IMG/VR virus record: IMGVR_UViG_3300025013_000109
Coordinates: 1 to 63,777 of that record
Reading direction: 5' to 3' (one strand)
DNA length: 63,777 bases
DNA from: a virus
Part shown: piece by piece, positions 1 to 63,777 of the stretch
Layout: each line of letters opens with the position of its first letter
Position numbering within the stretch: the first letter of the stretch is position 1
Position numbers and translations under genes: made by a program
Notes under the pieces: generated by a model
Database searches by the model: none
What the model saw: only the letters and a program-made list of their open reading frames with translations
What the model was told of the DNA's origin: nothing

Positions 1-1149
1 ATGAAGACACAGACAGAAAAATTACCCTACAAAGAAGCATTGTTAAATGACCGACAAGGTAAACTAACCAGCCGGTGGTATATCCAGTTCTGGGTTTGGA
101 GCGATGTCGAGAAAAAGACAATTCGCCGTTGGGACTATGCCATTAATAAAGAGATTGGAAAAGACGAAGCGGACACGATCCGCATCCGCAGGGCTTATGC
201 AAAAGCAAGGATTAAGGCGATCAATCAGTTGCTTGAGGAAGGATATCACATCAGCGATAAAGTTGAAGGAAAATCAATTGATTTGACTCTCCGGAAAGGG
301 ATGGAATATGCGCTTAAGATATCTGGGTTAAAGGCTGGCTCTTACAATTCGTATTCATCGTGTATGAATATCTTCCTTGAATGGGCAAAAACAAACGGTC
401 TGGATTCAATTAACCTGGACAAATTTTCCCGTAAAGATGCCTATCAGTATATTGACTGGAGAATAAGCTCCGGGATAAAAGGTAGTACTATTAATAATGA
501 TGTAAGTTATATCAAGCGGCTCTGGAGCATTCTTAAAAAGCGGGAGATAATTGTAAAAAATCCATTTTCAGAACTCGAAAAACAAAAGGAAGAGCGAAGC
601 CTTCGAAATCTAGCGTATACTGATTCTGAAATTGAATTATTAAAAAATGAAATATCTGTGTCAGATCCTGAGCTTTGGAGTTTTATTCAGATCATTTATA
701 ATTCGTTCATGCGTCCGAATGAAATCAGGCAATTAAAAGTATCTGATATCAGGCTTTCTGATCGAATGATTTATATCGATGCTTCGATATCGAAAAATAA
801 TAAAAGCGAATTTGTAACCATCCCAGATTCATTGATCGATTCAATAATTAACCTGGTTCAATTTAAAAATTCAGGTGACTGGCTTTTCCCTGGCAAAAGA
901 ACATGCATTTCGAAAAACAGGATGAACGACCGGCACCGGCCATTTTTGCAGAAACACAATTTTTCTGAAGATCACACTTTATATAGTTGGAAGCATACCG
1001 GGGTTGTCAGGGCATATAAAGCCGGGGTTGATCTGAAACGGATACAGCTCCAGTGTAGGCATCATTCAATTGCACAAACTGATACTTATCTGAAGAGCAT
1101 GGGTTTGTACGAAAACTTAGAGATCAAGTTAAAAATGCCTCCGCTTTAA
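1..1149 (+). CDS. int: Tyrosine recombinase (phage integrase)
   Basis: Site-specific recombinase expected to integrate and excise the phage between attP and attB. The N-terminal half (about residues 90-200) is a helical SAM-like core-binding domain and the C-terminal half is the catalytic domain. The box I arginine is R238 in FMRPNEIRQL. Box II appears as WKHTGVVRAY, with K331-H332 where many families have R-H. HH at 354-355 and the nucleophile Y363 (DTYLKS) complete the site. This arrangement is familiar in Bacteroidota phage and conjugative-element integrases. It is the only convincing + strand gene. The ATG is base 1, so its promoter and probably attP lie outside the window. Confidence 0.95.
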   Translation: MKTQTEKLPYKEALLNDRQGKLTSRWYIQFWVWSDVEKKTIRRWDYAINKEIGKDEADTIRIRRAYAKARIKAINQLLEEGYHISDKVEGKSIDLTLRKGMEYALKISGLKAGSYNSYSSCMNIFLEWAKTNGLDSINLDKFSRKDAYQYIDWRISSGIKGSTINNDVSYIKRLWSILKKREIIVKNPFSELEKQKEERSLRNLAYTDSEIELLKNEISVSDPELWSFIQIIYNSFMRPNEIRQLKVSDIRLSDRMIYIDASISKNNKSEFVTIPDSLIDSIINLVQFKNSGDWLFPGKRTCISKNRMNDRHRPFLQKHNFSEDHTLYSWKHTGVVRAYKAGVDLKRIQLQCRHHSIAQTDTYLKSMGLYENLEIKLKMPPL

Positions 1150-1150
1150 A

Positions 1151-1183
1151 ACAAAAACCCCCGGACAACTCGTGACCGGGGGG
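1151..1183 (-). terminator. Intrinsic terminator of the leftward late transcript
   Basis: A 7-bp GC stem (CCCCCGG at 1158-1164 with CCGGGGG at 1176-1182) lies between the converging ends of the integrase and the last leftward gene. The U-tract (TTTTTGTTTT) follows only in the - strand reading. It therefore most likely stops the late transcript before it runs antisense into the integrase. On the + strand no U-tract follows. Confidence 0.75.
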
Positions 1184-1211
1184 AACCAATAAATCTATTA
1201 ACCTAACTAAC

Positions 1212-1628
1212 CTAAACCGAAGTGTCAGCCCTGATCCTAACCGGGTGTACTGACACAATATTTCGTTGTATGAAGTTCTGACTTTGACGCATCGAGTATC
1301 TGCACAATCGTAAGTCAGTTTTACAATACTGGGTAAAATTGAGCTTTGTCACTTTTTGATTAATTAGATTAGTAGGCTGAGCAACAAGATTCAATACCTG
1401 TACTTCAACACCACCTCCTTTCCTGCAAACCAGTGGCGATTGAGTATTTACATTGCCGATCTGGCTGAAGATGTAGTTATCCTGAACCATTGCTGAAGCG
1501 GGAGCTACAAATTGATGATCGACTACAAAACAAACCTGATCGGAGTTTGCAGCCCGTGCCTGTTCGCCAGGCGGCCACACAACCAACATCCCGATCGCAA
1601 AAATGCAAAGTGCAATGAATCGTTTCAT
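1212..1628 (-). CDS. Small exported protein of unknown function
   Basis: 138 aa with an N-terminal signal peptide (MKRFIALCIFAIGMLVVWPPG, then cleavage near ARA-ANS), so probably secreted or periplasmic. The rest contains four cysteines and no family I recognise. It is the last leftward gene and has its own late-type promoter (1663-1698). That suggests expression with lysis and tail genes, possibly in lysis or host-surface modification. That role is inferred from position only. Confidence 0.75.
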   Translation of the reverse strand: MKRFIALCIFAIGMLVVWPPGEQARAANSDQVCFVVDHQFVAPASAMVQDNYIFSQIGNVNTQSPLVCRKGGGVEVQVLNLVAQPTNLINQKVTKLNFTQYCKTDLRLCRYSMRQSQNFIQRNIVSVHPVRIRADTSV

Positions 1629-1662
1629 GAGATGAAATTTTAATGATTAATAAATTGAAAAT

Positions 1663-1698
1663 CAAATTTTCTAAATATTTTATACAGGAGAAAGGACA
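1663..1698 (-). promoter_or_regulatory. Late-type promoter P-L1
   Basis: Reading the - strand: TGTCCTTT (1698-1691), exactly 20 nt, then AAAATTTG (1670-1663), about 35 nt before the ATG at 1628. It belongs to a family of ten such sites in this window. The second box fits the Bacteroidota -7 element TAnnTTTG. The first replaces the usual -33 TTTG. Confidence 0.75.
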
Positions 1699-1726
1699 GG
1701 TTCGACAGGCTCACCTAACGATGCCA

Positions 1727-1963
1727 TCATCCTGCGTCCGCCTCGGGCCAGCACCACCGGCAACCGTTATAACCATTGTTTTTAATCAGTTTCAGCGCCT
1801 TTCGTTTGGTGATGTGTTCGCTGGTTTTGCCCGAAATGTGGTTCAGGTGACAGTTGCGGTGCTTTTCGGTAACGCGGTGGATCTCTTTGCTGCGGTGGTT
1901 AACCAGGTAACCAAACCCGAAAATGATCAGTAAAAATTCTTTAAGGCTGATTTCTGTTTCCAT
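1727..1963 (-). CDS. Small protein with one hydrophobic segment
   Basis: 78 aa. A hydrophobic stretch (about residues 10-22, LLIIFGFGYLV) precedes a His- and Cys-containing basic tail. It starts 6 nt after the stop of the preceding coiled-coil membrane protein, consistent with the same lysis operon. No recognised family. It could be a second spanin-type component, but nothing in the sequence shows that. Confidence 0.5.
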   Translation of the reverse strand: METEISLKEFLLIIFGFGYLVNHRSKEIHRVTEKHRNCHLNHISGKTSEHITKRKALKLIKNNGYNGCRWCWPEADAG

Positions 1964-1969
1964 AATGGT

Positions 1970-2572
1970 TTATTTTTTTATAAAGTTTATTTGGGTAAAA
2001 GTCCCCTCGCCACAATCGTTGAAAAGCCGGTATTTTTCGGGGCGGATGGTCCAGAATAAGAATCTTTTCTTTTTCGTTACCACTAATTGATGTGAATTGG
2101 TTGCGGTCTTTTCAGTGATTTCGAGTTTGCTGTTTTGGTCGTTTGACAAAATTTGTCCTTTCATGCCCCAGCAACCGTTGTTTGTTGAAACCGGAATCTT
2201 AAAGCTTTTATCTGGCTGCTGAATTGCCGGTAAATAAACTATCTTTTCAATAACCGTATCCTTATAAACCGTATTAATAACGGTTGCACCCCTGACCGTT
2301 TTGGGCTTGATTTTGACAGCCGCGAACAAGGAGTCAAGTTTAGCCTTATCCCTGGTCTGCATCTGCTGGTATTCGCCCAGCGTGACGTTTAATACAGCGT
2401 TGGTTTGGGTAACCTGCATAAAGTTCTCTTCTATCCGGTTCCGGTCGTGTTTCAGGTAGTCGTTCTGGTTGAAAAGATAAGCTACAATTGCAAATAGTAA
2501 CACTACTGCAACTGCCAACAACTTGATTAAATTGCCTTTAATCCAAAAGAGGGCAGCTTTTAGGAGTTTCAT
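1970..2572 (-). CDS. Membrane-anchored coiled-coil protein, spanin-like
   Basis: 200 aa. A single N-terminal transmembrane helix (about residues 16-33, LIKLLAVAVVLLFAIVAYLF) is followed by a charged helical segment (about 35-90) and a beta-rich C-terminal part ending in FINFIKK-like sequence. This topology (cytoplasmic N-tail, TM helix, periplasmic coiled coil) is that of an inner-membrane spanin. It overlaps the preceding holin-like gene by 4 nt and sits in the endolysin/holin cluster. The spanin role is inferred. The membrane topology is visible. Confidence 0.6.
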   Translation of the reverse strand: MKLLKAALFWIKGNLIKLLAVAVVLLFAIVAYLFNQNDYLKHDRNRIEENFMQVTQTNAVLNVTLGEYQQMQTRDKAKLDSLFAAVKIKPKTVRGATVINTVYKDTVIEKIVYLPAIQQPDKSFKIPVSTNNGCWGMKGQILSNDQNSKLEITEKTATNSHQLVVTKKKRFLFWTIRPEKYRLFNDCGEGTFTQINFIKK

Positions 2573-2940
2573 TCTGTGGTGGTTTTAGTTGATGTGCTTT
2601 CTGTTTCTATTGTTGATTTTATTCCGGCTTTTGTTTCGGCAAACTTTTGCAATGCCTTGGGCGCAAATACGGCTAATCCAAAAAATCCGAAAATAGTCCA
2701 GTTGATTACCTCCAACTGGTTCAGGAGTGTAATAAATGTTTGTTGCGATATAGCGGGTTCGGGCGTAATGCTTACCATTTTAGAAAGTACGTAAAAATGG
2801 TACTCGTAAGAGGCGCAAAAATAAATGGTTGTTAATACCCAAAACGCGAACGCCCACGATCCTGATTTTCGGGTCCAACTGTCGGCAATCATACCGTTTG
2901 GTTGTAGTTCCTGATAGGTTCCAATGTCTGACTTTTTCAT
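2569..2940 (-). CDS. Small membrane protein with two TM helices, holin-like
   Basis: 123 aa with two hydrophobic segments (about residues 28-52 and 78-98) and a polar Ser/Thr/Glu-rich C-terminus. It lies between the M15 endolysin cassette and the spanin-like gene, and overlaps the latter by 4 nt. A holin or antiholin accessory role is plausible. A second holin-family protein lies at 4248-4694. Confidence 0.55.
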   Translation of the reverse strand: MKKSDIGTYQELQPNGMIADSWTRKSGSWAFAFWVLTTIYFCASYEYHFYVLSKMVSITPEPAISQQTFITLLNQLEVINWTIFGFFGLAVFAPKALQKFAETKAGIKSTIETESTSTKTTTE

Positions 2941-2944
2941 ATTT

Positions 2945-3070
2945 TTATAATTTAGCTAATGCATGCGAAACGGCCCACCAGATGGCTTCTTCTTTCAGGT
3001 AAAATAAATGGACGGCCTTCATCCACCCTTTCTTTTTTTCCCTTTTCTCTTTTCTATTTGTGGTTTTCAT
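2945..3070 (-). CDS. 41-aa basic small protein
   Basis: Small open frame beginning MKTTNRKEKREKKKGWMK and ending HALAKL. The N-terminus is very basic and the second half is a Trp-rich amphipathic or hydrophobic helix (VHLFYLKEEAIWWAV). Its ATG overlaps the stop codon of the M15 peptidase gene (ATGA at 3070-3067), a typical translational coupling, and it ends just before the next gene. Overlap plus strand consistency support a real gene. Its function is unknown; a small lysis accessory is possible. Confidence 0.55.
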   Translation of the reverse strand: MKTTNRKEKREKKKGWMKAVHLFYLKEEAIWWAVSHALAKL

Positions 3071-3489
3071 GGCCGTACAATTAAAAGTTCGTTTCCGGTA
3101 CAGAACCTGACATCGCTATGCACCCAGCTTACGCCGTCTTCGATGCAGGTGATACCCAATTCGTGCCAGTGTTCCTGGATATATTTCCGGACTTCTTCGG
3201 CTGGCACCGAAAATAGTTTGTCGGAAGCGCGGCCAAACGAATGCTGACTGGTTGGTGAGTAATCGGGGCTTTCTGGTGTGCGCAATCCCGACCAGTTGCG
3301 CTGACCACCGTTCCACCAGTTGTTGATCGTAACAGAACCGAACACCTCGCGTAGTTTCTGATCAGCTTCAATTAATCGGTTATCCAACAACCCGATTAAA
3401 ATGTGCGGTTTATCCTGATATTTCAGGTACAAGTCTTTTGGAATATATTCGTCCAAATACAGCTTAGCAGTAAGGTTGATGCGTTGCAT
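3067..3489 (-). CDS. M15-family peptidase, phage endolysin
   Basis: 140 aa, the length of a single peptidase_M15 domain. The zinc-site signature is visible: SQHSFGRASD (His and Asp ligands, about residues 80-90) and SWVHSDVR near residue 123 (third His). The family cleaves D-Ala or L-Ala-D-Glu bonds in peptidoglycan cross-links. It lies in the lysis cassette with holin and spanin candidates and has no signal peptide, so export would depend on the holin. Confidence 0.82.
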   Translation of the reverse strand: MQRINLTAKLYLDEYIPKDLYLKYQDKPHILIGLLDNRLIEADQKLREVFGSVTINNWWNGGQRNWSGLRTPESPDYSPTSQHSFGRASDKLFSVPAEEVRKYIQEHWHELGITCIEDGVSWVHSDVRFCTGNELLIVRP

Positions 3490-3501
3490 GGTTTTAAAGT
3501 T

Positions 3502-3735
3502 TTATTTACTTCGTTCTTGCTCATTATAATCGGGTAAATTATCCCAATTCCTTAATAAATTTATGTCGTCACAAGGATGCATCCCGTCTTTACTTTTTAG
3601 TTTTTTGCCTATCAGTCGCTCTATTGTACCCCTTTTAAGCTTTTTGATTTCCCAATAACACGCTGGCGCATTTTTATAGGTAAATTTTAACGCTAGTTCA
3701 TCGTGGTGTGTTGCTCCAACAAATAAATCTGCCAT
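3502..3735 (-). CDS. Hypothetical protein in lysis cassette
   Basis: 77 aa, basic, without signal peptide or TM segment. Its start codon overlaps the end of the exported protein gene at 3735. That overlap and its place between the exported protein and the endolysin support a real gene. I recognise no family. Confidence 0.55.
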   Translation of the reverse strand: MADLFVGATHHDELALKFTYKNAPACYWEIKKLKRGTIERLIGKKLKSKDGMHPCDDINLLRNWDNLPDYNEQERSK

Positions 3736-4235
3736 TACTCTACCAGTTTAATCCTGTATGTAAGACTGATGGTCTCGTACTTATAGTAATCGAGGTTGCC
3801 CAACATCCAATGTTCGTAAAAATCTTTTACCGTTGCGCGGCGCTGGCGTACTAAACAGATTTTCGGACGCAAAAAAAACACGCGGTTAGGAACTGTGATC
3901 GTGTAGGGCTGTATCCGGGTGTTCAGCGAGTTTTCCTTGTAATCTTTACACTTACAAAAATACCAGATGGTGTCAATGGGTTCGTTCCAGAAGTAATACC
4001 GGTCGCCCGCATGGTAGGTTGTGCCGTTCGTGGTGGTAAAGTCGGTCTTTATCTCGGTTACATGCTCGAAACCGCGGCTTCCGGGCTGCTGAATGGTATC
4101 AGGTACCATGGTGCGGCAATAGGCCGAGTATAAGAGCCATTGCGCCTGGTCGGCCTTGCGTACCCGTGTGGGTATTTGAGCGGTAACCGCACTAAAAAAC
4201 AAAAACGCGATGAGTAATAAGAGTAGGTTTTTCAT
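3735..4235 (-). CDS. Exported protein of unknown function
   Basis: 166 aa with a clear signal peptide (MKNLLLLLIAFLFFSAVTAQ, cleavage predicted near residue 19). The mature part is Tyr/Trp-rich with two cysteines close together (FCKCKDY). It is downstream of the holin at 4248-4694 and within the lysis cassette. A periplasmic role at lysis is inferred from context only. Confidence 0.65.
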   Translation of the reverse strand: MKNLLLLLIAFLFFSAVTAQIPTRVRKADQAQWLLYSAYCRTMVPDTIQQPGSRGFEHVTEIKTDFTTTNGTTYHAGDRYYFWNEPIDTIWYFCKCKDYKENSLNTRIQPYTITVPNRVFFLRPKICLVRQRRATVKDFYEHWMLGNLDYYKYETISLTYRIKLVE

Positions 4236-4247
4236 ATCGTTACGATT

Positions 4248-4694
4248 TTAGGTTATATCAGCGCCGGTTTCTTTCTCAATTTTCTTTTTAAAAATGTTTT
4301 CAAGCCCCTGAAACCCTTGCCATTTGGTTATTTTGTATCCATTTTTTCCGATACTGAAAATTAGTACTCCGGCGATGAACCAGCCTATCAGGTTGTAAGT
4401 TTGCAGAAATGACTGGTTGAAAACATCGTCCCACATATAGGCCATCATGATTAACAGGATCGATATCAACATCCGCGGCATGGTCGTTCGCCAGACTATG
4501 CGGGTACTGAACTTTTCGCCGCGCAATTTGCGGGCCGCCCAATAGCCCATCAATACATCGAGAAAAAAAAGTAGTACTATAAAATTGACCATATCCTTGA
4601 TTGGCAGAAAATAGCCGATGATTGTTCCCAATATTCCGCAGAGAAGTTCCCAGATGCCTTTTACAAGATTTGGGAAGGTTAAGTATTCGTCCAT
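4248..4694 (-). CDS. Phage holin family protein
   Basis: 148 aa. At least three hydrophobic helices are visible (about residues 12-30, 36-52, 72-90, with a fourth near 104-118), separated by a basic loop (AARKLRGEKFSTRIVWR). This pattern and length fit the Phage_holin_4 family that forms inner-membrane lesions timing lysis. It has its own late-type promoter (4708-4743), so the lysis cassette can be switched on with the virion genes. The C-terminus is a basic amphipathic tail. Confidence 0.75.
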   Translation of the reverse strand: MDEYLTFPNLVKGIWELLCGILGTIIGYFLPIKDMVNFIVLLFFLDVLMGYWAARKLRGEKFSTRIVWRTTMPRMLISILLIMMAYMWDDVFNQSFLQTYNLIGWFIAGVLIFSIGKNGYKITKWQGFQGLENIFKKKIEKETGADIT

Positions 4695-4707
4695 AGCGTT
4701 TTGATTT

Positions 4708-4743
4708 CAAAGATGGGGCGAAAGCGTATTTAACGAAAGGACA
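4708..4743 (-). promoter_or_regulatory. Late-type promoter P-L2 (lysis cassette)
   Basis: Reading the - strand: TGTCCTTT (4743-4736), 20 nt, CATCTTTG (4715-4708), 14 nt from the ATG at 4694. The short leader argues that this promoter serves the holin directly. Confidence 0.75.
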
Positions 4744-4745
4744 AC

Positions 4746-5240
4746 TTATGAGTTGATAACCGCCCATTTAATCCACACTGTCTCGCTGGCTTCGCCTTCA
4801 ACTACGCATTTATACATAAACCCTTCGTAATAGCTTTCCTCGCCCAGGATTCCGGCATCTATTCCGGTTATTTTTTCGCCTTCTCCAAACTGTGCCGATT
4901 CTCCAGGTTCGCCCTGATCACCAGGATCGCCTTTCAGCTCGTCGCGCTGGTCTTGCGTAAAATCCTGCCACAGGAAGGGGTTTCCCTGTTCGCCCTGATC
5001 TCCGGTTGCACCCGGTTCACCCTGGTTGCCCTGTTCTCCCTTATCACCCTTATCGCCTTTCAGCGAAGCGAACCATTCTTCTTTAGTACCTTCAAAACCT
5101 CCATTCACCATCGCGTCCATATACGCCGAAAGACCCGCAACCGCCTGATTGACCTCAATAGTTACATTTTCGACCTGCTCATTAACTTCGAGGTTAACTG
5201 CAACCGGAAACTCGTTGATAATGATCTGAACTACGTCCAT
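4746..5240 (-). CDS. Collagen-like tail/fibre protein
   Basis: 164 aa. An N-terminal segment rich in V/N/E (residues 1-45) is followed by two runs of collagen Gly-X-Y triplets (GDKGDKGEQGNQGEPG at about 61-85 and GDPGDQGEPGES at about 104-115), separated by a short acidic linker. The C-terminal domain of about 45 residues contains one Cys. Gly-X-Y repeats form trimeric triple helices in phage fibres. Overlaps the upstream gene by one base at 5240, in an operon driven from 5652-5687. Confidence 0.7.
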   Translation of the reverse strand: MDVVQIIINEFPVAVNLEVNEQVENVTIEVNQAVAGLSAYMDAMVNGGFEGTKEEWFASLKGDKGDKGEQGNQGEPGATGDQGEQGNPFLWQDFTQDQRDELKGDPGDQGEPGESAQFGEGEKITGIDAGILGEESYYEGFMYKCVVEGEASETVWIKWAVINS

Positions 5241-5572
5241 TATATCGAGGTTATTACGGGTTTAATGGTCCATTTTCCGCCGATGTATGTTTTGTTCCGC
5301 CCATCAATGAAAATAATTTTCAAGTCCCACTGATACGTTCCAGGTGCAAGTTTCACCAGTTGCTGCGGCACTGTAATGGTCCAGGGTTGGTTGATAACAA
5401 GCGTTCCGTCGCTGGTCTTGAATTCTTTCAGTACCGGCGACCCTACCGATGCGCGTACCTGTATTTTTACCGCGGCATAGGCCAGGCTGTACGCATCTTC
5501 GTTGGGCAGGATAAACTCAACGCCTTCGAAGGTGTTGTTCGAGTTATGGTCAGCTAAATTGTAGTTTTGCAT
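5240..5572 (-). CDS. Probable baseplate or fibre adaptor, beta-sandwich
   Basis: 110 aa, predominantly beta, with the pattern LAPGTYQWDLKIIFIDGRNKTYIGGKWTI typical in layout of the N-terminal domain of BppU-type baseplate proteins that present fibres. It precedes the collagen-like gene in the same operon. The assignment is by resemblance and position. It has no signal peptide. Confidence 0.5.
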   Translation of the reverse strand: MQNYNLADHNSNNTFEGVEFILPNEDAYSLAYAAVKIQVRASVGSPVLKEFKTSDGTLVINQPWTITVPQQLVKLAPGTYQWDLKIIFIDGRNKTYIGGKWTIKPVITSI

Positions 5573-5587
5573 GTGCGTTGCGTATTT

Positions 5588-5629
5588 CGGGTTACGGGTT
5601 ACGGGTTACGGGTTACGGGTTACGGGTTG
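5588..5629. repeat. Heptamer tandem repeat (CGGGTTA)n
   Basis: Five exact CGGGTTA units plus one variant (CGGGTTG) in tandem, lying in the leader between promoter 5652-5687 and the ATG at 5572. Shorter, degenerate runs of the same heptamer occur near 31505-31535, 36425-36465 and 56272-56285. This type of repeat is frequent between genes in Bacteroidota genomes. Confidence 0.9.
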
Positions 5630-5651
5630 CCTTCGGAACTGTTTACTGAAT

Positions 5652-5687
5652 CGAAGATAGGGAAGACGGGAAAAGGGAGAAAGGACA
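5652..5687 (-). promoter_or_regulatory. Late-type promoter P-L3
   Basis: Reading the - strand: TGTCCTTT (5687-5680), 20 nt, TATCTTCG (5659-5652). The leader to the ATG at 5572 is about 80 nt and contains the heptamer array. Confidence 0.75.
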
Positions 5688-5689
5688 GA

Positions 5690-5848
5690 AAATTTAAGCC
5701 CGAAGGGTTGTAATGATTATAGAAAAACGATCGAATAAGCCGGGTTAAACCCCGAAGGGGTGGTATAATCCGGGCATGCCTTCGGCATTATTATCCCGTT
5801 CGCTCAGTGCGACAAATTTTCCTCCGTTTGGAGGGGTTAGGGGAGGCT
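5690..5848. repeat. Intergenic palindromic repeats
   Basis: Gene-free stretch holding several short GC palindromes: CCCCGAAGGGG around 5751-5761, TGCCTTCGGCA near 5778, and a CCTCC...GGGGAGG unit near 5820-5850. They resemble dispersed host intergenic repeats also seen at 29630, 41640, 58845 and 58940. Some may serve as terminators of the 5849-8644 gene. None has a long U-tract. Confidence 0.6.
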
Positions 5849-8644
5849 CTAATACAACCACAATTTAGTAAAGAACGCGCTTACGTTCAGGTAGCTCCAC
5901 AGTGCTTCGGGGATTTGTAGTTCGGCATTGTATTTGGCTATTTTGGTATAGCCCGAACTATCGCGCACGCTGATGTAGGCGTATTTGGTGGCATCGAAAC
6001 AAGCTCCACCTGCATTTTTGATTCCGGCAGGGGTGATATGGGTACTGGCCGTGTTGACATCTTTAATAAAAATACAGGCATTATCGTCGGCGTTAATAAA
6101 TAGAATATTGTCGCCCAGCAGGGGTTGCAAGGTCCTTTCTTTTTGGTATGGCGACCCGACAAGCCCGGTGCGGTAATATTGCGCCGTATTCGTTTTTTCG
6201 CAATACAGTCCGTCTTCATTCACTTCGGCGACGTAAAGATGCGTGGCCGTTTCGGCAATCGCAATAAATTCGGCAGCTATATCGGCTACCTGGCTCCACA
6301 TCGTCGAAAGGCTGGCCGTGCGGAATACTTCTCCATCGCGGGTAACGGCATGGTAATAGCCACCATAATATATAAAACCGCGCAGGTGGCCGGTTCCATG
6401 ATCGAACGAGGCGGTTTGCACGGCTTCGCTGCTGACATAATCGGCCCAGACAGCATGATAAGGCTGCGCCCATGCCGCCGATCCGTTTCCGTAGCCGATC
6501 AGCAGTGTTTTGGTTGTTCCGTTGTCAACCAGGCTCACGCCGGTTACATTCATTACCCCAAAAACTGAGATCGTTTTGTACCGGATATTGTCCATATCGC
6601 TCAGGTCGCAAACGTGCAACTGGCCGCTGTTACCGCCAACAAAGAGTAATTTGTCGTCAGGAGAATAAGCTACACAGGTAAATTCCGCGTAATCGGCATC
6701 CGAAAGATTTCCGAATACCGGCATCGGGCGGGTCAAACCCGCGGCATCGACCAAAATAGGCGCACCGTATTCGGTTACCCCAACAAACATGGGGACGAAT
6801 AGCGCTCCACCGGCATGTTCGCCGCCGCCTTCGACAATATCAGGGGCCGCAACAAACACATTATCTTCGTTCTTGAAAACCGTTAACGTGGCATCAACAA
6901 ACTCTGAATTTCCGGCCTCGACCTGCATTTCTTTGATGAAAAACGAACCGTCGTGGTCGAGGTAAGGTTTATATATTTCGTTCAGTACCTTGTAAAAAAT
7001 ATTGCCCGGAAACCTGAAATTAGCTTCAACCGGCAGGGCATTCGCATAAAAGGCAGCCGTGCGGCGGTAACGTCTCGGAACGATGCTTTTCCAGTCGATG
7101 GTTAGCCCACTGGGGGTAGTTACCCCACCTGTATTGTTGCCGTTATAAAACAATAATCGCGGGGAAAAATTTTCCGTGAATTGTGAGAACTGGATGTTAT
7201 TTCCTTTCTGGTAGCCAATGGGATAGCCACTTGTATGCATCCGGAGGGTTGAAAATTTGGTCTGAATTTCTTCCGTATCATCACCTGAAGGATTGTATTT
7301 ATAATCCTGAAGGTCGATGGATATCGGCGCCCACATCAATGCCTCTATCGAATTTCCATCTTCATCATCCGTAGTCTCCTGACGGTATTCGTAGTACATT
7401 TTTTCGGAAGTTACCAGGCGGATTTCACTAATAGCGGGTTCGGCAATGGCAACCAAATCGGCATATACAGTTACCGGGTCCTGAATATCAGCTTCACGGG
7501 AGCTGATATCCGTAAAGTTTTCGTTGAATTCCTGATCGTCAGGATCGTGATCGAATTTGAATTTTAGGATCAGGTTTTGACGTTTACCGGGCAACCAACG
7601 GCTTATCCGGTATTTCGAAAGGTTGAACGACTGCATATCGAACAGGCTTTCCCGGTCAATGTTATCCACGTCGTTGATTCCGGAGAAGTGGAAAAACGTA
7701 TTGGTCAGGTTTTGTACCGACAACAGCAGCTCGTTAAGTTCCAATTTGGGCAATAACTTTTTCAGCATAAACTGATCGGTTAACCAAAGCTGCGACTGGA
7801 TCATTAATCCGGGAATGGTGCCAACGTTGCCGGTTACCAAAGCGTGATAATCAATTTTTGTTATTGATGCAAGGATACTGGGTCCATACGCCCGGCAAAT
7901 GGATGTGTTGTGATATAGGCACAGGGTTTTAAGATCGTCGTTATCCTGAATAAAATAATTACGCATGAAAAATTGATTATCGCGCAGCAACAATTCAATC
8001 AGTTTGTGAAGGAACGGGAACGGGCTTACTACTACCACTCCATTCACACCGGCAGCCGTTAATACTCCTCCTGTTACAGTATAGTTGACCTCGAACCCGA
8101 CCGTATCTTCAAATTTGCGGGTTAATATTTCGCGTTCGGTGGCATTTCCATCCAGATCGGTATAAGGTTCGCGTTTTCCTTTATCTACCCAAAAACCTGC
8201 ATTGTTCAGCCTGATGGTGCAATACAGGTCGGTATCAGGATCGTAATCGGGTTTATTCTCGAATGTGAGTTCACCCAGCAAATTGTGGTCGCCAATAAGT
8301 TTCTCGCGCTGGCTATCGCTAAGTGACCGCAGTTCGCTCTGGATGTACCCGGCGTAACCTTTTTCGGATGCGTTAGTGATGACCAGTGTGCCGTAAATAT
8401 ATAAGTAACCTCTCCAGCGCAATTCGGCCCCTGGAAATTTGCGGTCGTTGCTTTTGGCTATTTTGGCAAAGCGACCCGGAAAACCAAGATAGTTACGGTT
8501 CACATCATTATCGGGTATCGACACATCGAGCGCCAACGGTCCAGGGATCTCGTTAAAACACCAGCACGGGTTTTTATAGAGCAACGGAACCCCGAAACCG
8601 GGATCAAGGATTAACTGGCGCGAGTTGATGGTTAATGTGAACAT
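5849..8644 (-). CDS. Large tail hub/baseplate protein with C-terminal propeller-like domain
   Basis: 931 aa. The N-terminal 600 residues (starting MFTLTINSRQLILDPGFG) look like a Bacteroidota phage tail-hub protein: beta-rich and Trp/Tyr-rich with no signal peptide. From about residue 640 the chain changes to repeated short beta motifs (YSPDDKLLFVGGNSGQLHVCDL and VADIAAEFIAIAETATHLYVAE), typical of a WD/beta-propeller. This may be carbohydrate- or receptor-facing. It follows the distal tail, fibre and LRR genes of the promoter 13634-13669 operon. The hub role is inferred from order and size. Confidence 0.6.
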   Translation of the reverse strand: MFTLTINSRQLILDPGFGVPLLYKNPCWCFNEIPGPLALDVSIPDNDVNRNYLGFPGRFAKIAKSNDRKFPGAELRWRGYLYIYGTLVITNASEKGYAGYIQSELRSLSDSQREKLIGDHNLLGELTFENKPDYDPDTDLYCTIRLNNAGFWVDKGKREPYTDLDGNATEREILTRKFEDTVGFEVNYTVTGGVLTAAGVNGVVVVSPFPFLHKLIELLLRDNQFFMRNYFIQDNDDLKTLCLYHNTSICRAYGPSILASITKIDYHALVTGNVGTIPGLMIQSQLWLTDQFMLKKLLPKLELNELLLSVQNLTNTFFHFSGINDVDNIDRESLFDMQSFNLSKYRISRWLPGKRQNLILKFKFDHDPDDQEFNENFTDISSREADIQDPVTVYADLVAIAEPAISEIRLVTSEKMYYEYRQETTDDEDGNSIEALMWAPISIDLQDYKYNPSGDDTEEIQTKFSTLRMHTSGYPIGYQKGNNIQFSQFTENFSPRLLFYNGNNTGGVTTPSGLTIDWKSIVPRRYRRTAAFYANALPVEANFRFPGNIFYKVLNEIYKPYLDHDGSFFIKEMQVEAGNSEFVDATLTVFKNEDNVFVAAPDIVEGGGEHAGGALFVPMFVGVTEYGAPILVDAAGLTRPMPVFGNLSDADYAEFTCVAYSPDDKLLFVGGNSGQLHVCDLSDMDNIRYKTISVFGVMNVTGVSLVDNGTTKTLLIGYGNGSAAWAQPYHAVWADYVSSEAVQTASFDHGTGHLRGFIYYGGYYHAVTRDGEVFRTASLSTMWSQVADIAAEFIAIAETATHLYVAEVNEDGLYCEKTNTAQYYRTGLVGSPYQKERTLQPLLGDNILFINADDNACIFIKDVNTASTHITPAGIKNAGGACFDATKYAYISVRDSSGYTKIAKYNAELQIPEALWSYLNVSAFFTKLWLY

Positions 8645-8662
8645 CTTGCAAAATTTTAATGT

Positions 8663-10570
8663 TTAACTTACCGTCCATCCTTTAGCTTCTGCAATAGCTT
8701 TATTACAAGTAGCATACCCGGGGTTATTTGTCACATTTATGGTTTTTCCGGTTACTGTAGGCAGGGCGGTGAAAATTCTATCTATTTCTGTGGCATCTAA
8801 ATTATTTTGATCTATTCTCAATTGTGGAGAAGTTCCACTTGAGAAAGTTGAATTAGCCCAATCTATTTCGCAAGACGTTAGCAGTTTGCTTCCTACTTGA
8901 GAAAAAACTCCAAATATTGAGGCGCGTAATGTTGGTTGATTAAATGAAGTTAATAAATGATTAACTAATAGTCCGCCGGCATTTACTTGAGTGGACGGGA
9001 ATGTACAAGTGCTTATATAATTTACTTTAGGAGATACACTAGCAAATGAGGACATATCTGATATAACTGGCAAAGATAATGGTAGATTTATTGTTGTAAG
9101 CTCTGGACAATTAGCGCAACTAGACCCCATAGCAGTAAGAAGATTCATTGAGGTGGGTAATGTAATTGTTACCAAGGCATTACAATTTTGAAACCCTTGA
9201 ACTATATTAGTACATTTATTCATTGAGGTGGGTAATGTAACTGAAACCAGAGCCTTGCAATTATAGCACATAGCATAGGCTGTCAATACCTCGTTCATCG
9301 TTGCCGGAAGTGATAGTGTCGCCAATTCATAGCAATACTGACACATTTGATACATTGTTGTAACAAGTGTTTGAGCGGCAGTTATTACAATGGATGGCAA
9401 AACAGAACAATAAGAAAATGTTTGATACAGCGAAGTATTTTTTGGCATTGATGCTGGCAAGGTGACAGACATTAATGAATAATTATTGACATGCGTTCCG
9501 TTTAATGTTGTCAACTCAGGTAAAGACGAAGGGTATGCCATTGACTTCAGCGCATTGCAGTATTGAAATGTGGTTTCCAATGAAGTGAGTAAGTCCATTG
9601 AAGTTGGAAGTGTGACAGAAGCCAATAATACACAATTATAAAAAGCTGCTCTGAGGTTAGTCAAGGAATTTTGTGTTGCAGGGAATGCAACACTTTTAAG
9701 TTTAACGCAGCTACTAAACGATGAATCCATATTGGCAAGCAAAGGCATTGAACTTGGAAGTGTAACAGAAGAGAGCAAAGAACAGTTCGAATGAGCCGAA
9801 TCGAGCCTTGTTAATGCAGGCATTGAGGCTGGATAAACCAATTTCTCCAGAACTGAACAACCTCCAAAAATACCATTACAGATACTTAACAACGTAATAC
9901 TTGAAGGCCAGGTGATTCTTTTGAATGATGTGCAGTTGCTTAACATTGCCGCCATTGTTGTAACTGCATTCATAGACGAAGGTAAAATCAAATCAACCAA
10001 CGAGGAACAGCCAGAACACATGGATGCCATAGAAGTACATGAATCCATTGCTGTGAGAAATTCAAGTATTCTAAGTACATTAATGTTGTTGAATGCTGAA
10101 GCCAGCGATGTCATATTTGGAGCATTGAACTTTGCACTTAATATTCTCCAGTTTGAAACTTGATTACCACTGATATACCCGACTGCAAATGTAAGCAGGT
10201 TTAATGCGGCTGTTGGTTTAATGCTTACTTTAAAAGTTGTGTATCCATTAGCTGCATATCCGGCTCCTTCAGTAAACCGGTAGTTGTATGCTACTCCGTT
10301 GTTTTTAACCTGAGTGTCAAGCAAAGCATCGCCAGCGCCATAAACCTTAACAGTATAAGTTCCGGCAGATTGAATCGTACATGTAAAAGCTATTCTGCGG
10401 TCGCCTTCATCAGAACACAGAAGTTGAATCTCGTTAGTAACAGGATCTAGCGCTGGCCATTCAGGTTCAGGTACAAAAAAATCTGGCACATAATCATTTA
10501 CAGGGCAAAAAACCGCCGGGTCTGGCGAACCGCCGGTCATCGGTAATCTGAAACTTCCTATCTTGCTCAT
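8663..10570 (-). CDS. BspA-type leucine-rich-repeat tail protein
   Basis: 635 aa. From about residue 145 to 540 the chain consists of about 16 repeats of 23-24 residues with the pattern L-x-S-V-T-L-P-x-S-M-x-x-L-T-x-L-x-x-x-F-x-x-C, i.e. LRR_5/BspA repeats. These form a curved solenoid used for surface adhesion. The N-terminal ~100 residues form a beta domain that may attach to the baseplate. It overlaps the upstream fibre gene by 4 nt (ATGA). A receptor-binding role is inferred. Base composition is more AT-rich than its neighbours, hinting at acquired origin. Confidence 0.8.
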   Translation of the reverse strand: MSKIGSFRLPMTGGSPDPAVFCPVNDYVPDFFVPEPEWPALDPVTNEIQLLCSDEGDRRIAFTCTIQSAGTYTVKVYGAGDALLDTQVKNNGVAYNYRFTEGAGYAANGYTTFKVSIKPTAALNLLTFAVGYISGNQVSNWRILSAKFNAPNMTSLASAFNNINVLRILEFLTAMDSCTSMASMCSGCSSLVDLILPSSMNAVTTMAAMLSNCTSFKRITWPSSITLLSICNGIFGGCSVLEKLVYPASMPALTRLDSAHSNCSLLSSVTLPSSMPLLANMDSSFSSCVKLKSVAFPATQNSLTNLRAAFYNCVLLASVTLPTSMDLLTSLETTFQYCNALKSMAYPSSLPELTTLNGTHVNNYSLMSVTLPASMPKNTSLYQTFSYCSVLPSIVITAAQTLVTTMYQMCQYCYELATLSLPATMNEVLTAYAMCYNCKALVSVTLPTSMNKCTNIVQGFQNCNALVTITLPTSMNLLTAMGSSCANCPELTTINLPLSLPVISDMSSFASVSPKVNYISTCTFPSTQVNAGGLLVNHLLTSFNQPTLRASIFGVFSQVGSKLLTSCEIDWANSTFSSGTSPQLRIDQNNLDATEIDRIFTALPTVTGKTINVTNNPGYATCNKAIAEAKGWTVS

Positions 10571-12054
10571 GGCATGGCCTCCGTTATATTAATGGTTACT
10601 CCTATATTTCCGGTGGGTGCATTGGTTGAATACAATTTCACACTTCCGGCGCTCGAAACGGTTTTCGGCAAAATATCTGCGGCTTTTACAATGGAAATAT
10701 CAGCATTATCAGGGATCACATCTACTATTGAATTGGCGGTAATATTTGCATTGGCAAGGTCGTACTCGTATAATCCGGAAACCAACGACCATGATCCGGA
10801 TGAAAGAGTTATACTGCCTACCTCTATGGGCTGTACTCCCGGAGCGCCATCATCCCCGGGAGGACCAACTAACGATGAAAGTGCAACCAAGTTAATCCAG
10901 TCCGGATCGCCAACATACCTCCATACAATATAACCTCCAGAAGTACTTAATTCAACTTCACGGCCATCGGCAATCGTTATAGAATTTGCGGTTATAGCAG
11001 TTATCCGGCCTTTGGCATCAACGGTAAGCGTGAGCGTATGCGTGGCATCGCCAAACGAGCCTGCTGTAATGATGTTTTTCAGGACTGAAGGTATCGGCGT
11101 TCCTGTTTTTCCTAAAGCAATTACATCGCCGGTAAGTTGTACGGTATCAAAAAAAACAGCAGGGGCCACCCCGGTTTGCAGCTTAATAAGGTCGAGATAA
11201 AAACCTGCGTGGGCAGTAGTTCCCTGAACCCTGCTCCATCTGATTCTTATACTATCAAAAGTGGTATCAGTAAAAGTAAAATCATCTAACATTATTACCG
11301 ATCCCTGCCAATTTGTAGTATCAGCTATTGCCCAGGTAATTGCAACTTCTTGTGATATAGCTACTCCTGCTAACTGAAACCGAATGTAAACTGCATTTTT
11401 TGTTGATGCAACAGCTTTTAGTTTTAAAAAAAGCGATAAAGTTGCGTAGTCAGCAACAGTTAAGGGAACACTATTGGTAAATGTGATCGTATTATTATTT
11501 GCAATTGTTCCTGCATCGGCACATTTAGCTCCATGAAAAGGTAAGGTAGTTGAATTAAAATTAACGGTTACACCTGATGTTGAAGGTGTCCATTCAATGT
11601 TCTCGTCGTAAATCACTTCGTCAGTGATGCCTTCGGGCTCGGTGGCATTGGCCAGTAATAAAACGCTGGTGAGTTCAATCTGGGTGGCCGGATTAACCGA
11701 AGGTTTCTGCGGATTGGCTGAAGGTTCGCCGGTGATCACTTCCACTTCGCCGGTGTTGTTAACCACAATTACATCAATACGCGAATAGGTTGGATCAGCA
11801 TCAGCCAATGTGATGATGCTGGATGGTGAAGTAAATACCTCTCCACCGATGGCATAAACCGTTTGGCTAACGGCATAACTTAAACCATACAGCCAGACAA
11901 CCGTTCCCCCGGAAATAAGCCCGTCCTGTATCAAGGCTTCAGCAGGACTTTTACGATAAAGTGCCCGGATGATCTCCGACAATTGCATATAGGTAACCGG
12001 ATTGCTCTTGCTTACCGCGCGTATTGTTTTCAAAAGTTGCTGAATGGCATCCAT
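10567..12054 (-). CDS. Tail fibre/baseplate protein
   Basis: 495 aa. N-terminal ~130 residues (helical start, then a domain with VVWLYGLSYAVSQTVYAIGG and IDVIVVNNTGEVEVITGEPSANP) resemble fibre attachment domains. The middle is a jelly-roll-like segment (about 170-310). Near residue 395 a short collagen-like GPPGDDGAPG leads into a C-terminal beta domain. It is co-transcribed with and overlaps the LRR gene. The exact role in the tail tip is not determined. Confidence 0.65.
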   Translation of the reverse strand: MDAIQQLLKTIRAVSKSNPVTYMQLSEIIRALYRKSPAEALIQDGLISGGTVVWLYGLSYAVSQTVYAIGGEVFTSPSSIITLADADPTYSRIDVIVVNNTGEVEVITGEPSANPQKPSVNPATQIELTSVLLLANATEPEGITDEVIYDENIEWTPSTSGVTVNFNSTTLPFHGAKCADAGTIANNNTITFTNSVPLTVADYATLSLFLKLKAVASTKNAVYIRFQLAGVAISQEVAITWAIADTTNWQGSVIMLDDFTFTDTTFDSIRIRWSRVQGTTAHAGFYLDLIKLQTGVAPAVFFDTVQLTGDVIALGKTGTPIPSVLKNIITAGSFGDATHTLTLTVDAKGRITAITANSITIADGREVELSTSGGYIVWRYVGDPDWINLVALSSLVGPPGDDGAPGVQPIEVGSITLSSGSWSLVSGLYEYDLANANITANSIVDVIPDNADISIVKAADILPKTVSSAGSVKLYSTNAPTGNIGVTINITEAMP

Positions 12055-12386
12055 TAATTTATTGACTATTTAATTATTTACTATTTACTATTAAAAAAAA
12101 CCTTATTTTCATTTTTTAACCTACTATATAACAAATCGCAATGATCAGTAAATCAAATAATTGCAAACGGTCTATTTTACATGGCATTATTGAACGTGCA
12201 GATTCAAGTTATCTGTATTGAAGTTCGATTCATAAATCGGGAGAACTTAGTAGAAAAATCGACCCTATTTGATTTCAACCTTATTACCTTAATCAATTAG
12301 GCTTCGGCGTGAGCTCAGTCGAACGGTAATAAGGTTGGTTTTTCATTTATCTCCTCTTTCTACTAAGGTTAAACCCCAGCCTTCGG
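12055..12386. other. Gene-free region with nested inverted repeats
   Basis: No credible gene. Two perfect nested inverted repeats are visible: CTTAGTAGAAA (12246-12256) with TTTCTACTAAG (12357-12367), and inside it AACCTTATTACC (12277-12288) with GGTAATAAGGTT (12325-12336). Either strand could fold into a long two-stem hairpin. Its start-proximal part is very AT-rich (ATTTACTATT units). Confidence 0.7.
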
Positions 12387-13598
12387 TTAAAAATGATTAT
12401 TACGGTGTGCCTCGGTAAATACAAGCTCCAGTTCGTCGTTGATTATCAGGTCGCGCATGGTGTCGGTCAGTTCGAACTCTCCGTTTTCGAGGGTTACCGG
12501 TATGGTTTTGCCGTTCCAAACGAGCCAGATAAACCGGGAATAAATCAGGTCCTGAAGGGCTTCCATTTCGGCCACATTCAGCCGGTTGCCCGGAAAGATG
12601 GACCATTTACGCGCCGCTGTTTTGCTGGTTACAACCGTTGAGCGGTCGCGCGTGGTTGCCGTGCGGTCGAGGATTTGCAGCCCTGTTTCGCCTTCCACAT
12701 TAATACCCATCTTAATGGCGCCGGTCAGCCAGCAATCGTCAATACCGGCCAGCGAATTGGCAAAAAACAGGAAGGTGTTGTTTTCGTAATATGTATGATC
12801 GAAGATGAAGGTACGGGCTTCGCCTACCTGTGTGCCATCGTCAAACTGGTAAACTTTCATCTGTTTGGCATCGGTGGGGATTTCGAGTTTTACAGGATCG
12901 AGTATGAATTCATACAAACCATCCGGATCCAGCGTGATGATTTCGGTGATTACCACTACCTGGTCGTCGGCGTCGGTGTATTCAATTTTGATGACGCGGG
13001 TAACCTGTTCGGTTTCGGGCAGCAAATACCATAACCGCACGGGCTGATTGTACGATATGCGCTGGAAGTCGGGGCGGTGGGTCAGGAACTTATTGCCCTG
13101 GATAAAATCCTGAAAGAAGTTGGTGGCGGCTTCGTTATATTCCGATTGGCGCTGCTGGCTCATCCCTCCTTTCAGGATGCGGATGGCCACGGCTTCTTCA
13201 ACAGCTTGCCAGGCTTCAATTTTTTGCATGTATGTTAAACTCTCCAGATCATTATCAATGTAGCTGGCGCCTGCCAGAATATCAATATCGAAAGCCCGGA
13301 GCGGATGTTTCACCGCAATGGATTCGCCGTATGGATGGGTGAAATTGAAATCGGTTGGCGCATCAAGGTATTCCGAAAAATCGAAGGTTGCCATCCCTTG
13401 ACCTTCGAGAGGAGTAGGCAACGGGAGCCAGGGACGCGAGTCAATGAACGGGCCACCGGCCACTGCCCCGTCGCTACTGGTAGCCTTAAGCAATGCGCGT
13501 GGCGATTCGCCAACGATGGCGTCGTTTATGACTTCTATTTCAACTTTATTGCCTGAGAGTTGAACAGGTCCGCCGTATATGGAGTGATTGACTGCCAT
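12387..13598 (-). CDS. Distal tail / tail-tip protein
   Basis: 403 aa, beta-rich, immediately downstream of the tape measure in transcription order, where Dit-like proteins sit. The C-terminal part contains a conserved-looking segment (IDDCWLTGAIKMGINVEGETGLQ...RKWSIFPGNRLNVAEMEALQDLIYSR) and an acidic tail. No enzymatic motif. First gene of the operon from promoter 13634-13669. The assignment is positional. Confidence 0.55.
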   Translation of the reverse strand: MAVNHSIYGGPVQLSGNKVEIEVINDAIVGESPRALLKATSSDGAVAGGPFIDSRPWLPLPTPLEGQGMATFDFSEYLDAPTDFNFTHPYGESIAVKHPLRAFDIDILAGASYIDNDLESLTYMQKIEAWQAVEEAVAIRILKGGMSQQRQSEYNEAATNFFQDFIQGNKFLTHRPDFQRISYNQPVRLWYLLPETEQVTRVIKIEYTDADDQVVVITEIITLDPDGLYEFILDPVKLEIPTDAKQMKVYQFDDGTQVGEARTFIFDHTYYENNTFLFFANSLAGIDDCWLTGAIKMGINVEGETGLQILDRTATTRDRSTVVTSKTAARKWSIFPGNRLNVAEMEALQDLIYSRFIWLVWNGKTIPVTLENGEFELTDTMRDLIINDELELVFTEAHRNNHF

Positions 13599-13633
13599 GA
13601 GAAAATATTTACTATTTATTCATTTACTATTTA

Positions 13634-13669
13634 CGAATATAGCGTAGGGTGCGGGGTCGAGAAAGGACA
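13634..13669 (-). promoter_or_regulatory. Late-type promoter P-L4 (tail tip and fibres)
   Basis: Reading the - strand: TGTCCTTT (13669-13662), 20 nt, TATATTCG (13641-13634). Leader of about 36 nt to the ATG at 13598, containing ATTTAC-type AT repeats. Confidence 0.8.
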
Positions 13670-13684
13670 GAATATTTACGATTT

Positions 13685-13770
13685 ATTTATTTACCATTTA
13701 CTATTATAACCCCAATCGCTCCGATCAGGGCTCCAAATCGTAAATAGTAAATCGTCTAATTGTAAATGGC
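13685..13770. repeat. Intergenic hairpin repeat, copy 1
   Basis: ATTTACTATT and AATAGTAAAT arms flank a core with AACCCCAAT and a GCTCC-GATCA-GGGCTCC motif, ending in GTCTAATTGTAAAT. A close relative lies at 30723-30800. Both sit directly after the stop of a leftward gene, so they may act in 3' ends or simply be dispersed host-type repeats. Confidence 0.65.
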
Positions 13771-13772
13771 TG

Positions 13773-16700
13773 TTACTTTTTAAACCCTCTCATTCCAGTT
13801 TGATTAATCAGGTCGGAAACTTCGTCCAACTGCTTTTTAAATGGCACGATCGGGAATTGAACGCCGTTTTTAACCAGAAGGGCAACCGCGCGTGACATGT
13901 TATTGAGAGCGGCGGTGAGCTCGGGGTCACGGGTAGCATATGCCGATGGAGATATTGGAGTAGTAGGGCTTCCAGTTGGTATAATTTCGCTTGCAAAACC
14001 TCCGCTTTGTCTTCCATTTGGCAACGAACCCGTTGCAGCCAGTACAGTAGGTAAATTAAGCTGTGCAATGGTGCCGTTTTTTTGTGCCAGGTTAATAATA
14101 TCAAGAATTGGTTTTACCGTTGGATTTCGCACTGCCGGGGCTGAAGCGATAAATTCTTTTTTATGGTACACACCATCAACCTCATTTTCGGCGCCATCAA
14201 AATTGGCATAACCACCAGACTGTTTGCCATTCACAAAATTGCCAACAGTTTGTGCAACGATAAGACCAGTCTGTAACCCTGCAAATACATTATTTGCGCC
14301 AATTGGGGCAGCTGCCCAAGCCGCGGCCGCAGCAGGAGCCGCTGGGCCAAGTGCGGCAAATTCAACAAGTGCAGTGCCGTAAATGGCTGCATTTGTTGCC
14401 GCTGTTTTTACCCAAATATCAGCAATGGCCAGAGCCTGAGAAAACAAAAACAAAGCTTTACCTAATGCCGATTCCTGTCCAAATATGTTTCCAAGCGCTG
14501 CCACATATGACTGACCAATTTCTATTTTTCTTGAAACCATACCAAAATAGGCTTCGGTCTCATTCTTTTTTAATTCATCAATACGGTTATTATACCGTTC
14601 TTCAGCAGCTATTAACTGTTGCTGATTATCGCCTGCCAGTTTTTTCTCATATTCGTACTGTTGTTCGAGCAGCGATTTCCGGTTGTCGAAATATTGCTGT
14701 AATGTGTCAATGCTTACAAATGGAATAGAAGTATCGTTCTGAGATACCGAATTGAATTTATCGGCAATTTTTTGTTTTTTTCTTATTTCATCTGCCTTAT
14801 CCAGATCCGCCATCTTCTTCAGATGCGCCTTCTGTTTCTCCTCAATAGTCAAGTTAATCGTATCATTCAGCGCTGCTTCTTTAGCGTTAAGATCCTCTTT
14901 TTTGTTTAACTGCTTCCAAAGTCCATCTAACTCTTCCGTCCACCGTTGTTCCTCCAGCGCTTTTTCTTTTTCAATGCCATCCTTCAAATTTTCAATACCT
15001 GCAGAAGCTAATTCGTTTTGGGCTTTCAGAAGTAATTCATTTACGGTTTTCCCTTGTAATTCGTCAAGGTCGGATATTGCTTGCCGTTGATTTTTTGCAT
15101 TTTCAGCAACCATCGCACGCTCCATGTCAGTAATGATTTGGTTTTTCATTTGCTTTTTCATTAGCATCTTTTCATCCATCATTACAGCCATTCCATAACT
15201 ATCTTTCTTTATTTTCAAAATAGCTTCTTGAAGTTCTAATTCTGTTTGCCCTGTTATTTTTGCATTTTCTTTTGCCGCGTTGATTTGAGCATCCATAACA
15301 ATTTTCATGCTCTCTCCCATTTCATCAAAGGAAAGTGAATCTTTAATATTGGCTATAAGTGTAGTAATATCTCGTGCCTGAGTTTCTAAGTCAGCCATTT
15401 GTTTTTCATCAGCAATTTTGAAAGTCCCTTCATCACCTTTTACGATTAATTTTTCCCGCTCTTTCCCTATGTCTTGTAATTTTTTTTCAAGTTGAGCTAA
15501 ATACGATAGTTCTTTATCATCTGCCTTTTCGCCTTTTGAGGTACCCAGTTCATTAAGGGCGTTTATTTCCTTCTGTATGGCTTCTACCTTTTGATTGCGG
15601 GCGGCAACTTCGGCGGGAGTAGTGGCGATCATTTCTTTGGCATCGGCCAATTCTTTTTCTTTTAGCTTGATTAAATCCTGGGCTGGTTTATCTTCGCCAT
15701 TTACGGGTTTTGATCCTGGAGTAATACTACCAGCGATATTACTCCCGCTATCCATCTGTTCAGTAAGCTTCTTTTTAGTCAACATCAAAGCTTTTGTCTT
15801 TTCATTGATGTTGGAAAGGGCCGTATTTACCGACTTTCCGGCATAAACGGCTGCATTTCCGGCAGAAGTGGCCATGTTCCAGGTATCTTGCCAGAATGAT
15901 GTTTCAGCGCCTTTCCCATTTTGTAGATCAATCAACTCTTTTTCGATGTCAACCAATTTCTGAAATCCTGCCTGTGCTTTGGCTTTCTTTTTAATTGACT
16001 CGATGTATTTTTTAGTCGCATCATCTGCCTCCTTAGTCTTAATCGTTTCAAGTGTCAGATTTCCATAATATTCAGGCGATATTTCGTTGAGATCCTTGAT
16101 TGCTTTTAACCTGGTTTCTTTTGATAATTTTTCATTCTTGGCAATTTTAAGCAATTGTTCAACCTTTACTTTTTCTTCAACCATTGCTTTTTGTGCCTCA
16201 ATGTTTACCTCGTTGACTGCTTTTTGTGCCTGCTGAGCAGCTGTAAGCCCACGCGAATACATGGCCAGTGCAACAACTGCAGCAGCAAGTATTCCAACCA
16301 GCAACCCGATTGGATTCATTTTTGTTTCGATATTGAAAAGGCGCATGGCGGCTGTAGCCCTGGTCGTATTTCCGGTCATCAGCGCCTGAGCTGCTGCGGA
16401 TAATAATAGCGCTCCGCGTTCAACTCCATGCCAAAATACTTTCAGCTTTGTAAGTGCAAGTCCAATGCCTTTTTCGGCATTGCTACGGGTTTGCCACAAC
16501 GTGGCCAGTTTTATAGCAACGGTATATCCAACGATTGCAGCAGTGCTTGTAAAAATCAATCCACTATATTTTATAAATACATCGACCAGATAGGATAATA
16601 CAGCCAGTGACTTCCCAAAATAACCGGTAACCAAAGTCATGGCAGGTGAAAGTTTTTCGCCCAGGGCAATGCTGATGACATTGATCCGGTTTTTGGCCTG

Positions 16701-17993
16701 TGCCAGCTTCGCATTATTATTGTCGGTATTGATAGCAGCCTGTTCGATAGCGACATTCGTGCCGGTCATTGCTTTTTCATACCGTTTCAGTTCTTCTATA
16801 TTGGTCAAAAGAATTTGGATGGTGGCAATGTTTTCTGTTCCGAATTTTTTAGTGAGTTCAGTAACTGACAGATTTTTCTTCCCCAGGTTTTCCAAAGCAG
16901 TTGATAGACCAACAATAGCAGGGTTGGTATCATCGGCTCCGGTTTGCATGTCGATTAACACACCTTTTAACGAACGCCCTGCAATTTCAGGCTGTGTAAT
17001 TCGTGGTGCCAGGGTTTCAATTGTCGCCCCAAGGGTTTCGATGCTGATTCCTGCCAGGGAAGCAACTGTTCCGGCTTTTTCAAATGCTGTAGTCAGATAA
17101 GGTATTTCTCCTGCGCCTTCTTTTGAACCTGCAGCCAATACATTAATGATTCGCCTGGCTTCGCTTGCCGGAACATTGTATTGGTTCATGACCATTGTTA
17201 ATGCTTCAATGGCCGGATAGAGTTCGGTTTTGGCAGCGTTAGCCAGTATAATGGCTTCCTGAGTCGTTTCTGCCAGAGCTTCTTTATTTTTGAGTAATTC
17301 AGGCCGGGCAGAACCGGTTTTGGTAAAAGCGTCAACAATATCCTGAGCGCTTTGCTTTACACGTATATTGCCTTCGAGTGTTGATGTGGAAAGGTCTTTT
17401 GCTTTCTGGCTTAACCAGTCGAGATCTTCACCTGCGAGTCCGGTTAGGGCTGATAAGTTATCGACTCGTTCTTCGTAGTCGTTAAACGATTGAACGACTT
17501 GTTTCATTCCCAAAACCAGACCTGCCAATGATGCCGCTCCTGCAGTAATAACGCTGAAATATTTATTGGCTCCATTGGCCATTCGGCTCCAAAGCGGCTC
17601 ATGTACTTTTTGTTCATTGCTAAGTTCTCCCAGTTTAGTTTTAAGGGCAACTACTTTTTGCTGCTGGGCCTGATAACCCGGATCGGTCTGCTGCATTTTC
17701 TTCAGGTCGTTGGTTGCTTTTCGAACTGCCTGTGACAATTCGTTAAAGCTGGCGCCATTGATATTTTTCAATACCCGGTCAACATCGAAGGCTTCTTTCT
17801 TCAGGTTTCGGATCTCGGTTGTTGTAGCCTTAAGCTGTTGTTGAAATCGTTTTTCCTTTTGAGGATCACCGGCCGCAGCGGCCTCCATCATTGCATCGCG
17901 GAATTTCTTTGCTTTGTTGGTAAGGTTCTCCAGTTCCTGCTCGGCCTGTTTGCCATCGAGTATTACTTTTGGGCGGGCTACTTCGTTCTTCAT
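13773..17993 (-). CDS. Tail tape measure protein
   Basis: 1406 aa, the longest tail gene, which sets tail length in siphovirus/myovirus-type tails. It starts with a coiled coil (about 10-130). A TMP domain (about 190-460: NDYEERVDNLSALTGLAGEDLDWLSQKAKDLS... and ALTMVMNQYNVPASEARRIINVLAAGSKEGAGEI) is of the TIGR01760 type. Two hydrophobic stretches (about 480-505, 570-590) follow, then a long coiled coil (about 600-1180). The C-terminal domain is Ala/Gly-rich. Driven from promoter 18028-18063. Confidence 0.92.
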   Translation of the reverse strand: MKNEVARPKVILDGKQAEQELENLTNKAKKFRDAMMEAAAAGDPQKEKRFQQQLKATTTEIRNLKKEAFDVDRVLKNINGASFNELSQAVRKATNDLKKMQQTDPGYQAQQQKVVALKTKLGELSNEQKVHEPLWSRMANGANKYFSVITAGAASLAGLVLGMKQVVQSFNDYEERVDNLSALTGLAGEDLDWLSQKAKDLSTSTLEGNIRVKQSAQDIVDAFTKTGSARPELLKNKEALAETTQEAIILANAAKTELYPAIEALTMVMNQYNVPASEARRIINVLAAGSKEGAGEIPYLTTAFEKAGTVASLAGISIETLGATIETLAPRITQPEIAGRSLKGVLIDMQTGADDTNPAIVGLSTALENLGKKNLSVTELTKKFGTENIATIQILLTNIEELKRYEKAMTGTNVAIEQAAINTDNNNAKLAQAKNRINVISIALGEKLSPAMTLVTGYFGKSLAVLSYLVDVFIKYSGLIFTSTAAIVGYTVAIKLATLWQTRSNAEKGIGLALTKLKVFWHGVERGALLLSAAAQALMTGNTTRATAAMRLFNIETKMNPIGLLVGILAAAVVALAMYSRGLTAAQQAQKAVNEVNIEAQKAMVEEKVKVEQLLKIAKNEKLSKETRLKAIKDLNEISPEYYGNLTLETIKTKEADDATKKYIESIKKKAKAQAGFQKLVDIEKELIDLQNGKGAETSFWQDTWNMATSAGNAAVYAGKSVNTALSNINEKTKALMLTKKKLTEQMDSGSNIAGSITPGSKPVNGEDKPAQDLIKLKEKELADAKEMIATTPAEVAARNQKVEAIQKEINALNELGTSKGEKADDKELSYLAQLEKKLQDIGKEREKLIVKGDEGTFKIADEKQMADLETQARDITTLIANIKDSLSFDEMGESMKIVMDAQINAAKENAKITGQTELELQEAILKIKKDSYGMAVMMDEKMLMKKQMKNQIITDMERAMVAENAKNQRQAISDLDELQGKTVNELLLKAQNELASAGIENLKDGIEKEKALEEQRWTEELDGLWKQLNKKEDLNAKEAALNDTINLTIEEKQKAHLKKMADLDKADEIRKKQKIADKFNSVSQNDTSIPFVSIDTLQQYFDNRKSLLEQQYEYEKKLAGDNQQQLIAAEERYNNRIDELKKNETEAYFGMVSRKIEIGQSYVAALGNIFGQESALGKALFLFSQALAIADIWVKTAATNAAIYGTALVEFAALGPAAPAAAAAWAAAPIGANNVFAGLQTGLIVAQTVGNFVNGKQSGGYANFDGAENEVDGVYHKKEFIASAPAVRNPTVKPILDIINLAQKNGTIAQLNLPTVLAATGSLPNGRQSGGFASEIIPTGSPTTPISPSAYATRDPELTAALNNMSRAVALLVKNGVQFPIVPFKKQLDEVSDLINQTGMRGFKK

Positions 17994-18027
17994 AACTTCC
18001 TGAGTTTAAAGTTTCAAGTTTCAGGTT

Positions 18028-18063
18028 CCAAGTTAGGGCTGGATGGAGGCGAAATAAAGGACA
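18028..18063 (-). promoter_or_regulatory. Late-type promoter P-L5 (tape measure)
   Basis: Reading the - strand: TGTCCTTT (18063-18056), 20 nt, TAACTTGG (18035-18028). It lies just downstream of the terminator at 18101-18128, so the tape measure forms a separate transcription unit. Confidence 0.75.
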
Positions 18064-18100
18064 TCTTAGATGTGCTGCGCTGCTCAGGTACCGCAAAAGA

Positions 18101-18128
18101 AAAACCCGCTGAGTGAGCGGGTTTTTTT
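18101..18128 (-). terminator. Intrinsic terminator upstream of the tape measure unit
   Basis: AACCCGCT/AGCGGGTT stem (18103-18123) with a 5-nt loop. In the - direction it is followed by TTTCTTTT, and in the + direction by TTTTTTT, so it may work both ways. It closes the 18243/18130 unit. Confidence 0.85.
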
Positions 18129-18129
18129 G

Positions 18130-18240
18130 TTATATGATGCCGAGTAAATATAGTACGGATGATAAAAGAATGAGGATAAGCCCAGGAATAAGGTAGGGTT
18201 TAATACGGTAACGCCAGATTTGTTTTGAGAGGTTGGACAT
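18130..18240 (-). CDS. 36-aa single-TM membrane peptide
   Basis: Open frame MSNLSKQIWRYRIKPYLIPG followed by LILILLSSVLYLLGII: a basic cytoplasmic N-terminus and one hydrophobic helix reaching the C-terminus. It begins 2 nt after the preceding gene ends and stops 2 nt before the terminator, so the spacing supports a real gene. Small phage membrane peptides of this kind can be holin-like or exclusion factors. The function here is unknown. Confidence 0.5.
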   Translation of the reverse strand: MSNLSKQIWRYRIKPYLIPGLILILLSSVLYLLGII

Positions 18241-18242
18241 GG

Positions 18243-18791
18243 TTACCAGTTATCAGTTGATTTCATTTTAATTTTTAAGGATTCAATTGTTTTTTGAAAT
18301 TCCAGGTTTGATCCTTCATAAATAGCAGCATTAAATGCCGCTGTTTTTTTTAACAGCTTATCTGACGGATTATTCATACCTGCATCTTTCATAACTTGCC
18401 TGGCGCCTTCAATCGTTGAAGCATTCTTATATTCATCAATGGAATGTGGTCCGCCACTATCAATGAAAATAGAGCCAATTTCATATTTATATGTTGAGTC
18501 TTTAACTGACACCTTTATTGTAAACTCCAGAGATAATTTAATTGGCAAAGTCATTAATGCTGAATTATATGGAAGTACAATAATTAATGATCCTTTTCCA
18601 ATCAATTTTCCTGATATAGGATCATCCATTTGCAATACATTATTTGCAGATTTGAATGATTCTGCAAACCATTCACGGCCGGAAACGTAAAGCTGATTCT
18701 TGTTTTTACCTGGTACTTTTATCACTTCGGAATAATTCTGTGCGAAGGAAATGAATGGGATTAAAAGGATGAATAATAAAAGTTTTTTCAT
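18243..18791 (-). CDS. Exported DUF4468-like protein
   Basis: 182 aa with a signal peptide (MKKLLLFILLIPFISFAQ). The mature part has the Bacteroidota DUF4468 pattern: VPGKNKNQLYVSGREWFAESFKSANNVLQMDDPISGKLIGKGSLII, a TBP-like fold of unknown function common in Bacteroidota envelopes. It lies next to the exonuclease-BRCT gene and looks like a cargo (moron) gene in the tail region rather than a virion part. Confidence 0.65.
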   Translation of the reverse strand: MKKLLLFILLIPFISFAQNYSEVIKVPGKNKNQLYVSGREWFAESFKSANNVLQMDDPISGKLIGKGSLIIVLPYNSALMTLPIKLSLEFTIKVSVKDSTYKYEIGSIFIDSGGPHSIDEYKNASTIEGARQVMKDAGMNNPSDKLLKKTAAFNAAIYEGSNLEFQKTIESLKIKMKSTDNW

Positions 18792-18796
18792 GGTTA

Positions 18797-19678
18797 TTAG
18801 AGTAAATCAATGAAATAAAGCAAAGGTATAATTTTAATACTAGCCTTGCCAGAAGAGTTTAAGGCATCTATTTTTGTTAGTTTCGCTGGCCCTACTCCAA
18901 TTCCAGCGATTAAAAAATCAAGATTAGAACTTATATCTTCTTTGATAATTCCACCTTTTGCAATAATTGCTTTTTTAATTTTATCTCTTGAAAATGATTC
19001 AATGGAATCTCCTGAAATAATAAAGGATTTATCTTTAAAATCAATAGTCTTCAGTTCTGCATAAGTTATCTGATATTTTTCTTCAGCATCTTCAATGCTA
19101 TTATTATAAACATCTGATTTTATAAATGAAATAGGAAAAGCATCTTTCAGATATTTGTTGATTTTGAATTTTGGGCTTTTTGAAAGCTCTAAAAATAACT
19201 TTCCTAATGCAACTGCATCTTCATCCGATTTGTGGTTATCTGAATATGGAATGTTGTAAAGATTGCATAACTCCTTCATCCCAAATTTATTAACGTCTAC
19301 CTTTAAATTTTTAGCAATTTCAAGCGTTGAAATATATTTAAAATCAACCTGATCAAGTTCATACAATTCAATACACTTGCGAATTACAGAAATATCAGTT
19401 GCTGTTTGATGAACGATAACAATATTCTCTCTGACCAGTGATTTAAGAACTTTATTCCACAGTTCAATAAAATCGGGCGCATGTTTAACCTTTTCGTAGG
19501 TTAGTCCGTGTTTTCCTATACTTATTTGATTAAAGATTGTTGTCCTTGGATTTATCAGAGAAAAGAAAGTCTGATCAAAATTCAATTCGTTGTTTTCGAT
19601 TTTTACAATGCCTACAGAAATCGGAGTGGTTCTTTGTTCACTTGCAGTTTCAAAGTCAATGGCGATAAAATTATTCAT
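18797..19678 (-). CDS. DEDD 3'-5' exonuclease fused to a BRCT domain
   Basis: 293 aa. N-terminal DnaQ-type exonuclease: ExoI motif IDFET (D8, E10), ExoII around HQTATDISVIRKC, ExoIII YSDNHKSDEDAVALG. The C-terminal ~75 residues (DKSFIISGDSIESFSRDKIKKAIIAKGG...SNLDFLIAG) form a BRCT domain as in NAD-dependent ligase LigA. Exonuclease-BRCT fusions occur in bacteria as DNA-repair or proofreading factors. Its position between the DGR1 accessory and the tape measure is unusual for a replication or repair enzyme. Confidence 0.85.
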   Translation of the reverse strand: MNNFIAIDFETASEQRTTPISVGIVKIENNELNFDQTFFSLINPRTTIFNQISIGKHGLTYEKVKHAPDFIELWNKVLKSLVRENIVIVHQTATDISVIRKCIELYELDQVDFKYISTLEIAKNLKVDVNKFGMKELCNLYNIPYSDNHKSDEDAVALGKLFLELSKSPKFKINKYLKDAFPISFIKSDVYNNSIEDAEEKYQITYAELKTIDFKDKSFIISGDSIESFSRDKIKKAIIAKGGIIKEDISSNLDFLIAGIGVGPAKLTKIDALNSSGKASIKIIPLLYFIDLL

Positions 19679-19723
19679 TGGTTGATTTTTGGTTTACCCA
19701 TACAAGTTATAACAATTTGATGG

Positions 19724-19760
19724 AATAAAAAAACCCTCCGGCATTTTTACCGAAGGGTTT
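19724..19760 (-). terminator. Intrinsic terminator after the DGR1 operon
   Basis: AAACCCTTCGGTA/TGCCGGAGGGTTT stem-loop followed in the - direction by TTTTTTTATT. It sits just beyond the DGR1 accessory gene and before the ATG of the exonuclease at 19678. Confidence 0.85.
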
Positions 19761-19797
19761 ACTTTTTTTCTTTTTCCCTTTTTCCAACGCCTCTTTT

Positions 19798-20115
19798 CTA
19801 TTTAAACACGTACCCGTGCTCGTTTACGATGGTTGCTTTAAAGGGCAGGTCTTCGGGTTTTACCTGGCTGATCTGGTCGATCAGGTACATGTAGCTGCCC
19901 CAGAGTACGCGTTTTTGTCCACCAACTTCAATTTGAAGGTACAGGCACTCTTTTCGCTCGCCTTTCCAGTTAGGGTCGTTTTCTTTGCTTAGTTTGCTGG
20001 CGCGTACTTCGTAATCGAGTACAATAATTTCGGCGCCTTCAATCTTTTCAATCTTGATTTTATCGCCAACAAACCTCCTGTTTGTGGTTACCCCAAGTTC
20101 GCTGAATGACTTCAT
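19798..20115 (-). CDS. Candidate DGR accessory protein, copy 1
   Basis: 105 aa. Clearly homologous to the 101-aa protein at 60060-60365 that follows the second DGR reverse transcriptase. Shared blocks: M-x-x-F-S, F-x-GDKIK-x-x-KI, EI-x-V, SK-x-x-KE, CL-x-LQI, GS-x-x-x-LI, and PF-x-x-TIV-x-E. It is beta-rich and small, compatible with an OB-like nucleic-acid-binding fold, which is inference. Not similar to the classical four-helix Avd. Second gene downstream of RT1, 9 nt after the 203-aa gene ends. Confidence 0.7.
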   Translation of the reverse strand: MKSFSELGVTTNRRFVGDKIKIEKIEGAEIIVLDYEVRASKLSKENDPNWKGERKECLYLQIEVGGQKRVLWGSYMYLIDQISQVKPEDLPFKATIVNEHGYVFK

Positions 20116-20124
20116 GCAAAGCCA

Positions 20125-20736
20125 TTAAAACAAAAAGGGCTGAAACTGGGCTTCGATGGCTGCAACGTCTTCGGCACGAATTCTGAATCTTTGTGCTACT
20201 TTTAAATCAGAAAACGAATTGATTGCCGTAACTGTTGTTTCGCGTACCTGGTTGGTATAAGCAATAAGGCCTTCCAACTGTGCATTTCCGGAGCCGTTAA
20301 TTAACCTTGCTCTTGTTGCCAATAACGTGAATTTGTTGATCGTAACCGAAAACTCTTTCAGCAGCTTGGCTTTTACCTGGTCGAGCGTTAGGCTTATATC
20401 TTCTCCAACACCTTCGCTGGCACACTTTGCTTTAATGGCTTCAACAAAATTGTTGAAGGCAATAAACTCGGCATTGGTGGCATCTACAATGCCTTTACGC
20501 AGTGCGGCTGTGTCTTCGCCATCGGGGTAATTGGCCTGTATTACCGCATTGATGATACGGGCACGGGTTGCAGGGTTGGTTACACGGTACTGCTCGGCGG
20601 TAATAATCACATTGCGGGGCTGGCCCGTTTGCTCGTCGGTTACTACTTCGGCGCGACGGTCGAAATTGACGTACGAATGACCGGTTTTTAGGTCTTCGAT
20701 AAATACGTCGGCGTTAATTTGTACGTTTTTTTGCAT
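20125..20736 (-). CDS. Unknown helical protein between RT1 and its accessory
   Basis: 203 aa, largely alpha-helical (for example TRARIINAVIQANYP, ATNAEFIAFNNFVEAIKAKCASEG, LDQVKAKLLKEFSVTINKFTLLATRARLI), mildly acidic, one Cys. Its start overlaps the RT1 3' end by 23 nt, suggesting coupled translation. DGR2 has no counterpart, so it may be a tail-assembly protein (it precedes the tape measure in transcription order) or an Avd-like helper. The sequence does not decide between these. Confidence 0.55.
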   Translation of the reverse strand: MQKNVQINADVFIEDLKTGHSYVNFDRRAEVVTDEQTGQPRNVIITAEQYRVTNPATRARIINAVIQANYPDGEDTAALRKGIVDATNAEFIAFNNFVEAIKAKCASEGVGEDISLTLDQVKAKLLKEFSVTINKFTLLATRARLINGSGNAQLEGLIAYTNQVRETTVTAINSFSDLKVAQRFRIRAEDVAAIEAQFQPFLF

Positions 20737-21694
20737 GATTGTCCAATTCTAAAATGTTATAAATTAAATGTCTGGAATCACACCATTTCAGCATTCCCTT
20801 GTACGAGGCAACCGATTTGGCATTGTGCCGTTTCTTTATAAAATTCTTTTTAATCCGCTTCCGGATTCGCGTGTGCGTATGCCTGAAAACATAGCCCACA
20901 TAATCAATGCCCCGTTCGTCGACTTCAAAGATCTGCCAGTTTTTCTTCAGCTCCAGTTCAAGGTTATACCACAAATAATTGCGGACGCGCCACAGTGCCT
21001 GGTGCAGGCTTGGTTTATCGGCGGCCAGAAAAACCATATCGTCGGCATAGCGGTAATAATACCTCACTTTCAGTTCTTCCTTGATGTAATGATCGAGCCG
21101 GTTGACGTAGGTATTCGAAAATATCTGCGAAAGCAGGCCGCCAATGCTTAATCCATCGGTGGTATCGAGTACTTCGTCGATAATTGCCAGGAACCATTTG
21201 TCTTTGATGTAACGCCGCAGCTCTTCTTTAATTCGGTTACACGGCACCGAAGGATAAAACTTCCGGATATCTATTTTCAGGCAATATCTGGTTCCCTCCG
21301 GATCGACGTGCAAGTCGTGTTTGAGCCTTTGATTGAGCAAATGTATGCCGCGATGCTTGATGCTGTTGAACGTGTTTGCAATAAATGAGCGGGTAAGCCG
21401 CTCTTCGATCATGTTTAAAATGGCATGATGCGCAATCCGATCGGGAAAATAGGGCATTTTGGTAATCTCCCTCACTTTACCGGCATCGGCCATCATGGTA
21501 AATGTTTTAGGCTTGCTCGATCGGTACCGGTCTTCGGTGAACAGTTTAATCAGTTCCTGAAGGTTTCCCTCCCTGTTTTTGTCGAATTGTATTACTCCGT
21601 ACGTGTCGGCCTTATTTTTACGGGCTTTCCGTTCGGCTTTGTCGAAATTGGCATACGTTAAAAATTCGTCCCTGATATTTCCTTTTCGTTTCAT
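20714..21694 (-). CDS. DGR reverse transcriptase RT1
   Basis: 326 aa. Makes mutagenised cDNA from the TR1 transcript that replaces VR1 in the tail adhesin gene. RT palm motifs: catalytic D142 in LKIDIRKFYPSV, GLSIGGLLSQ (181-190) with the SQ form of motif 4 that marks DGR RTs, where most RTs have QGxxxSP, and YADD (216-219). The C-terminal basic thumb (IRKRIKKNFIKKRHNAKS) is intact. TR1 lies 124 nt upstream of the ATG. About one third identical by eye to RT2 at 60352-61311. Confidence 0.95.
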   Translation of the reverse strand: MKRKGNIRDEFLTYANFDKAERKARKNKADTYGVIQFDKNREGNLQELIKLFTEDRYRSSKPKTFTMMADAGKVREITKMPYFPDRIAHHAILNMIEERLTRSFIANTFNSIKHRGIHLLNQRLKHDLHVDPEGTRYCLKIDIRKFYPSVPCNRIKEELRRYIKDKWFLAIIDEVLDTTDGLSIGGLLSQIFSNTYVNRLDHYIKEELKVRYYYRYADDMVFLAADKPSLHQALWRVRNYLWYNLELELKKNWQIFEVDERGIDYVGYVFRHTHTRIRKRIKKNFIKKRHNAKSVASYKGMLKWCDSRHLIYNILELDNHAKKRTN

Positions 21695-21817
21695 ACTTTT
21701 TGTTTCGCTGGTGCATCCGTGCTGCCACCACGCCAGGTTTCAGTTTCCCTACTAACAGGCTTTTGTTTTTGTCGTGTTCCGGCATCCTGCCGGGGCTCTC
21801 ATTCCTTTAATTCCTTG

Positions 21818-21932
21818 GCACGTTAGCTGCTGCCGATGTTCACGTTCGAATTCGAAGGACCGTTGTTCGCATTCGCCGACCCGAGGGCGCAATTGCTACC
21901 GTTATTCAAGTTCGCCCCGAAAAGCACACCGC
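21818..21932 (-). repeat. DGR1 template repeat (TR1), 115 nt
   Basis: Aligns without gaps to VR1 (22166-22280). All 19 differences fall at adenines of the coding (- strand) TR; C, G and T positions are identical. In frame the TR would encode many Asn (AAY) codons and an in-frame TAA near its 3' end. It is non-coding, between the target gene and RT1, as expected for the RNA template. Confidence 0.97.
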
Positions 21933-21944
21933 AGAGAATGAGCC

Positions 21945-22005
21945 GCCCAGCCCCACCCCTACCCTCCCCGCACTTCGACAAGCTCAGTGACCAGGAGGGA
22001 GGAAG
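21945..22005. repeat. Dispersed palindromic repeat between TR1 and the target gene
   Basis: CTACCCTCCCC followed by the CTTCGACAAGCTCAGTGACC-type unit. Variants of this unit occur at 25565-25645, 26178-26232, 34203-34268, 35824-35878 and 52270-52296. It is probably a host-type intergenic repeat. Confidence 0.7.
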
Positions 22006-22115
22006 AAAGGCTTCGTTTATCTTCATTTTAAAATTCAATTTCATTCAATTCACTTTTTTCAAGTTTTTCGCTTTGCCAGGACTTTCAATTTTGAGGAGCC
22101 CGGCTGCGGTTTCGG

Positions 22116-22133
22116 CCTCGCTGAAACGCGAGG
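22116..22133 (-). promoter_or_regulatory. Hairpin downstream of VR1, candidate DGR homing cruciform
   Basis: CCTCGC/GCGAGG perfect 6-bp inverted repeat with a 6-nt loop, about 32 nt beyond the 3' end of VR1 and just after the target stop codon. In the Bordetella phage BPP-1 DGR a short GC-rich hairpin at this position promotes target recognition. The same role is inferred here. Confidence 0.55.
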
Positions 22134-22149
22134 ATTTTTCGACCCCGAT

Positions 22150-23445
22150 TTATCCGGACACGTTAGCACGGAAGCCGCCGCCGATGGACACGTTCGAACT
22201 CGAAGGACCGTAGAACGCACCCGCCGACCCGAGGGCGCAAGCGCTACCGTAAAGCAAGGACGCCCCGAAAAGCACACCGCGTCGCACAGTTCCAGAAGCT
22301 GGTAGGTTGGCGTTCCAATTGTAGGCGCAGCCATAGGTTGTTTCTCCAACTCCTGTATTTACATTTCCATAGAGTGTTCCCGGAAAAATTGTTTTTGCCC
22401 ATCCATCAGTTCGCGGAAGTTCTCCAATCAGTGTGTAAGCATTTTTAAATGCAAAACTGGCATCGCTGTGGTTAGCATCCAGAAGCGCATTGTTATAACA
22501 CACATAAAGAAATGTTTTGCCACCATCGGCAACTGATTGCATTTCGATATCGATTCCAGATATCCATGCCCATAAATTTCCCCACAATAAATTTTTACCC
22601 CGGTAAACCGGTACTTGTGTATTGTATGCCGGACTTGTAAATACGCGGGTGTATATGCCCGTCATGTAACCTTTGGTGTTTATTCCGGAAGTATTGGAAA
22701 GAGCTAACTGCGCTTCGAACATTTTAATTACCGGATAGTAACCGTTGTAGGTATTCCAGTCGGCGCTTGACCAGTTCGATGCTCCCGGTCCATTGGCCAC
22801 CTTTAAATTTTTAGTGCGGTATTCGATATACATCATACAAGCCAGGTACAGGCGGTCGAGATAAGTAAGCGCCAGCCAACTTGCACCCTTGGCTGCTGCT
22901 GCCGTTTCGTAGCCATAGCGCGAAATACTTGTGCGCGGATAGCCTAGACCCCCGGCTGTATTACCCGATCCGGAACCTGCAAAGTTTGCAGTTTCGTTGC
23001 GTATCGAGCGCGATTTGCCTGTAGTGCGGTCGATGGTACAATAATCGGGGCTATCGACAAAGCGTGGCATTTCAATAGCCACGTCGGCGCCATAAGTAAA
23101 TGGCTGTGCACATACAATCCAGCGTTCGTAAACCGGATCGGTGCCACCCAGTATCATCCAGCAGGCGGGGTTATCGATCATCACATCCAGCCCGTCGGAT
23201 CCGTCGAGAACCGAAGCTGATTCATCGGCGTTTTTGGTCCAGTCGGTAGGTTTCAGGTAATTCACAATCTGGCGGCTTTCGTTTACCTTACACGCCCTGA
23301 TCTGGTTGTGAAGTGGTAAACTGGCGTGTAAATCGGCATCGCCAATGAGGTATGGGAACGAGGGGTCGGAAACACTACGGAGCCGTTCGACCCCGTAGAT
23401 GCCTTGTCCCGCTTTCTTTTTTGCCAATATAGGGATGAGATCCAT
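22150..23445 (-). CDS. DGR1 target: variable tail adhesin, C-type-lectin fold
   Basis: 431 aa from the ATG at 23445, which overlaps the upstream stop (TAATG). A longer frame upstream is ruled out by that gene. The C-terminal ~180 residues have the DGR lectin pattern (WNTYNGYYPVIKMFEAQLAL, KNLLWGNLWAWISGIDIEMQS, TYGCAYNWN, RRGVLFGASLLYGSACALGS). The variable residues are in the last 40 residues, where VR1 lies. Such proteins sit at phage tail tips and bind variable host receptors. It follows a repeat-containing fibre gene and precedes TR1/RT1. Confidence 0.93.
   Translation of the reverse strand: MDLIPILAKKKAGQGIYGVERLRSVSDPSFPYLIGDADLHASLPLHNQIRACKVNESRQIVNYLKPTDWTKNADESASVLDGSDGLDVMIDNPACWMILGGTDPVYERWIVCAQPFTYGADVAIEMPRFVDSPDYCTIDRTTGKSRSIRNETANFAGSGSGNTAGGLGYPRTSISRYGYETAAAAKGASWLALTYLDRLYLACMMYIEYRTKNLKVANGPGASNWSSADWNTYNGYYPVIKMFEAQLALSNTSGINTKGYMTGIYTRVFTSPAYNTQVPVYRGKNLLWGNLWAWISGIDIEMQSVADGGKTFLYVCYNNALLDANHSDASFAFKNAYTLIGELPRTDGWAKTIFPGTLYGNVNTGVGETTYGCAYNWNANLPASGTVRRGVLFGASLLYGSACALGSAGAFYGPSSSNVSIGGGFRANVSG
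22166..22280 (-). repeat. DGR1 variable repeat (VR1)
   Basis: 115-nt copy of TR1 within the 3' end of the target gene. Nineteen TR adenines are changed to other bases, altering nine Asn codons (to Ser, Leu, Tyr, Ala, Gly, Phe), two Ser codons (to Gly), and a TR-encoded TAA to TTC. The exact match at both ends sets the boundaries. Confidence 0.97.
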
Positions 23446-24344
23446 TACAGTTGGGTTAGGGTAAAAGTGAAATCGATGAACCCGCCCGAAGTTGGGGTGA
23501 ACGCTGTGAGGGTTTGAACCCGCAATTTCAGGTCTTTGCTGGCTGCATCGCACACATAGTTCCACACCGGCGAATTCTGTCCGAGAACTGAGGAACTACC
23601 GGCCAACAGCGAATTAAATTTCACGTCAATATAATGACGGCCATTGGTAATGTTTGCCGTGCTATTGGTCATGGCTACATTATCGCCAACAATTCCGGTT
23701 GGCTCGGTGCGGTAAAACCACAGCCTTAGCGTTGCATCGGCCAGGTTAAGCATATCGCTGGCTGCATCAATCTGCATCAGGTATCCACCACGCCCATTGG
23801 CTAAAGCCATATCGGGCAGATTAAGTGATACCGGGGCTCCAACGCTCGAATTGATTGCATCGTTGGCCGCATATTGAACGGTATCTGACGGACGTGTAAG
23901 CCTTACTTCGACAAACGCGGCCTTTGAGCTTGGCAGTGGCGCAGCGCGAAGCTGTGTGTCGGTTAAAGGGCCTGAGACTGGAACTGCGGAAGCACGAAGT
24001 TGGGTGTCGGTGACAGGTCCTGAGACTGGTAATGCGGTTGCACGAAGCTGGGCGTCGGTTAATGCACCGGTTACCGTAATGGCAGCTCCCGGATCTGCCC
24101 CGGGATCGAAAAAAGTAGCGGTAGCTGCATCAAGTTCAGCAAAATTGGCATAAGGAGAGCCATCGGCCTTTAAAAACTCACCAACCAATTTATTGGCAAT
24201 AAACTGTTTTCCATTTCCAGTCAGATAGATGTCAATCCTGGTGCGGTCGGCTGAAGGATCGATGCGAAATTTTCCGGACTGACAAGCACTGTCTGTGGTT
24301 CTGCCAAAGATGAACTTGCCGGATGTTTTTTCGAATATGTACAT
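23445..24344 (-). CDS. Tail fibre/adhesin partner protein
   Basis: 299 aa. The N-terminal domain (residues 1-95) precedes three tandem copies of a 16-residue motif (L-T-D-x-Q-L-R-A-x-x-x-P-V-S-G-P, about 96-140). A C-terminal beta domain (about 145-299) follows. The LTDxQLRAxPVPVSG motif is common in phage fibre linkers. Directly upstream of and overlapping the DGR1 target, so it may carry or dock it. Transcribed from late promoter 24372-24407. Confidence 0.7.
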   Translation of the reverse strand: MYIFEKTSGKFIFGRTTDSACQSGKFRIDPSADRTRIDIYLTGNGKQFIANKLVGEFLKADGSPYANFAELDAATATFFDPGADPGAAITVTGALTDAQLRATALPVSGPVTDTQLRASAVPVSGPLTDTQLRAAPLPSSKAAFVEVRLTRPSDTVQYAANDAINSSVGAPVSLNLPDMALANGRGGYLMQIDAASDMLNLADATLRLWFYRTEPTGIVGDNVAMTNSTANITNGRHYIDVKFNSLLAGSSSVLGQNSPVWNYVCDAASKDLKLRVQTLTAFTPTSGGFIDFTFTLTQL

Positions 24345-24371
24345 GATAAACTGTTTTAAGTGATTACTTCA

Positions 24372-24407
24372 CGAATATATAACGTGGGCACATGCTGGCA
24401 AAGGACA
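24372..24407 (-). promoter_or_regulatory. Late-type promoter P-L6 (DGR1 adhesin operon)
   Basis: Reading the - strand: TGTCCTTT (24407-24400), 20 nt, TATATTCG (24379-24372). It places the adhesin, and by readthrough TR1 and RT1, under late control. Confidence 0.8.
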
Positions 24408-24519
24408 AAAAAACAGCTTGTAATTTTTGAAAAGTAGTATGGTAATACTTAATTCGGAATTGACCTGCTCACTGCTCATGCTTAAAAATCGGGTTATGTC
24501 GTTTTTACTATTGGCATAA

Positions 24520-24625
24520 AAGACCCCGATAGCAGGTTGCCAAACCACACATTCAGTATCAGAACATCTAACGCTGAAATTGCTACCGGGGAAAACCTTC
24601 CCTTCAGCAATGTTCTGATATATGA
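24520..24625 (-). ncRNA. Candidate structured RNA with pseudoknot topology
   Basis: Two interleaved inverted repeats: CCCCGATAGCA (24524-24534) with TGCTACCGGGG (24581-24591), and TATCAGAACAT (24557-24567) with ATGTTCTGATA (24610-24620). Order A-B-A'-B' is a pseudoknot or two mutually exclusive folds. The single imperfect pair is G-U in the - strand RNA but A-C in the + strand RNA, favouring the - strand transcript. It lies between the broken phosphatase-like gene and the adhesin promoter, in a gene-free stretch. Confidence 0.5.
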
Positions 24626-24713
24626 TATATGTGTGTGTTTGGCGCTGTAAATATAGAGATAAATGTGAAAAAGAAAACCGGCATTAATAAACTCTGATAT
24701 ATAGATTTTAATC

Positions 24714-25002
24714 TTACACTTTCACTTTATCGATCAGTTCCCAAATCAGATCGAGCTGCATGAATGAATAATGATCCTGAATACCGGCAATTTCAATTTT
24801 TGATTCTATATGTTTGCCATAATCCCAAATCAATTGATTTTTATTGAGTAACAAAATCGCCACCATGAATGTGGCAAGCAGCACGGCACGATCCGGCGCT
24901 CTCGTACTGGTTTTCGGGTTTGGTGATGGAGAACCAAAATTGTGCAGTAATACTCCTGTTTACATTGGCAGCACATACGAATAAAATGTTTTTATCATCC
25001 AT
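24714..25002 (-). pseudogene. Frameshifted low-molecular-weight phosphatase-like gene
   Basis: The frame from the ATG at 25002 encodes 53 aa with a PTP-loop-like ILFVCAANVNRSITA and then YESAGS, and stops at 24841. A one-base shift near 24880 continues as RAVLLATFM...LIWDYGKHIESKIEIAGIQDHYSFMQLDLIWELIDKV to a stop at 24714. That resembles the C-terminus of small predicted phosphatase proteins. The total of 289 nt is 3n+1. It may be a decayed gene, a sequencing error or, less likely, programmed frameshifting. The canonical loop CX5R is altered (CAANVNRS). Confidence 0.6.
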
Positions 25003-25023
25003 TGTTTTTGCGGTTTTACTGAA

Positions 25024-25548
25024 TTAGTATCCTCGTCCCCTAGCCTTATCGTAAGCTTTTGCTGTTGGATTTGTATTCGATCCGGCTGATTGCGAACTTT
25101 TATTTTCCCGTTGTTGTGCACTTTTAGATGAAATTATTTTCTCCCCTTCAGCATCGAACGATTCCAGGTTGATCATGATTACCTGTGATGCTTTCATGGC
25201 ATATTTTTCGGCGAGTAATTCACGAAGGACCTGCAACTGATGATAGAATGTTTTGCTGTACCAGGGCTTTGCATGTCGGCCATTCATTCCGGCAGCAACC
25301 AGTTCGGTTGCTTCTGATTTGGATACCCCATTTCCCACGCCCATATCAACAAACTTGCCGTAATACAAAAATGCAAACTCAATACGCTCCGGATCACCGT
25401 TGGCATTGGTAATGACATGGTGTGCAAAGCTGTTGTATAAAGCATGGCTGTAATTGATATTCAGACGAATGATCTTTTCGAGCCAGGTCTTAATTACAAT
25501 CTCTGCCCATGCTTCGATGGTGAGTGATAGGTTGATGTTATCGGACAT
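25024..25548 (-). CDS. Probable neck / tail-completion protein
   Basis: 174 aa. The pattern FLYYGKFVDMGVGNGVSKSE...GRHAKPWYSKTFYHQLQVLRELLAEKYA is reminiscent of gp10-like tail-completion proteins of Bacteroidota phages. The C-terminal 40 residues are polar and low-complexity (SSQSAGSNTNPT). Last gene of the portal-connector module. Assignment by order and pattern only. Confidence 0.5.
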   Translation of the reverse strand: MSDNINLSLTIEAWAEIVIKTWLEKIIRLNINYSHALYNSFAHHVITNANGDPERIEFAFLYYGKFVDMGVGNGVSKSEATELVAAGMNGRHAKPWYSKTFYHQLQVLRELLAEKYAMKASQVIMINLESFDAEGEKIISSKSAQQRENKSSQSAGSNTNPTAKAYDKARGRGY

Positions 25549-25554
25549 CGTGAA

Positions 25555-25648
25555 AAAGTTTGCCTTCGACTGCTTCGCGCTCAGGCAACGTAGCTTTGAA
25601 CAATGCGCCGCCCACTGAGCAGCGAAGCGTGTCGAAGTGGGTTGTTAA
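25555..25648. repeat. Palindromic repeat between neck genes
   Basis: Inverted units TTCGACTGCTTCGCGCTCAGGCAACG and ...CTGAGCAGCGAAGCGTGTCGAAG can pair over about 20 nt. Same family as 26178-26232. Confidence 0.7.
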
Positions 25649-26152
25649 TTAGCTCCAATCGTTTGTATTGTATACTAACCGAGAATCTCCATCGGTTACG
25701 GTGAACGAAAACATGACTCCGTGAAAGTTTACACCAACAGGTCCCACGTTTTGATAAGGAACGCTGGTAAAGTCGAGAAAATCGAGTCCGTTTAATCCTA
25801 ACCTTTTTTCACGGATCATTCGGGAAAGGATTTTAAATCCGTCGGTTTTACAATTCTGTTTGGCCAGTTCTTCAGAATCAAAATCGTTGTAATTCTCAAC
25901 CTTTTCGAGCACATAAAAAACGTAATAAGGCGAATCCAAAAAATTGTCGGAATGTACCATATCTCCCACAGATCCTTCCTCATTGTTATGAATAACCAAT
26001 ACGCGGCCAGTGATATCGGTCTGTTGATTAAGCAACTCTTCCAATCCGGCAATTCCGGAGCAGCGAAAAAAACGATGCACATAATCGGTGTGGCCAATGG
26101 TTTTTAACCGGGTGGCACAGTCGAGCATGTATGTTTTGAAGTTGAAAGCCAT
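25649..26152 (-). CDS. Probable tail terminator / connector protein
   Basis: 167 aa taken from MAFNFKTYMLDCATRL at 26152; the longer frame from 26182 runs into an intergenic palindrome. Mixed alpha/beta with YYVFYVLEKVENYNDFDSEELAKQNC in the centre and a beta-rich C-terminus (VNFHGVMFSFTVTDGDSRLVYNTNDW). Size and place between connector and neck genes fit a tail-terminator-type protein. No sequence motif proves it. Confidence 0.5.
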   Translation of the reverse strand: MAFNFKTYMLDCATRLKTIGHTDYVHRFFRCSGIAGLEELLNQQTDITGRVLVIHNNEEGSVGDMVHSDNFLDSPYYVFYVLEKVENYNDFDSEELAKQNCKTDGFKILSRMIREKRLGLNGLDFLDFTSVPYQNVGPVGVNFHGVMFSFTVTDGDSRLVYNTNDWS

Positions 26153-26177
26153 GATATTGAGTTTTGCCTTCCCCTTC

Positions 26178-26232
26178 GACACGCTACGCTGCTCAGGGAG
26201 TAGCGCTGGCTGAGCAGCGTAGCGTATCGAAG
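26178..26232. repeat. Long imperfect palindrome
   Basis: CTTCGACACGCTACGCTGCT and AGCAGCGTAGCGTATCGAAG arms (about 23 bp with one or two mismatches) around a short spacer. Part of the dispersed palindrome family. Confidence 0.8.
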
Positions 26233-26243
26233 CCAGAAGTGGG

Positions 26244-27071
26244 TTATTTTTTCACTGGTTTTTGTTTTTCGATCATTCGTTCGAGCAGGTCTAAAACATC
26301 CCATCCCGGTGAGTTGAAAATCTGTTCGTTTTTAGTGACGTCGCCCTGATTAAGATCTGATACCAATTGGATAAAACCTTTTACCGGACTTGCCGGGGCT
26401 TCGGATGAAACGCCTGAAGGCTTAAACACCTGCGGATGAGCTTCGACCATGGCATTGCGGCAACCGGCATAGAAGGTATAAATGGCATAACGTTTATTCA
26501 TTGAAAGCAAACGGAATCGGTTTGCACGGCGCGGATAGACAAAATCATTAAACGGCTGACGACGATCTCCGTTATAATCGGGCCTCATGGGGTGATAATG
26601 CGGTTGCTGCGGACGATACAAAACTGCACAAAGCATATTCAGGTAAAAAACTTTGCGCTGTGATTTGGCGTTATTATATGCAAAAAACTGGCCTTCGGCA
26701 TGAATGAATTCTTTCCACGAAATATTACGGCATTCTTTACATGGACCCCAGTAACGACGAATGCCAATACGGAATGACGGAAACAGATTGACGGTTAACC
26801 TGCAATTTTCGGTCAGGTAATTGACAAATTGAAGAAACCAGGTTAATTCCATGTCGGTTAACCAAAATACTTCTTTTCGTTTTTTGAATGCCCAGTACAC
26901 CTGATCCTTTTCGATTTTCTGAGGTAGCGCCTTAATTCCCGTAAGGTTCAGAAATGCCTTGAGCCGAAAAGTATTTTGGTCGAATCCGTTCCGGAACAGT
27001 TGGCAGATATACAACAACTGTTTACGGGTGAGTTCGTTCCATTTGGGCAGGTGAAGGTTTATTTCGTTCAT
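26244..27071 (-). CDS. Phage protein of unknown function, connector module
   Basis: 275 aa, basic and rich in aromatic residues (KWNELTRKQLLYICQLFRNG...RRYWGPCKECRNISWKEFIHAEGQF). CxxC at about residue 113, single occurrence. Overlaps the upstream gene by 4 nt, so it belongs to the portal operon. Proteins like this follow the portal/connector genes in other Bacteroidota phages, but I cannot name a function. Confidence 0.6.
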   Translation of the reverse strand: MNEINLHLPKWNELTRKQLLYICQLFRNGFDQNTFRLKAFLNLTGIKALPQKIEKDQVYWAFKKRKEVFWLTDMELTWFLQFVNYLTENCRLTVNLFPSFRIGIRRYWGPCKECRNISWKEFIHAEGQFFAYNNAKSQRKVFYLNMLCAVLYRPQQPHYHPMRPDYNGDRRQPFNDFVYPRRANRFRLLSMNKRYAIYTFYAGCRNAMVEAHPQVFKPSGVSSEAPASPVKGFIQLVSDLNQGDVTKNEQIFNSPGWDVLDLLERMIEKQKPVKK

Positions 27072-27970
27072 CCGGTTATTCCTCCAATAAAAAAGCCGTA
27101 AGCATCGCCATCGTCATCGGTAGCAGTGGCATTGTCAAAAGGGGCTTCGTAGGCGTTGTCGGCATAGGTTGTATAGGTATCGAGGTTATTTCGCAAATAC
27201 GAGAGCGCAACACTTAATGCGGTAAGATATTTATTGAGCAAAAACGAATGATCGCCCACCGGGTCTACTGATGCCTGAAAATGAATTTCTGCTTTTAGTG
27301 CCAATGCCTGCTGAATAAGCGGTTTAACAGCGATATCGTTTCCGTCACGTAATTCGGTCAGAAATTCGGCGCTGAATACGTTGGTAAACGTGGTTAGTTC
27401 CTCGAAGTTAATGTGCCTTTTTAGATCGACAAAGCGGCGACGACTGCAGCTGATATCAATGAACTGATCGAACACTGAAGCTGAAGGAATCAAACTTCCG
27501 GTATTGATGCAGGATTTGTTCCAGGAGCTATAAGTTGCCACATTTTGTTCGAGGTAATACAACAGCCGGTCTAAGCCATCGTTGGCAGCCTGGAGGCAGG
27601 AATCTTTCAGATCTCGGACGCGCTCCATGCTGGCAGGCGCCTGATTGGGATTACTGACGATGCCAAAACCTGATCCGGTGGCCACCAGGTTAAACTGCGG
27701 AATGCTTTCGAGAATGGTTAGGTTGGCCAGTACTGGTTTGAGCTTCAAGAGCAGCGATTCATAAATTTCAGATTCAGGATAGATAACCACGTCTGACCCA
27801 CCGTCCGAAACAAGGAGCAATCCTTCGTATAGTTGTTCAACCACTTCTTCGCCCAGGTATTTCGGCAGGTATTTAAAGAATGCCCGGATCTCGAATGGTT
27901 CGTATTTTGAGCCGTCGGTTATTGAATTTAGCGGCAAATATTCCTTGATGTTGTCGATGGTAAGTATCAT
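27068..27970 (-). CDS. Probable head-tail connector/adaptor
   Basis: 300 aa. Starts MILTIDNIKEYLPLNSITDGSKYEPFEIRAFFKYLPKYLGEEVVEQLYEG. That start, the helical body and its place directly after the portal gene (4-nt overlap) fit the Bacteroidota phage adaptor family (DUF6712-like, remembered family). Roughly twice as long as gp6-like adaptors, with the two halves similar in length. Confidence 0.5.
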   Translation of the reverse strand: MILTIDNIKEYLPLNSITDGSKYEPFEIRAFFKYLPKYLGEEVVEQLYEGLLLVSDGGSDVVIYPESEIYESLLLKLKPVLANLTILESIPQFNLVATGSGFGIVSNPNQAPASMERVRDLKDSCLQAANDGLDRLLYYLEQNVATYSSWNKSCINTGSLIPSASVFDQFIDISCSRRRFVDLKRHINFEELTTFTNVFSAEFLTELRDGNDIAVKPLIQQALALKAEIHFQASVDPVGDHSFLLNKYLTALSVALSYLRNNLDTYTTYADNAYEAPFDNATATDDDGDAYGFFIGGITG

Positions 27971-29373
27971 TTTGTTGGGTCGTTTACTTTAGTTACACTT
28001 CCGGTTTTATTGTTGTCGAGCGTGGTAAGCTCCAGGTTGGGGATTACAAAATGAAGATCGGCAGGCCACTTGTTAATTGATTTGATCAGGTAAAGCGGGC
28101 GAAGTATCCGGTCGCGGAATGGTTTCATGAGCGCCTGCTTAATGATGAACAGTTCGCGGGCTTCTGTTCCGTTAATGGTTTTATTTTTACCAGGCGATGG
28201 ACCTACCAGCGATGGTTGCGTTAGCATTCCGTAGGCAATCAGGTTCGATATTTCTTCCGAGTCTTCGATGTAGGCGCCATCTTTTATTTCATTTTTCACA
28301 ACCTCAATTTTGATCATGGGGTATGGCTGTCCCTGCGGGTCTTTTTTCTGGAAGGTGATAATCGATTTTCCGCTGTTCTCATTGCCCTTTATGAAATCAT
28401 TGATGTCTTTATATTCTTTTTTGATCCGGGCCTTTTGTTCTTTATCGGCGGTAATGCTCTCGCGACGGAATATTTCTTTGAAATAGTCCGGATCGAGCAG
28501 GATGATGTAATTGATCAATGCCTGATTTTTCATGATGGCATCCTTAAACGGGATAATCTTCATGGCAAAATCGTATAGGCCACCGGCAAAAATCGCATAC
28601 CAGTAGGGCTTCTGATAATAGTTGCGACCTGGTGAAGGGAAGTTTACCGGAACGATAAACCGGTTACGACGGGCTTTCACCGCTTTTTTTTCATCTTCCT
28701 TCATAAGTTCACGCAAATGGCGCAACGGGCTGTAATTATCGAGCACGTTGGTTGCAGTGCAGGGATATTCGTCGCCGGGCGTCTTCTCGCCCCAATAGGC
28801 AAAATAATAATGCCATTCAATCCGTCCGTTTTCTTTGTTCATTTCGCTCCAGCGCGAGAAACAAGCTTCTTTACTCCTAATCTCCACGATCTTTCTTTTT
28901 TCGCCATCCTCTGCATTGAAAATAATTTCGGGGAAACAATTGAAAAACCAATGCATGTCGCTCATTTGTTCGAGCAGGTATAATTGCATGTCGTTTTCTT
29001 CGAAAAAGCGATCAACCTCTGCATTCCCGATATAGGATTCAATCTTTTTTGTTTCGCCTTCACCTATAATTTTTACGGGTTTAATGCCGTCGCCGTAACT
29101 GAGCAATACGTTAAACCACAGATTGGCATTCATCTGTGCCAAAGTTCCGGCCTTCTCTATGATTTGTTTAGGCAAATCGTTGGTTGTTCCCCAGGGGACC
29201 ATTTTAGGCATATTATCTTTTTCGCGACCTTTTACCGCAATTTGGGAAGGATCCCGGTCGGGAGTTGAGAACATATTGGAAGAGTCGGATGTTTGCAAAA
29301 AAACGGCAGATGTACCCGTTGCATAAGCAGTGGTTCCGTCGTAATGCATGATTATTTCTTCCTTGTTTTTCAT
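27967..29373 (-). CDS. Portal protein
   Basis: 468 aa, the usual portal length. It forms the dodecameric DNA entry ring at the capsid vertex. Recognisable features: N-terminal WGTTNDLPKQIIEKAGTLAQMNANLWFNVLLSYGDG, central YYQKPYWYAIFAGGLYDFAMKIIPFKDAIMKNQ (wing/stem), and C-terminal IAYGMLTQPSLVGPSPGKNKTINGTEARELFIIKQALMKPFRDRIL, which is typical of Bacteroidota phage portals. Overlaps both neighbours by 4 nt. Unusually, it is about 9 kb downstream of the terminase. Confidence 0.8.
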   Translation of the reverse strand: MKNKEEIIMHYDGTTAYATGTSAVFLQTSDSSNMFSTPDRDPSQIAVKGREKDNMPKMVPWGTTNDLPKQIIEKAGTLAQMNANLWFNVLLSYGDGIKPVKIIGEGETKKIESYIGNAEVDRFFEENDMQLYLLEQMSDMHWFFNCFPEIIFNAEDGEKRKIVEIRSKEACFSRWSEMNKENGRIEWHYYFAYWGEKTPGDEYPCTATNVLDNYSPLRHLRELMKEDEKKAVKARRNRFIVPVNFPSPGRNYYQKPYWYAIFAGGLYDFAMKIIPFKDAIMKNQALINYIILLDPDYFKEIFRRESITADKEQKARIKKEYKDINDFIKGNENSGKSIITFQKKDPQGQPYPMIKIEVVKNEIKDGAYIEDSEEISNLIAYGMLTQPSLVGPSPGKNKTINGTEARELFIIKQALMKPFRDRILRPLYLIKSINKWPADLHFVIPNLELTTLDNNKTGSVTKVNDPTK

Positions 29374-29615
29374 ATCATTACCTCCATACCATTAACATTA
29401 AAAAGCAACTGGGCGTGGACGGTGCGAACCTCGCCACTTTCGGGATATTTAAAATTGAACGTATCGTTTTTGAAATTTGACGATGTGCAGACGACCCGTG
29501 CATTGACTACGGTGCCGTCTTTTTCGCCGTAAACTACATCGAAGGGTTTACGCTCGACAGACCGGTCGAATGGATCGAGCAGGTGACGAAGTGCTTTCAG
29601 GAAAATTTGTTTCAT
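29370..29615 (-). CDS. Small protein upstream of portal
   Basis: 81 aa, beta-rich (KPFDVVYGEKDGTVVNARVVCTSSNFKNDTFNFKYPESGEVRTVHAQLLFNVNGMEV). First gene of the portal operon, overlapping the portal ATG by 4 nt. Probably a minor structural or regulatory phage protein. No family recognised. Confidence 0.6.
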   Translation of the reverse strand: MKQIFLKALRHLLDPFDRSVERKPFDVVYGEKDGTVVNARVVCTSSNFKNDTFNFKYPESGEVRTVHAQLLFNVNGMEVMI

Positions 29616-29690
29616 AGTAAAAAGTTAGAAGCCTCACCCCGACCCTCTCCGAAGGAGAGGGAGGAAAAATGGCTTCGATTGTTTATGATT

Positions 29691-29726
29691 CAAATATCAG
29701 AGATGCTTTATTTTAACAAAAGGACA
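29691..29726 (-). promoter_or_regulatory. Late-type promoter P-L7 (portal operon)
   Basis: Reading the - strand: TGTCCTTT (29726-29719), 20 nt, GATATTTG (29698-29691). The leader to the ATG at 29615 carries a CCCTCTCC-GAAGGAGAGGG palindrome (about 29643-29662). Confidence 0.75.
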
Positions 29727-29773
29727 ATAAATAGATTGCTTCGTACCTCGCAATGACGACGAACAGTGCGATT

Positions 29774-30706
29774 TTAAGCTCTACCCCGTGGGGAGGGTTT
29801 GGGTGGGGCTGTGAGATATCCATTATAGTAATCTGAAATGTATTCCTGAAGGGCGGTTTTCCATGGGCGCATGTGATTCACTGCACGTAAATCGAGTTTA
29901 CGGGTTGATAAGCGTTCGGAGGCAGGGCGATCGGCAAAATAGGTTTGCTTAAAGTAGTCGGATGTTACCGGGGTAATTTTTACCTGATCGTGCAGCCCGG
30001 TTATTCTAAGCAGTTCCTGGGCCACTTCAAAGCGGCTGGTTTGGCCTCCGCACACACAATTATACAGGCCCCAGTATTCTTTTTCGAGCAATGCCCTTAC
30101 CGTCCTGGCAAAATCGTGCGTATAGGTTGGCGTGCCATCTTTATCGTTCACCACAAAAAGTTCTTTTTTGCCGTCCTTTAATTGATGCATTAGTTTTTGA
30201 ATGAATTTTTTATCTTTTTGCGGACCGGCGCCCATCATCCATCCGGCACGGCATACCAGGTAACGGGTTGCATTTTCGACCACAAAACGTTCGCCCATAT
30301 ATTTCGAGCGGGCATAAACCCCCAAAGGGTTCGGTGTGTCCCAGTCGTCGTACAATGCTTTTTGGCCATCAAATATTCCGGCAGTACTGATATACAGAAT
30401 TGGAATGTTTAATTGGTTGGCCAGGTAAACGGCATTTTCGACGCCCAATGTATTGGTGAGGTATGTTTCATCCGGATTGTGTTCACAGAATTCGAGATCG
30501 GTATATGCTCCCAAGTGAAAAAGATAATCGGCATTGAAATTGAAAACATCTTCACGATAGGCATTGAAATCGCGGAAATCGAGAAATGAAAGCCAATCGT
30601 CGTTCACATCTTTATCGGTACATTTCAGTATATAATCGGCGCTGAACTGTTTATAAAAGGCTTCGCCGAGCATTCCGCCACAACCGGCGATGTAGATTTT
30701 TTTCAT
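29774..30706 (-). CDS. RmlD-like NAD(P)-dependent sugar-nucleotide reductase/epimerase
   Basis: 310 aa SDR-family protein. Rossmann glycine motif GCGGMLG (8-14), YARSK (catalytic Tyr and Lys, about 135-139) and the sugar-binding half are intact. Closest family by pattern is dTDP-4-dehydrorhamnose reductase. The C-terminal APPKPSPRGRA reads through a dispersed GC palindrome rather than conserved protein. Paired with the glycosyltransferase upstream (30788-32668), it suggests glycosylation of virion or host surface. Confidence 0.82.
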   Translation of the reverse strand: MKKIYIAGCGGMLGEAFYKQFSADYILKCTDKDVNDDWLSFLDFRDFNAYREDVFNFNADYLFHLGAYTDLEFCEHNPDETYLTNTLGVENAVYLANQLNIPILYISTAGIFDGQKALYDDWDTPNPLGVYARSKYMGERFVVENATRYLVCRAGWMMGAGPQKDKKFIQKLMHQLKDGKKELFVVNDKDGTPTYTHDFARTVRALLEKEYWGLYNCVCGGQTSRFEVAQELLRITGLHDQVKITPVTSDYFKQTYFADRPASERLSTRKLDLRAVNHMRPWKTALQEYISDYYNGYLTAPPKPSPRGRA

Positions 30707-30722
30707 CTTAAACTATTTACAA

Positions 30723-30800
30723 TTTAACTATTTACAATTTACTATTGAACCCCAATTGCGCTGATCAAGGCGCAAATAGTAAATTGTCTAATTGTCAATT
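30723..30800. repeat. Intergenic hairpin repeat, copy 2
   Basis: CAATTTACTATT and AATAGTAAATTG arms flank AACCCCAATTGCGC-TGATCAAG-GCGC. Similar in order and sequence to 13685-13770, and overlaps the 3' end of the glycosyltransferase gene. Confidence 0.65.
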
Positions 30801-32668
30801 TTTAATTCTTTCTTTTCCCTTGCCAAAAATTCGTGATAGCCTTCGGGGCGGCGGCCTTCTTTTTCGTAAACACGGTAACGGATTAAAACATCAGGAAGAT
30901 TGGCGATGATATAACCGGCTTTTAAAAACTTACACCACAGGTGATAATCTTCGGCCCATCCCTGTTTGGTGTAACCATAACCGCCGACTTTTAGCAGGGC
31001 AGCTTTTCGCATGGCAACGCCTGGGTGGTTGACAAACCAATGATTGGGCATGTTGGCAGCCAGTTGCCTGGTGACCCGTTCGGGGTGATGTGTAATGAGT
31101 TGTTTGGCGCCAAAAAACTGAAGCTGAACGCCGCAAACACTAATTTGAGGATTCTCAAACATAAAATTAACCAGGGTCGTGATGAGCCGGGTATTGGCAA
31201 TGTCGTCGTGATCCATCCGCACAATAATTTCACCACTGCAAAGCGATACGCCAACGTCGAGCACTTCTGAAAACTGAAGGGTATCATTGTCAACTTCGTG
31301 GTAAATCACAGGTCTTTCAGGATTTGTTTTTTGTTCGGCCAGTTTTTTAATTATGGATGATTTACTTAACCTGGAATCGTGATTGACAATGACCAGTTCC
31401 ATTTCTCCGGCATAGTTTTGCTTCAGTACACTGTCAATAGCCAATTCGATCCATTCTTCGTTTGGATCACGGGTTGGCATAAGGACACTTACTTTTTGAA
31501 AATCCGCGTTACGGGTTGCAGGTTGCGGGTTCGGGGTTCCGTTTAAGAATTTAAGAAATTCGATTTCCTGGTATTTTAAACTTCTGTTTTGGCAAATAAA
31601 CTTCCGGGCAGCATTGGCCAATTGCTTTATGTTCGTGGTATTCTTATAAAGTGAAGAAATAGCGGTGACAAATAGATGAATTTCCTGCTGAGTATAGCAG
31701 GGATCGGCAAATATTTCACGGGCTTCGTACCGCTGCCGGATTGAAATAACAATACCTCTTGAGGTAAGCACACCGGGGATATCTCCAACGCCAGGCATGA
31801 CACAACAAATACCGGCAGCCATCATTTCGAGCAGCGCAATTGGCAAACCTTCGGATGGTGAACAATTCAGGCCAAGATCAAAAGCCTGCATGGTTTGATA
31901 CACCTTCTCCATTTCAAGGTTACCCGTAATTTTAATAATTTTCCGGAGCCGAATGTCGCCTTGAATGTATGTGTTTACTTTTTTGAAATAATTCTGGCTT
32001 TGTATATTTTCTGAAGGACCGCCAACGATCAGTAATTTCGCATTTAGGGTTATGGGAAGCTGCCTGATTATTTTAAGGGCATCGAGAATATTTTTATCCT
32101 GGGCAACGCGCGTAATCATTCCTATTACAAAATCCTGACTGGTAAACCCGAAGCTTTTTCTAATCGAAGACCGGTTGATGTGTGATGCTTTATCAATCAG
32201 ATCAACATCGACACAGTTGGGTATGACCATAAATTTTCGGGCATCGATACCATCCCAACTGGTAAATGAATCCACTATTTTTTGATGAATGGCATAGTAC
32301 CCGTCGGTAAACTGATCATACTTTAGCACCTGCGCATAAATATGGTCGATTTGGGTATGCAAAATGGTTAAATACCTGAATCCAAGTTTTTGTTTTAACG
32401 ACGTTACAGCTGGCATCATGCCACCGGCATTGCAGTTAAAAACGACATCGCAACCAATCAAAAATGGTTCAATGATTTTACTTTCAGGACAGAGGCCAAC
32501 TACCACGATGCGTACACCTGCAGCTTTAATTAAATCGTAAAATTTACCGGTTGTACCACTGAGCACAATCACATCCAGGCCGTTTCGATATGCCATTAAA
32601 ACGTGGTGGTATGAAACGAATTCGGCACCGCCAATGTCGTTGGTGCCAATAAGAAAGGCTATTTTCAT
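30788..32668 (-). CDS. Fused GT4-GT2 glycosyltransferase
   Basis: 626 aa, two enzymes in one chain. Residues 1-380 form a GT-B retaining glycosyltransferase (GT4: N-terminal LIGTNDIGGAEFV, C-terminal DLGLNCSPSEGLPIALLEMMAAGICCVMP with the EGLPxxLLE motif). Residues 395-626 are a GT-A family 2 domain (VSVLMPTRDPNEEWIELAIDSVLKQ...VRMDHDDIA with the DxD-type metal site). The linker TPNPQPATRNA is encoded by the CGGGTTA-type heptamer repeat. Own late-type promoter at 32691-32726. Confidence 0.88.
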   Translation of the reverse strand: MKIAFLIGTNDIGGAEFVSYHHVLMAYRNGLDVIVLSGTTGKFYDLIKAAGVRIVVVGLCPESKIIEPFLIGCDVVFNCNAGGMMPAVTSLKQKLGFRYLTILHTQIDHIYAQVLKYDQFTDGYYAIHQKIVDSFTSWDGIDARKFMVIPNCVDVDLIDKASHINRSSIRKSFGFTSQDFVIGMITRVAQDKNILDALKIIRQLPITLNAKLLIVGGPSENIQSQNYFKKVNTYIQGDIRLRKIIKITGNLEMEKVYQTMQAFDLGLNCSPSEGLPIALLEMMAAGICCVMPGVGDIPGVLTSRGIVISIRQRYEAREIFADPCYTQQEIHLFVTAISSLYKNTTNIKQLANAARKFICQNRSLKYQEIEFLKFLNGTPNPQPATRNADFQKVSVLMPTRDPNEEWIELAIDSVLKQNYAGEMELVIVNHDSRLSKSSIIKKLAEQKTNPERPVIYHEVDNDTLQFSEVLDVGVSLCSGEIIVRMDHDDIANTRLITTLVNFMFENPQISVCGVQLQFFGAKQLITHHPERVTRQLAANMPNHWFVNHPGVAMRKAALLKVGGYGYTKQGWAEDYHLWCKFLKAGYIIANLPDVLIRYRVYEKEGRRPEGYHEFLAREKKELKIDN

Positions 32669-32690
32669 AAATTCTGAAGTTTGATCAGAT

Positions 32691-32726
32691 CAAATTTTCA
32701 GAATTTTAGCAGGCAGGGAAAGGACA
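32691..32726 (-). promoter_or_regulatory. Late-type promoter P-L8 (glycosylation genes)
   Basis: Reading the - strand: TGTCCTTT (32726-32719), 20 nt, AAAATTTG (32698-32691). 22 nt from the ATG at 32668. Confidence 0.78.
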
Positions 32727-32765
32727 GGAGAAGTGGTCAGTGGTCAGTCGCAGTTTTCAGTAAAA

Positions 32766-32921
32766 TCAATTTTCGGGTGGGGATAAAAGTTTTTCGAGTT
32801 CTTTTATTTTGCGTTTGATGCGGAGAAGTTGGTTTTTGGCCTGATCGAATTGAACCCGTGCAGCTTCCTCGAGATGACGGAGTTCAATGAGTTGTTGACG
32901 GATATCGGTTGCGCGTATCAT
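32766..32921 (-). CDS. 51-aa coiled-coil protein
   Basis: Start chosen at MIRATDIRQQ (32921), since the upstream frame runs into the hairpin region. The whole chain is an amphipathic, highly charged helix (RHLEEAARVQFDQAKNQLLRIKRKIKELEKLL), probably a dimeric coiled coil. Function unknown. The large hairpin at 32945-33043 lies in its leader. Confidence 0.5.
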   Translation of the reverse strand: MIRATDIRQQLIELRHLEEAARVQFDQAKNQLLRIKRKIKELEKLLSPPEN

Positions 32922-32944
32922 AAAAGCCCCTCCCATCTTAATTT

Positions 32945-33043
32945 GCACAACACTACCCTCAAGGATAAATGTATATAAGACAGAAAGGGCCAAAAGTGTG
33001 ACCCGTTCTGTCCTTGAGGGAATAATGGATAAAAGTGTTGTGC
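32945..33043 (-). ncRNA. Triple-nested hairpin leader
   Basis: Three nested perfect inverted repeats: GCACAACACT (32945-32954 strand complement) with AGTGTTGTGC (33034-33043), CCCTCAAGGA (32956-32965) with TCCTTGAGGG (33011-33020), and CAGAA/TTCTG inside. The arms form a roughly 100-nt rod 24 nt upstream of the small coiled-coil gene. It could be an RNA regulator, a binding site or a small mobile hairpin element. Confidence 0.55.
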
Positions 33044-33099
33044 GGGGGTAAAGATAAAGAGATTTACAATTTATTCATTTACGATTTGCGATTTAGGTA

Positions 33100-33128
33100 G
33101 AAAAAAAGCCTCACATTTTTGCGAGGCA
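33100..33128 (-). terminator. Intrinsic terminator after methylase-like gene
   Basis: GCCTCGCAAAAATGTGAGGC stem-loop followed by TTTTTTT in the - direction. Confidence 0.85.
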
Positions 33129-33178
33129 TTCGTTCCATAGCTGCGGAGAGCTTATTCGATATCCTACTTTTTTTGTTT

Positions 33179-33925
33179 TTAAAATAATTTTAGCTGCTGT
33201 GTTTTGTTTTGAATAAGTAAATCGTCGAGAATATCTGTTTGTTCGGAAATTTCCGAAATTGTTACGGATTGCGGGTTGCGTGTTACATTTTTGGGCATTT
33301 TAAGTACGATTTGGCTTTCGGATTCGGTGATTGGTAAAATGTATAATCCTTTGCCGGTGGGATGAAGTTGCACCTGCCAAGCTCCGTAGAATTGATTTGA
33401 TAGTGAGTTCATCCAAGCTACTTCGCCAAACATTCCGTTCAGGCACATGTTTATCAGGCACATCATACAACAGTTACGGTCGATATCGGCTCCGTAAAAC
33501 AGTGCATTGCGGTTGATCTTAGCGGCTGCCATCAGTATGCGTCCACTTCCACAGGCGCAATCGAGAATGCGGTCGCCAAAGCTGATAGGATCATTAAGTA
33601 GTGCCATAAGGTCGCAAATTGGTTCGGGTGTGAAGAACTGTCCGTTATGTCCAAAGCTGATGTGCTCCATGAAGAAATCGCCAAATACATCGCGTAATCC
33701 TTCGCCGTTGTTATCCATTTCGATGACCAGTGCGCCAAATGCTTCTGTCATGAGGTAGGCTTCGGGTTTATCATATCCGCGTACTATTTCGAGGTACCGA
33801 TTTTCCATAGCTCCCAGCGACAGGGCGCAAACTGCCATTTCCAAGAAGTCGCTGAATACGTTACTGATGCTGTTCCGACGCGCCAACTGCTGCATGTACT
33901 GGGCAAAGCTTTTCTGTTTTTCCAT
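33179..33925 (-). CDS. N6-adenine methylase-like protein lacking motif IV
   Basis: 248 aa, similar in plan to HsdM-type N6-methylases: GQFFTP (96-100) before a SAM-binding motif I DCACGSGR (122-129) and acidic D147. Where (N/D)PP(Y/F) should follow, near 170-180, the chain reads WMNSLSNQFYGAW, so the catalytic motif is absent. It may bind SAM or DNA without methylating, for example as an anti-restriction decoy. A short stretch (KNVTRNPQSV) is heptamer-repeat encoded. Follows the SymE-like gene by 3 nt. Confidence 0.7.
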   Translation of the reverse strand: MEKQKSFAQYMQQLARRNSISNVFSDFLEMAVCALSLGAMENRYLEIVRGYDKPEAYLMTEAFGALVIEMDNNGEGLRDVFGDFFMEHISFGHNGQFFTPEPICDLMALLNDPISFGDRILDCACGSGRILMAAAKINRNALFYGADIDRNCCMMCLINMCLNGMFGEVAWMNSLSNQFYGAWQVQLHPTGKGLYILPITESESQIVLKMPKNVTRNPQSVTISEISEQTDILDDLLIQNKTQQLKLF

Positions 33926-33928
33926 GTC

Positions 33929-34108
33929 TCAGTCTTTTACAATTATTATCATTTTCCCGTTTTCGACTGTGACATGCACTGTTTGGTGTGGCTGAAACCC
34001 GGCATCGGCCAACCAGTTTCCTTTTAGTGTGAGTTTTGGCACCTGGTGGTAATTGTCGTGGTACTTGCCTTTTACATACTCGGGTTGAAGCTTAATCACT
34101 TTTGTCAT
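33929..34108 (-). CDS. SymE-like toxin domain protein
   Basis: 59 aa from the ATG at 34108; a GTG at 34120 lies inside the leader hairpin and is less likely. VPKLTLKGNWLADAGFQPHQTVHVTVENGKMIIIV matches the core of the SymE toxin family (SOS-induced AbrB-fold toxin/RNA-binding protein in E. coli): P-x-L-x-L-x-G-x-W-L-x-x-A-G-F. Shorter than E. coli SymE. Overlaps no antisense candidate that I can see. Confidence 0.75.
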   Translation of the reverse strand: MTKVIKLQPEYVKGKYHDNYHQVPKLTLKGNWLADAGFQPHQTVHVTVENGKMIIIVKD

Positions 34109-34116
34109 TTGTTGTA

Positions 34117-34130
34117 CCACTGCCCTGTGG
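34117..34130 (-). promoter_or_regulatory. AGGGCA leader hairpin, copy A
   Basis: RNA form CCAC-AGGGCA-GUGG, 8 nt before the ATG at 34108. Same loop, different stem pairs from copies at 36315, 36810 and 37351. Preceded by AUAAAU. Confidence 0.75.
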
Positions 34131-34331
34131 ATTTATGTAGGCTGGCTCTCCTGTTAATTTTGAGCCAACACTGAATTGAGCAGACCGGAATTAGTCAAGG
34201 GCCACTTCGACACGTTCGGTTCGACTGCTTCGCGCTCACCGACCGTCTCAGTGACCGATCGAAGTGAGCTTGTATTACCCTTTACTTTTCCGGGATGCGA
34301 TCAATACCTTCGGGGCAAAATTGAGTGAGAG
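34131..34331 (-). repeat. Structured leader element E1, copy A
   Basis: The - strand reads CCCGGAAAAGTAAAGGG ... CCCTTGACTAATTCCGG, arms that pair around a loop enlarged by a palindromic host-type repeat (34203-34268). A second stem GGCTC/GAGCC follows, then the AGGGCA hairpin. The segment 34125-34186 is almost identical to 37359-37420 (copy C). The rest of the stretch up to 34430 is AT-rich and shows nothing else. Confidence 0.75.
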
Positions 34332-34425
34332 AGAACCTTCTGTGATTTACGATTAGCCTATTTACTATTTACAATTTGGGGTTAACAATGTGGACACCTC
34401 TGGAAACAATGTGGACACCTCGGGG

Positions 34426-34458
34426 CACAAAAAAAGGAGGCGTGAGCCTCCTCAGATT
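34426..34458 (-). terminator. Intrinsic terminator after 57-aa gene
   Basis: GAGGAGGCTCACGCCTCC stem-loop followed by TTTTTTTGTG in the - direction. Confidence 0.85.
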
Positions 34459-34472
34459 TGAAGTTGAAACGA

Positions 34473-34646
34473 TTAACTTCCGTAACAACTGATGTAAGCG
34501 TTGTATTCGAAAGAAACGAGTTCTTTGTCAAGCAATTCGGCTGCTCCTTCGAAATAAACCGAATCGAGATAAGTAACGAAGGCTTCCCAAAGGTTGGTAC
34601 TGTTTTCCTGAACTTCTGCGGCTGATTTTAATCTGTAAGTTTTCAT
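34473..34646 (-). CDS. 57-aa acidic small protein
   Basis: Open frame MKTYRLKSAAEVQENSTNLW...ending NAYISCYGS. Amphipathic helices with E/D-rich faces. Flanked by its own E2 leader upstream and an intrinsic terminator 15 nt after the stop, the layout of a single-gene unit. No family recognised. Acidic small phage proteins often target host enzymes, but this is only a general possibility. Confidence 0.65.
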   Translation of the reverse strand: MKTYRLKSAAEVQENSTNLWEAFVTYLDSVYFEGAAELLDKELVSFEYNAYISCYGS

Positions 34647-34703
34647 ACTGTAGTTTTGTTAAAAATTATATGCAGTTTTTCACGGTCAAACATCTGGGGT
34701 AAA

Positions 34704-34757
34704 CAAAGAGGAACTGGAATAACGGATCGAAGTGAGTATATGCCGGGAAAATCCTTG
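34704..34757 (-). repeat. Leader element E2, copy 1
   Basis: 54-nt element in the leader of the 57-aa gene. The ends pair (CAAGGA with TCTTTG, one G-U). Internally GGATTTTCCCGGCATAT and GTTATTCCAGTTCC are shared with copy 2 at 35416-35471. Confidence 0.7.
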
Positions 34758-34759
34758 TT

Positions 34760-35005
34760 TAGGTGAAACCCTTAGCCCAGGATATTGACCGTTTCTTAGC
34801 GTGTAATTTTGCTACAAAACCAGAGTGGAAACACCAAATGCAGAGAGCAGTGGGCGTTGAGAAAACAGCAACGCAGGGAAGCTCACCAACCTAAGATCGG
34901 TTTATGGGGCGGCTGGAATTGCCTGTAAATATGAGATTGCTTCCCGCTTCGTGCCTCGCGGTCGCAATGACGGCCCTTCGACTGGCTCAGGGATCCGGAG
35001 CGACA
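34760..35005. other. Gene-free stretch with a palindromic repeat
   Basis: No credible gene. Contains the E2 upstream flank (with CAAAATTACAC in the - strand, similar to the copy-2 flank) and a CTTCGACTGGCTCAGG-type dispersed repeat near 34976-34992. Possible promoter for the E2 unit, but no clean -7/-33 pair. Confidence 0.5.
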
Positions 35006-35034
35006 TAAAAAAAAGCCTTTCGGCTTTTCTTGGG
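35006..35034 (-). terminator. Intrinsic terminator after SSB-like gene
   Basis: AAAAGCC-GAAA-GGCTTTT stem-loop with TTTTTTTTATG following in the - direction. Confidence 0.9.
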
Positions 35035-35040
35035 TTTCAG

Positions 35041-35352
35041 TTAAAATGGAAGGTCGTCTTCGGCGGGTTTTGCTTGTTTTTTTCGTGATGGCTTTTGTGC
35101 CTTTTTTTGTTCTTCAGGACCATAGGGCTGTGTTGGGATGGCTGCCGAAACTTTGGTCTGATAATAACAGGTGTGGGTGCGTCCGAATTTGTCTTCTTGT
35201 TTCAGTTTAGCCACTTCAAATGAGAGGTACTTTACTCCGTTCTTTTCGAACACGGCTTTTTCGAGGCCTTCAACTGGTAATACAATTCTCACGATGTCGA
35301 GGTTTTCTACCTGAGTTCCTTTTCCGATGTAATGTTTTTCAAAAGTTGCCAT
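35041..35352 (-). CDS. Small SSB-like protein with DDLPF tail
   Basis: 103 aa from the ATG at 35352; the longer frame upstream is leader sequence. A compact beta-rich domain (residues 1-75) is followed by a basic, disordered linker (QKKAQKPSRKKQAKPA) and the terminal EDDLPF. That acidic-hydrophobic tip is the hallmark of single-stranded DNA-binding proteins, which recruit replication partners through it. The OB fold is inferred, not shown. E2 element in the leader, intrinsic terminator right after the stop. Confidence 0.7.
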   Translation of the reverse strand: MATFEKHYIGKGTQVENLDIVRIVLPVEGLEKAVFEKNGVKYLSFEVAKLKQEDKFGRTHTCYYQTKVSAAIPTQPYGPEEQKKAQKPSRKKQAKPAEDDLPF

Positions 35353-35415
35353 AATATTGAATTTAAGGTTATAAAAAAAATTTATACCGGGTGAACTTAT
35401 TCTGAATGAGGGTGG

Positions 35416-35471
35416 CAATGGAGGAACTGGAATACCGGAACGTAGCGAGGATATGCCGGGAAAATCCATTG
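35416..35471 (-). repeat. Leader element E2, copy 2
   Basis: 56 nt. Ends CAATGGA/TCCATTG pair perfectly over 7 bp, while copy 1 pairs CAAGGA/TCTTTG, a compensatory difference. Interior repeats CCGGCATATCC and CCGGTATTCC. Confidence 0.7.
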
Positions 35472-35900
35472 ACGGGAACCACCTTGAAAGAATACACCTT
35501 TGTATATAATTTTGACTAACACTCAATATTCTGTCAACCATAGAAAATTTGCACCGGCGAATGGGTACTAAGGTAAACCGGGAGATTGGGATAGTATTGT
35601 TGCCAGGTGATGGCCTGATCGTGTTCGGTAGAATATCGGTGAAGTAACTATTGAGGCTGTGCCAACGAAACGAAGATGACCGGCGGCCCACGTTAATCAG
35701 ACCATGGCGGCGACATCAACAGCATGGTGTCCGGAACAAAAACACAAAAGGAGCGAACAAGCATTCCGGAAGATGGCCTTACCAACTGAAACTAAATGAC
35801 GAAAGGCTTTTAGGGGAGCGGTGGTTCGACTGCTCGGTTCGATACGCTTCGCTACTCACCCACCATCGGTGAGTGCGACAATTTATGAGTTAGCGAATAA
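35472..35900. other. Gene-free stretch upstream of E2 copy 2
   Basis: About 430 nt without a credible gene. GC-richer than its surroundings. Its left edge (in - direction 3') has CAAAATTATATAC, similar to the flank of E2 copy 1. It holds a dispersed palindrome (GGTTCGACTGCTCGG...GTGAGTGCGACA, 35824-35880). Confidence 0.5.
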
Positions 35901-35902
35901 AA

Positions 35903-35930
35903 AAGGGGAGCGTTAGCTCCCCTTTGGTTA
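35903..35930 (-). terminator. Intrinsic terminator after 125-aa gene
   Basis: AAGGGGAGC-TAAC-GCTCCCCTT stem-loop followed by TTTTTATTC in the - direction. Touches the stop codon at 35928. Confidence 0.9.
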
Positions 35931-36305
35931 AAGATTGATCAGTTCTTCAACGTCGTGCACTTTCACGTCAAGTGTCCGTTTCATTTCGTCGATCACTGAG
36001 CTGATCACTGCCGAGTTTGAAGTTTTGAACTCGTTCCCGCTTGCATCCCGCAGACTAATCACAGAACTCAGCGAATCGGCCCCGATCTGGAAGGTCTGTA
36101 ACTTCCGGCGCGAATCGTTCAACGTTTTCCACCGGTCAATCAGCATCGACAAATCTTCCACCCGCTGGATGCGTTCTTCGAGGGTCATTTTACGAGCTGC
36201 TTCTTCAACTACGTCTTTCACAACTGTCATAGTTGGAGTAACTTCTACCACTTCAACAACTTCAGCAACACTGGCTGCTTTTTCGGCATTATTTGATTTA
36301 CCCAT
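35928..36305 (-). CDS. Helical phage protein of unknown function
   Basis: 125 aa. The N-terminal 30 residues are Val/Glu-rich and low complexity (AASVAEVVEVVEVTP). The rest is a long helix pair (MTLEERIQRVEDLSMLIDRWKTLNDSRRKLQTFQIG...VIDEMKRTLDVKVHDVEELINL). Preceded by E1 copy B and an AGGGCA hairpin, followed by a terminator, i.e. a single-gene unit. No named family. Confidence 0.65.
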   Translation of the reverse strand: MGKSNNAEKAASVAEVVEVVEVTPTMTVVKDVVEEAARKMTLEERIQRVEDLSMLIDRWKTLNDSRRKLQTFQIGADSLSSVISLRDASGNEFKTSNSAVISSVIDEMKRTLDVKVHDVEELINL

Positions 36306-36314
36306 AACATTTTG

Positions 36315-36328
36315 CCCATGCCCTTGGG
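36315..36328 (-). promoter_or_regulatory. AGGGCA leader hairpin, copy B
   Basis: RNA form CCCA-AGGGCA-UGGG, 9 nt before the ATG at 36305, preceded by AUAAGA. The stem differs at two pairs from the other copies while pairing is kept. Confidence 0.75.
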
Positions 36329-36580
36329 TCTTATTTTGGCATCTGGCTCGCCGGTTAAAATTAAATTACGGGTAGTATCCATTGAGCCGGGCGGAATCTA
36401 GTCAAGGGCGAATGTCAGGTTTAACGAGTTGCGGGTTTCGGGTTACGTGTTACGAGTTAAAGGTGACCGAGTGCGAAGCAAGGTTTAGTTATGTCTATAC
36501 CGCTAAACTAAACCACTAAACCTCCCTTTACTTTTCCGGGCGGCGATCAATAACTTTATCCGGAATTTGAGTGTAACTAC
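36329..36580 (-). repeat. Structured leader element E1, copy B
   Basis: The - strand reads TTATTGATCGCCGCCCGGAA...AGTAAAGGG, a loop carrying degenerate heptamer repeats, then CCCTTGACTAGATTCCG and the GGCTC/GAGCC stem. The outermost arm pair differs from copies A and C (GCCCGG/CCGCCC side). Up to 36624 nothing else is seen. Confidence 0.65.
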
Positions 36581-36621
36581 TTTCTCCGTCATCACCGGTA
36601 AGCCTGATTTTTAGAAACAAC

Positions 36622-36648
36622 CAAAAAAAGGGGCGAAAGCCCCTTGAG
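36622..36648 (-). terminator. Intrinsic terminator after 50-aa gene
   Basis: AAGGGGC-TTTC-GCCCCTT stem-loop followed by TTTTTGG in the - direction, abutting the stop codon. Confidence 0.9.
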
Positions 36649-36801
36649 TTACAATCCCGGATCAGCATCTGAATACCCATCGTAAACTTCACCGTAATAA
36701 TTAAGTTCATCATCCTGATTACAGATATCTTCATCTTCATGATAGGCTGAACATACTGTACAATCACCATCCGGACGGCAACAATTTGAATTTTGAAACA
36801 T
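36649..36801 (-). CDS. 50-aa very acidic Cys-containing protein
   Basis: Open frame MFQNSNCCRPDGDCTVCSAY...ending GYSDADPGL. Four Cys in CC-x5-C-x2-C plus one more (ICNQ), and about 14 Asp/Glu in the remainder. It may bind a metal through the Cys cluster or act as a nucleic-acid mimic; both are guesses. AGGGCA hairpin 8 nt upstream and an abutting terminator support a genuine unit. Confidence 0.65.
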   Translation of the reverse strand: MFQNSNCCRPDGDCTVCSAYHEDEDICNQDDELNYYGEVYDGYSDADPGL

Positions 36802-36809
36802 AGTTTTTG

Positions 36810-36823
36810 CCGCTGCCCTGCGG
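36810..36823 (-). promoter_or_regulatory. AGGGCA leader hairpin, copy for 50-aa gene
   Basis: RNA form CCGC-AGGGCA-GCGG, 8 nt before the ATG at 36801, preceded by AUAAGU and GCCAGAUGCC. No E1 element here: the whole leader is only 55 nt. Confidence 0.75.
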
Positions 36824-36856
36824 ACTTATAAAGGCATCTGGCACGCCTGGTTGTTT

Positions 36857-37342
36857 TTACTGAATGAAATTTTCCTGATTAGCAAACTTTGATTCCACTT
36901 GTTCGCATCCCCATGCATCGCGCATATCTTCCATCGACATGATTTTACCTGACTTCTTGAAATATTCTCCTTTGTGCCAGTACCATGCCGTTTTCGGATG
37001 TGAGAATCGGTAACCTTCGCCTTTCAAAGTTTCCCTTACTGCGAAGGTGTTTCCGGTAATCCAGATCCATGAGCCAATCAGTTCGATTGTAATATCTGGT
37101 AAGCAGATGATCCGATCAAGCCGCTCGCGCATTTCTTCTGAAACCTGCTGCTCATATTCCTTCCTTGCTTCCGAAAAATCAGTATTACTGTTGATAAGCT
37201 TTCTTGAAAGCCGGTCATACAAATCATTGATCACCTGCATGATTGCCGTATCACCACCTTTGTCCGGGTGATACAAGAAAGCAAGGCGACGGTACTCCTT
37301 GCGCAATTCATCCAACGTCTTAACACCTTCAAAAAATTTCAT
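36857..37342 (-). CDS. J-domain (DnaJ-like) protein
   Basis: 161 aa. The N-terminal J domain carries HPDKGG (25-30) between helices ELRKEYRRLAFLY and IMQVINDLYDRLSRKL. J proteins stimulate Hsp70 ATPase. The C-terminal ~100 residues are specific to this family (LPDITIELIGSWIWITGNTFAVRETLKGEGYRFSHPKTAWYWHKG). Similar J-domain proteins occur on many phages and plasmids, where host chaperone recruitment for replication is the usual explanation. E1 copy C leads it. Confidence 0.88.
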   Translation of the reverse strand: MKFFEGVKTLDELRKEYRRLAFLYHPDKGGDTAIMQVINDLYDRLSRKLINSNTDFSEARKEYEQQVSEEMRERLDRIICLPDITIELIGSWIWITGNTFAVRETLKGEGYRFSHPKTAWYWHKGEYFKKSGKIMSMEDMRDAWGCEQVESKFANQENFIQ

Positions 37343-37350
37343 AGTTTTTA

Positions 37351-37364
37351 CCGCTGCCCTGCGG
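37351..37364 (-). promoter_or_regulatory. AGGGCA leader hairpin, copy C
   Basis: RNA form CCGC-AGGGCA-GCGG, 8 nt before the ATG at 37342, preceded by AUAAAU. Confidence 0.75.
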
Positions 37365-37566
37365 ATTTATGTAGGCTGGCTCTCCTGTTAATTTTGAGCC
37401 AGCACCAATTGAGCAGACCGGATTCTAGTCAAGGGCGAATGTCAGTTTCGAGGCACGCAGAAAGTGACCGAGCGCGAAGCGTTGTTTATGCAAATCACAT
37501 CCGGGAAGCACAAACCCTTTACTTTTCCGGGATGCGATCAATAACTTCGGGCCAAAATTGTAGGAG
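37365..37566 (-). repeat. Structured leader element E1, copy C
   Basis: The - strand reads TTATTGATCGCATCCCGGAA..AGTAAAGGG, variable loop, CCCTTGACTAGAATCCGG, GCTCAATTGGTGCTGGCTC, GAGCCAG. CCGGA/TCCGG, AGT/ACT and AAGGG/CCCTT pair around an internal loop. Near-identical to copy A outside the loop. Confidence 0.75.
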
Positions 37567-37599
37567 AGATAATACCTCTCTGCCTGAATAGGCGCTTAG

Positions 37600-38161
37600 T
37601 CGGCATTCTCTTTTGGTTCTTTTCTCTGATGCCGGGCGGAAAATCTAAGTAGCAAAATCAGAGAAAAGAACGGCGCAAAATTTTCAGGCCGTAGGTGGTC
37701 CCTGAAAATTCAGATCCCGAGTACTCGGGAGATGGCGCAAGGTTCTTTTTGCCCGCTTTTTCTTACAAGAAAAAGCGTAGAGAAAGTTCTGTGCTTAGAA
37801 TCAATCTAAATAGTATTGATTTTCGCATCTAAAAAAAAGCAAAAAACTAAAATTCAAATAAATAGGTATCTAAAAGGGTGGAAAAACACCCTTCTACTTA
37901 TAGTTAATCCCGAACCGCCCTGATCGTCTTTTGTGCGCACAAGGTCAAAAATGGCGTTATATGCTGAAAGTTGCATATGTTCTGTATAGTGGAGGCTCTA
38001 TCCAAAAACCCATCGCACGGACGAAGGTAGTGCGATACCGAATGTGTTTGAAAGCAAAAAACAGGTGAATGCGAAGCACATTCTCCTGTTGTGGGTAGTG
38101 GAACAATCATTCTGAATTGAATGAAAGGATGTAATGAAATTATGAATGTTTGTGTATCGGG
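37600..38161. other. Gene-free hairpin-rich region after the terminase operon
   Basis: No credible gene in about 560 nt. Visible inverted repeats: GTTCTTTTCTCTGA with TCAGAGAAAAGAAC (37618-37680), AATTTTCAGG with CCTGAAAATT (37678-37710), CCCGAGTACTCGGG (37713-37726), GCTTTTTCTT-AC-AAGAAAAAGC (about 37757-37778), AAGGGTG/CACCCTT (37876-37893), ATCGCAC/GTGCGAT (about 38009-38034) and GAATG/CATTC within CAGG/CCTG (38066-38092). The last is followed by TTTTTTG in the - direction and is probably the terminase terminator. Confidence 0.7.
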
Positions 38162-39817
38162 CTATTGGTTAAACACCGTTGACATTGGTATTGATGTGAC
38201 TTGCCTTGGAAAGAAGTTCAATCCAATAAACAGATCATCCCATGCATCAGTACCGTCGGTACGAAGTTCGAGCGGATCATCTTCAGTCTCTCCAAGTTTC
38301 TCGCCAGCCTTATTCTTTTCAAAACCAGTACGGCCAATTCGGATCCCACACATCTCCATTGATGGAAGCAATGCCGGATTGTTCGCCCGGTTAAACTTTG
38401 GAAACAGATACTTCCGACCCTTAAGTGAATCATCTATAACCTGATGCTTTACTTTGTGTGTCCAGGTATTGCCGATATAAACCGGTTCAACACTCCAGCC
38501 ACGGCGCGACAGTTCTTCAACAACTATCTCCTGAAAGTTTGGTGCATCTTCATCAGCATAAGCGCCATCCAATGCAGTGGAGTTGTAATAGTAGATCACA
38601 TCCTTATTGCGGATGTACTGGTAGTAGTCGCACCAATCGCGGCAGAGTTCCCTGATCTTTCGGTTGAACTTCACATACTTGCTCGATAGGGTTTTCATAA
38701 CAGGCTCAGCACGTTGGCCTGTTATGATCCAATTGATGTTTGCATTATAGTCTAATGTAATGGCTAGTGGCACTGATGGATCAATGTCACCATCCTTCAG
38801 GCAATTGTCTTCAGCAATGCGGTCAAGGTCGAGTGTGCCTTTTGCGGTCCGGAGGTTATCCAGATAAGTAGTATTGTCGGCATCATAGTAATGCACTTCA
38901 GGTGTAAGATTAGGATAGAAACCATCAGTCAGTTTGCGTATCCGTTTGTTCATGATTGAAGTCATGAAGATGACCGGCGGCAAAATAAGTTTCTGCTTTT
39001 TAATGTATTCGATACCAACTATTTCAAGGTTTTCAATGGTGTCGTATTCTTTGTACAGGAAAGCGTTTTGCCTCAGGAAAAACAGTTCGTCGCGTTGCTG
39101 TTGCATTTTCCTGACAGCATTCGCGGGCATTTCAGGCATAAACCGGTATTTGTCTTTCAGGTAATTGATATGGGCAATCGTATTTTCAATGGCCTGTATC
39201 AATTCAGGGTCCATAAGCTTTTCCTGGTCAAGTATCCATTGACCTTCTTTACTGGTTGGCATATCCGAAACAATGGTATAGCCTTTCCATTTATGGCAAC
39301 TTTCGAAGCGAGGTTCTGTGCCCGACAATGTTGGCATAACTTCCTCAAAAAGTTTTTCCTTATTGATTGATCGTCCTTCGTCAATCTTTCCCCAATCAGT
39401 TGTTAATGAGTTGGCCGAAAACCTCACGTCCTGGCTTAATAAATAAACACAAGTTCCATTATAAAAATGTATTGCCTGGTCCCAACTAACAGGTTCAACT
39501 ATCGGAAGCTTAAAGTTCATCCATTTGGGAGCTTTGCGGCCAACAAAATAATGAACATCGCGCTGATATCCGTAACGTTTCAAAAAGGCAAGGGTGTGTG
39601 ATAATGTTTTACCAAGCAACTGTTTGAAGTTGCGCTGGTAAAGAAAACCTGATGAGCCTGGCATGTTTTGAATATCGTATAATAAATCAGGACCTTCAAT
39701 GCCGTCAGATTTTCCGAAACGGCGGGCGCCAACGATACATTTACTGTTTGGGCTGATCTCGTGCACGTACATTTGTGCCGGGTTGAAATACGCTTTCTTA
39801 TTCGCTTTCTTCTCCAT
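38162..39817 (-). CDS. terL: Terminase large subunit
   Basis: 551 aa DNA-packaging motor. Walker A-like GARRFGKS (30-37), Walker B region with acidic pair (TDWGKIDEGRSI, about residue 140) and the C-terminal RNase H-like nuclease beginning ITLDYNANINWIITGQ (about 352), with later acidic residues (STALDGAYADEDAPNF, DGTDAWDD). Full length. Its start overlaps the small subunit-like gene by 20 nt. The ATPase and nuclease halves are in the usual order. Confidence 0.92.
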   Translation of the reverse strand: MEKKANKKAYFNPAQMYVHEISPNSKCIVGARRFGKSDGIEGPDLLYDIQNMPGSSGFLYQRNFKQLLGKTLSHTLAFLKRYGYQRDVHYFVGRKAPKWMNFKLPIVEPVSWDQAIHFYNGTCVYLLSQDVRFSANSLTTDWGKIDEGRSINKEKLFEEVMPTLSGTEPRFESCHKWKGYTIVSDMPTSKEGQWILDQEKLMDPELIQAIENTIAHINYLKDKYRFMPEMPANAVRKMQQQRDELFFLRQNAFLYKEYDTIENLEIVGIEYIKKQKLILPPVIFMTSIMNKRIRKLTDGFYPNLTPEVHYYDADNTTYLDNLRTAKGTLDLDRIAEDNCLKDGDIDPSVPLAITLDYNANINWIITGQRAEPVMKTLSSKYVKFNRKIRELCRDWCDYYQYIRNKDVIYYYNSTALDGAYADEDAPNFQEIVVEELSRRGWSVEPVYIGNTWTHKVKHQVIDDSLKGRKYLFPKFNRANNPALLPSMEMCGIRIGRTGFEKNKAGEKLGETEDDPLELRTDGTDAWDDLFIGLNFFPRQVTSIPMSTVFNQ

Positions 39818-40403
39818 TGCTCACCTCGGTATAACTGACCTCTTCAACTTGTACACCATATTTTTTCCGGAGTTTTGCCTGAATTTCTTTCAAATTTGCG
39901 ATAGGTTTTCTGCCGATAACCGAAACGTCGGTTGATGGCTCCAGGTCGAGTGGTACAATATCTTCCCAGGGCAGCGCTTCCGATTCATCTTTATCCAATT
40001 TGTTCACTTTTACCAGGGCCTGACCGGCACGGATCATGGCTTCGGCCTGTTTTACCTCCAGCAAACTTTCTGCATCAACGGCCATCTTATAACCTTCTCG
40101 GATCATGTGGTTTGCCGTGTGCCGGTGAAATTCGCGGCTAACGCTTTTCACGTTTCCTATTAATATTTTTACCCGTGGAAGATCGCGGTAAGCTGTTGAT
40201 TGGCTTACATCATAAGTTTCCGTGATGTAATTAATCATTTCACTGTCGTTTTTCTCCGGATGGGCAAGCCAGTGAACGTAAGCATCCCTGAGGCGGATGA
40301 TCATGTTTTGTTCGTCGGCATCAAAATGAACGGGGAGTTCAGATTGATCATCAAACAGGTATTTGTTGCACTTTTCCAGAAAACTATCGGTCTCTTTTTG
40401 CAC
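39798..40403 (-). CDS. Terminase small subunit-like protein
   Basis: 201 aa. Contains a helix-turn-helix-like region (EMINYITETYDVSQSTAYRDLPRVKILIG, about 55-85) and a C-terminal IANLKEIQAKLRKKYG. DNA-binding plus overlap with terL supports a role in recognising packaging sites. A second candidate is the gene just upstream, so which one is the functional small subunit is open. Confidence 0.65.
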   Translation of the reverse strand: MQKETDSFLEKCNKYLFDDQSELPVHFDADEQNMIIRLRDAYVHWLAHPEKNDSEMINYITETYDVSQSTAYRDLPRVKILIGNVKSVSREFHRHTANHMIREGYKMAVDAESLLEVKQAEAMIRAGQALVKVNKLDKDESEALPWEDIVPLDLEPSTDVSVIGRKPIANLKEIQAKLRKKYGVQVEEVSYTEVSNGEESE

Positions 40404-40680
40404 GGCGTTCGGCTAAGGTTTGTTGAGTGATCATTTGTTTGGCCATTTCTTCAGCCTGAGGGCTTCCATGTTTAGCCATTTTCACAATGTTAGTGTGGAT
40501 ATCCTTTTTGCTTTCAGTTTTTCCCCGGAAATAAGCGTTCCATATATTGCCTTTTTTTTTCCGGATATCGTTCATAAATTCAGCTTCGTCTAGATCCAGC
40601 AAAATGGCTATTTCTTCAGGCTCCAGGAATATTCCCGAAAACGATTCAATTTCTTTGAGTTGTACTTCAGTTAAATTCAT
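40384..40680 (-). CDS. Small HTH protein upstream of terminase
   Basis: 98 aa. FLEPEEIAILLDLDEAEF is a predicted helix-turn-helix start. IWNAYFRGKTESKKDIHTNIVKMAKHGSPQAEEMAKQMI resembles small-terminase or homeodomain-like packaging proteins of Bacteroidota phages. Overlaps both neighbours (20 and 14 nt). Confidence 0.6.
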   Translation of the reverse strand: MNLTEVQLKEIESFSGIFLEPEEIAILLDLDEAEFMNDIRKKKGNIWNAYFRGKTESKKDIHTNIVKMAKHGSPQAEEMAKQMITQQTLAERRAKRDR

Positions 40681-41173
40681 CCGGAGTTACTTTTAAACTT
40701 TCAGCATACCAGGTTTCGTAATGGATTAACATTGATTGATAATGCCAGGGATTGGTAATGATTACACCGGCTTCTTTTTTGTCGTTGATGTTCAGGTTCG
40801 CGCTGGTGATGACAAGCACTTTCCAATTCTCGTTTTCGATGAAAACCAATTTTGCATGAATGTTCGTCATCCCAATTTCGCTAACAACATTCGACGCGAA
40901 AAAGAGCAATCCAACACGGTACCGCTTTACGCTCAGGTCGAACAGACAGGTAAGCGATGTGATCATGCCTGATTCCTGAAGGTGCAGAAAACTCCGGATA
41001 GCAGTTTCGGTAATCGAAAACGAACTGATCCGGACTATGGCAGGCCCTGTCTGATCCAACAAATGGGCAATCAGCTCATGGGTCGAAAAATCAGCATCCG
41101 AAACGTATGGGATTGTGCTGTCAGGCTTAAGCCGTATTGAAATCTGATTTTTCAATGTCTTCGGTATAATCAA
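40667..41173 (-). CDS. PLD-like nuclease-fold protein
   Basis: 168 aa. One phospholipase-D half-site: MTNIHAKLVFIENENWKVLVITSANLNINDKKEAGVII, with the HxK pair, Ser/Asn and the E-x-G-V end of the HKD motif (about 122-158). Single-HKD proteins such as Nuc dimerise to cut DNA. In the terminase operon it could process DNA ends. That context is suggestive only. Overlaps 41127-41882 by 47 nt. Confidence 0.7.
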   Translation of the reverse strand: MIIPKTLKNQISIRLKPDSTIPYVSDADFSTHELIAHLLDQTGPAIVRISSFSITETAIRSFLHLQESGMITSLTCLFDLSVKRYRVGLLFFASNVVSEIGMTNIHAKLVFIENENWKVLVITSANLNINDKKEAGVIITNPWHYQSMLIHYETWYAESLKVTPDEFN

Positions 41174-41882
41174 TTCCCCAACCTTCCAATTCTTTCATCC
41201 GGGCAGCAAGTTCATCCGCTTTTTTACCGGTTCCGTAAGTTCTCCGGATATAGGTTTTGTTGGCCTTAATGCGCTTCAGTTTATCAACGGCATCCCTTCC
41301 GGCCTTGTCGGCAATGCGCTGCTCCATGGCTTTATCTTTGTTTTCGGCCCACCACCGGTCAATATCATCCCAAAACTGGCGGACCGTCTTTTTGTTGTCA
41401 ATTATTTGAGCGCTCAGCTCACCACGGCGCTCCTTTTTCGTCGGTTCATCAATCAGTTGCTTCAGTTCAGCATGAAGCGTTTTGTTCTGATTCGACAATT
41501 CGCCGGCTTGTTTGTATTTATCCTGGAATACTGCAGGCAATTCTTCAAACCGTACAACCGGGTTCGCATCAATCGTTACCCGCCCTGATCCTCCGGTAGT
41601 TTTTTCAGTACCGACGACTTTACTCACTGCATTTCTTACTCCCTCCCCCCGCGGGGAGGGCCGGGGAGGGGCTGTAGTTATTTTTGCCTTTATCTCATAC
41701 ACCCTCGCGTAATGCTGCAATTTATTCCGGAGCATGTTAACATGGATTTTGCCGGGGTTTGGAGTACTCAAAAAATTATTTGCATCCTGGTCAACACCCA
41801 GGTTTTTGAAAATCCGGACACCAGCCGGGTAATCCTTCATTCCGGTGGCCAGGTAATTGGCCAATTCTTCCTGTGGGGTCAT
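41127..41882 (-). CDS. Helical basic protein of unknown function
   Basis: 251 aa, highly charged, mostly alpha-helical with coiled-coil segments (YKQAGELSNQNKTLHAELKQLIDEPTKKERRGELSAQIIDNKKTVRQFWDDIDRWW). An internal PPRPSPRGEGVRN insert (about 73-85) is encoded by a GC palindrome of the dispersed repeat family. Probably a virion-assembly or packaging factor by position. No family recognised. Confidence 0.6.
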   Translation of the reverse strand: MTPQEELANYLATGMKDYPAGVRIFKNLGVDQDANNFLSTPNPGKIHVNMLRNKLQHYARVYEIKAKITTAPPRPSPRGEGVRNAVSKVVGTEKTTGGSGRVTIDANPVVRFEELPAVFQDKYKQAGELSNQNKTLHAELKQLIDEPTKKERRGELSAQIIDNKKTVRQFWDDIDRWWAENKDKAMEQRIADKAGRDAVDKLKRIKANKTYIRRTYGTGKKADELAARMKELEGWGIDYTEDIEKSDFNTA

Positions 41883-41887
41883 GTTAT

Positions 41888-42118
41888 TTAAGTTGTTCGT
41901 TTATACCAAATAAAAGTAAATCCAAGTAGTGTACACCATAAGCAATTCTTTGGATTATAGAACCTCAAGAACCACAACCAGGGTTTTGGGGTCGAAAATT
42001 TTAGATTGTCATACCGAAGCAAACTATTCCAACTGATGTGCCATCTACCTTTATTAATTAACCGATACGATTTCCATATCGTTCCCCGATTGTATAATGG
42101 GTTCACAAAGTCTTTCAT
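41888..42118 (-). CDS. Trp-rich small protein
   Basis: 76 aa with seven Trp residues (NRGTIWKSYRLINKGRWHISWNSLLRYDNLKFSTPKPWLWFLRFYNPKN). Basic and aromatic. Spacing to neighbours is tight (5 nt downstream, 27 nt upstream). The composition is unlike random sequence, but I know no family. Confidence 0.5.
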   Translation of the reverse strand: MKDFVNPLYNRGTIWKSYRLINKGRWHISWNSLLRYDNLKFSTPKPWLWFLRFYNPKNCLWCTLLGFTFIWYKRTT

Positions 42119-42145
42119 AGTTCGTTTTTTTAATATCTTCTATTT

Positions 42146-42349
42146 TTAATTGCTTCGCTTGAAATAAAGTTCAACTGTTTGGCAGATTTTACTTATTTCC
42201 GATATTAATTCAACAGCAACATTTACAACTATATTGCTGCAATCTTTTGGAAGGGGAATAACCTCGAAATCAGTGAATCCTTTTAAAATAAGTTCTTCTT
42301 TGAATTTATTGACTTTATAATTATCGCAAACTATTCCAACCTTTTTCAT
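42146..42349 (-). CDS. Small hypothetical protein
   Basis: 67 aa, alternating beta/alpha pattern (KKVGIVCDNYKVNKFKEELILKGFTDFEVIPLPKDCSNIVVNV), like a tiny Rossmann-type or nucleotide-fold fragment. Overlaps the preceding gene by 4 nt. Unknown function. Confidence 0.55.
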   Translation of the reverse strand: MKKVGIVCDNYKVNKFKEELILKGFTDFEVIPLPKDCSNIVVNVAVELISEISKICQTVELYFKRSN

Positions 42350-42828
42350 GAGCCAACTCTTTCATTCGTTCCATCCCACACAAACTCATTAACTGGCAGA
42401 TGCTTTTGGCAGAAGCAACAGTAAGTTGCCCCGTAGAATTTAGGATCTCTGGCATAGGTTTCAGCAATGGTTAGGTTCATTGTAGTGAACGATCCACAAC
42501 CACCAATATTTTTTCCAACATTATCAACTTCTTTCTGTGTGAGTGCCTTACCTACTAAAGGAGATTCAGATTCAGGATAACGTAAGAAGGCAACATACTT
42601 ATCAGGATCGCCAAATCTGGATGCTTCTTCTCTTGATAGTGGTTCAATTGTTCCACCCTTCAATTCAGTTATTTTGCCTACATGAATATATGACCTCCTG
42701 ACAGGCCGGATAAATCCCTTGGCAATTTCTTCTGCAGAAAGTACCAAATAGACTTCGTTTTGTGGAACGGGTTGGTCGTCTGCTCCATGTCCAAGCCTGG
42801 GATCGCGGGAATCTGTTGTTAAACTCAT
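42346..42828 (-). CDS. Phage protein with C-terminal CxxC
   Basis: 160 aa from MSLTTDSRDPRLGHG (42828). The longer reading from 42858 would overlap the promoter. Conserved-looking segments: NEVYLVLSAEEIAKGFIRPVRRSYIH, and a C-terminus TYCCFCQKHLPVNEFVWDG(T)NERVGS, a probable zinc-binding end. Proteins ending this way are common in phages, but the function is unknown to me. Late-type promoter at 42852-42887. Confidence 0.65.
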   Translation of the reverse strand: MSLTTDSRDPRLGHGADDQPVPQNEVYLVLSAEEIAKGFIRPVRRSYIHVGKITELKGGTIEPLSREEASRFGDPDKYVAFLRYPESESPLVGKALTQKEVDNVGKNIGGCGSFTTMNLTIAETYARDPKFYGATYCCFCQKHLPVNEFVWDGTNERVGS

Positions 42829-42851
42829 GATAATGGATTTATTATTTGTGC

Positions 42852-42887
42852 TAAACATCCTTTTTTTGTGCGCACAAAAAAAGGACG
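42852..42887 (-). promoter_or_regulatory. Late-type promoter P-L9 (terminase operon)
   Basis: Reading the - strand: CGTCCTTT (42887-42880), 20 nt, GATGTTTA (42859-42852). One mismatch in the first box and a weaker second box. A GTGCGCAC palindrome (42868-42875) lies in the spacer. 24 nt to the ATG at 42828, and directly after the terminator 42890-42917. Confidence 0.6.
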
Positions 42888-42889
42888 AT

Positions 42890-42918
42890 AAAAAAAGCCC
42901 CGATTACCCAGGGCTTTA
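42890..42918 (-). terminator. Intrinsic terminator after the Stealth-like gene
   Basis: AAAGCCC-TGGGTAATC-GGGGCTTT stem-loop followed by TTTTATC in the - direction. Confidence 0.85.
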
Positions 42919-42926
42919 CAATTCGT

Positions 42927-43757
42927 TTACTTTTCGAATCGCGACTTATCAGGAAACAGCTTCATAATTACCTTTTTAATTTCTTCGCTCATTCCTCCCT
43001 CCGAATTATTAAGGTATTTCTTCACCTTCATTTGGGCTTTCATATTTTCCCAGTTGGGATATGGCCGGTTAATGCAAAATCCCTGGTTGTTTTTCAAGTC
43101 CAAAGCGCTCCAGTACGGTAAAAAATCTTTAAACCAGTAGTTATAATAAATTTGCTCCAACACAATCGGATCGGCAAGCATATTATATTTTTCAACCAGG
43201 TATTTTACCTTGCTTTTTTCGAAACGGTGCGGAATATGTACCGCATAGTTCCATGTTGGTAAACCTTCCTGCTGTAATAACTTGAGGCTTCTGAGGTTGT
43301 CGCGGCCCCAAACAGTTTGCAGTGATAGCATTGGAGCCTTGCTGTTTAAATCGTTAACCGCTACGGGCAGGCATAAATCGGCATACATCACTTTATTGAT
43401 CAGGTAGATGTCGTCATTCATCCAGAAATATTCTTCGTTTACATCCGGGTGATTGATCACTGCCATGTGTTTGTGCAAAATATCGATGCGCGGGGTTTCG
43501 CCGGAATATTCAACCGGGATAAAATGAACTTCATCGGTGTTAATCCACTCCGGAAGTTCGCCAACGATCAAAATCCTGAATTTTACTACGGTCAGGTTTT
43601 TTTCGAGCGACCGGAGCGAATATTTCATTTCTTCCCATTGAACAAACTTTTTAACATTGGGGTATATCACATCAACTACACGTTCACCATTCCGGTAAGC
43701 GTCCAGTTCATTCTGGAGCTTCTTTATTTCATTTTCAAGTTTAATTTTTGTTGCCAT
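42927..43757 (-). CDS. Stealth-like sugar-phosphate transferase
   Basis: 276 aa. YSLRSLEKNLTVVKFRILIVGELPEWINTDEVHFIPVEY and later EEYFWMNDDIYLI follow the order of Stealth family conserved regions, whose members transfer hexose-1-phosphate to polysaccharide and whose acidic NDD is catalytic. With RmlD-like and GT4-GT2 proteins it is the third carbohydrate enzyme in the phage. It lies directly downstream of the capsid genes. Confidence 0.75.
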   Translation of the reverse strand: MATKIKLENEIKKLQNELDAYRNGERVVDVIYPNVKKFVQWEEMKYSLRSLEKNLTVVKFRILIVGELPEWINTDEVHFIPVEYSGETPRIDILHKHMAVINHPDVNEEYFWMNDDIYLINKVMYADLCLPVAVNDLNSKAPMLSLQTVWGRDNLRSLKLLQQEGLPTWNYAVHIPHRFEKSKVKYLVEKYNMLADPIVLEQIYYNYWFKDFLPYWSALDLKNNQGFCINRPYPNWENMKAQMKVKKYLNNSEGGMSEEIKKVIMKLFPDKSRFEK

Positions 43758-43767
43758 TATTTAGGTA

Positions 43768-43800
43768 TAAAAAAAGCCCCCGAGTACTCGGGGGCTTTCT
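43768..43800 (-). terminator. Intrinsic terminator after the capsid operon
   Basis: GCCCCCGAGTACTCGGGGGC perfect palindrome with a TTTTTTTAT tract in the - direction. Confidence 0.92.
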
Positions 43801-43817
43801 GATATTTCAAAGAGCGC

Positions 43818-44363
43818 TTAAACTCCCAAATCCATTGCTGAATCAACAGGAATTGCTCCTTCGTAAATTGGGCAGGGGCCAAAACCACTGTCAGCGATGG
43901 TGAAGGTTACACCCTTACGGTCGGTTACTGCAGTACCGGTAGTGTCGTTGGCCGAAACTTCAGCAGGAAAGGAAGGAGATCCGTGTAAACGGTATTTACC
44001 ATCATGTTCCTGATACACGAAAAACATTCTCCGGTTCTGAAATTTCAATGCAGCTCCCAGCGTTTTCTTGCTGGTAGTTGGGTAAAACCATGTAGCTGTA
44101 CGTTTAGTGCTTTTACCGTCGCGTTCGCCCTGGCTTTCACCATTTAAACCGGCAGTTTCAGCAGTTCCATACATCGAGTACATTGTTTTTCCGGCTTTCA
44201 GAACAATATCTTCGGTGATCACGATCGATTCTTCCAATGTTGCAGGAGCTGCCGGAAGTTCCGGGAACGATTCAACATCGGCAATAAAGCCGTAATAACC
44301 GATCGAGCGTAAACCGCCCATATTGTTCATGCCTTCCTCAAAATCTAATACATCAAAGTTCAT
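43818..44363 (-). CDS. Virion structural protein next to the major capsid gene
   Basis: 181 aa. Starts MNFDVLDFEEGMNNMGGLRSIGYYGFIADVESFP, then a beta-rich body. It ends VDSAMDLGV; the capsid protein also ends in DLGV, which may be a shared processing or packing signal or chance. Position 30 nt after the capsid gene suggests a decoration, head-closure or tail-tube protein. The choice is not settled. Confidence 0.6.
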   Translation of the reverse strand: MNFDVLDFEEGMNNMGGLRSIGYYGFIADVESFPELPAAPATLEESIVITEDIVLKAGKTMYSMYGTAETAGLNGESQGERDGKSTKRTATWFYPTTSKKTLGAALKFQNRRMFFVYQEHDGKYRLHGSPSFPAEVSANDTTGTAVTDRKGVTFTIADSGFGPCPIYEGAIPVDSAMDLGV

Positions 44364-44393
44364 AGTAGTTCCTCCTTTTTTAGATTTTTTAGA

Positions 44394-45449
44394 TTATACT
44401 CCGAGATCTGCACCCGAGCCGGTGTAATCTCCTGAAAGTTCATTACCAGTTACTGAACCATCGCTGATCATGAATCCGTTTTTGTTCAGATTTTTGATAC
44501 GCATACCAATTTCAAACTGGTTCCAGAACTGTACTTCGTTAGGATCTTCGAAAGGTGAACGGACCTGAACAAAACCGGCATCGCCGAAAGTGTTCATACC
44601 CAAATCGAGGTTACCAGGTTGGGTAAGCATCAGGCGATCTCCAATACCCAAACAGTAGTGCGATACAATCTGCAAATTAGGAATTCCGGCATCTTCCTGC
44701 AGCTGGGTGAGCAAGCTGGCAAAAGTCACATCCTTGTACGATGTTTTTTTGTTTTCCAGCGAATCTTTCACGTTGATCAGCGAATTGTAAGGAATATACA
44801 GAACGGCAGGTTTCTGACGCCATTTTGGATAGATGTTACGCAACCAGTCGCGAAGGCTGTTGAAAGCAGTCAGGTCAGTTGCATTGGCAGGAGCAGTCAA
44901 ATCACCGCAGGCAACCAGGTTACCTTTGGCTTCAGAAATGTCACCGGCAACAATCTCTGCATCGGCAAGGGTATAGAAACCATTGGCCATACCTTGTGGG
45001 GTTTGGTCGGCTACATTACGAACTGCATGGAAAAGGCAGTCGATAATATCTTCACCAACAGTGGTAATAATGTCGGCAATAATATCGCGTTCGAGCGGAT
45101 GTTGTTTGCTTTGATTATTAACCTTGTTTTTTGCAGCATCGAACAATACCTGTTTGGTACTGTAATTCGTAATGTTGTCCCGAATAGGAGCAACAGCACG
45201 GTAGGTTTGCAATTCGCGTTCGATCAAACGTGAAATTTCGTTTTTGTAGTTTATCGTTCCGGCCACGTATGGACGGGCAGCGCCGCCAGCACGTTCTTTC
45301 ACAATCACAATGTCTTTATTGTTCACCTCAAGCATCGAGATTTTAAGCTCTTGCAATACAGGAATCAATACAGCATAAGGGAGCAGCATGAAATCTTTCT
45401 GATAAGTTACAGCTGCCCTTTGTAGTCCGCTAATATTTACAGCATCCAT
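44394..45449 (-). CDS. Major capsid protein
   Basis: 351 aa. Mixed alpha/beta chain with AIPNG-like order: a long helix region (ISRLIERELQTYRAVAPIRDNITNYSTKQVLFDAAKN), the middle P-domain (RDWLRNIYPKWRQKPAVLYIPYNSLI) and a beta C-terminal part (VQVRSPFEDPNEVQFWNQFEIGMRIKNLNKNGFMI). Directly after the protease/scaffold gene, the usual place of the HK97-fold capsid gene. No exceptionally long N-terminal delta domain, consistent with a separate scaffold. Confidence 0.82.
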   Translation of the reverse strand: MDAVNISGLQRAAVTYQKDFMLLPYAVLIPVLQELKISMLEVNNKDIVIVKERAGGAARPYVAGTINYKNEISRLIERELQTYRAVAPIRDNITNYSTKQVLFDAAKNKVNNQSKQHPLERDIIADIITTVGEDIIDCLFHAVRNVADQTPQGMANGFYTLADAEIVAGDISEAKGNLVACGDLTAPANATDLTAFNSLRDWLRNIYPKWRQKPAVLYIPYNSLINVKDSLENKKTSYKDVTFASLLTQLQEDAGIPNLQIVSHYCLGIGDRLMLTQPGNLDLGMNTFGDAGFVQVRSPFEDPNEVQFWNQFEIGMRIKNLNKNGFMISDGSVTGNELSGDYTGSGADLGV

Positions 45450-45457
45450 TATATAAA

Positions 45458-46852
45458 TTATTTAAGGGTTTTACCAAGGTATTCCTGTGATACAGCTTCG
45501 AGCTGTGAACCAAGGTCTTCGTGTTTAGAACTTACCGCGCCAGGTTTTACTGCGCCATCAACGTCTTGTTCTGTAACAGCAATGGCAGCTTGTTCGGCTG
45601 GTCCTGCTTTGAGGGTAGCGATTTCGCCCTGTAACGAGGCGATAGCCTGGTCGCGTTCGGTAACCAACTGTTCAGCGGCCGTTGCGGCCTCCTGGGCAGT
45701 TTGCAAACTGGCTTCAGCAGCAAGTCTGGCCGAATTTTCCAGTTCAAGTTGGTGTTCCAGTTCGGCTGAACCGGGTTCACCAATAGCAGTTTCGAGCGCC
45801 GTCATTTCATCTTCGGTGAAAGTGCGGCGACCATCGGCTTCGAATTCAAGTGAATCCTGGGCCAGGGCGGATTGGATTTTTGGAAACTTCATGGATGACT
45901 TAATTTTTGAATTATTATTTTCCGTCTGACCTCCTGAATTGGAAGCAGGGATTTCTTTTTTAGTGTAGTTGGCCAGCTCAATCACGCGGTTAACGGCATC
46001 GTCAAAACTTCCGATCCGGTCAACCAGTGAGCCTATCACTTCACCGGCCTGGAATGTGCGTCCATGCAGATGCTTATCTTCCACTCCCGAAAGTTGAGCC
46101 TTCATGTCGTTCACAAATTGAATCATATGAGGATTCAGTATTCTTTCTTTGGCAAGTTTGAAATCGAATTCATTAATGGCCGTTTCATATTCCTCGTTTT
46201 TTTCGAAAGCATCATCGGCATAAATGGTTACCTCGCGTTCTTTCATCATGTCTTCATCGCTTTTCGCAATGCGGCCCGAATAAACCAACATGGTACCAAT
46301 GCAACCAACCAGGTCGGTTGGTCTGGATGCAATACGCTCATTTGCAAACGCGCCAACATACATGTGCGCGCTGGCCATCATGCCATCGACCCACACTACA
46401 ATTGGTTTGGTACATTTCTGTATGGCATCGGTTAATTCCGGCACGGCATTGGCAGCACCACCCGGTCCTTCAATAATCATTACATGGCCAATTACCGATT
46501 CATCGTTATCAGCATTTATCAGCCTGCGGGCTAATGTTCTGGATCCAACCGGACCACATATCATATCGTTCTTCATCAGTACGCCACGTACCGGTAGTAC
46601 ATGCACTACTTTTTCGTAAGTAGGCTCATCAACTTCCGGAGCGTCATCGTCCTCGTCATCGTCCCAATAACTGGCGACTGGAGTAAGGGTGTTGGCTGAA
46701 ATGGCAAAAGGAATATTTTCTTTGGGTTCTGTTTCTTCAACAATCATGGCGCCGCCCAGCATCCCGCGAACGATTGGCATATATTGCTGTAATCCTCGTG
46801 CATGCAAATACCAGGGTGAACCAAAAATGTCTTTCGCGATAGAGTATTGCAT
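45458..46852 (-). CDS. S49-type prohead protease fused to scaffold
   Basis: 464 aa from MQYSIAKDIFGSPWY at 46852. Residues 1-280 are an SppA/ClpP-like S49 protease: VLPVRGVLMKN, GPGGAANAV and WVDGMMASAHMYVGA with the likely catalytic Ser, then K in GRIAKS. Residues 300-464 form an acidic coiled coil (LEHQLELENSARLAAEASLQTAQEAATAAEQLVTERDQAIASLQGE), a scaffold that the protease would digest during head maturation. Such fusions are known in tailed phages. Confidence 0.85.
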   Translation of the reverse strand: MQYSIAKDIFGSPWYLHARGLQQYMPIVRGMLGGAMIVEETEPKENIPFAISANTLTPVASYWDDDEDDDAPEVDEPTYEKVVHVLPVRGVLMKNDMICGPVGSRTLARRLINADNDESVIGHVMIIEGPGGAANAVPELTDAIQKCTKPIVVWVDGMMASAHMYVGAFANERIASRPTDLVGCIGTMLVYSGRIAKSDEDMMKEREVTIYADDAFEKNEEYETAINEFDFKLAKERILNPHMIQFVNDMKAQLSGVEDKHLHGRTFQAGEVIGSLVDRIGSFDDAVNRVIELANYTKKEIPASNSGGQTENNNSKIKSSMKFPKIQSALAQDSLEFEADGRRTFTEDEMTALETAIGEPGSAELEHQLELENSARLAAEASLQTAQEAATAAEQLVTERDQAIASLQGEIATLKAGPAEQAAIAVTEQDVDGAVKPGAVSSKHEDLGSQLEAVSQEYLGKTLK

Positions 46853-46872
46853 AGTTGTAGCTTTTAAGCATA

Positions 46873-46908
46873 CAACTTTACAATAGAACAAAGGGTAAAT
46901 AAAGGACT
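46873..46908 (-). promoter_or_regulatory. Late-type promoter P-L10 (capsid operon)
   Basis: Reading the - strand: AGTCCTTT (46908-46901), 20 nt, TAAAGTTG (46880-46873). One mismatch in each box. Its position before the protease start at 46852 (20 nt) supports it. Confidence 0.68.
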
Positions 46909-46913
46909 AAAGG

Positions 46914-47378
46914 CTATGGAAGGTCTGTAATTACAGGTGATTCGCTGATTGAACTGCCGGTCAAATTCACCATTATGGCATTAATTGAAGTTATTTGCCC
47001 CGGAATTTGTTTTTTTCTCAAAATTCTGACCGGAAAAACCAAAAAACTGGTATTATTCATATCGGTAACCAAAGCGGCATTCTTCCGGTTTTCGAAGGTT
47101 TTAAGCCCCGCGATGATTTCAGACCTGATTTTTGGAATCTGGATGTTAATTTCCTTTTTCCATACACTTCCGGCATTGGTCCTGTCTTCATTTTCACTGA
47201 ACGATCCGGTATCGGGAGTAAAGTATATCTCCTGAAATGCGCTGCCTGAATTAAAACTTAGATCATTGAAACTAATTTCACCGGCTAAAGGCTCGGGTAT
47301 TGTAAGCAAGTCGTCAAGTGCAATCAAACTGATATAACTTATACCTCCCAGGTTTTGGCATTCAGGTGCTGTGTTCAT
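46914..47378 (-). CDS. Phage protein upstream of the capsid operon
   Basis: 154 aa, beta-rich. PECQNLGGISYISLIALDDLLTIPEPL...FTPDTGSFSENEDRTNAGSVWKKEINIQIPKIRSEIIAGLKTFENRK. Its polar, jelly-roll-like sequence fits a virion component such as a tail or decoration protein. No cognate family identified. Confidence 0.55.
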   Translation of the reverse strand: MNTAPECQNLGGISYISLIALDDLLTIPEPLAGEISFNDLSFNSGSAFQEIYFTPDTGSFSENEDRTNAGSVWKKEINIQIPKIRSEIIAGLKTFENRKNAALVTDMNNTSFLVFPVRILRKKQIPGQITSINAIMVNLTGSSISESPVITDLP

Positions 47379-47446
47379 GATGGCTGTTTTTTCTAATATA
47401 TATCACTGTATTTGATCTGCATTTTAGAAAAATATTTTTCGGATTG

Positions 47447-47971
47447 TTAAGCTGTTGATAATCTTTGTCTTAATATTCGCTTCGACCGTTCGCGTATCTC
47501 CGACTTTGTTTTTCGGTAGTCACGTTTTTTGATTTGGTCGAAGTTTGCTGTATTCATCCGCTGGTTTAAAATATCCAAAACCGATTCAATAATATCGAGC
47601 TGGCAAAGATTCATCGCATATCCATCCTGAAAGAAAACGTCAATCCATTTATTAAAAAATACCTCGATGCGGTCAATAATTTGCTCCTGGTCTTCCCTGC
47701 TAATATACACATACATGGTCTCCAGCGAGTACCAATTGTGAGGGGTTCGCGGTATCAGGATGTGAACAGGATTTTCGGACGGGATATGGTCAGGTGGCTT
47801 GGTCGATTTCGATAGAAAAGCATTGATCAGTTTCCCAAATTCGGTTTTTCTGGTCACTACTATTTCGGTCTGATCTTTGGGAGTTTCGGTAGCAAAGCGC
47901 AGAAAGGCTTCGAGAATGGGCGGAATATCGATAACTACTGAGGGCTTAATCGGTTGATTTTTATCGGACAT
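47447..47971 (-). CDS. Basic-tailed protein of unknown function
   Basis: 174 aa. The central part is helical (YVYISREDQEQIIDRIEVFFNKWIDVFFQDGYAMNLCQLDIIESVLDILNQRM). The C-terminal 30 residues are very basic (KKRDYRKTKSEIRERSKRILRQRLSTA), a likely nucleic-acid-binding tail. Sits at the border between replication-side genes and virion genes, so a late regulator is conceivable. The sequence does not prove it. Confidence 0.6.
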   Translation of the reverse strand: MSDKNQPIKPSVVIDIPPILEAFLRFATETPKDQTEIVVTRKTEFGKLINAFLSKSTKPPDHIPSENPVHILIPRTPHNWYSLETMYVYISREDQEQIIDRIEVFFNKWIDVFFQDGYAMNLCQLDIIESVLDILNQRMNTANFDQIKKRDYRKTKSEIRERSKRILRQRLSTA

Positions 47972-48086
47972 ACGGAAATATTCATGGGTTAAAGGTTGAC
48001 TCTTAAAACCGGTGAATGAAGCGGACTAATATACATATAAAAATAGATATAGACTTGAATATTTATAAACTATTTCTCCGGACTGA

Positions 48087-48127
48087 ATTAAAAAAGCCAG
48101 ACCCCGAGTGCTCGGAGTATCTGGCTG
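48087..48127 (-). terminator. Intrinsic terminator after 86-aa gene
   Basis: AGCCAGA...TCTGGCT stem with inner CCGAG/CTCGG pair, followed by TTTTTTAATTC in the - direction. The ~120 nt to the left (47972-48086) shows nothing else. Confidence 0.85.
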
Positions 48128-48156
48128 CGGTTGAGATGGTTTCAGCATCTAATCAT

Positions 48157-48417
48157 TTATCGCCCCCACTTTCTTTTGCCTGGGAAGTATATTGACTTTT
48201 TATCATCTGGCAAATTCATTCCTTGCCCTGCAACTTTCTGTATCAATTCAGGTGATAATATTTCGTCAGGCTTAAGAAATTTATAGCCTGAACATGGTCG
48301 GGTTGTGCAATACGATGCTCTTACCCATCCTAACTCATTTTCTTGCCATAATACTGCAACTTCCGAAATTTTGTTGTCTTCGTAGACTTGATGTACTTCG
48401 ATAATTTTGTAGCTCAT
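48157..48417 (-). CDS. Small hypothetical protein
   Basis: 86 aa. SYKIIEVHQVYEDNKISEVAVLWQENELGWVRASYCTTRPCSGYKFLKPDEILSPELIQKVAGQG. Beta start, helical end, two Cys. Terminator follows 30 nt after the stop. Unknown function. Confidence 0.55.
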   Translation of the reverse strand: MSYKIIEVHQVYEDNKISEVAVLWQENELGWVRASYCTTRPCSGYKFLKPDEILSPELIQKVAGQGMNLPDDKKSIYFPGKRKWGR

Positions 48418-48455
48418 AATTTTTGTTTTAAAAAGGTTTTATAATGGTATTGAAT

Positions 48456-48674
48456 CTATACTCCTATCCGTATCGGTCTCCTGGGTACCGGATAAACAAA
48501 TACTGCCAGCGCTTCAGTTTTGTTATCCGCAATAGTCTGGCCGGTTACCTGGTACCACTGCCCATGCTGTTCGATGTATTGACCGTTCATGATCAGGCTG
48601 CATTCCTGGCTGAACAGGTAATTGCCCACGGTAGGTGCTAACTGTTCGTTGCTGGTGTAAAAATCTACTTTCAT
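48456..48674 (-). CDS. Small hypothetical protein
   Basis: 72 aa, beta-rich (MKVDFYTSNEQLAPTVGNYLFSQECSLIMNGQYIEQHGQWYQVTGQ). Its ATG overlaps the stop of the cytosine methyltransferase by 4 nt, supporting a genuine coupled gene. Unknown function. Confidence 0.55.
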   Translation of the reverse strand: MKVDFYTSNEQLAPTVGNYLFSQECSLIMNGQYIEQHGQWYQVTGQTIADNKTEALAVFVYPVPRRPIRIGV

Positions 48675-50455
48675 ACGGCTATTTTATTATAATATATTTC
48701 AATGGCTTTACTATTGCTTTTTACCAATGCTTTGGCAACTACCGGAACTACAGCATTTCCGATAAACTTCTTTTGCTCAGTTTGAGTGCCTTCTAGCTTA
48801 TATCCATCCGGAAAACCCTGAATTCTCAGGAGCTCGTCAATGATCAGCATCCGCATTTTTATATCTACGATTCCGTAAATGGCCATGAACATCCTGATCT
48901 TTTGCATCGTTGCACATTCGCGTTCAAAGATTGGCATGGCGAAGATCTTCCCGGAACTGGCGGCAACAATGTATGGTGGCATTTTATCCATTCTGGCAAT
49001 TAAAGTAAAGCAAGGTTTATCAAGTGATCCTCCTTTATTGGCATATTGTGGATTCAGTAAAAAATGTTCTGCTGATATCAGATTTAATTTGGGGTTGCTG
49101 GTAATCGTTCCTGCCGGTTCTTCAATGCTCGATGGTTTTGAGTGGCCATATTGTTGGTCCATAAAGTTTATGGTAGTCAGTCGTTGTTTAGGTACTCCTG
49201 TAATGGTTGGGTTTGGTTGTTCAATGCTGCCCAGCTGTCCGCCGCCTGAATAATAGTTCTGAATAAACTGCGATTCAATCTTTGCAACCCGTTCTTTGGT
49301 GGTGATGGTTGGGCAAGGATCATCCAATGAAGTGTTGAATCCATTGCCATAATAATGACTCAGGAAAACTGCTGAATGGCTGTCTTTCGTGGTGATGGAT
49401 CCAGCCGGTTGATTAACTGATATGTTCTTGCTTTCCGGATGGCCGGAATAATACTTCGAAAGGAAAACTGACTTAATCAATCCATGTCGGTTACTGGTGG
49501 CAATTGCTCCCAATGGGTTCAATACCGATTTCGATTTCTCTTTCATATCGCCACCGTTGTAACGGATGGTAAATAGATCTTCACCACCGGCAACGAACTT
49601 GACCAGACCGGCATAAATACGCTCCAGTGTTTTTTCTGAGAGTGGTTTCTTTCGGGTAAATATGCTCCGGCCTTCGTCTTCCAGATCGAGTACTTCGCGC
49701 ACGGGTTTCCATTTGGCTTTGGCGCCGAATAATCCACCATGATCAGGAGACTTTGAATGTGTTGTTTCAGGCCATTTCATGGGTAGTCCAATCTTTGCAA
49801 ATTGCCCGAAATACCTTTCTCGGCTGGTATATGCTCCGTGATCGGCTGAATTGATCAGCTGGTAATCGTACTGATATCCGTAACTGCATAATTCTTTAAT
49901 CCAGCGCAGGTAATCGCGGCCATTCAGTTTTGATATCGGACGGCCTTTTTCGTCCAAAGGGCCCCAACTCATAAATTCCCGAACATTTTCGATGTACACG
50001 TAATCGGGCTGCAATTCTTCGATGTACATAAACAGGGCATGTGCCAGGGTTCGGCTGTCGGCATCGCGGGGTAAACCGCCTTTGGCTTTACTGTAGTTGG
50101 TACATTCCAGACTGGCCCACAGGTTAATCACGCATTCCGGAAATTGCGACCGTAATTCGGCAACCAGGTTACTCAGGGCAACAACTACTTTAAAGTCGCG
50201 AACATCTTCAACAAAGTGCATGCAGTCTGGATGGTTGTGCCAGTGACTCATCAGCGCATTGTGATCGTGGTTCACACAGGCCACAACCTTTACATTTTCC
50301 AATCCGGCCAGATGGATACCTGTTGTAGTTCCGCCAGCTCCGGCAAATAAATCGATCCAGAAGATCATTCGTCCATTGGCCACATCGTAACCTTTATTTA
50401 GGTGCAACATCAACGGGCCTAACTTTATTTCTTCGAATAGGTGTTGTGGTTTCAT
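48671..50455 (-). CDS. C5-cytosine DNA methyltransferase with a repeat-containing insert
   Basis: 594 aa. Motif I FWIDLFAGAGGTTTG (32-46), motif IV in the variant form SLECTNYSKAKGG (catalytic Cys near 113), motif VI YIENVREF, motif VIII region SADHGAYTSRERYFGQF, and C-terminal IQGFPDGY...KKFIGNAVVPVVAKAL (motifs IX-X). Between VIII and IX about five repeats of a YYSG/YYGN ... S(I/L)xxPxxTIT unit (residues 330-470) form the target-recognition region. Probably protects phage DNA from restriction. No nuclease partner is seen nearby. Confidence 0.9.
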   Translation of the reverse strand: MKPQHLFEEIKLGPLMLHLNKGYDVANGRMIFWIDLFAGAGGTTTGIHLAGLENVKVVACVNHDHNALMSHWHNHPDCMHFVEDVRDFKVVVALSNLVAELRSQFPECVINLWASLECTNYSKAKGGLPRDADSRTLAHALFMYIEELQPDYVYIENVREFMSWGPLDEKGRPISKLNGRDYLRWIKELCSYGYQYDYQLINSADHGAYTSRERYFGQFAKIGLPMKWPETTHSKSPDHGGLFGAKAKWKPVREVLDLEDEGRSIFTRKKPLSEKTLERIYAGLVKFVAGGEDLFTIRYNGGDMKEKSKSVLNPLGAIATSNRHGLIKSVFLSKYYSGHPESKNISVNQPAGSITTKDSHSAVFLSHYYGNGFNTSLDDPCPTITTKERVAKIESQFIQNYYSGGGQLGSIEQPNPTITGVPKQRLTTINFMDQQYGHSKPSSIEEPAGTITSNPKLNLISAEHFLLNPQYANKGGSLDKPCFTLIARMDKMPPYIVAASSGKIFAMPIFERECATMQKIRMFMAIYGIVDIKMRMLIIDELLRIQGFPDGYKLEGTQTEQKKFIGNAVVPVVAKALVKSNSKAIEIYYNKIAV

Positions 50456-50727
50456 AGGCGGTCGTATAGAGGTTCTGTTAATTTCAAAATTGACCGCTCT
50501 AATCCTTCCAGATAATAAAGCAATTTGTAATTGCCTTCGATCCCGAGCTCCTTACTTCTTTTCAATATCCGTTCATCTTCAATCTTTTTCCAATAGGCAT
50601 CCATTTCAAGTCTATATTGAAGAAGTTCGTCATAATGTTCTTCAAAGCCTTCTGTTAGTTCGATGTCCCAACACGGATCACATCTCCAGTCGGTTTTTAA
50701 ATCGAGTAATTCTTGTTTTGTTTTCAT
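50452..50727 (-). CDS. Small acidic helical protein
   Basis: 91 aa. KQELLDLKTDWRCDPCWDIELTEGFEEHYDELLQYRLEMDAYWKKIEDERILKRSKELGIEGNYKLLYYLEGLE. Overlaps the methyltransferase gene by 4 nt and the next upstream gene by 4 nt. Could be a small regulator. Function unknown. Confidence 0.6.
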   Translation of the reverse strand: MKTKQELLDLKTDWRCDPCWDIELTEGFEEHYDELLQYRLEMDAYWKKIEDERILKRSKELGIEGNYKLLYYLEGLERSILKLTEPLYDRL

Positions 50728-51095
50728 AGATTAATTGTTAATTGAATTGGTTTATTCCTGTTTTTATATGCCAATTGACTTGCCTTAAAACGCTTGTTTG
50801 TTTCAAATTGTCCGACTGCCTCCCAGGTAGTATGATACTTTACAAAACAATTACCACACAAACACTGGTTGGTATAATGTTTAATGTAATGTGCACCGCA
50901 TTTATAGCAGTTATCATCCACGTAATTGTAATTCTCCCAATGATCAATCATCCAGATTGAACCTGGTTTGGGAATTACATCTTCCTGTCGTTCAAGAAAC
51001 TTGCCGATCAGATACGCTTCATCTATTCTGAACTGTTTGCAGTCCTCTTCAGTAATCAGAGCTTGCCTGCACCAATTGTGGTCGTATGAAATCAT
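50724..51095 (-). CDS. Zinc-ribbon-like small protein
   Basis: 123 aa. CYKCGAHYIKHYTNQCLCGNCF (about residues 58-79) is a CxxC...CxxC cluster typical of a structural zinc site. N-terminal half helical. Member of the coupled early operon 51364-48456. Role unknown. Confidence 0.6.
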   Translation of the reverse strand: MISYDHNWCRQALITEEDCKQFRIDEAYLIGKFLERQEDVIPKPGSIWMIDHWENYNYVDDNCYKCGAHYIKHYTNQCLCGNCFVKYHTTWEAVGQFETNKRFKASQLAYKNRNKPIQLTINL

Positions 51096-51364
51096 AGTTT
51101 CTGATTTTTAGGTGTTAATTCCATCGCAATACGGCCAGATATTACATCTTTTAAACCTCGTTTTTTATTCAGCAATGCTTTTAATTTCTGAAGTTTAAGC
51201 AAATCATTGATCATATTCAGTTCGTTCATTAATTGTTCAGGTTCTGCTATTGCCGGATAAACTTCGCCGTCCTGGTCTACCTGATCGTTACTTAATACAT
51301 TAATCCAAACAACCAGTTCGTCGTTCTTAATCATGCTTAATCCGAGTACGCTTTCGTGTTTCAT
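51092..51364 (-). CDS. Small hypothetical protein
   Basis: 90 aa. MKHESVLGLSMIKNDELVVWINVLSNDQVDQDGEVYPAIAEPEQLMNELNMINDLLKLQKLKALLNKKRGLKD. Beta N-terminus and helical end. First gene of a tightly coupled operon (4-nt overlap) and preceded by E1 copy D. Function unknown. Confidence 0.6.
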   Translation of the reverse strand: MKHESVLGLSMIKNDELVVWINVLSNDQVDQDGEVYPAIAEPEQLMNELNMINDLLKLQKLKALLNKKRGLKDVISGRIAMELTPKNQKL

Positions 51365-51397
51365 AATTTTTACGTTTTAGGTGAAACTTAATTTTAG

Positions 51398-51503
51398 CTT
51401 CCTGATCATTGAGCAGTGCCGGATTCTGTCAAGGGTAGCTGGGTGGAGCAGCTTCGTTCCCCTTGACTTTTCCGGGATGCGATCAATAACTTTGCGCAAT
51501 TAA
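51398..51503 (-). repeat. Structured leader element E1, copy D
   Basis: The - strand reads TTATTGATCGCATCCCGGAA, then AAGTCAAGGGG, a 24-nt loop with an AGCTG/CAGCT mini-stem, then CCCTTGACAGAATCCGG. Here the inner stem is 8 perfect pairs (GTCAAGGG/CCCTTGAC), better paired than in copies A-C. It overlaps the last codons of the 62-aa gene and leads the 51092 operon. No AGGGCA hairpin. Confidence 0.75.
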
Positions 51504-51688
51504 GTTTCAAGTCTCTCCGCTGCTTCAGTAAGCCCTGATTTTGTTCGCTCAATGAGTTCGTTGTATTCATCAACAGGTACGATCGCAAATTCGCAGTAAG
51601 GCTTGTTTGCTCCATCTTCAATCAGCTGGAGCGTAATAATCCTTTGTTTTGAATTGCATGATAATAATTCTCCAAATTGGGTGCTCAT
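51500..51688 (-). CDS. Small hypothetical protein
   Basis: 62 aa. MSTQFGELLSCNSKQRIITLQLIEDGANKPYCEFAIVPVDEYNELIERTKSGLTEAAERLET: a beta hairpin followed by a helix. It sits between the candidate origin and E1 copy D. Unknown function. Confidence 0.5.
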   Translation of the reverse strand: MSTQFGELLSCNSKQRIITLQLIEDGANKPYCEFAIVPVDEYNELIERTKSGLTEAAERLET

Positions 51689-52322
51689 TTTATTAGTTTT
51701 TTATTGTTTTTTACAAAATTGTTAAATAGTTTTTTGGGTTACTTTTTATCACTTTTCTAATTTTTTGAACATTTTTTAATATTATTCGATTCAAAAAATC
51801 TATTGATTATTAAAAATTAATAAGCTGACATTGTTTTATTTGCTGTTTTTGATCGTTTTTCGGGCAAAAAAAATATTTTTTTTTTCAGAAGGTCTTTTTT
51901 TGTCCTTTCTCTATCCCGCGTTCCCGCGACTATCCGCATCGGATTAACACATTAATTTTCAACACCTTATTTTTATTAAAAGTTGGGGCACGGCTAAAAA
52001 CGTCCGTCCCGCCGTGACCCAGCGTGACCCAATTTTTAGTAATTTTTAGAGCGTGACCCAGCGTGACCCAGCGTGCCCGCAACACAGATAGAGAGATTAT
52101 TGGTTTTTTTATCATTATTATTATCCTTTATCGGTCTGGTTTTCAATGGCATGAGTTTTGAAAATTCGTTTTACTCTAATTTTTTGAGAGCGTGGGGCGC
52201 GGGGTGCGGGAACGCGGGAACGCGGGAACACCCTTTTGACTGTCAGTTGCTTTTTTTATTATTTTTTTCCTTGCACTGAGCTTGTCGAAGTGACCGTTGC
52301 TTGATTATGGAAATGTCCGGCT
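51689..52322. other. Candidate replication origin with iterons
   Basis: About 630 nt without a credible gene, adjacent to the primase/helicase. Contains five GCGTGACCCA-type repeats (52011-52080), three tandem GCGGGAAC octamers (52206-52229) and an inverted copy GTTCCCGC (51920-51927). A very AT-rich block (51689-51900, runs of A/T up to 12) could melt. This is the layout of an iteron origin. No initiator other than the primase is seen. Confidence 0.6.
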
Positions 52323-55300
52323 TCAGTATGGCAACCCATCTCCTTTTCCATTCGGATACATCTGCAATTGCAAACTGACGGCCTGTTGTTCGGGCGATGG
52401 TGGCTTCGCGCTCTCCATCTGGCTCGAACTACCCAAATCAATACCCAGCTTCTCGTAGTCCAACGCAATGGCGCTGGTGCGTTTCGATTCTTCGAACATG
52501 GTCGAAATTACCCTACCGCTTCCATCGTCGGCCAGATTGCGTATTTCGTTCTGCCATGTGAATGTGGTATGCTTTACCGCTCCCAGATAGGCTGGGTGAT
52601 CTTTCAGGTAGTTCTGGAGGTTGTTCATTTTCAAATGTTCCTGTATACCTACCTTATCCCGGTATTTGGGATGGATCACTTCCAAACGAACAAACAATAC
52701 TCTCTTTGGCCCTTCTTCAAAAGTCTTGATACTGCTGTTCTTTTGCCCTTCGCGAATGGTGATATCGTCGAGCAATTCAATCTTGTATTCCTTTCCACGG
52801 ATCAATCCATTGCGGGTATCTTCGGTGAGTTGTACAAACGTATCGAAGAACACGGCCAAGCGGTTCGAACTGGTAATGCTTTCGCTCTGGTGGATCAGCT
52901 GCTTTCGTGCAATCTGGTAAAACTCCTTGTAAGTGAATGGTAATTCCAGTCCGGGAATATGCTCTTCGAATAATTTCACCATGGCCAGAAACAGTGAAAT
53001 AGTATTCAATACGCGGTTTTGAAATCCGGAATGATCGTCGATTAAATCTTTTCGAAGTTCCTTTTGCACAATGCGAAGTTTGTTCTGGTAATGATCTCTA
53101 ACAATGGTGCGGCATTTCAATACTTCTACCAGTATCTCTGTAAGCCCTTCCTTCTCCCAGCGTTTCAGGAGTTGGAAATTGGCAATCTCGTTATCGCTCC
53201 ACAATTCTCTTTTTTGTACACTCAGTAGAACTGCTCTATTGCCAAGTGATGCATCATCACGTTCCGGAGCTTCCTGCCCCAACAAAATCGGAACGGCATT
53301 CACCTGGCTAACATCAAGCGCCATTCCTTGGGCGCCTTGCCGTTTGGTTTTTCCTTCACCGTCGTAAATACTGGCTTTAATTCCCTGAAACTTAATATCA
53401 GATATCTGCTGGTCGTTGTATTCTTCCATGATGACCGGAGCATCCCGGTAACGCTGGAGCATAGTAAAGAATGCGGCATCGGTTCCGGAGTTTAGGTTAA
53501 ACATCGGCGCATCGGGATGAATATACAGTGCACGGATCGATTGTGCCAATTGCGATTTTCCGCACTCTGTAGGGCCGATAAAAAACAGAGTGGTAAATAA
53601 CCGGTCAATCTTGAAAATGTCGCTCCGGAAGGCGCACATAATAGCCATAAGAACCGTCCAGCATCCATTGTCGTTGTATTTATATACTTCGCGCACCAGG
53701 GCAGCCCAGTCCTTGAAATTGACGTTTTTGTTTTCGCGGTAAATAAAAAAACGGTCGAGTGCAAACTGATCTTCATCCTTTCGAACGTCCTTATAGATGA
53801 CCGATATGGATGGCGAATAAAACGTGGTATCACCGTGCTCGATGAGCCCAAGTTCGTCCATGTATTTGATCTTGTTTTCGGCAAATACCGCATTACTGAA
53901 GGCATAGAAATCTTCGTTCTGCTGACCGAAAATGGTTAGTTCGTAGGCTACCGGGAACTGAAGCGCAATCGAGTCAAGAATGGTATCCAAATGAAATACT
54001 TTGGCATTCCGGAGCAGGTAAGGACCCTGACGAAATAGAAACTTTTTGAATGCCCCAAATTCAATCATTTCGTTGCTGGGGATCTCCACGTATTTCGACG
54101 AGCGCAAATCGGCATGGTTAAGTTTGCAGATGCGTTTATTCTTCAGCGGATCGTCGGAGAATACCTGAAACTGAGGTTCCATGTAGAAGTTACCAACCTT
54201 GGTCAGGGTGCCATGTTCGGTAGCAAATACATAGAATATCTTTTTGCCGTCTTTATTCTGGGCTGCAAAGTGATTGTATTTATTGAAGAACTTCTGATCG
54301 ACGTAATCGGGTAGTTTCTCAATCGAAAAAACGTAATGCTCATCGTCGATCATGATTTCCTCATTGCGCTGCTGTACCTTATTCTTTACCTTGCTCAGGA
54401 AAGGTTTCAGCACTTGCGCAAAATCGGCTTTCGAAAGACCGAAACGCTTGGCAATTTCGGCAGTCTTAATCGATATCGTTGTATTGTCCAGCTTACTCAG
54501 GAATTCGGCAGCCGTTTCAACAGCTTCTTTCTTCGAATCCGGATCATAAGCTTTCACACTTTCGGCCAGATAGTCAAAATAAAAGGTAGAGAACGACACG
54601 TATTCCTGATCATTTCCATACCGGTCGCCACAATTTAACGAAACTGCAAATCCGTTCTCGGCCAGAAACTTCATTTGCTTGACCTGCCGTTGAATTTTAA
54701 TAAGTTCTTCCGGAGATACTCCTGAGCCTGCGCGAATTGATGCAGAATGTTCGTAGTCAAACTCTTCGGCAAAAACTAAATTCTTAGTTATACCTGAAAG
54801 TTTTCCAATCTGTACGGCGGTCAATAATCCGGAGATAACAATCGAATTTGTTTCAAGATCCGATCCGGTATTGGCAAAAGCGGTTTCTTTTGAAGTGTAG
54901 ATAAATACCTGGTCTTTTTCGCGGATGGCTGTTTCGTTCACAATCATTCCGAATAGTTCGTCAGCCTTTTCTTCCTTGAAAATTCCGGCTTCTACCTTTT
55001 TGCGGTCGATACCGAATTTGTTGGCAACTTCCGAAAAGTAAGTTTCACGGGTAACCAGATCAGGAACTTTCTTAACAGTATCCAGTAACTCATTGATCAG
55101 CTTTCCTTTTTCGGCAGGTTTTTGCTCAATGTCTTTTGCGGCCAAATCGCACATCAGCAAAATAAAATCTTTCTCATTATCTTCAATCCAACGGTACAGT
55201 TCGTCGCGGCTTTTTCCTTTGGCAAACGTGTCGGGATCTTCACCTGTTGGCAATAGTGCCACATACACATTCAGCCCTTCGGCAATACAGATATCGATGC

Positions 55301-56258
55301 CTTTCACTGCTGCTTTCAAGCCTGCGCCGTCGCCATCGAACAGGATAGTCAGGTTACTGGTAAACCGGCGGATCAGCCGGGCATGTTCAACCGTTAAAGC
55401 GGTTCCCGAAGTGCAAATAGTATTGGTCAGTCCTTGTTTATGAAAGCGGATCACATCGGTATTGCCTTCAACCAGGTATGCCTTGCCCTCTTTTACGATG
55501 GCCGCTTTGGCCTGAAACAAACCGTACAATAACCGGCCCTTATGGAACAATTCAGTTTCCGGAGAATTAAGGTATTTGGAGTCGTTTTTACCCGGATTCG
55601 GGTCGAGTATACGTCCGGTAAAGCCAACCACATGCCCCATCAGATCGAAATACGGGAATATCACCCGATCGCGGAAGCGGTCGAAGTATTTACCGTTATC
55701 GCTTTTGCTTAATAAACCGGCTTTATGCAATTGCTGCGGATTATATCCCAGCGAACTCATGTATTCCAGTAATCCGCCCCAGGCAGTGGCAATACTTCCC
55801 AATTCAAATTTTGCCAGATCCATCCGGTCAAAATCGCGATCTTTCAAATAATTGATAGCCTGTCCGTGGTTTTTCAGGTTGTCGGCGTAAAATGTGGCTG
55901 CTACACGGTTCATCAGGAACATCGTATCGCGCTCACTCCGCTGCTGAAGTTCATCAGCGGTCATTTCAACCTTCGGAATCTCGACATGGTATTTTTTAGC
56001 CACGTATTCAATCGCTTCCGGATAAGTCATAACTTCATGCTCCATCACAAAGCTGATGGCATTACCTGCCTTTCCGCAGCCAAAGCATTTAAAAATACCC
56101 TTGGCCGGGCTGACGATCATTGACGGGGTTTTCTCGTTATGAAAAGGGCATACGCCAAGGTAATTTACGCCTTTCTTCTTCAGGTTCACAAATTCGGAAA
56201 CCACTTCGGTAATATTGGCGGCTGACAGTACTTTCTGGATAGTATCTTGTGGAATCAT
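52323..56258 (-). CDS. DnaG-type primase with C-terminal helicase-like ATPase
   Basis: 1311 aa, double the usual primase length. CHC2 zinc finger (C37, H40, C58, C61), primase core and TOPRIM (EGNTDVIRFHKQG, then LFDGDGAG and DPDTFAKG) make up about the first 440 residues. The C-terminal half has a Walker A motif GPTECGKS near 894 and a following EEYNDQQ acidic box, i.e. a P-loop ATPase of the phage/plasmid helicase type. One protein could prime and unwind, as in T7 gp4 in concept only. Next to the candidate origin. Confidence 0.9.
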   Translation of the reverse strand: MIPQDTIQKVLSAANITEVVSEFVNLKKKGVNYLGVCPFHNEKTPSMIVSPAKGIFKCFGCGKAGNAISFVMEHEVMTYPEAIEYVAKKYHVEIPKVEMTADELQQRSERDTMFLMNRVAATFYADNLKNHGQAINYLKDRDFDRMDLAKFELGSIATAWGGLLEYMSSLGYNPQQLHKAGLLSKSDNGKYFDRFRDRVIFPYFDLMGHVVGFTGRILDPNPGKNDSKYLNSPETELFHKGRLLYGLFQAKAAIVKEGKAYLVEGNTDVIRFHKQGLTNTICTSGTALTVEHARLIRRFTSNLTILFDGDGAGLKAAVKGIDICIAEGLNVYVALLPTGEDPDTFAKGKSRDELYRWIEDNEKDFILLMCDLAAKDIEQKPAEKGKLINELLDTVKKVPDLVTRETYFSEVANKFGIDRKKVEAGIFKEEKADELFGMIVNETAIREKDQVFIYTSKETAFANTGSDLETNSIVISGLLTAVQIGKLSGITKNLVFAEEFDYEHSASIRAGSGVSPEELIKIQRQVKQMKFLAENGFAVSLNCGDRYGNDQEYVSFSTFYFDYLAESVKAYDPDSKKEAVETAAEFLSKLDNTTISIKTAEIAKRFGLSKADFAQVLKPFLSKVKNKVQQRNEEIMIDDEHYVFSIEKLPDYVDQKFFNKYNHFAAQNKDGKKIFYVFATEHGTLTKVGNFYMEPQFQVFSDDPLKNKRICKLNHADLRSSKYVEIPSNEMIEFGAFKKFLFRQGPYLLRNAKVFHLDTILDSIALQFPVAYELTIFGQQNEDFYAFSNAVFAENKIKYMDELGLIEHGDTTFYSPSISVIYKDVRKDEDQFALDRFFIYRENKNVNFKDWAALVREVYKYNDNGCWTVLMAIMCAFRSDIFKIDRLFTTLFFIGPTECGKSQLAQSIRALYIHPDAPMFNLNSGTDAAFFTMLQRYRDAPVIMEEYNDQQISDIKFQGIKASIYDGEGKTKRQGAQGMALDVSQVNAVPILLGQEAPERDDASLGNRAVLLSVQKRELWSDNEIANFQLLKRWEKEGLTEILVEVLKCRTIVRDHYQNKLRIVQKELRKDLIDDHSGFQNRVLNTISLFLAMVKLFEEHIPGLELPFTYKEFYQIARKQLIHQSESITSSNRLAVFFDTFVQLTEDTRNGLIRGKEYKIELLDDITIREGQKNSSIKTFEEGPKRVLFVRLEVIHPKYRDKVGIQEHLKMNNLQNYLKDHPAYLGAVKHTTFTWQNEIRNLADDGSGRVISTMFEESKRTSAIALDYEKLGIDLGSSSQMESAKPPSPEQQAVSLQLQMYPNGKGDGLPY

Positions 56259-56316
56259 TCGGTTTGGATATTGTGTGTTACGGGTTATTTGGTTTAACTT
56301 TTAAAATTGACTGTTT

Positions 56317-57039
56317 TTATAGCCTGTATAAATATTCTGTTGACATTGGAATTTCTGTTATTCCTGACATATAAATCATTCGATTACAATCCCTGTCAAA
56401 AAAAACAACATTTCTTCTTGGCGTAATATATTTGGTATATATCTTGATTTTATTCCCTCTAGCATCATACATTTTTTTAATTGTTTCCCTGAAGCTATCT
56501 GATTTTGAATTGCCAATGTAGCATTCAAAGCAAATTGTTGTTGTTTTACAGAGTATAAATACAGGCTGTCTGGAACCACATATTTCACAAGTCCTAATTG
56601 CCAATTCGGTTCCCCAAAAACAGTTTATAGTGTCTATTTTAGATTTATTCTGTCTGGTAGTTTCTTTGCCTTTTTCCCAACATTGAAAAGCCGTTAAGCC
56701 TGATTCAATCACTTCTCCAGTTGCTATATTAAGCTGAAGTATGGGTTTTACTTCTAAACCGGAAATAACATAAAACATGCGACTAAAAACATTAAGTAAC
56801 CATTTTTCGAACCTATATTGAATTCCGTTAATGGTATTGCCTTTTTTAGTAAATAGGTATTGTTTTAAGTATGTTGAGAACTGCATTTCACGTATTTCGA
56901 ATGGAATACTTAAAAAGTAAAATGTCAATATCCCGATTGATAAACTATCTGAATTGCATTCAAAATAGGGCTCATGCGTAAAATGCCGTTCTCTAAACCC
57001 ATTTGTATGGCTAAGAATTACCCAATTAATCTGGTTCAT
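56317..57039 (-). CDS. Zinc-finger-containing protein of unknown function
   Basis: 240 aa. A CEICGSRQPVFILCKTTTICFECY cluster (about 157-180) gives two CxxC pairs. The N-terminal part (SILTFYFLSIPFEIREMQFSTYLKQYLFTKKG) is aromatic-rich and the C-terminal part is basic. It lies between small early genes and the primase. No family recognised. Confidence 0.6.
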   Translation of the reverse strand: MNQINWVILSHTNGFRERHFTHEPYFECNSDSLSIGILTFYFLSIPFEIREMQFSTYLKQYLFTKKGNTINGIQYRFEKWLLNVFSRMFYVISGLEVKPILQLNIATGEVIESGLTAFQCWEKGKETTRQNKSKIDTINCFWGTELAIRTCEICGSRQPVFILCKTTTICFECYIGNSKSDSFRETIKKMYDARGNKIKIYTKYITPRRNVVFFDRDCNRMIYMSGITEIPMSTEYLYRL

Positions 57040-57051
57040 TTTCTTATAGTG

Positions 57052-57384
57052 TTAATCCTTGTTATCCGTAGTTTTCACCTTTTTAAACAGAAAAAAAGCA
57101 ATCATGCTATCCTCCTCCAGATAAGGGTATTTTTGTTTCAGGTGGCGGCTGGTCCATGCGGCATCGTGGCCGTAAGTAATCTCACAAATCAGGTTGCTCA
57201 TTGTGCCGAGTGGGTATCTGAAAAAATCGCCACGTATCACCTTTGTTTCGTTTTTACCGTCAACAATCACCATTTCAGTGGGATTCTCGGCAATATCAAT
57301 CAGGTCTTTTTGTGGCGCTGGAAATGCCAGAAAAAACGTTGCGGTATCGGGGATTTGTGCTTCAATGCGTTTGGGTTCGGTCAT
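57052..57384 (-). CDS. Small hypothetical early protein
   Basis: 110 aa. ATFFLAFPAPQKDLIDIAENPTEMVIVDGKNETKVIRGDFFRYPLGTMSNLICEITYGHDAAWTSRHLKQKYPYLEEDSMIAFFLFK. A compact alpha/beta domain. Located between an adenine methyltransferase and the zinc protein. Unknown function. Confidence 0.6.
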   Translation of the reverse strand: MTEPKRIEAQIPDTATFFLAFPAPQKDLIDIAENPTEMVIVDGKNETKVIRGDFFRYPLGTMSNLICEITYGHDAAWTSRHLKQKYPYLEEDSMIAFFLFKKVKTTDNKD

Positions 57385-57397
57385 TTTATATCTCTAA

Positions 57398-58135
57398 TTA
57401 TAATAGTGTGTATTGCACTCCGTAATTGTAATCCCTGCTTAACTCCTCCAGTGCTTTCATTCCCTTTGCCATTGTTGGTGAGTTCATCGAACCAGCCATT
57501 TCGGGAGTTACCTCAATCGTTTTGCTTGTTTGCTCCAGCTCCAATTTAAAGCCTGCTGCTTTTATTTTTCGGTTCAGGTAATACTTGCGATCATAAGTTT
57601 CGAGGCTTTTAACTGGCGGCATTAATTCAAAAGCCTTAAACAGGGTTTCTTTTTCCCATCCTTTTACCAACTCAAAAACTGCCGTCTGGATCCGTACATA
57701 TTTAAAAGTCTTCCTGGGCAAAATGGTGATCGATTTCAACCCAAATGTTTTCAGGTACCGGAGTCGAACGTCTGAATCGGAAATGGTGAATAATGGCATC
57801 AGGGCAATAATGCGATCCGACATTTTCATACACTCCTGAAGGATATAGTATCCAAGTCGTAATCCTTTCAAATTAAGGTCTTCCGGGACTCTAAACGCAT
57901 ACTTCATCGAGAAAGGCGGGTTCATGATGATACAATCATATCGCGATGGATCCAGCGTGAAAAAATTATCGGGAGCGGTTACCTGAAAATCTTCCAAAAA
58001 TTTCAGGATATTTCCTTCACCGGGAGTTGGCTCCAATATGGTTACGGTTTCTTTTGGAATCAAACTACACATGTATTCGGCAACTGCTGCAGGTGTTTGG
58101 AATTCGGCTCCGATTTCAAATTTGGTTTGGGTCAT
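57398..58135 (-). CDS. N6-adenine DNA methyltransferase
   Basis: 245 aa. EFQTPAAVAEYMCSLIPKETVTILEPTPGEGNIL carries motif I and DCIIMNPPFSMKY motif IV (NPPF, about 92-95), so the catalytic site is complete, unlike the protein at 33179. A partial TRD follows. Methylates adenine in DNA by family. Likely anti-restriction or DNA modification in the early operon. Confidence 0.85.
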   Translation of the reverse strand: MTQTKFEIGAEFQTPAAVAEYMCSLIPKETVTILEPTPGEGNILKFLEDFQVTAPDNFFTLDPSRYDCIIMNPPFSMKYAFRVPEDLNLKGLRLGYYILQECMKMSDRIIALMPLFTISDSDVRLRYLKTFGLKSITILPRKTFKYVRIQTAVFELVKGWEKETLFKAFELMPPVKSLETYDRKYYLNRKIKAAGFKLELEQTSKTIEVTPEMAGSMNSPTMAKGMKALEELSRDYNYGVQYTLL

Positions 58136-58162
58136 AAATCGATGGATTGAAGGATTGAATTA

Positions 58163-58915
58163 TTAAAGGATTGATTGCGGCCTGCCGGTGGTTGACAACA
58201 CTTTAACTTTCACCACCCAAACCCACGGGTTTTGCTCCCAGCTTTCGGGTCCGTTAATTTTACCCCACAGAGATTGAAAGGAAGTGATAGCCTGGAGAAA
58301 ACCGGATTTATCGTCTGGATTATTATAATTTTTAAACCTCCAGTTGATCGTAAAAAATCTTGTTACACCTTCAGCAATCGCGTCTTTCTCCGTAACATCC
58401 TGCAACCGTTCCACCTTTATTTCTTCAATCTGTAACCAAATTCGGGCGGCGGATTTGGGCATAAACCGGGGCGACTTCCATTTCACTTCTTTGGCCAAAG
58501 CTTCGTCGTGCCACTGACAGGCGGTTTCGCCTTTCATATCATCGTTCGGGTAAAAACTCCAGTGAAAACTGTCGGCAAAATAGCTGTAAGTTGTTTCCGG
58601 CTCATACTTGCCCAATGTGCAGGCGAATTTTTCCCGCACCCAAAGCACATCACCCGGTTGACCGTAAGGGCATTCTATGGGTTCAACGCAATAGCCTGGG
58701 CTTTCAATAATTGAATTTGAATTTTTATCAAAAATAAATGGCTCTTTGGGTTGTGGTTTTACAATTCTCCTGGTCAGGGTTTTCCGGCCTTCCAGATTTG
58801 CCTGCACCATTGGGGTACTGTAGATGATTGGTTTTGAAGCCCCACCCCAACCCTCCCCAAACGGGGAGGGAGCCGGAACCGCTTCGTTTAACATTTTTGT
58901 TTTTTGCATGATCAT
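58163..58915 (-). CDS. ASCH-like (PUA-related) phage protein
   Basis: 250 aa. MVQANLEGRKTLTRRIVKPQP, GQPGDVLWVREKFA, SPRFMPKSAARIWLQIEEIKVERLQDVTEKDAIAEGV and the final INGPESWEQNPWVWVVKVKV match a phage ASCH/PUA-type family, presumably binding RNA or modified bases. The N-terminal PSPFGEGWGGA is translated from a dispersed GC palindrome, so the genuine start may be the Met at residue 36 (58810). Confidence 0.75.
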   Translation of the reverse strand: MIMQKTKMLNEAVPAPSPFGEGWGGASKPIIYSTPMVQANLEGRKTLTRRIVKPQPKEPFIFDKNSNSIIESPGYCVEPIECPYGQPGDVLWVREKFACTLGKYEPETTYSYFADSFHWSFYPNDDMKGETACQWHDEALAKEVKWKSPRFMPKSAARIWLQIEEIKVERLQDVTEKDAIAEGVTRFFTINWRFKNYNNPDDKSGFLQAITSFQSLWGKINGPESWEQNPWVWVVKVKVLSTTGRPQSIL

Positions 58916-58919
58916 AGAT

Positions 58920-58982
58920 TTATTTTATTCAATGCGACACCCCCTCCGTTTGCCTGCCTGTCCGGTAGGCAGGGAGGGGTTA
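58920..58982. repeat. GC palindromic repeat
   Basis: CCTCCGTTTGCCTGCCTGTC...GGCAGGGAGGGGTTAGGGGAGG arms. Same family as 5820-5850, 29640-29665 and 41640-41675. It overlaps the end of the DUF5131 gene. Confidence 0.7.
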
Positions 58983-59993
58983 GGGGAGGCTTTTCGGCCA
59001 TTCGTGCCATTCCTTCCCATCAAGCAGATCACCGGCAGCTTTGCGGCCAACTTTAGCATAAACCATACGATGATCAGTTATGCCTTTTAAAATCGAAAGC
59101 GGATATTTTTTTACATCTCCTATATTGGCCGATACCCATTCCCCCCACTGCTTAAAGAAAAACGGCACTCCGGCTTTCTGGCATTGATCTCGGATCGTTC
59201 TAACCCAATCGGGGTGCATGGGCCGGGCCTTGGGTCCCGATTCACCTCCACAGATTACCCAATCGAGTCCTTTTTCAATGACATTATTATCGTGCGTAAT
59301 TGAATTATTATCAAGCGAATCAATAGCATGAATTGAACTATCTGCAATCCAGGCTAAATCCACCGGCCCCAGCATCGGCTCAATGCTCACAAACCGTTTG
59401 GCGGCAGGTATCTGGAGTAAGATTGGGATTCGTTTATTGGCTTCCTCCTGATTTTCGGCGGTAACTCCGAGCCATAGGTTTGGAAAATTGGCGGCAACAT
59501 TACTATTCTTAAGCCAGGAGAAAAACTTCGCCATGCTTTCGGGACGTTTGGTAAGAACGACGAAAATATGAGTTGGTTTGTCGTGGATAACCTGAAAAAC
59601 CAACTTTTTAAATTCGTGTGAAACTGATTCGTGAAACAGGTCGCCCATAGAGCATACGAAGATCATGCGTGGAGTTTTCCATTTAAAGGGGATAAGAAGC
59701 TGCTCCTGACGAAAAATCGTATGGCCGTTCCATGAAGTTTGTTTGTTATTTTGATCTGGAAACAGGACGCATTTGTAGTCAAGGCTTACTGACTGATTGG
59801 GCATTGAAGCCAAACGTACAGCCATTCGTTCGGCATAGCAATTGTCGCATCCTGGCGATACTTTGCTACAACCAACAATCGGGTTCCATGTTTCGGGTTT
59901 GTAGCCTGGCATATTGAGCCAGGAGATTTTATGCAGTTTGCCGCGTTGTCCGGCTTCAATCTGATCGTGGTAATGTTCTTTGGTCGCTGACAT
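58980..59993 (-). CDS. DUF5131 (phage Gp37/Gp68-like) protein
   Basis: 337 aa. TWNPIVGCSKVSPGCDNCYAERMA is the diagnostic start (three Cys in CxxxxxxCxxC, radical-SAM-like). The body includes FVCSMGDLFHESV and FVVLTKRPESMAKF, and it ends with FFFKQWGEW. Phage-encoded DUF5131 proteins are common, with roles proposed in DNA-base modification. The biochemistry is unknown. Next to the ASCH-like gene, whose fold can bind modified bases. Confidence 0.85.
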   Translation of the reverse strand: MSATKEHYHDQIEAGQRGKLHKISWLNMPGYKPETWNPIVGCSKVSPGCDNCYAERMAVRLASMPNQSVSLDYKCVLFPDQNNKQTSWNGHTIFRQEQLLIPFKWKTPRMIFVCSMGDLFHESVSHEFKKLVFQVIHDKPTHIFVVLTKRPESMAKFFSWLKNSNVAANFPNLWLGVTAENQEEANKRIPILLQIPAAKRFVSIEPMLGPVDLAWIADSSIHAIDSLDNNSITHDNNVIEKGLDWVICGGESGPKARPMHPDWVRTIRDQCQKAGVPFFFKQWGEWVSANIGDVKKYPLSILKGITDHRMVYAKVGRKAAGDLLDGKEWHEWPKSLP

Positions 59994-60059
59994 GATTTTA
60001 AAATTTACTATTTTGTTATTTACTATTTACTATTTGTTGTTTGGGTGAGAGAGGGGGCA

Positions 60060-60365
60060 TTAGGTAAATAAGTATCTCTCATTTTCTTCAACTATTGTGG
60101 TGGTAAAAGGGAATCCGGTTTCCGGAATCTTCTGAATCACTTCAATCAAGCCGGTTGATCCGGTAAAAACAACATGTTTTCGCTGATCAAATGATATTTG
60201 CAAACACAAACATTTACCTGATCCTCGCTCTTTAAATACTTTCGAGTCTTCAATTCTGAAATGATGGACCACAATTTCACGGTTCATAATCTTCGACATT
60301 TTAATCTTGTCTCCTTCAAAAGCCTGGCTTTCGACCTTGATATTGAACTGGCTAAACGTGTTCAT
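60060..60365 (-). CDS. Candidate DGR accessory protein, copy 2
   Basis: 101 aa, homologous over its whole length to the protein at 19798-20115 (GDKIK-x-SKI, EIVV, CLCLQISF, FTGSTGLIEVI, PFTTTIVEENERYLF). Its start overlaps the RT2 stop by 14 nt, so translation is coupled. Having kept association with both RTs, it is probably part of the DGR machinery. Beta-rich. Confidence 0.7.
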   Translation of the reverse strand: MNTFSQFNIKVESQAFEGDKIKMSKIMNREIVVHHFRIEDSKVFKERGSGKCLCLQISFDQRKHVVFTGSTGLIEVIQKIPETGFPFTTTIVEENERYLFT

Positions 60366-61311
60366 GGAGCAATTTTTTCAGAAGGTTTTTACTGTCGCAG
60401 TGCGATGCCCATCCATTGTATGATGCAATTGATTTGGCGTTCCGGTTACGGACCATCATCCGTGCAAAGTTTTTCTTGATGCTCTTCCGGAGCAGCGTAT
60501 GAGTGTGACGGAAGACATAACCGACAAAATCAATTCCCCGTTCATCGACCGGGAATATTTGATAGTTACCTTTGACGGTAAGCTTCAGCCGGTCATTCAG
60601 ATAAGTCCTGATTTCAGCAAGTAATTGATGTAAATAATGCTTGCTGCTTGAAAGGATTACAAGATCATCGGCATAGCGGAAATAGTATCTCACCTGTCTA
60701 TTTTCCTTCATCCAGTGATCAAAATAGCTCAGGTAAAAATTGGCAAAATACTGGCTCAGGTAATTTCCGATCGGAAGGCCATCGGTTGAATCAATAATCT
60801 CATTGAGAAGCCACAGTAGGTCATTATCCTTTATTTTTCGACGGAGCAGCTGCTTGAGTATTTCATGATCAACATTCGGGTAAAACTTGGTGATGTCCAG
60901 CTTCAGGCAGTATTGGGTATTGTCAACATCTTTCAGGGCACGTTTCACCGCATTGGCCGCAGCGTGGATGCCTTTGCCTTTGATGCAACTGTAAGTATCG
61001 GCAGTAAATGTTGAGACAAAAATCGGCTCAAGGACGTTCATCACAGCGTGATGGGTGATCCGGTCAGGAAAATAAGGCAACCGGAAGATCAGCCGCTCTT
61101 TAGGTTCAAAGATGGTGAACGTGGTATATTCAGACGTTTGATAAGTTTTCTCCTTCAGCATTTCATGAAGCTTTTGAATGTTTTCTTCCCGATTCCGGTC
61201 ATGCTCGATTACTCCAGGTTGTTTCGATTTACCTTTCCGGGCAATCGTATCAGCCAACTGGAGGTTTTCGATGCTGTAAATTTTCTCGTACAAATTATTG
61301 ATCCGTTTCAT
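60352..61311 (-). CDS. DGR reverse transcriptase RT2
   Basis: 319 aa from the ATG at 61311, which aligns with the RT1 start; the longer frame up to 61425 is leader including a CCTGAGCCCGTCGAAGG repeat. Catalytic D139 in CLKLDITKFYPNV, LSQ (185-187) in GLPIGNYLSQ, YADD (213-216). Basic thumb intact. TR2 lies 134 nt upstream of the ATG, as TR1 lies 124 nt upstream of RT1. Copies mutated TR2 into two tandem target genes. Confidence 0.94.
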   Translation of the reverse strand: MKRINNLYEKIYSIENLQLADTIARKGKSKQPGVIEHDRNREENIQKLHEMLKEKTYQTSEYTTFTIFEPKERLIFRLPYFPDRITHHAVMNVLEPIFVSTFTADTYSCIKGKGIHAAANAVKRALKDVDNTQYCLKLDITKFYPNVDHEILKQLLRRKIKDNDLLWLLNEIIDSTDGLPIGNYLSQYFANFYLSYFDHWMKENRQVRYYFRYADDLVILSSSKHYLHQLLAEIRTYLNDRLKLTVKGNYQIFPVDERGIDFVGYVFRHTHTLLRKSIKKNFARMMVRNRNAKSIASYNGWASHCDSKNLLKKLLHEHV

Positions 61312-61444
61312 GTTTGGTTCCTGAGCCCGTCGAAGGGCCTTTGCTTTTAATGGATCGTTTTCTCCCGAGTACTCGGGATACCAACGCTCCGTTAAAGAAT
61401 TCGTTATTTTTTGCACTGTTGGCAAGGTCTACACTGAAAGTTTC

Positions 61445-61522
61445 GCATAGGTGAGAGCTGACATTCGTATTCGTGTTATCGTAGTTGTAATTCGAGTTCG
61501 AAAAACTGAAACTGGAAGACAG
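61445..61522 (-). repeat. DGR2 template repeat (TR2), 78 nt
   Basis: Aligns without gaps to VR2a (61639-61716) and VR2b (62052-62129). All 17 and 16 differences lie at TR adenines on the - strand. It lies in the 246-nt non-coding interval between the last target gene and RT2. The TR sense is Asn- and Ser-rich. Confidence 0.97.
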
Positions 61523-61557
61523 AACTAACAGCAACGCAGCGTACAACCTTTTTTATT

Positions 61558-61965
61558 TCACTCCGGATACAGGAAGAATTCCTGGTATTCGGCCTTGAAC
61601 TGTTCTGCTATATAAAGGGCCTTTTCACTTGTATCAGTGCAAAGGCGAGAGCCGACACACGTATGCGAGTAAGCGCAGAGGTAACCCGAGTACGAAAAAC
61701 CGAAACCGGAAGACAGAACCCTATACCATGGGAAGTATTTGTATTGCGATAATTTGCTCCAGTCTGGACGCCATCCGTCGTTTATCGCCTTGAAAATAAT
61801 CAGGAGTTTATAAGCGTTGATGATTGGCTTTCTGAACTCTTTCGGGATCATCGATACATCGGGCAATGCAGTTGGATCAATGTTTTCTTTTGTACAAGCA
61901 TCCTCGAATGTTTTGATTGTTCTGAAATCGAATACAGGTTGGTTTTTCACTGATTTTTTGGCCAT
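61558..61965 (-). CDS. DGR2 target protein A (small variable protein)
   Basis: 135 aa without a signal peptide or TM segment. N-terminal helical domain (TFEDACTKENIDPTALPDVS...AYKLLIIFKAIND), then W-R-P-D-W and YFPWYRV, then the variable segment (LSSGFGFSYSGYLCAYSHTC), VGSRLC and a terminal helix (ALYIAEQFKAEYQEFF). Paralogue of target B. Far smaller than lectin-fold DGR targets and not next to tail genes. Similar small proteins are familiar in Bacteroidota phages; their function is unknown. Confidence 0.88.
   Translation of the reverse strand: MAKKSVKNQPVFDFRTIKTFEDACTKENIDPTALPDVSMIPKEFRKPIINAYKLLIIFKAINDGWRPDWSKLSQYKYFPWYRVLSSGFGFSYSGYLCAYSHTCVGSRLCTDTSEKALYIAEQFKAEYQEFFLYPE
61639..61716 (-). 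repeat. DGR2 variable repeat VR2a
   Basis: 78 nt within target A. 17 differences from TR2, all at template adenines. Changes Asn and Ser codons to Gly, Tyr, Leu, Cys, Ala, His. Confidence 0.96.
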
Positions 61966-61970
61966 GATTT

Positions 61971-62435
61971 TTATTTTTTAATGGTTATAAATTGTTCGTA
62001 GATATCAAGGAATTGCTTGGCTGCATAAGTGCATTTAGCCTCAGACTCGAAGCAAAGGCGAGAGCCGACAGACGTAAACGTGACAACGTAGTAGTAACAC
62101 GAGTACGAAAAACCGAAACCGGAAGACAGCTTGAAGTAAGGCCACCATTTTTGCTGATTGGCATTGTCCCAATCGGGTGTCCAGTTCTGGTTAATTGCCT
62201 TTGCGATAACCTTTAATTTTTTGTAGGCTACTTCATCAGAGCAGTCATTTGCGTTGAATACATCTTCCGGATATATTTCCAGTTCTTCGCAAGCATCCTC
62301 AAAGGTTTTAATGTCTTCGAAGGTTTTTTTCTTGAAACAGTCATCTCCAAATGTTTCGGTTAATACTTTCCGGAACCACTCTGGTGATTCGGGATAGAGT
62401 TTTTTTGCAGTTGTTTTTTCAAGTGTTAATTTCAT
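61971..62435 (-). CDS. DGR2 target protein B (small variable protein)
   Basis: 154 aa, paralogue of target A, 5 nt upstream of it. Shared: KTFEDAC, NW(T/R)PDW, K(Y/W)(F/W)P(Y/W), LSSGFGFSYS, VGSRLC, AxQF-x-x-(I/E)YxxF. Extra N-terminal 40 residues (MKLTLEKTTAKKLYPESPEWFRKVLTETFGDDCFKKKTF). Variable residues differ from target A at 11 of 13 or so changed positions. No export signal. Both genes can be diversified by TR2. Confidence 0.88.
   Translation of the reverse strand: MKLTLEKTTAKKLYPESPEWFRKVLTETFGDDCFKKKTFEDIKTFEDACEELEIYPEDVFNANDCSDEVAYKKLKVIAKAINQNWTPDWDNANQQKWWPYFKLSSGFGFSYSCYYYVVTFTSVGSRLCFESEAKCTYAAKQFLDIYEQFITIKK
62052..62129 (-). repeat. DGR2 variable repeat VR2b
   Basis: 78 nt within target B. 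16 differences from TR2, all at template adenines. Confidence 0.96.
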
Positions 62436-62635
62436 GATTTTAAAGTTGTTTTTATTACTTGGTTACTATTCAATTGCTTTTTATCAGCAGCCGGTGCATA
62501 AGTCCCATGCATCGTTTTTTGATGGCGTGGCGAGTTCAGGAGTAAATCAGTTTCAATTAATTCTTCACGGGAACAGTTGCGGAGAAATTGCTCCGGAGTT
62601 ACCTCCAGCGAGAACATCTTATCGAGTTTTGGCAT
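62432..62635 (-). CDS. Small hypothetical protein upstream of DGR2
   Basis: 67 aa. MPKLDKMFSLEVTPEQFLRNCSREELIETDLLLNSPRHQKTMHGTYA; a helical N-terminal part that might form a small DNA- or protein-binding domain. Overlaps target B by 4 nt, so it is in the DGR2 operon. Possibly a DGR component; no motif proves it. Confidence 0.6.
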   Translation of the reverse strand: MPKLDKMFSLEVTPEQFLRNCSREELIETDLLLNSPRHQKTMHGTYAPAADKKQLNSNQVIKTTLKS

Positions 62636-62656
62636 AAAAGTTAACTTATAGGTTAA

Positions 62657-62881
62657 TTATTGTAAAAATTGGAAGGGCCAGTGACCAATCGGACGCATTG
62701 ACCAATAGAAATTTTGCCTTTGCGACCGGTCTATTTTTAGTTTTCCGTGCAACCTTATTTCCTTCTGTATCAGCTTGCAATTGTGTTGCCTGATGGCGTA
62801 TTTCATAGATGTGCATCCGGTAAATGATGACAATTGCAACCACAGAACCAGAAGTGCAATAACTTTTACTGATCTTTTCAT
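62657..62881 (-). CDS. Putative small lipoprotein
   Basis: 74 aa. Signal peptide with a lipobox-like LSSFTGC|TSMK (Cys22), basic C-terminus. Its ATG overlaps the preceding gene (ATGA at 62881-62878). Outer-membrane or periplasmic phage lipoproteins of this size act as superinfection-exclusion or o-spanin proteins. Its early position argues for exclusion over lysis. Role inferred only. Confidence 0.6.
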   Translation of the reverse strand: MKRSVKVIALLVLWLQLSSFTGCTSMKYAIRQHNCKLIQKEIRLHGKLKIDRSQRQNFYWSMRPIGHWPFQFLQ

Positions 62882-63270
62882 TTGGCTAATTTTCGGCGGT
62901 GATATTCGGTCGGAACGTATGATTTTCGGATGACTTCGTGAAAAAGTTGCCCTTCGCCTTTACAGGTTGTACATGGGTGAAATTCAATTTCTTCTTTTCG
63001 GTCATCAGGGAATATCTTCCGGCATTGGCTACCTCCACAATCAGGACAGGTAATAATCATTCCATGTGTTTTCTGGAATATGGCAGGCCGGTCTTCATTG
63101 GCCGGGTCTTCCAACATTCGTTTCAGCTTCATTGCACGGTCGCGTAGTTCTATTGATCCGAATTGATGGGAGAGCATGGCTTCCATGGCTTCGCGTACCA
63201 GATACTTCGTTTCTTGGTCCATCTGCAGCGATTGTTCGTGGTGGTCAGTTTTGGTGAGTTTTGTAATCAT
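62878..63270 (-). CDS. Zinc-ribbon early protein
   Basis: 130 aa. Two CxxC pairs (CPDCGGSQCRKIF, then CTTCKGEG at about 86-110) resemble the DnaJ zinc-finger repeat. N-terminal helices (KYLVREAMEAMLSHQFGSIELRDRAMKLKRML). Early operon member with 4-nt overlaps on both sides. Confidence 0.65.
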   Translation of the reverse strand: MITKLTKTDHHEQSLQMDQETKYLVREAMEAMLSHQFGSIELRDRAMKLKRMLEDPANEDRPAIFQKTHGMIITCPDCGGSQCRKIFPDDRKEEIEFHPCTTCKGEGQLFHEVIRKSYVPTEYHRRKLAK

Positions 63271-63542
63271 TGGTTTTGGAGGTTAATAAATTCGGTCATT
63301 AGTTTTTTAAAGCACCGGTGACTTTCGCTTGGTATTAGTCCACGTATTTCGCTGCGGTGATGGTCCCAGAACCGGCGCATTTTATCGTCGGTATTGTAAG
63401 GATAGAATTCAAGCTGATTTTTTAAATGCTCGCGGGCTTGCTTAACTGCGCCGTGATCGATGTACCGGTAACCTTTCGCTTCAATTTTTTTCTGAAGGCG
63501 AATCAGCTTCTCGATATATTGTCGGGCTTCCTGGGCAAACAT
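63267..63542 (-). CDS. Small helical early protein
   Basis: 91 aa, highly helical and charged (ARQYIEKLIRLQKKIEAKGYRYIDHGAVKQAREHLKNQLEFYP). Overlaps the zinc-ribbon gene by 4 nt. Unknown function. Confidence 0.6.
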   Translation of the reverse strand: MFAQEARQYIEKLIRLQKKIEAKGYRYIDHGAVKQAREHLKNQLEFYPYNTDDKMRRFWDHHRSEIRGLIPSESHRCFKKLMTEFINLQNQ

Positions 63543-63564
63543 GGGACGAATATTTACGATTTAT

Positions 63565-63777
63565 TTATTTGCTATTTACCATTTCAATCATCTGTTCACC
63601 AAAATCGCGCGACATGCGGGTGTATTGCAACGATAGGGCGGCGATGGTAATTTGTCGTTCCAGGTCAGGATCCTTCTCGGCAGCTTCGGCAAGCTTATCG
63701 CCAAAGTCGGTAACCTCGCCACCATAAATAATAATCCTACGGCTGCCGTCTTTTAAATTGGCTATTCCTGATTTCAT
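63565..63777 (-). CDS. Small early protein at the window edge
   Basis: 70 aa, complete from ATG at 63777 (window end) to 63565. MKSGIANLKDGSRRIIIYGGEVTDFGDKLAEAAEKDPDLERQITIAALSLQYTRMSRDFGEQMIEMVNSK: beta start, two helices. Family unknown. The early promoter would lie outside the window. The 22-nt gap to the next gene contains ATTTAC-type AT repeats. Confidence 0.6.
   Translation of the reverse strand: MKSGIANLKDGSRRIIIYGGEVTDFGDKLAEAAEKDPDLERQITIAALSLQYTRMSRDFGEQMIEMVNSK

Follow-up and report, generated by a model that had tools for sequence, protein, structure and literature searches.

The DGRs of phages have been understood almost wholly as switches of tail-fibre tropism. Precedents for other arrangements exist, namely a lone non-structural target and cassettes with several VRs (PMC8008677, PMC6642488, PMC10743442). 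The non-structural target was published for Quimbyvirus (Quimbyviridae) by Benler et al. in 2021 (PMC8008677). Two Bacteroides phages are the most informative. LoVEphage, which we infer to be a Quimbyvirus-type phage from its split RT and its gene neighbourhood, has a TR beside its tail protein with a further matching VR in a 194-aa protein, and the neighbours of this small protein are four methyltransferase genes, a Lar-like restriction-alleviation gene, and a tRNA ligase. In Versailles, a second VR of the tail DGR’s TR lies in a protein whose gene neighbours include SbcC, NinB, a replisome organiser, and DnaC. Both small proteins belong to the target family that is the subject of this study, LoVEphage with a profile E of 2e-22 (1.6e-19 with the VR masked) and Versailles with an E of 1.2e-15, VR masked. 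Across LoVE-type phages, including antibiotic-induced prophages, 23 of 23 variable VR columns of the small target are TR adenines.

Here, we analysed IMG/VR virus record IMGVR_UViG_3300025013_000109, and by the window we mean the whole stretch of 63,777 nt, one strand, that was studied. One of its two DGRs, DGR2, lies entirely on the minus strand. Its non-coding template repeat, TR2 (61445-61522), is paired with VR2a (61639-61716) within target a (61558..61965), the TR-proximal protein of 135 aa, and with VR2b (62052-62129) within target b (61971..62435), a distal, phrog_11581-type paralogue of 154 aa with an N-terminal extension. When recomputed, these repeat coordinates and the gapless minus-strand alignment came out exactly as in the initial annotation. 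TR2 is 78 nt long and holds 22 adenines; all 17 of its mismatches to VR2a (hypergeometric p ~4e-13) and all 16 to VR2b (p ~4e-12) fall on these adenines. The two VRs differ from one another at 11 sites, each of which is a TR adenine, bearing out the proposal that they were filled by separate homing events. About 25–30 conserved codons follow the VR in the targets, and the VR is thus not at the extreme C-terminus. DGR-type RTs are recognized by GxxxSQ in place of QGxxxSP, together with YxDD. RT2 (60352..61311, 319 aa; phrog_1423, E 1e-133) carries GLPIGNYLSQ and YADD. Its frame is open to a TTG at 61425, but the ATG at 61311 is the more likely start because many relatives match only from residue 38–39 onward. 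DGR2 is, with certainty, a genuine DGR.

Downstream of RT2, and overlapping its end with its own start, is a gene for a 101-aa protein (60060..60365; phrog_19665). It is not Avd-like, and avd is absent from the cassette. Among the neighbouring genes that were checked, it is the one conserved throughout (~80 loci), and a homologue is also found 3′ of the RT of the other, tail-type DGR in the same prophage (19798-20115), while the crAss loci inspected for it yielded none. The protein has no significant match in Pfam or NCBIfam, including the Avd-like PF05635 and HRDC models, and nothing significant in PDB by sequence or fold. Its structural model is confident and beta-rich (pLDDT 91.8), with weak OB-like structural matches (best E 0.15). 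We count this conserved, non-Avd protein among the new findings, as a candidate new DGR accessory factor.

The same cassette, ordered target b, target a, TR, RT, and accessory gene, is present at ~100 distinct phage and prophage loci across Bacteroidota. Searching with RT2 yielded 80 viral loci, and searching with a target alignment yielded 55 genome loci, nearly all from Bacteroidota with a few from Ignavibacteria/Chlorobi; isolates of Flavobacterium, Chryseobacterium, Elizabethkingia, Pedobacter, Dyadobacter, and Niastella are included. This breadth, and the non-structural DGR target published in 2021 (PMC8008677), show that DGR2 is neither unique nor unprecedented, and the target family may already sit in Roux et al. 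(PMC8144416) as an unnamed viral target cluster. Repeats in the relatives were detected with a strict scan that allowed mismatches at A only, and TR and VRs were found in most loci. Two targets are encoded at 84 of 102 distinct loci, three at 10, and one at 7. Across 75-nt blocks from the 102 loci, 68% of TR adenines are mismatched vs. 2.6% of other bases, in a set gathered by that A-only scan, for which near-identical contig pairs are the independent test. In some loci a third, more distant VR is present; these were considered as possible tail genes and rejected, as all belong to the same small target family. A second RT was seen in 1 of 40 viral records of relatives, most of them incomplete, and a tail DGR and the cassette occur together uncommonly in these records. 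Six loci (L105, L108, L113, L114, L125, and L128) have TR and VRs with no intact RT detected nearby, and these are either decayed cassettes or ones whose RT is supplied from elsewhere. In L128, from Aquimarina algiphila, the cassette is expanded to seven TR/VR pairings, its TR being duplicated (~9308 and ~9672).

What do the targets look like? Homology between the 135- and 154-aa proteins was confirmed, as was the absence of any hydrophobic export or TM segment in either, given maximum 19-residue Kyte-Doolittle means of 0.74 and 0.70, respectively. Neither has a significant match in Pfam or NCBIfam, or in PDB by sequence or fold, and a search of a viral fold library returned uncharacterised phage proteins only. 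Fold prediction, one of the checks suggested at the outset, gave an AF2 model of target b in which a helical scaffold bears the variable segment, with low confidence exactly at the VR (pLDDT 55–66). Aligned by hhalign to the C-lectin tail targets, the family matches over 29 columns, in the 3′ half of the VR only, which supports a VR element common to both and does not support a full C-lectin fold. In a tree built with the VR masked, targets a and b separate, with 17 label changes where shuffles average 63, and in only 1 of 87 pairs is the nearest a target the one encoded at the same locus. The two are ancient paralogues that have been kept, pointing to two distinct roles or to a heteromer. The VR-masked tree also rules out a recent tandem duplication of the targets.

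The window is an integrated prophage, with an integrase at one end (1-1149), a tape measure gene at 13.8-18.0 kb, and a primase at 52.3-56.3 kb. Its tail DGR, DGR1, spans 19798-23565 and comprises RT1 (20714-21694, 49% identical to RT2), TR1 (~21815-21932), and a target at 22.1-23.6 kb, a 471-aa tail protein of phrog_5302 that contains VR1 (~22163-22280). The coordinates confirm that DGR2, in which one TR serves two tandem non-tail targets, sits ~40 kb from the tail genes, in the first (early-side) operon at the prophage’s other end. Host genes and a tRNA-Met adjoin the DGR2 end; the tRNA-Met (G000:C92:21497-21569) is located just past window position 63777, and no duplication was found that would mark att repeats at it. 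Likewise, no match to a Bacteroidota-type promoter pattern was found near the cassette. A DUF5131 protein is encoded downstream of the cassette (58980-59993) and matches the PADLOC candidate models PDC-M30B/M41B; homologues of it are near the cassette in a few relatives only. In the tail region, a 299-aa ORF contains three 48-nt direct repeats (23925-24068).

In our view, the best explanation is that DGR2 is an active DGR, a member of a widespread cassette of Bacteroidota phages, and that its two paralogues bind a variable partner inside the cell. We give this reading as a whole roughly even odds. The part of it that places the targets inside the cell and outside the virion is likely; their assignment as putative non-structural proteins is based on gene context, the lack of a signal sequence, and the lack of tail homology. 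PADLOC assigned neither the targets nor the accessory protein to a defence-related family, which we count against this reading, as we do the low confidence of the AF2 model at the VR.

On the other hand, the small targets could be part of the virion and attach to the host surface, as minor decoration proteins or as neck or adhesion proteins, and DGR2 would then switch tropism in the ordinary way, through an adhesin that is unusual and small. Tail proteins indeed make up most of the phage DGR targets described (PMC8144416), and the short hhalign match (29 columns only) is to the C-lectin VR of such tail targets. In some lineages, the cassette adjoins the small terminase gene, near the packaging genes, which counts against a non-structural role, and the Versailles homologue is annotated as a ‘tail protein’, although probably owing to its VR. 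However, the cassette runs with early genes and on the opposite strand to the portal and neck genes in 20–23 loci, and the LoVEphage and Versailles homologues are distant from tail genes, amid genes of DNA metabolism. The targets, at ~135–155 aa, lack a tail-attachment domain, and the window phage already possesses a separate tail DGR. We consider a place in the virion unlikely.

Alternatively, the targets might work in the lysogen, as variable binders expressed from the prophage that block superinfecting phages or other mobile elements through exclusion or immunity. Many members of the family are in prophages of isolates and MAGs, the targets are soluble proteins without export signals, variable binders would fit diverse competitors, and a role of DGRs in immunity has been published as an idea for bacteria (PMC10053308). 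Yet, in the subset of loci that belong to transposable phages, transposition genes and the repressor lie upstream, and the cassette shares its direction with the transposase and B genes while pointing away from the repressor, suggesting expression during lytic growth. A function in the lysogen is also improbable in our judgement.

How the template is distinguished from its targets may be written at the edges of the repeats. The mismatches had initially been taken together as the signature of mutagenic homing, and while all of them are at TR adenines, about five per VR are fixed differences at the edges. These A-to-G/T differences recur family-wide at TR positions 10, 16, 64, 71, and 75, one of them synonymous, and because they are fixed across the family, they are not products of mutagenesis; actual diversification amounts to ~12 mismatches in VR2a and ~11 in VR2b. 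In a TR-anchored alignment of the family, edge adenines of the TR read G, G, and T in the VRs with shares of 0.96–0.99, whereas at central adenines the largest share of any single base is merely 0.29–0.49. The resulting signature is GGNTCNCG in the VR vs. AGNTCNCA in the TR, plus the CTT/CTA site. We interpret this as a mark, similar to IMH/IMH*, that would distinguish template from target, with the putative IMH*-like 3′ edge of TR2 at 61445-61462 and the IMH-like 3′ edges of VR2a and VR2b at 61639-61656 and 62052-62069. Folds that take in ~45 nt past the 3′ end of each VR (z −1.1 and −1.0) contain no GC-rich 7–10 bp hairpin with a 4-nt GRNA loop.

An alternative account is that homing copies the entire TR and that the edges merely reflect protein selection for Gly and Arg, since the majority of edge sites do alter the amino acid (Ser to Gly, His to Arg). 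Selection on the protein would not suffice, however, because the synonymous sites behave alike: where the TR has CTA, the VRs have CTT, with T in 117 of 121, far from the central maxima, and at a second synonymous site, −55, G is found in 61 of 65. Selection as the sole cause of the edges is quite doubtful, and an edge mark remains our preferred interpretation.

Evidence for recent activity comes from near-identical contigs. The independent IMG/VR contig L007 equals the window across ~2.9 kb, up to a break at ~60134, apart from nine substitutions, and all nine are inside VR2b and at TR adenines, with VR2a identical. Two further contigs, L009 and L010, give the same picture of VR2b over the shorter stretches they cover. 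The pairs L071/L074 and L133/L137 differ in their VRs at 11 and 23 sites, every one a TR adenine, and in the group L034-L039 TR adenines account for nearly all VR differences, the few exceptions occurring in comparisons that involve a third target. The comparison of related contigs proposed in the initial annotation thus came out in favour of its claim, with substitutions restricted to template A (L007, L071/L074, L133/L137), a constant TR, and turnover in the VR. Judged from these sequences, homing is real, recent, and able to strike a single target at a time, L007 differing from the window solely at TR adenines of VR2b while VR2a is unchanged. That TR2 and the VRs are ordinary diverged duplications, or the cassette the remnant of a decayed DGR, is exceedingly improbable: some copies may decay, as the six genome-contig loci without a detected intact RT would allow, but mismatches concentrate at A over non-A positions as given above, near-identical contigs change at VR adenines exclusively, the window’s RT is intact with its SQ and YADD, and evolution as ordinary repeats is refuted by the population comparison. 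Another contig, L006, is otherwise identical to the window but differs directly 3′ of TR2 (window 61363-61378 and 61437-61442), and the palindrome CCCGAGTACTCGGG of the TR-RT spacer is missing from it.

We propose the following sequence of events. RT2 would copy TR2 RNA, erring at adenines, and the cDNA would replace the ~35-nt centre of either VR. The TR would escape replacement because, in an IMH/IMH*-like manner, its edges have A at sites that are G, G, and T in the VRs. The targets would be small and soluble, their expression coinciding with that of early or middle genes, with the helical scaffold presenting a hypervariable loop, and each paralogue would bind a fast-changing intracellular protein partner. 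This partner would most likely be a host factor involved in defence or takeover, or else a protein of a competing phage, and the cassette would let the phage keep pace. More tentatively, the cassette may define a phylum-wide class of phages whose dedicated retroelement directs hypermutation at two early, cytoplasmic paralogues that form an obligate pair, an intracellular “phage antibody pair” against variable host defences or rival phages, with a hitherto unrecognised OB-like accessory in place of Avd and a scaffold other than a C-type lectin; we regard this broader proposal as possible, not as probable.

A recurrent cassette dedicated to small, apparently intracellular proteins implies that some partner within the cell changes at the pace of a surface receptor, and it marks an unexplained recognition contest inside the cell. 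The partner is directly searchable through the VRs, the conserved pairing of a and b, and the cultured, inducible LoVE-type phages PV4-TP1 (of Phocaeicola vulgatus BM8) and BI-TP1 (of Bacteroides intestinalis BG4). In addition, the fixed edge signature provides a testable rule for how template and target are discriminated in systems without avd.

Compared with known systems, DGR2 is like that of Quimbyvirus/LoVEphage in having a small non-structural target from a homologous family, encoded there near methyltransferases and a tRNA ligase, with adenine-restricted VR diversity (PMC8008677). Those phages differ in using one TR, located next to the tail target, for the remote small target as well, and in having an RT divided between reading frames. 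In the present cassette, a dedicated TR and RT serve small targets arranged in tandem (two or three), together with an accessory gene, and the tail is left to another DGR. The lineage 3 DGR of crAssphage LMMB (PMC7290462) has an RT 51% identical over 88%, the same target-TR-RT order, and no avd, and related crAss tail targets have a GSRL-like motif at the VR 3′ end, but its target is a 486-aa tail-collar fibre. The mtd/avd/brt system of BPP-1 shares adenine-directed TR-to-VR diversification and the IMH/IMH* principle, while its tail-fibre target with a C-terminal VR, Avd, and downstream GC-rich hairpin (PMC3240598) are not seen in DGR2. The multi-VR cassettes G2/G4 (PMC6642488) also have several VRs per TR, yet are enriched in Proteobacteria. 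Tentaclins (PMC10743442), too, are a two-target phage DGR with several VRs per TR; these targets are two structurally distinct C-lectin receptor-binding proteins, unlike the two small paralogues of DGR2. New here are the breadth of the family, the dedicated two-paralogue cassette, the conserved non-Avd accessory protein, and the edge code of template and target.
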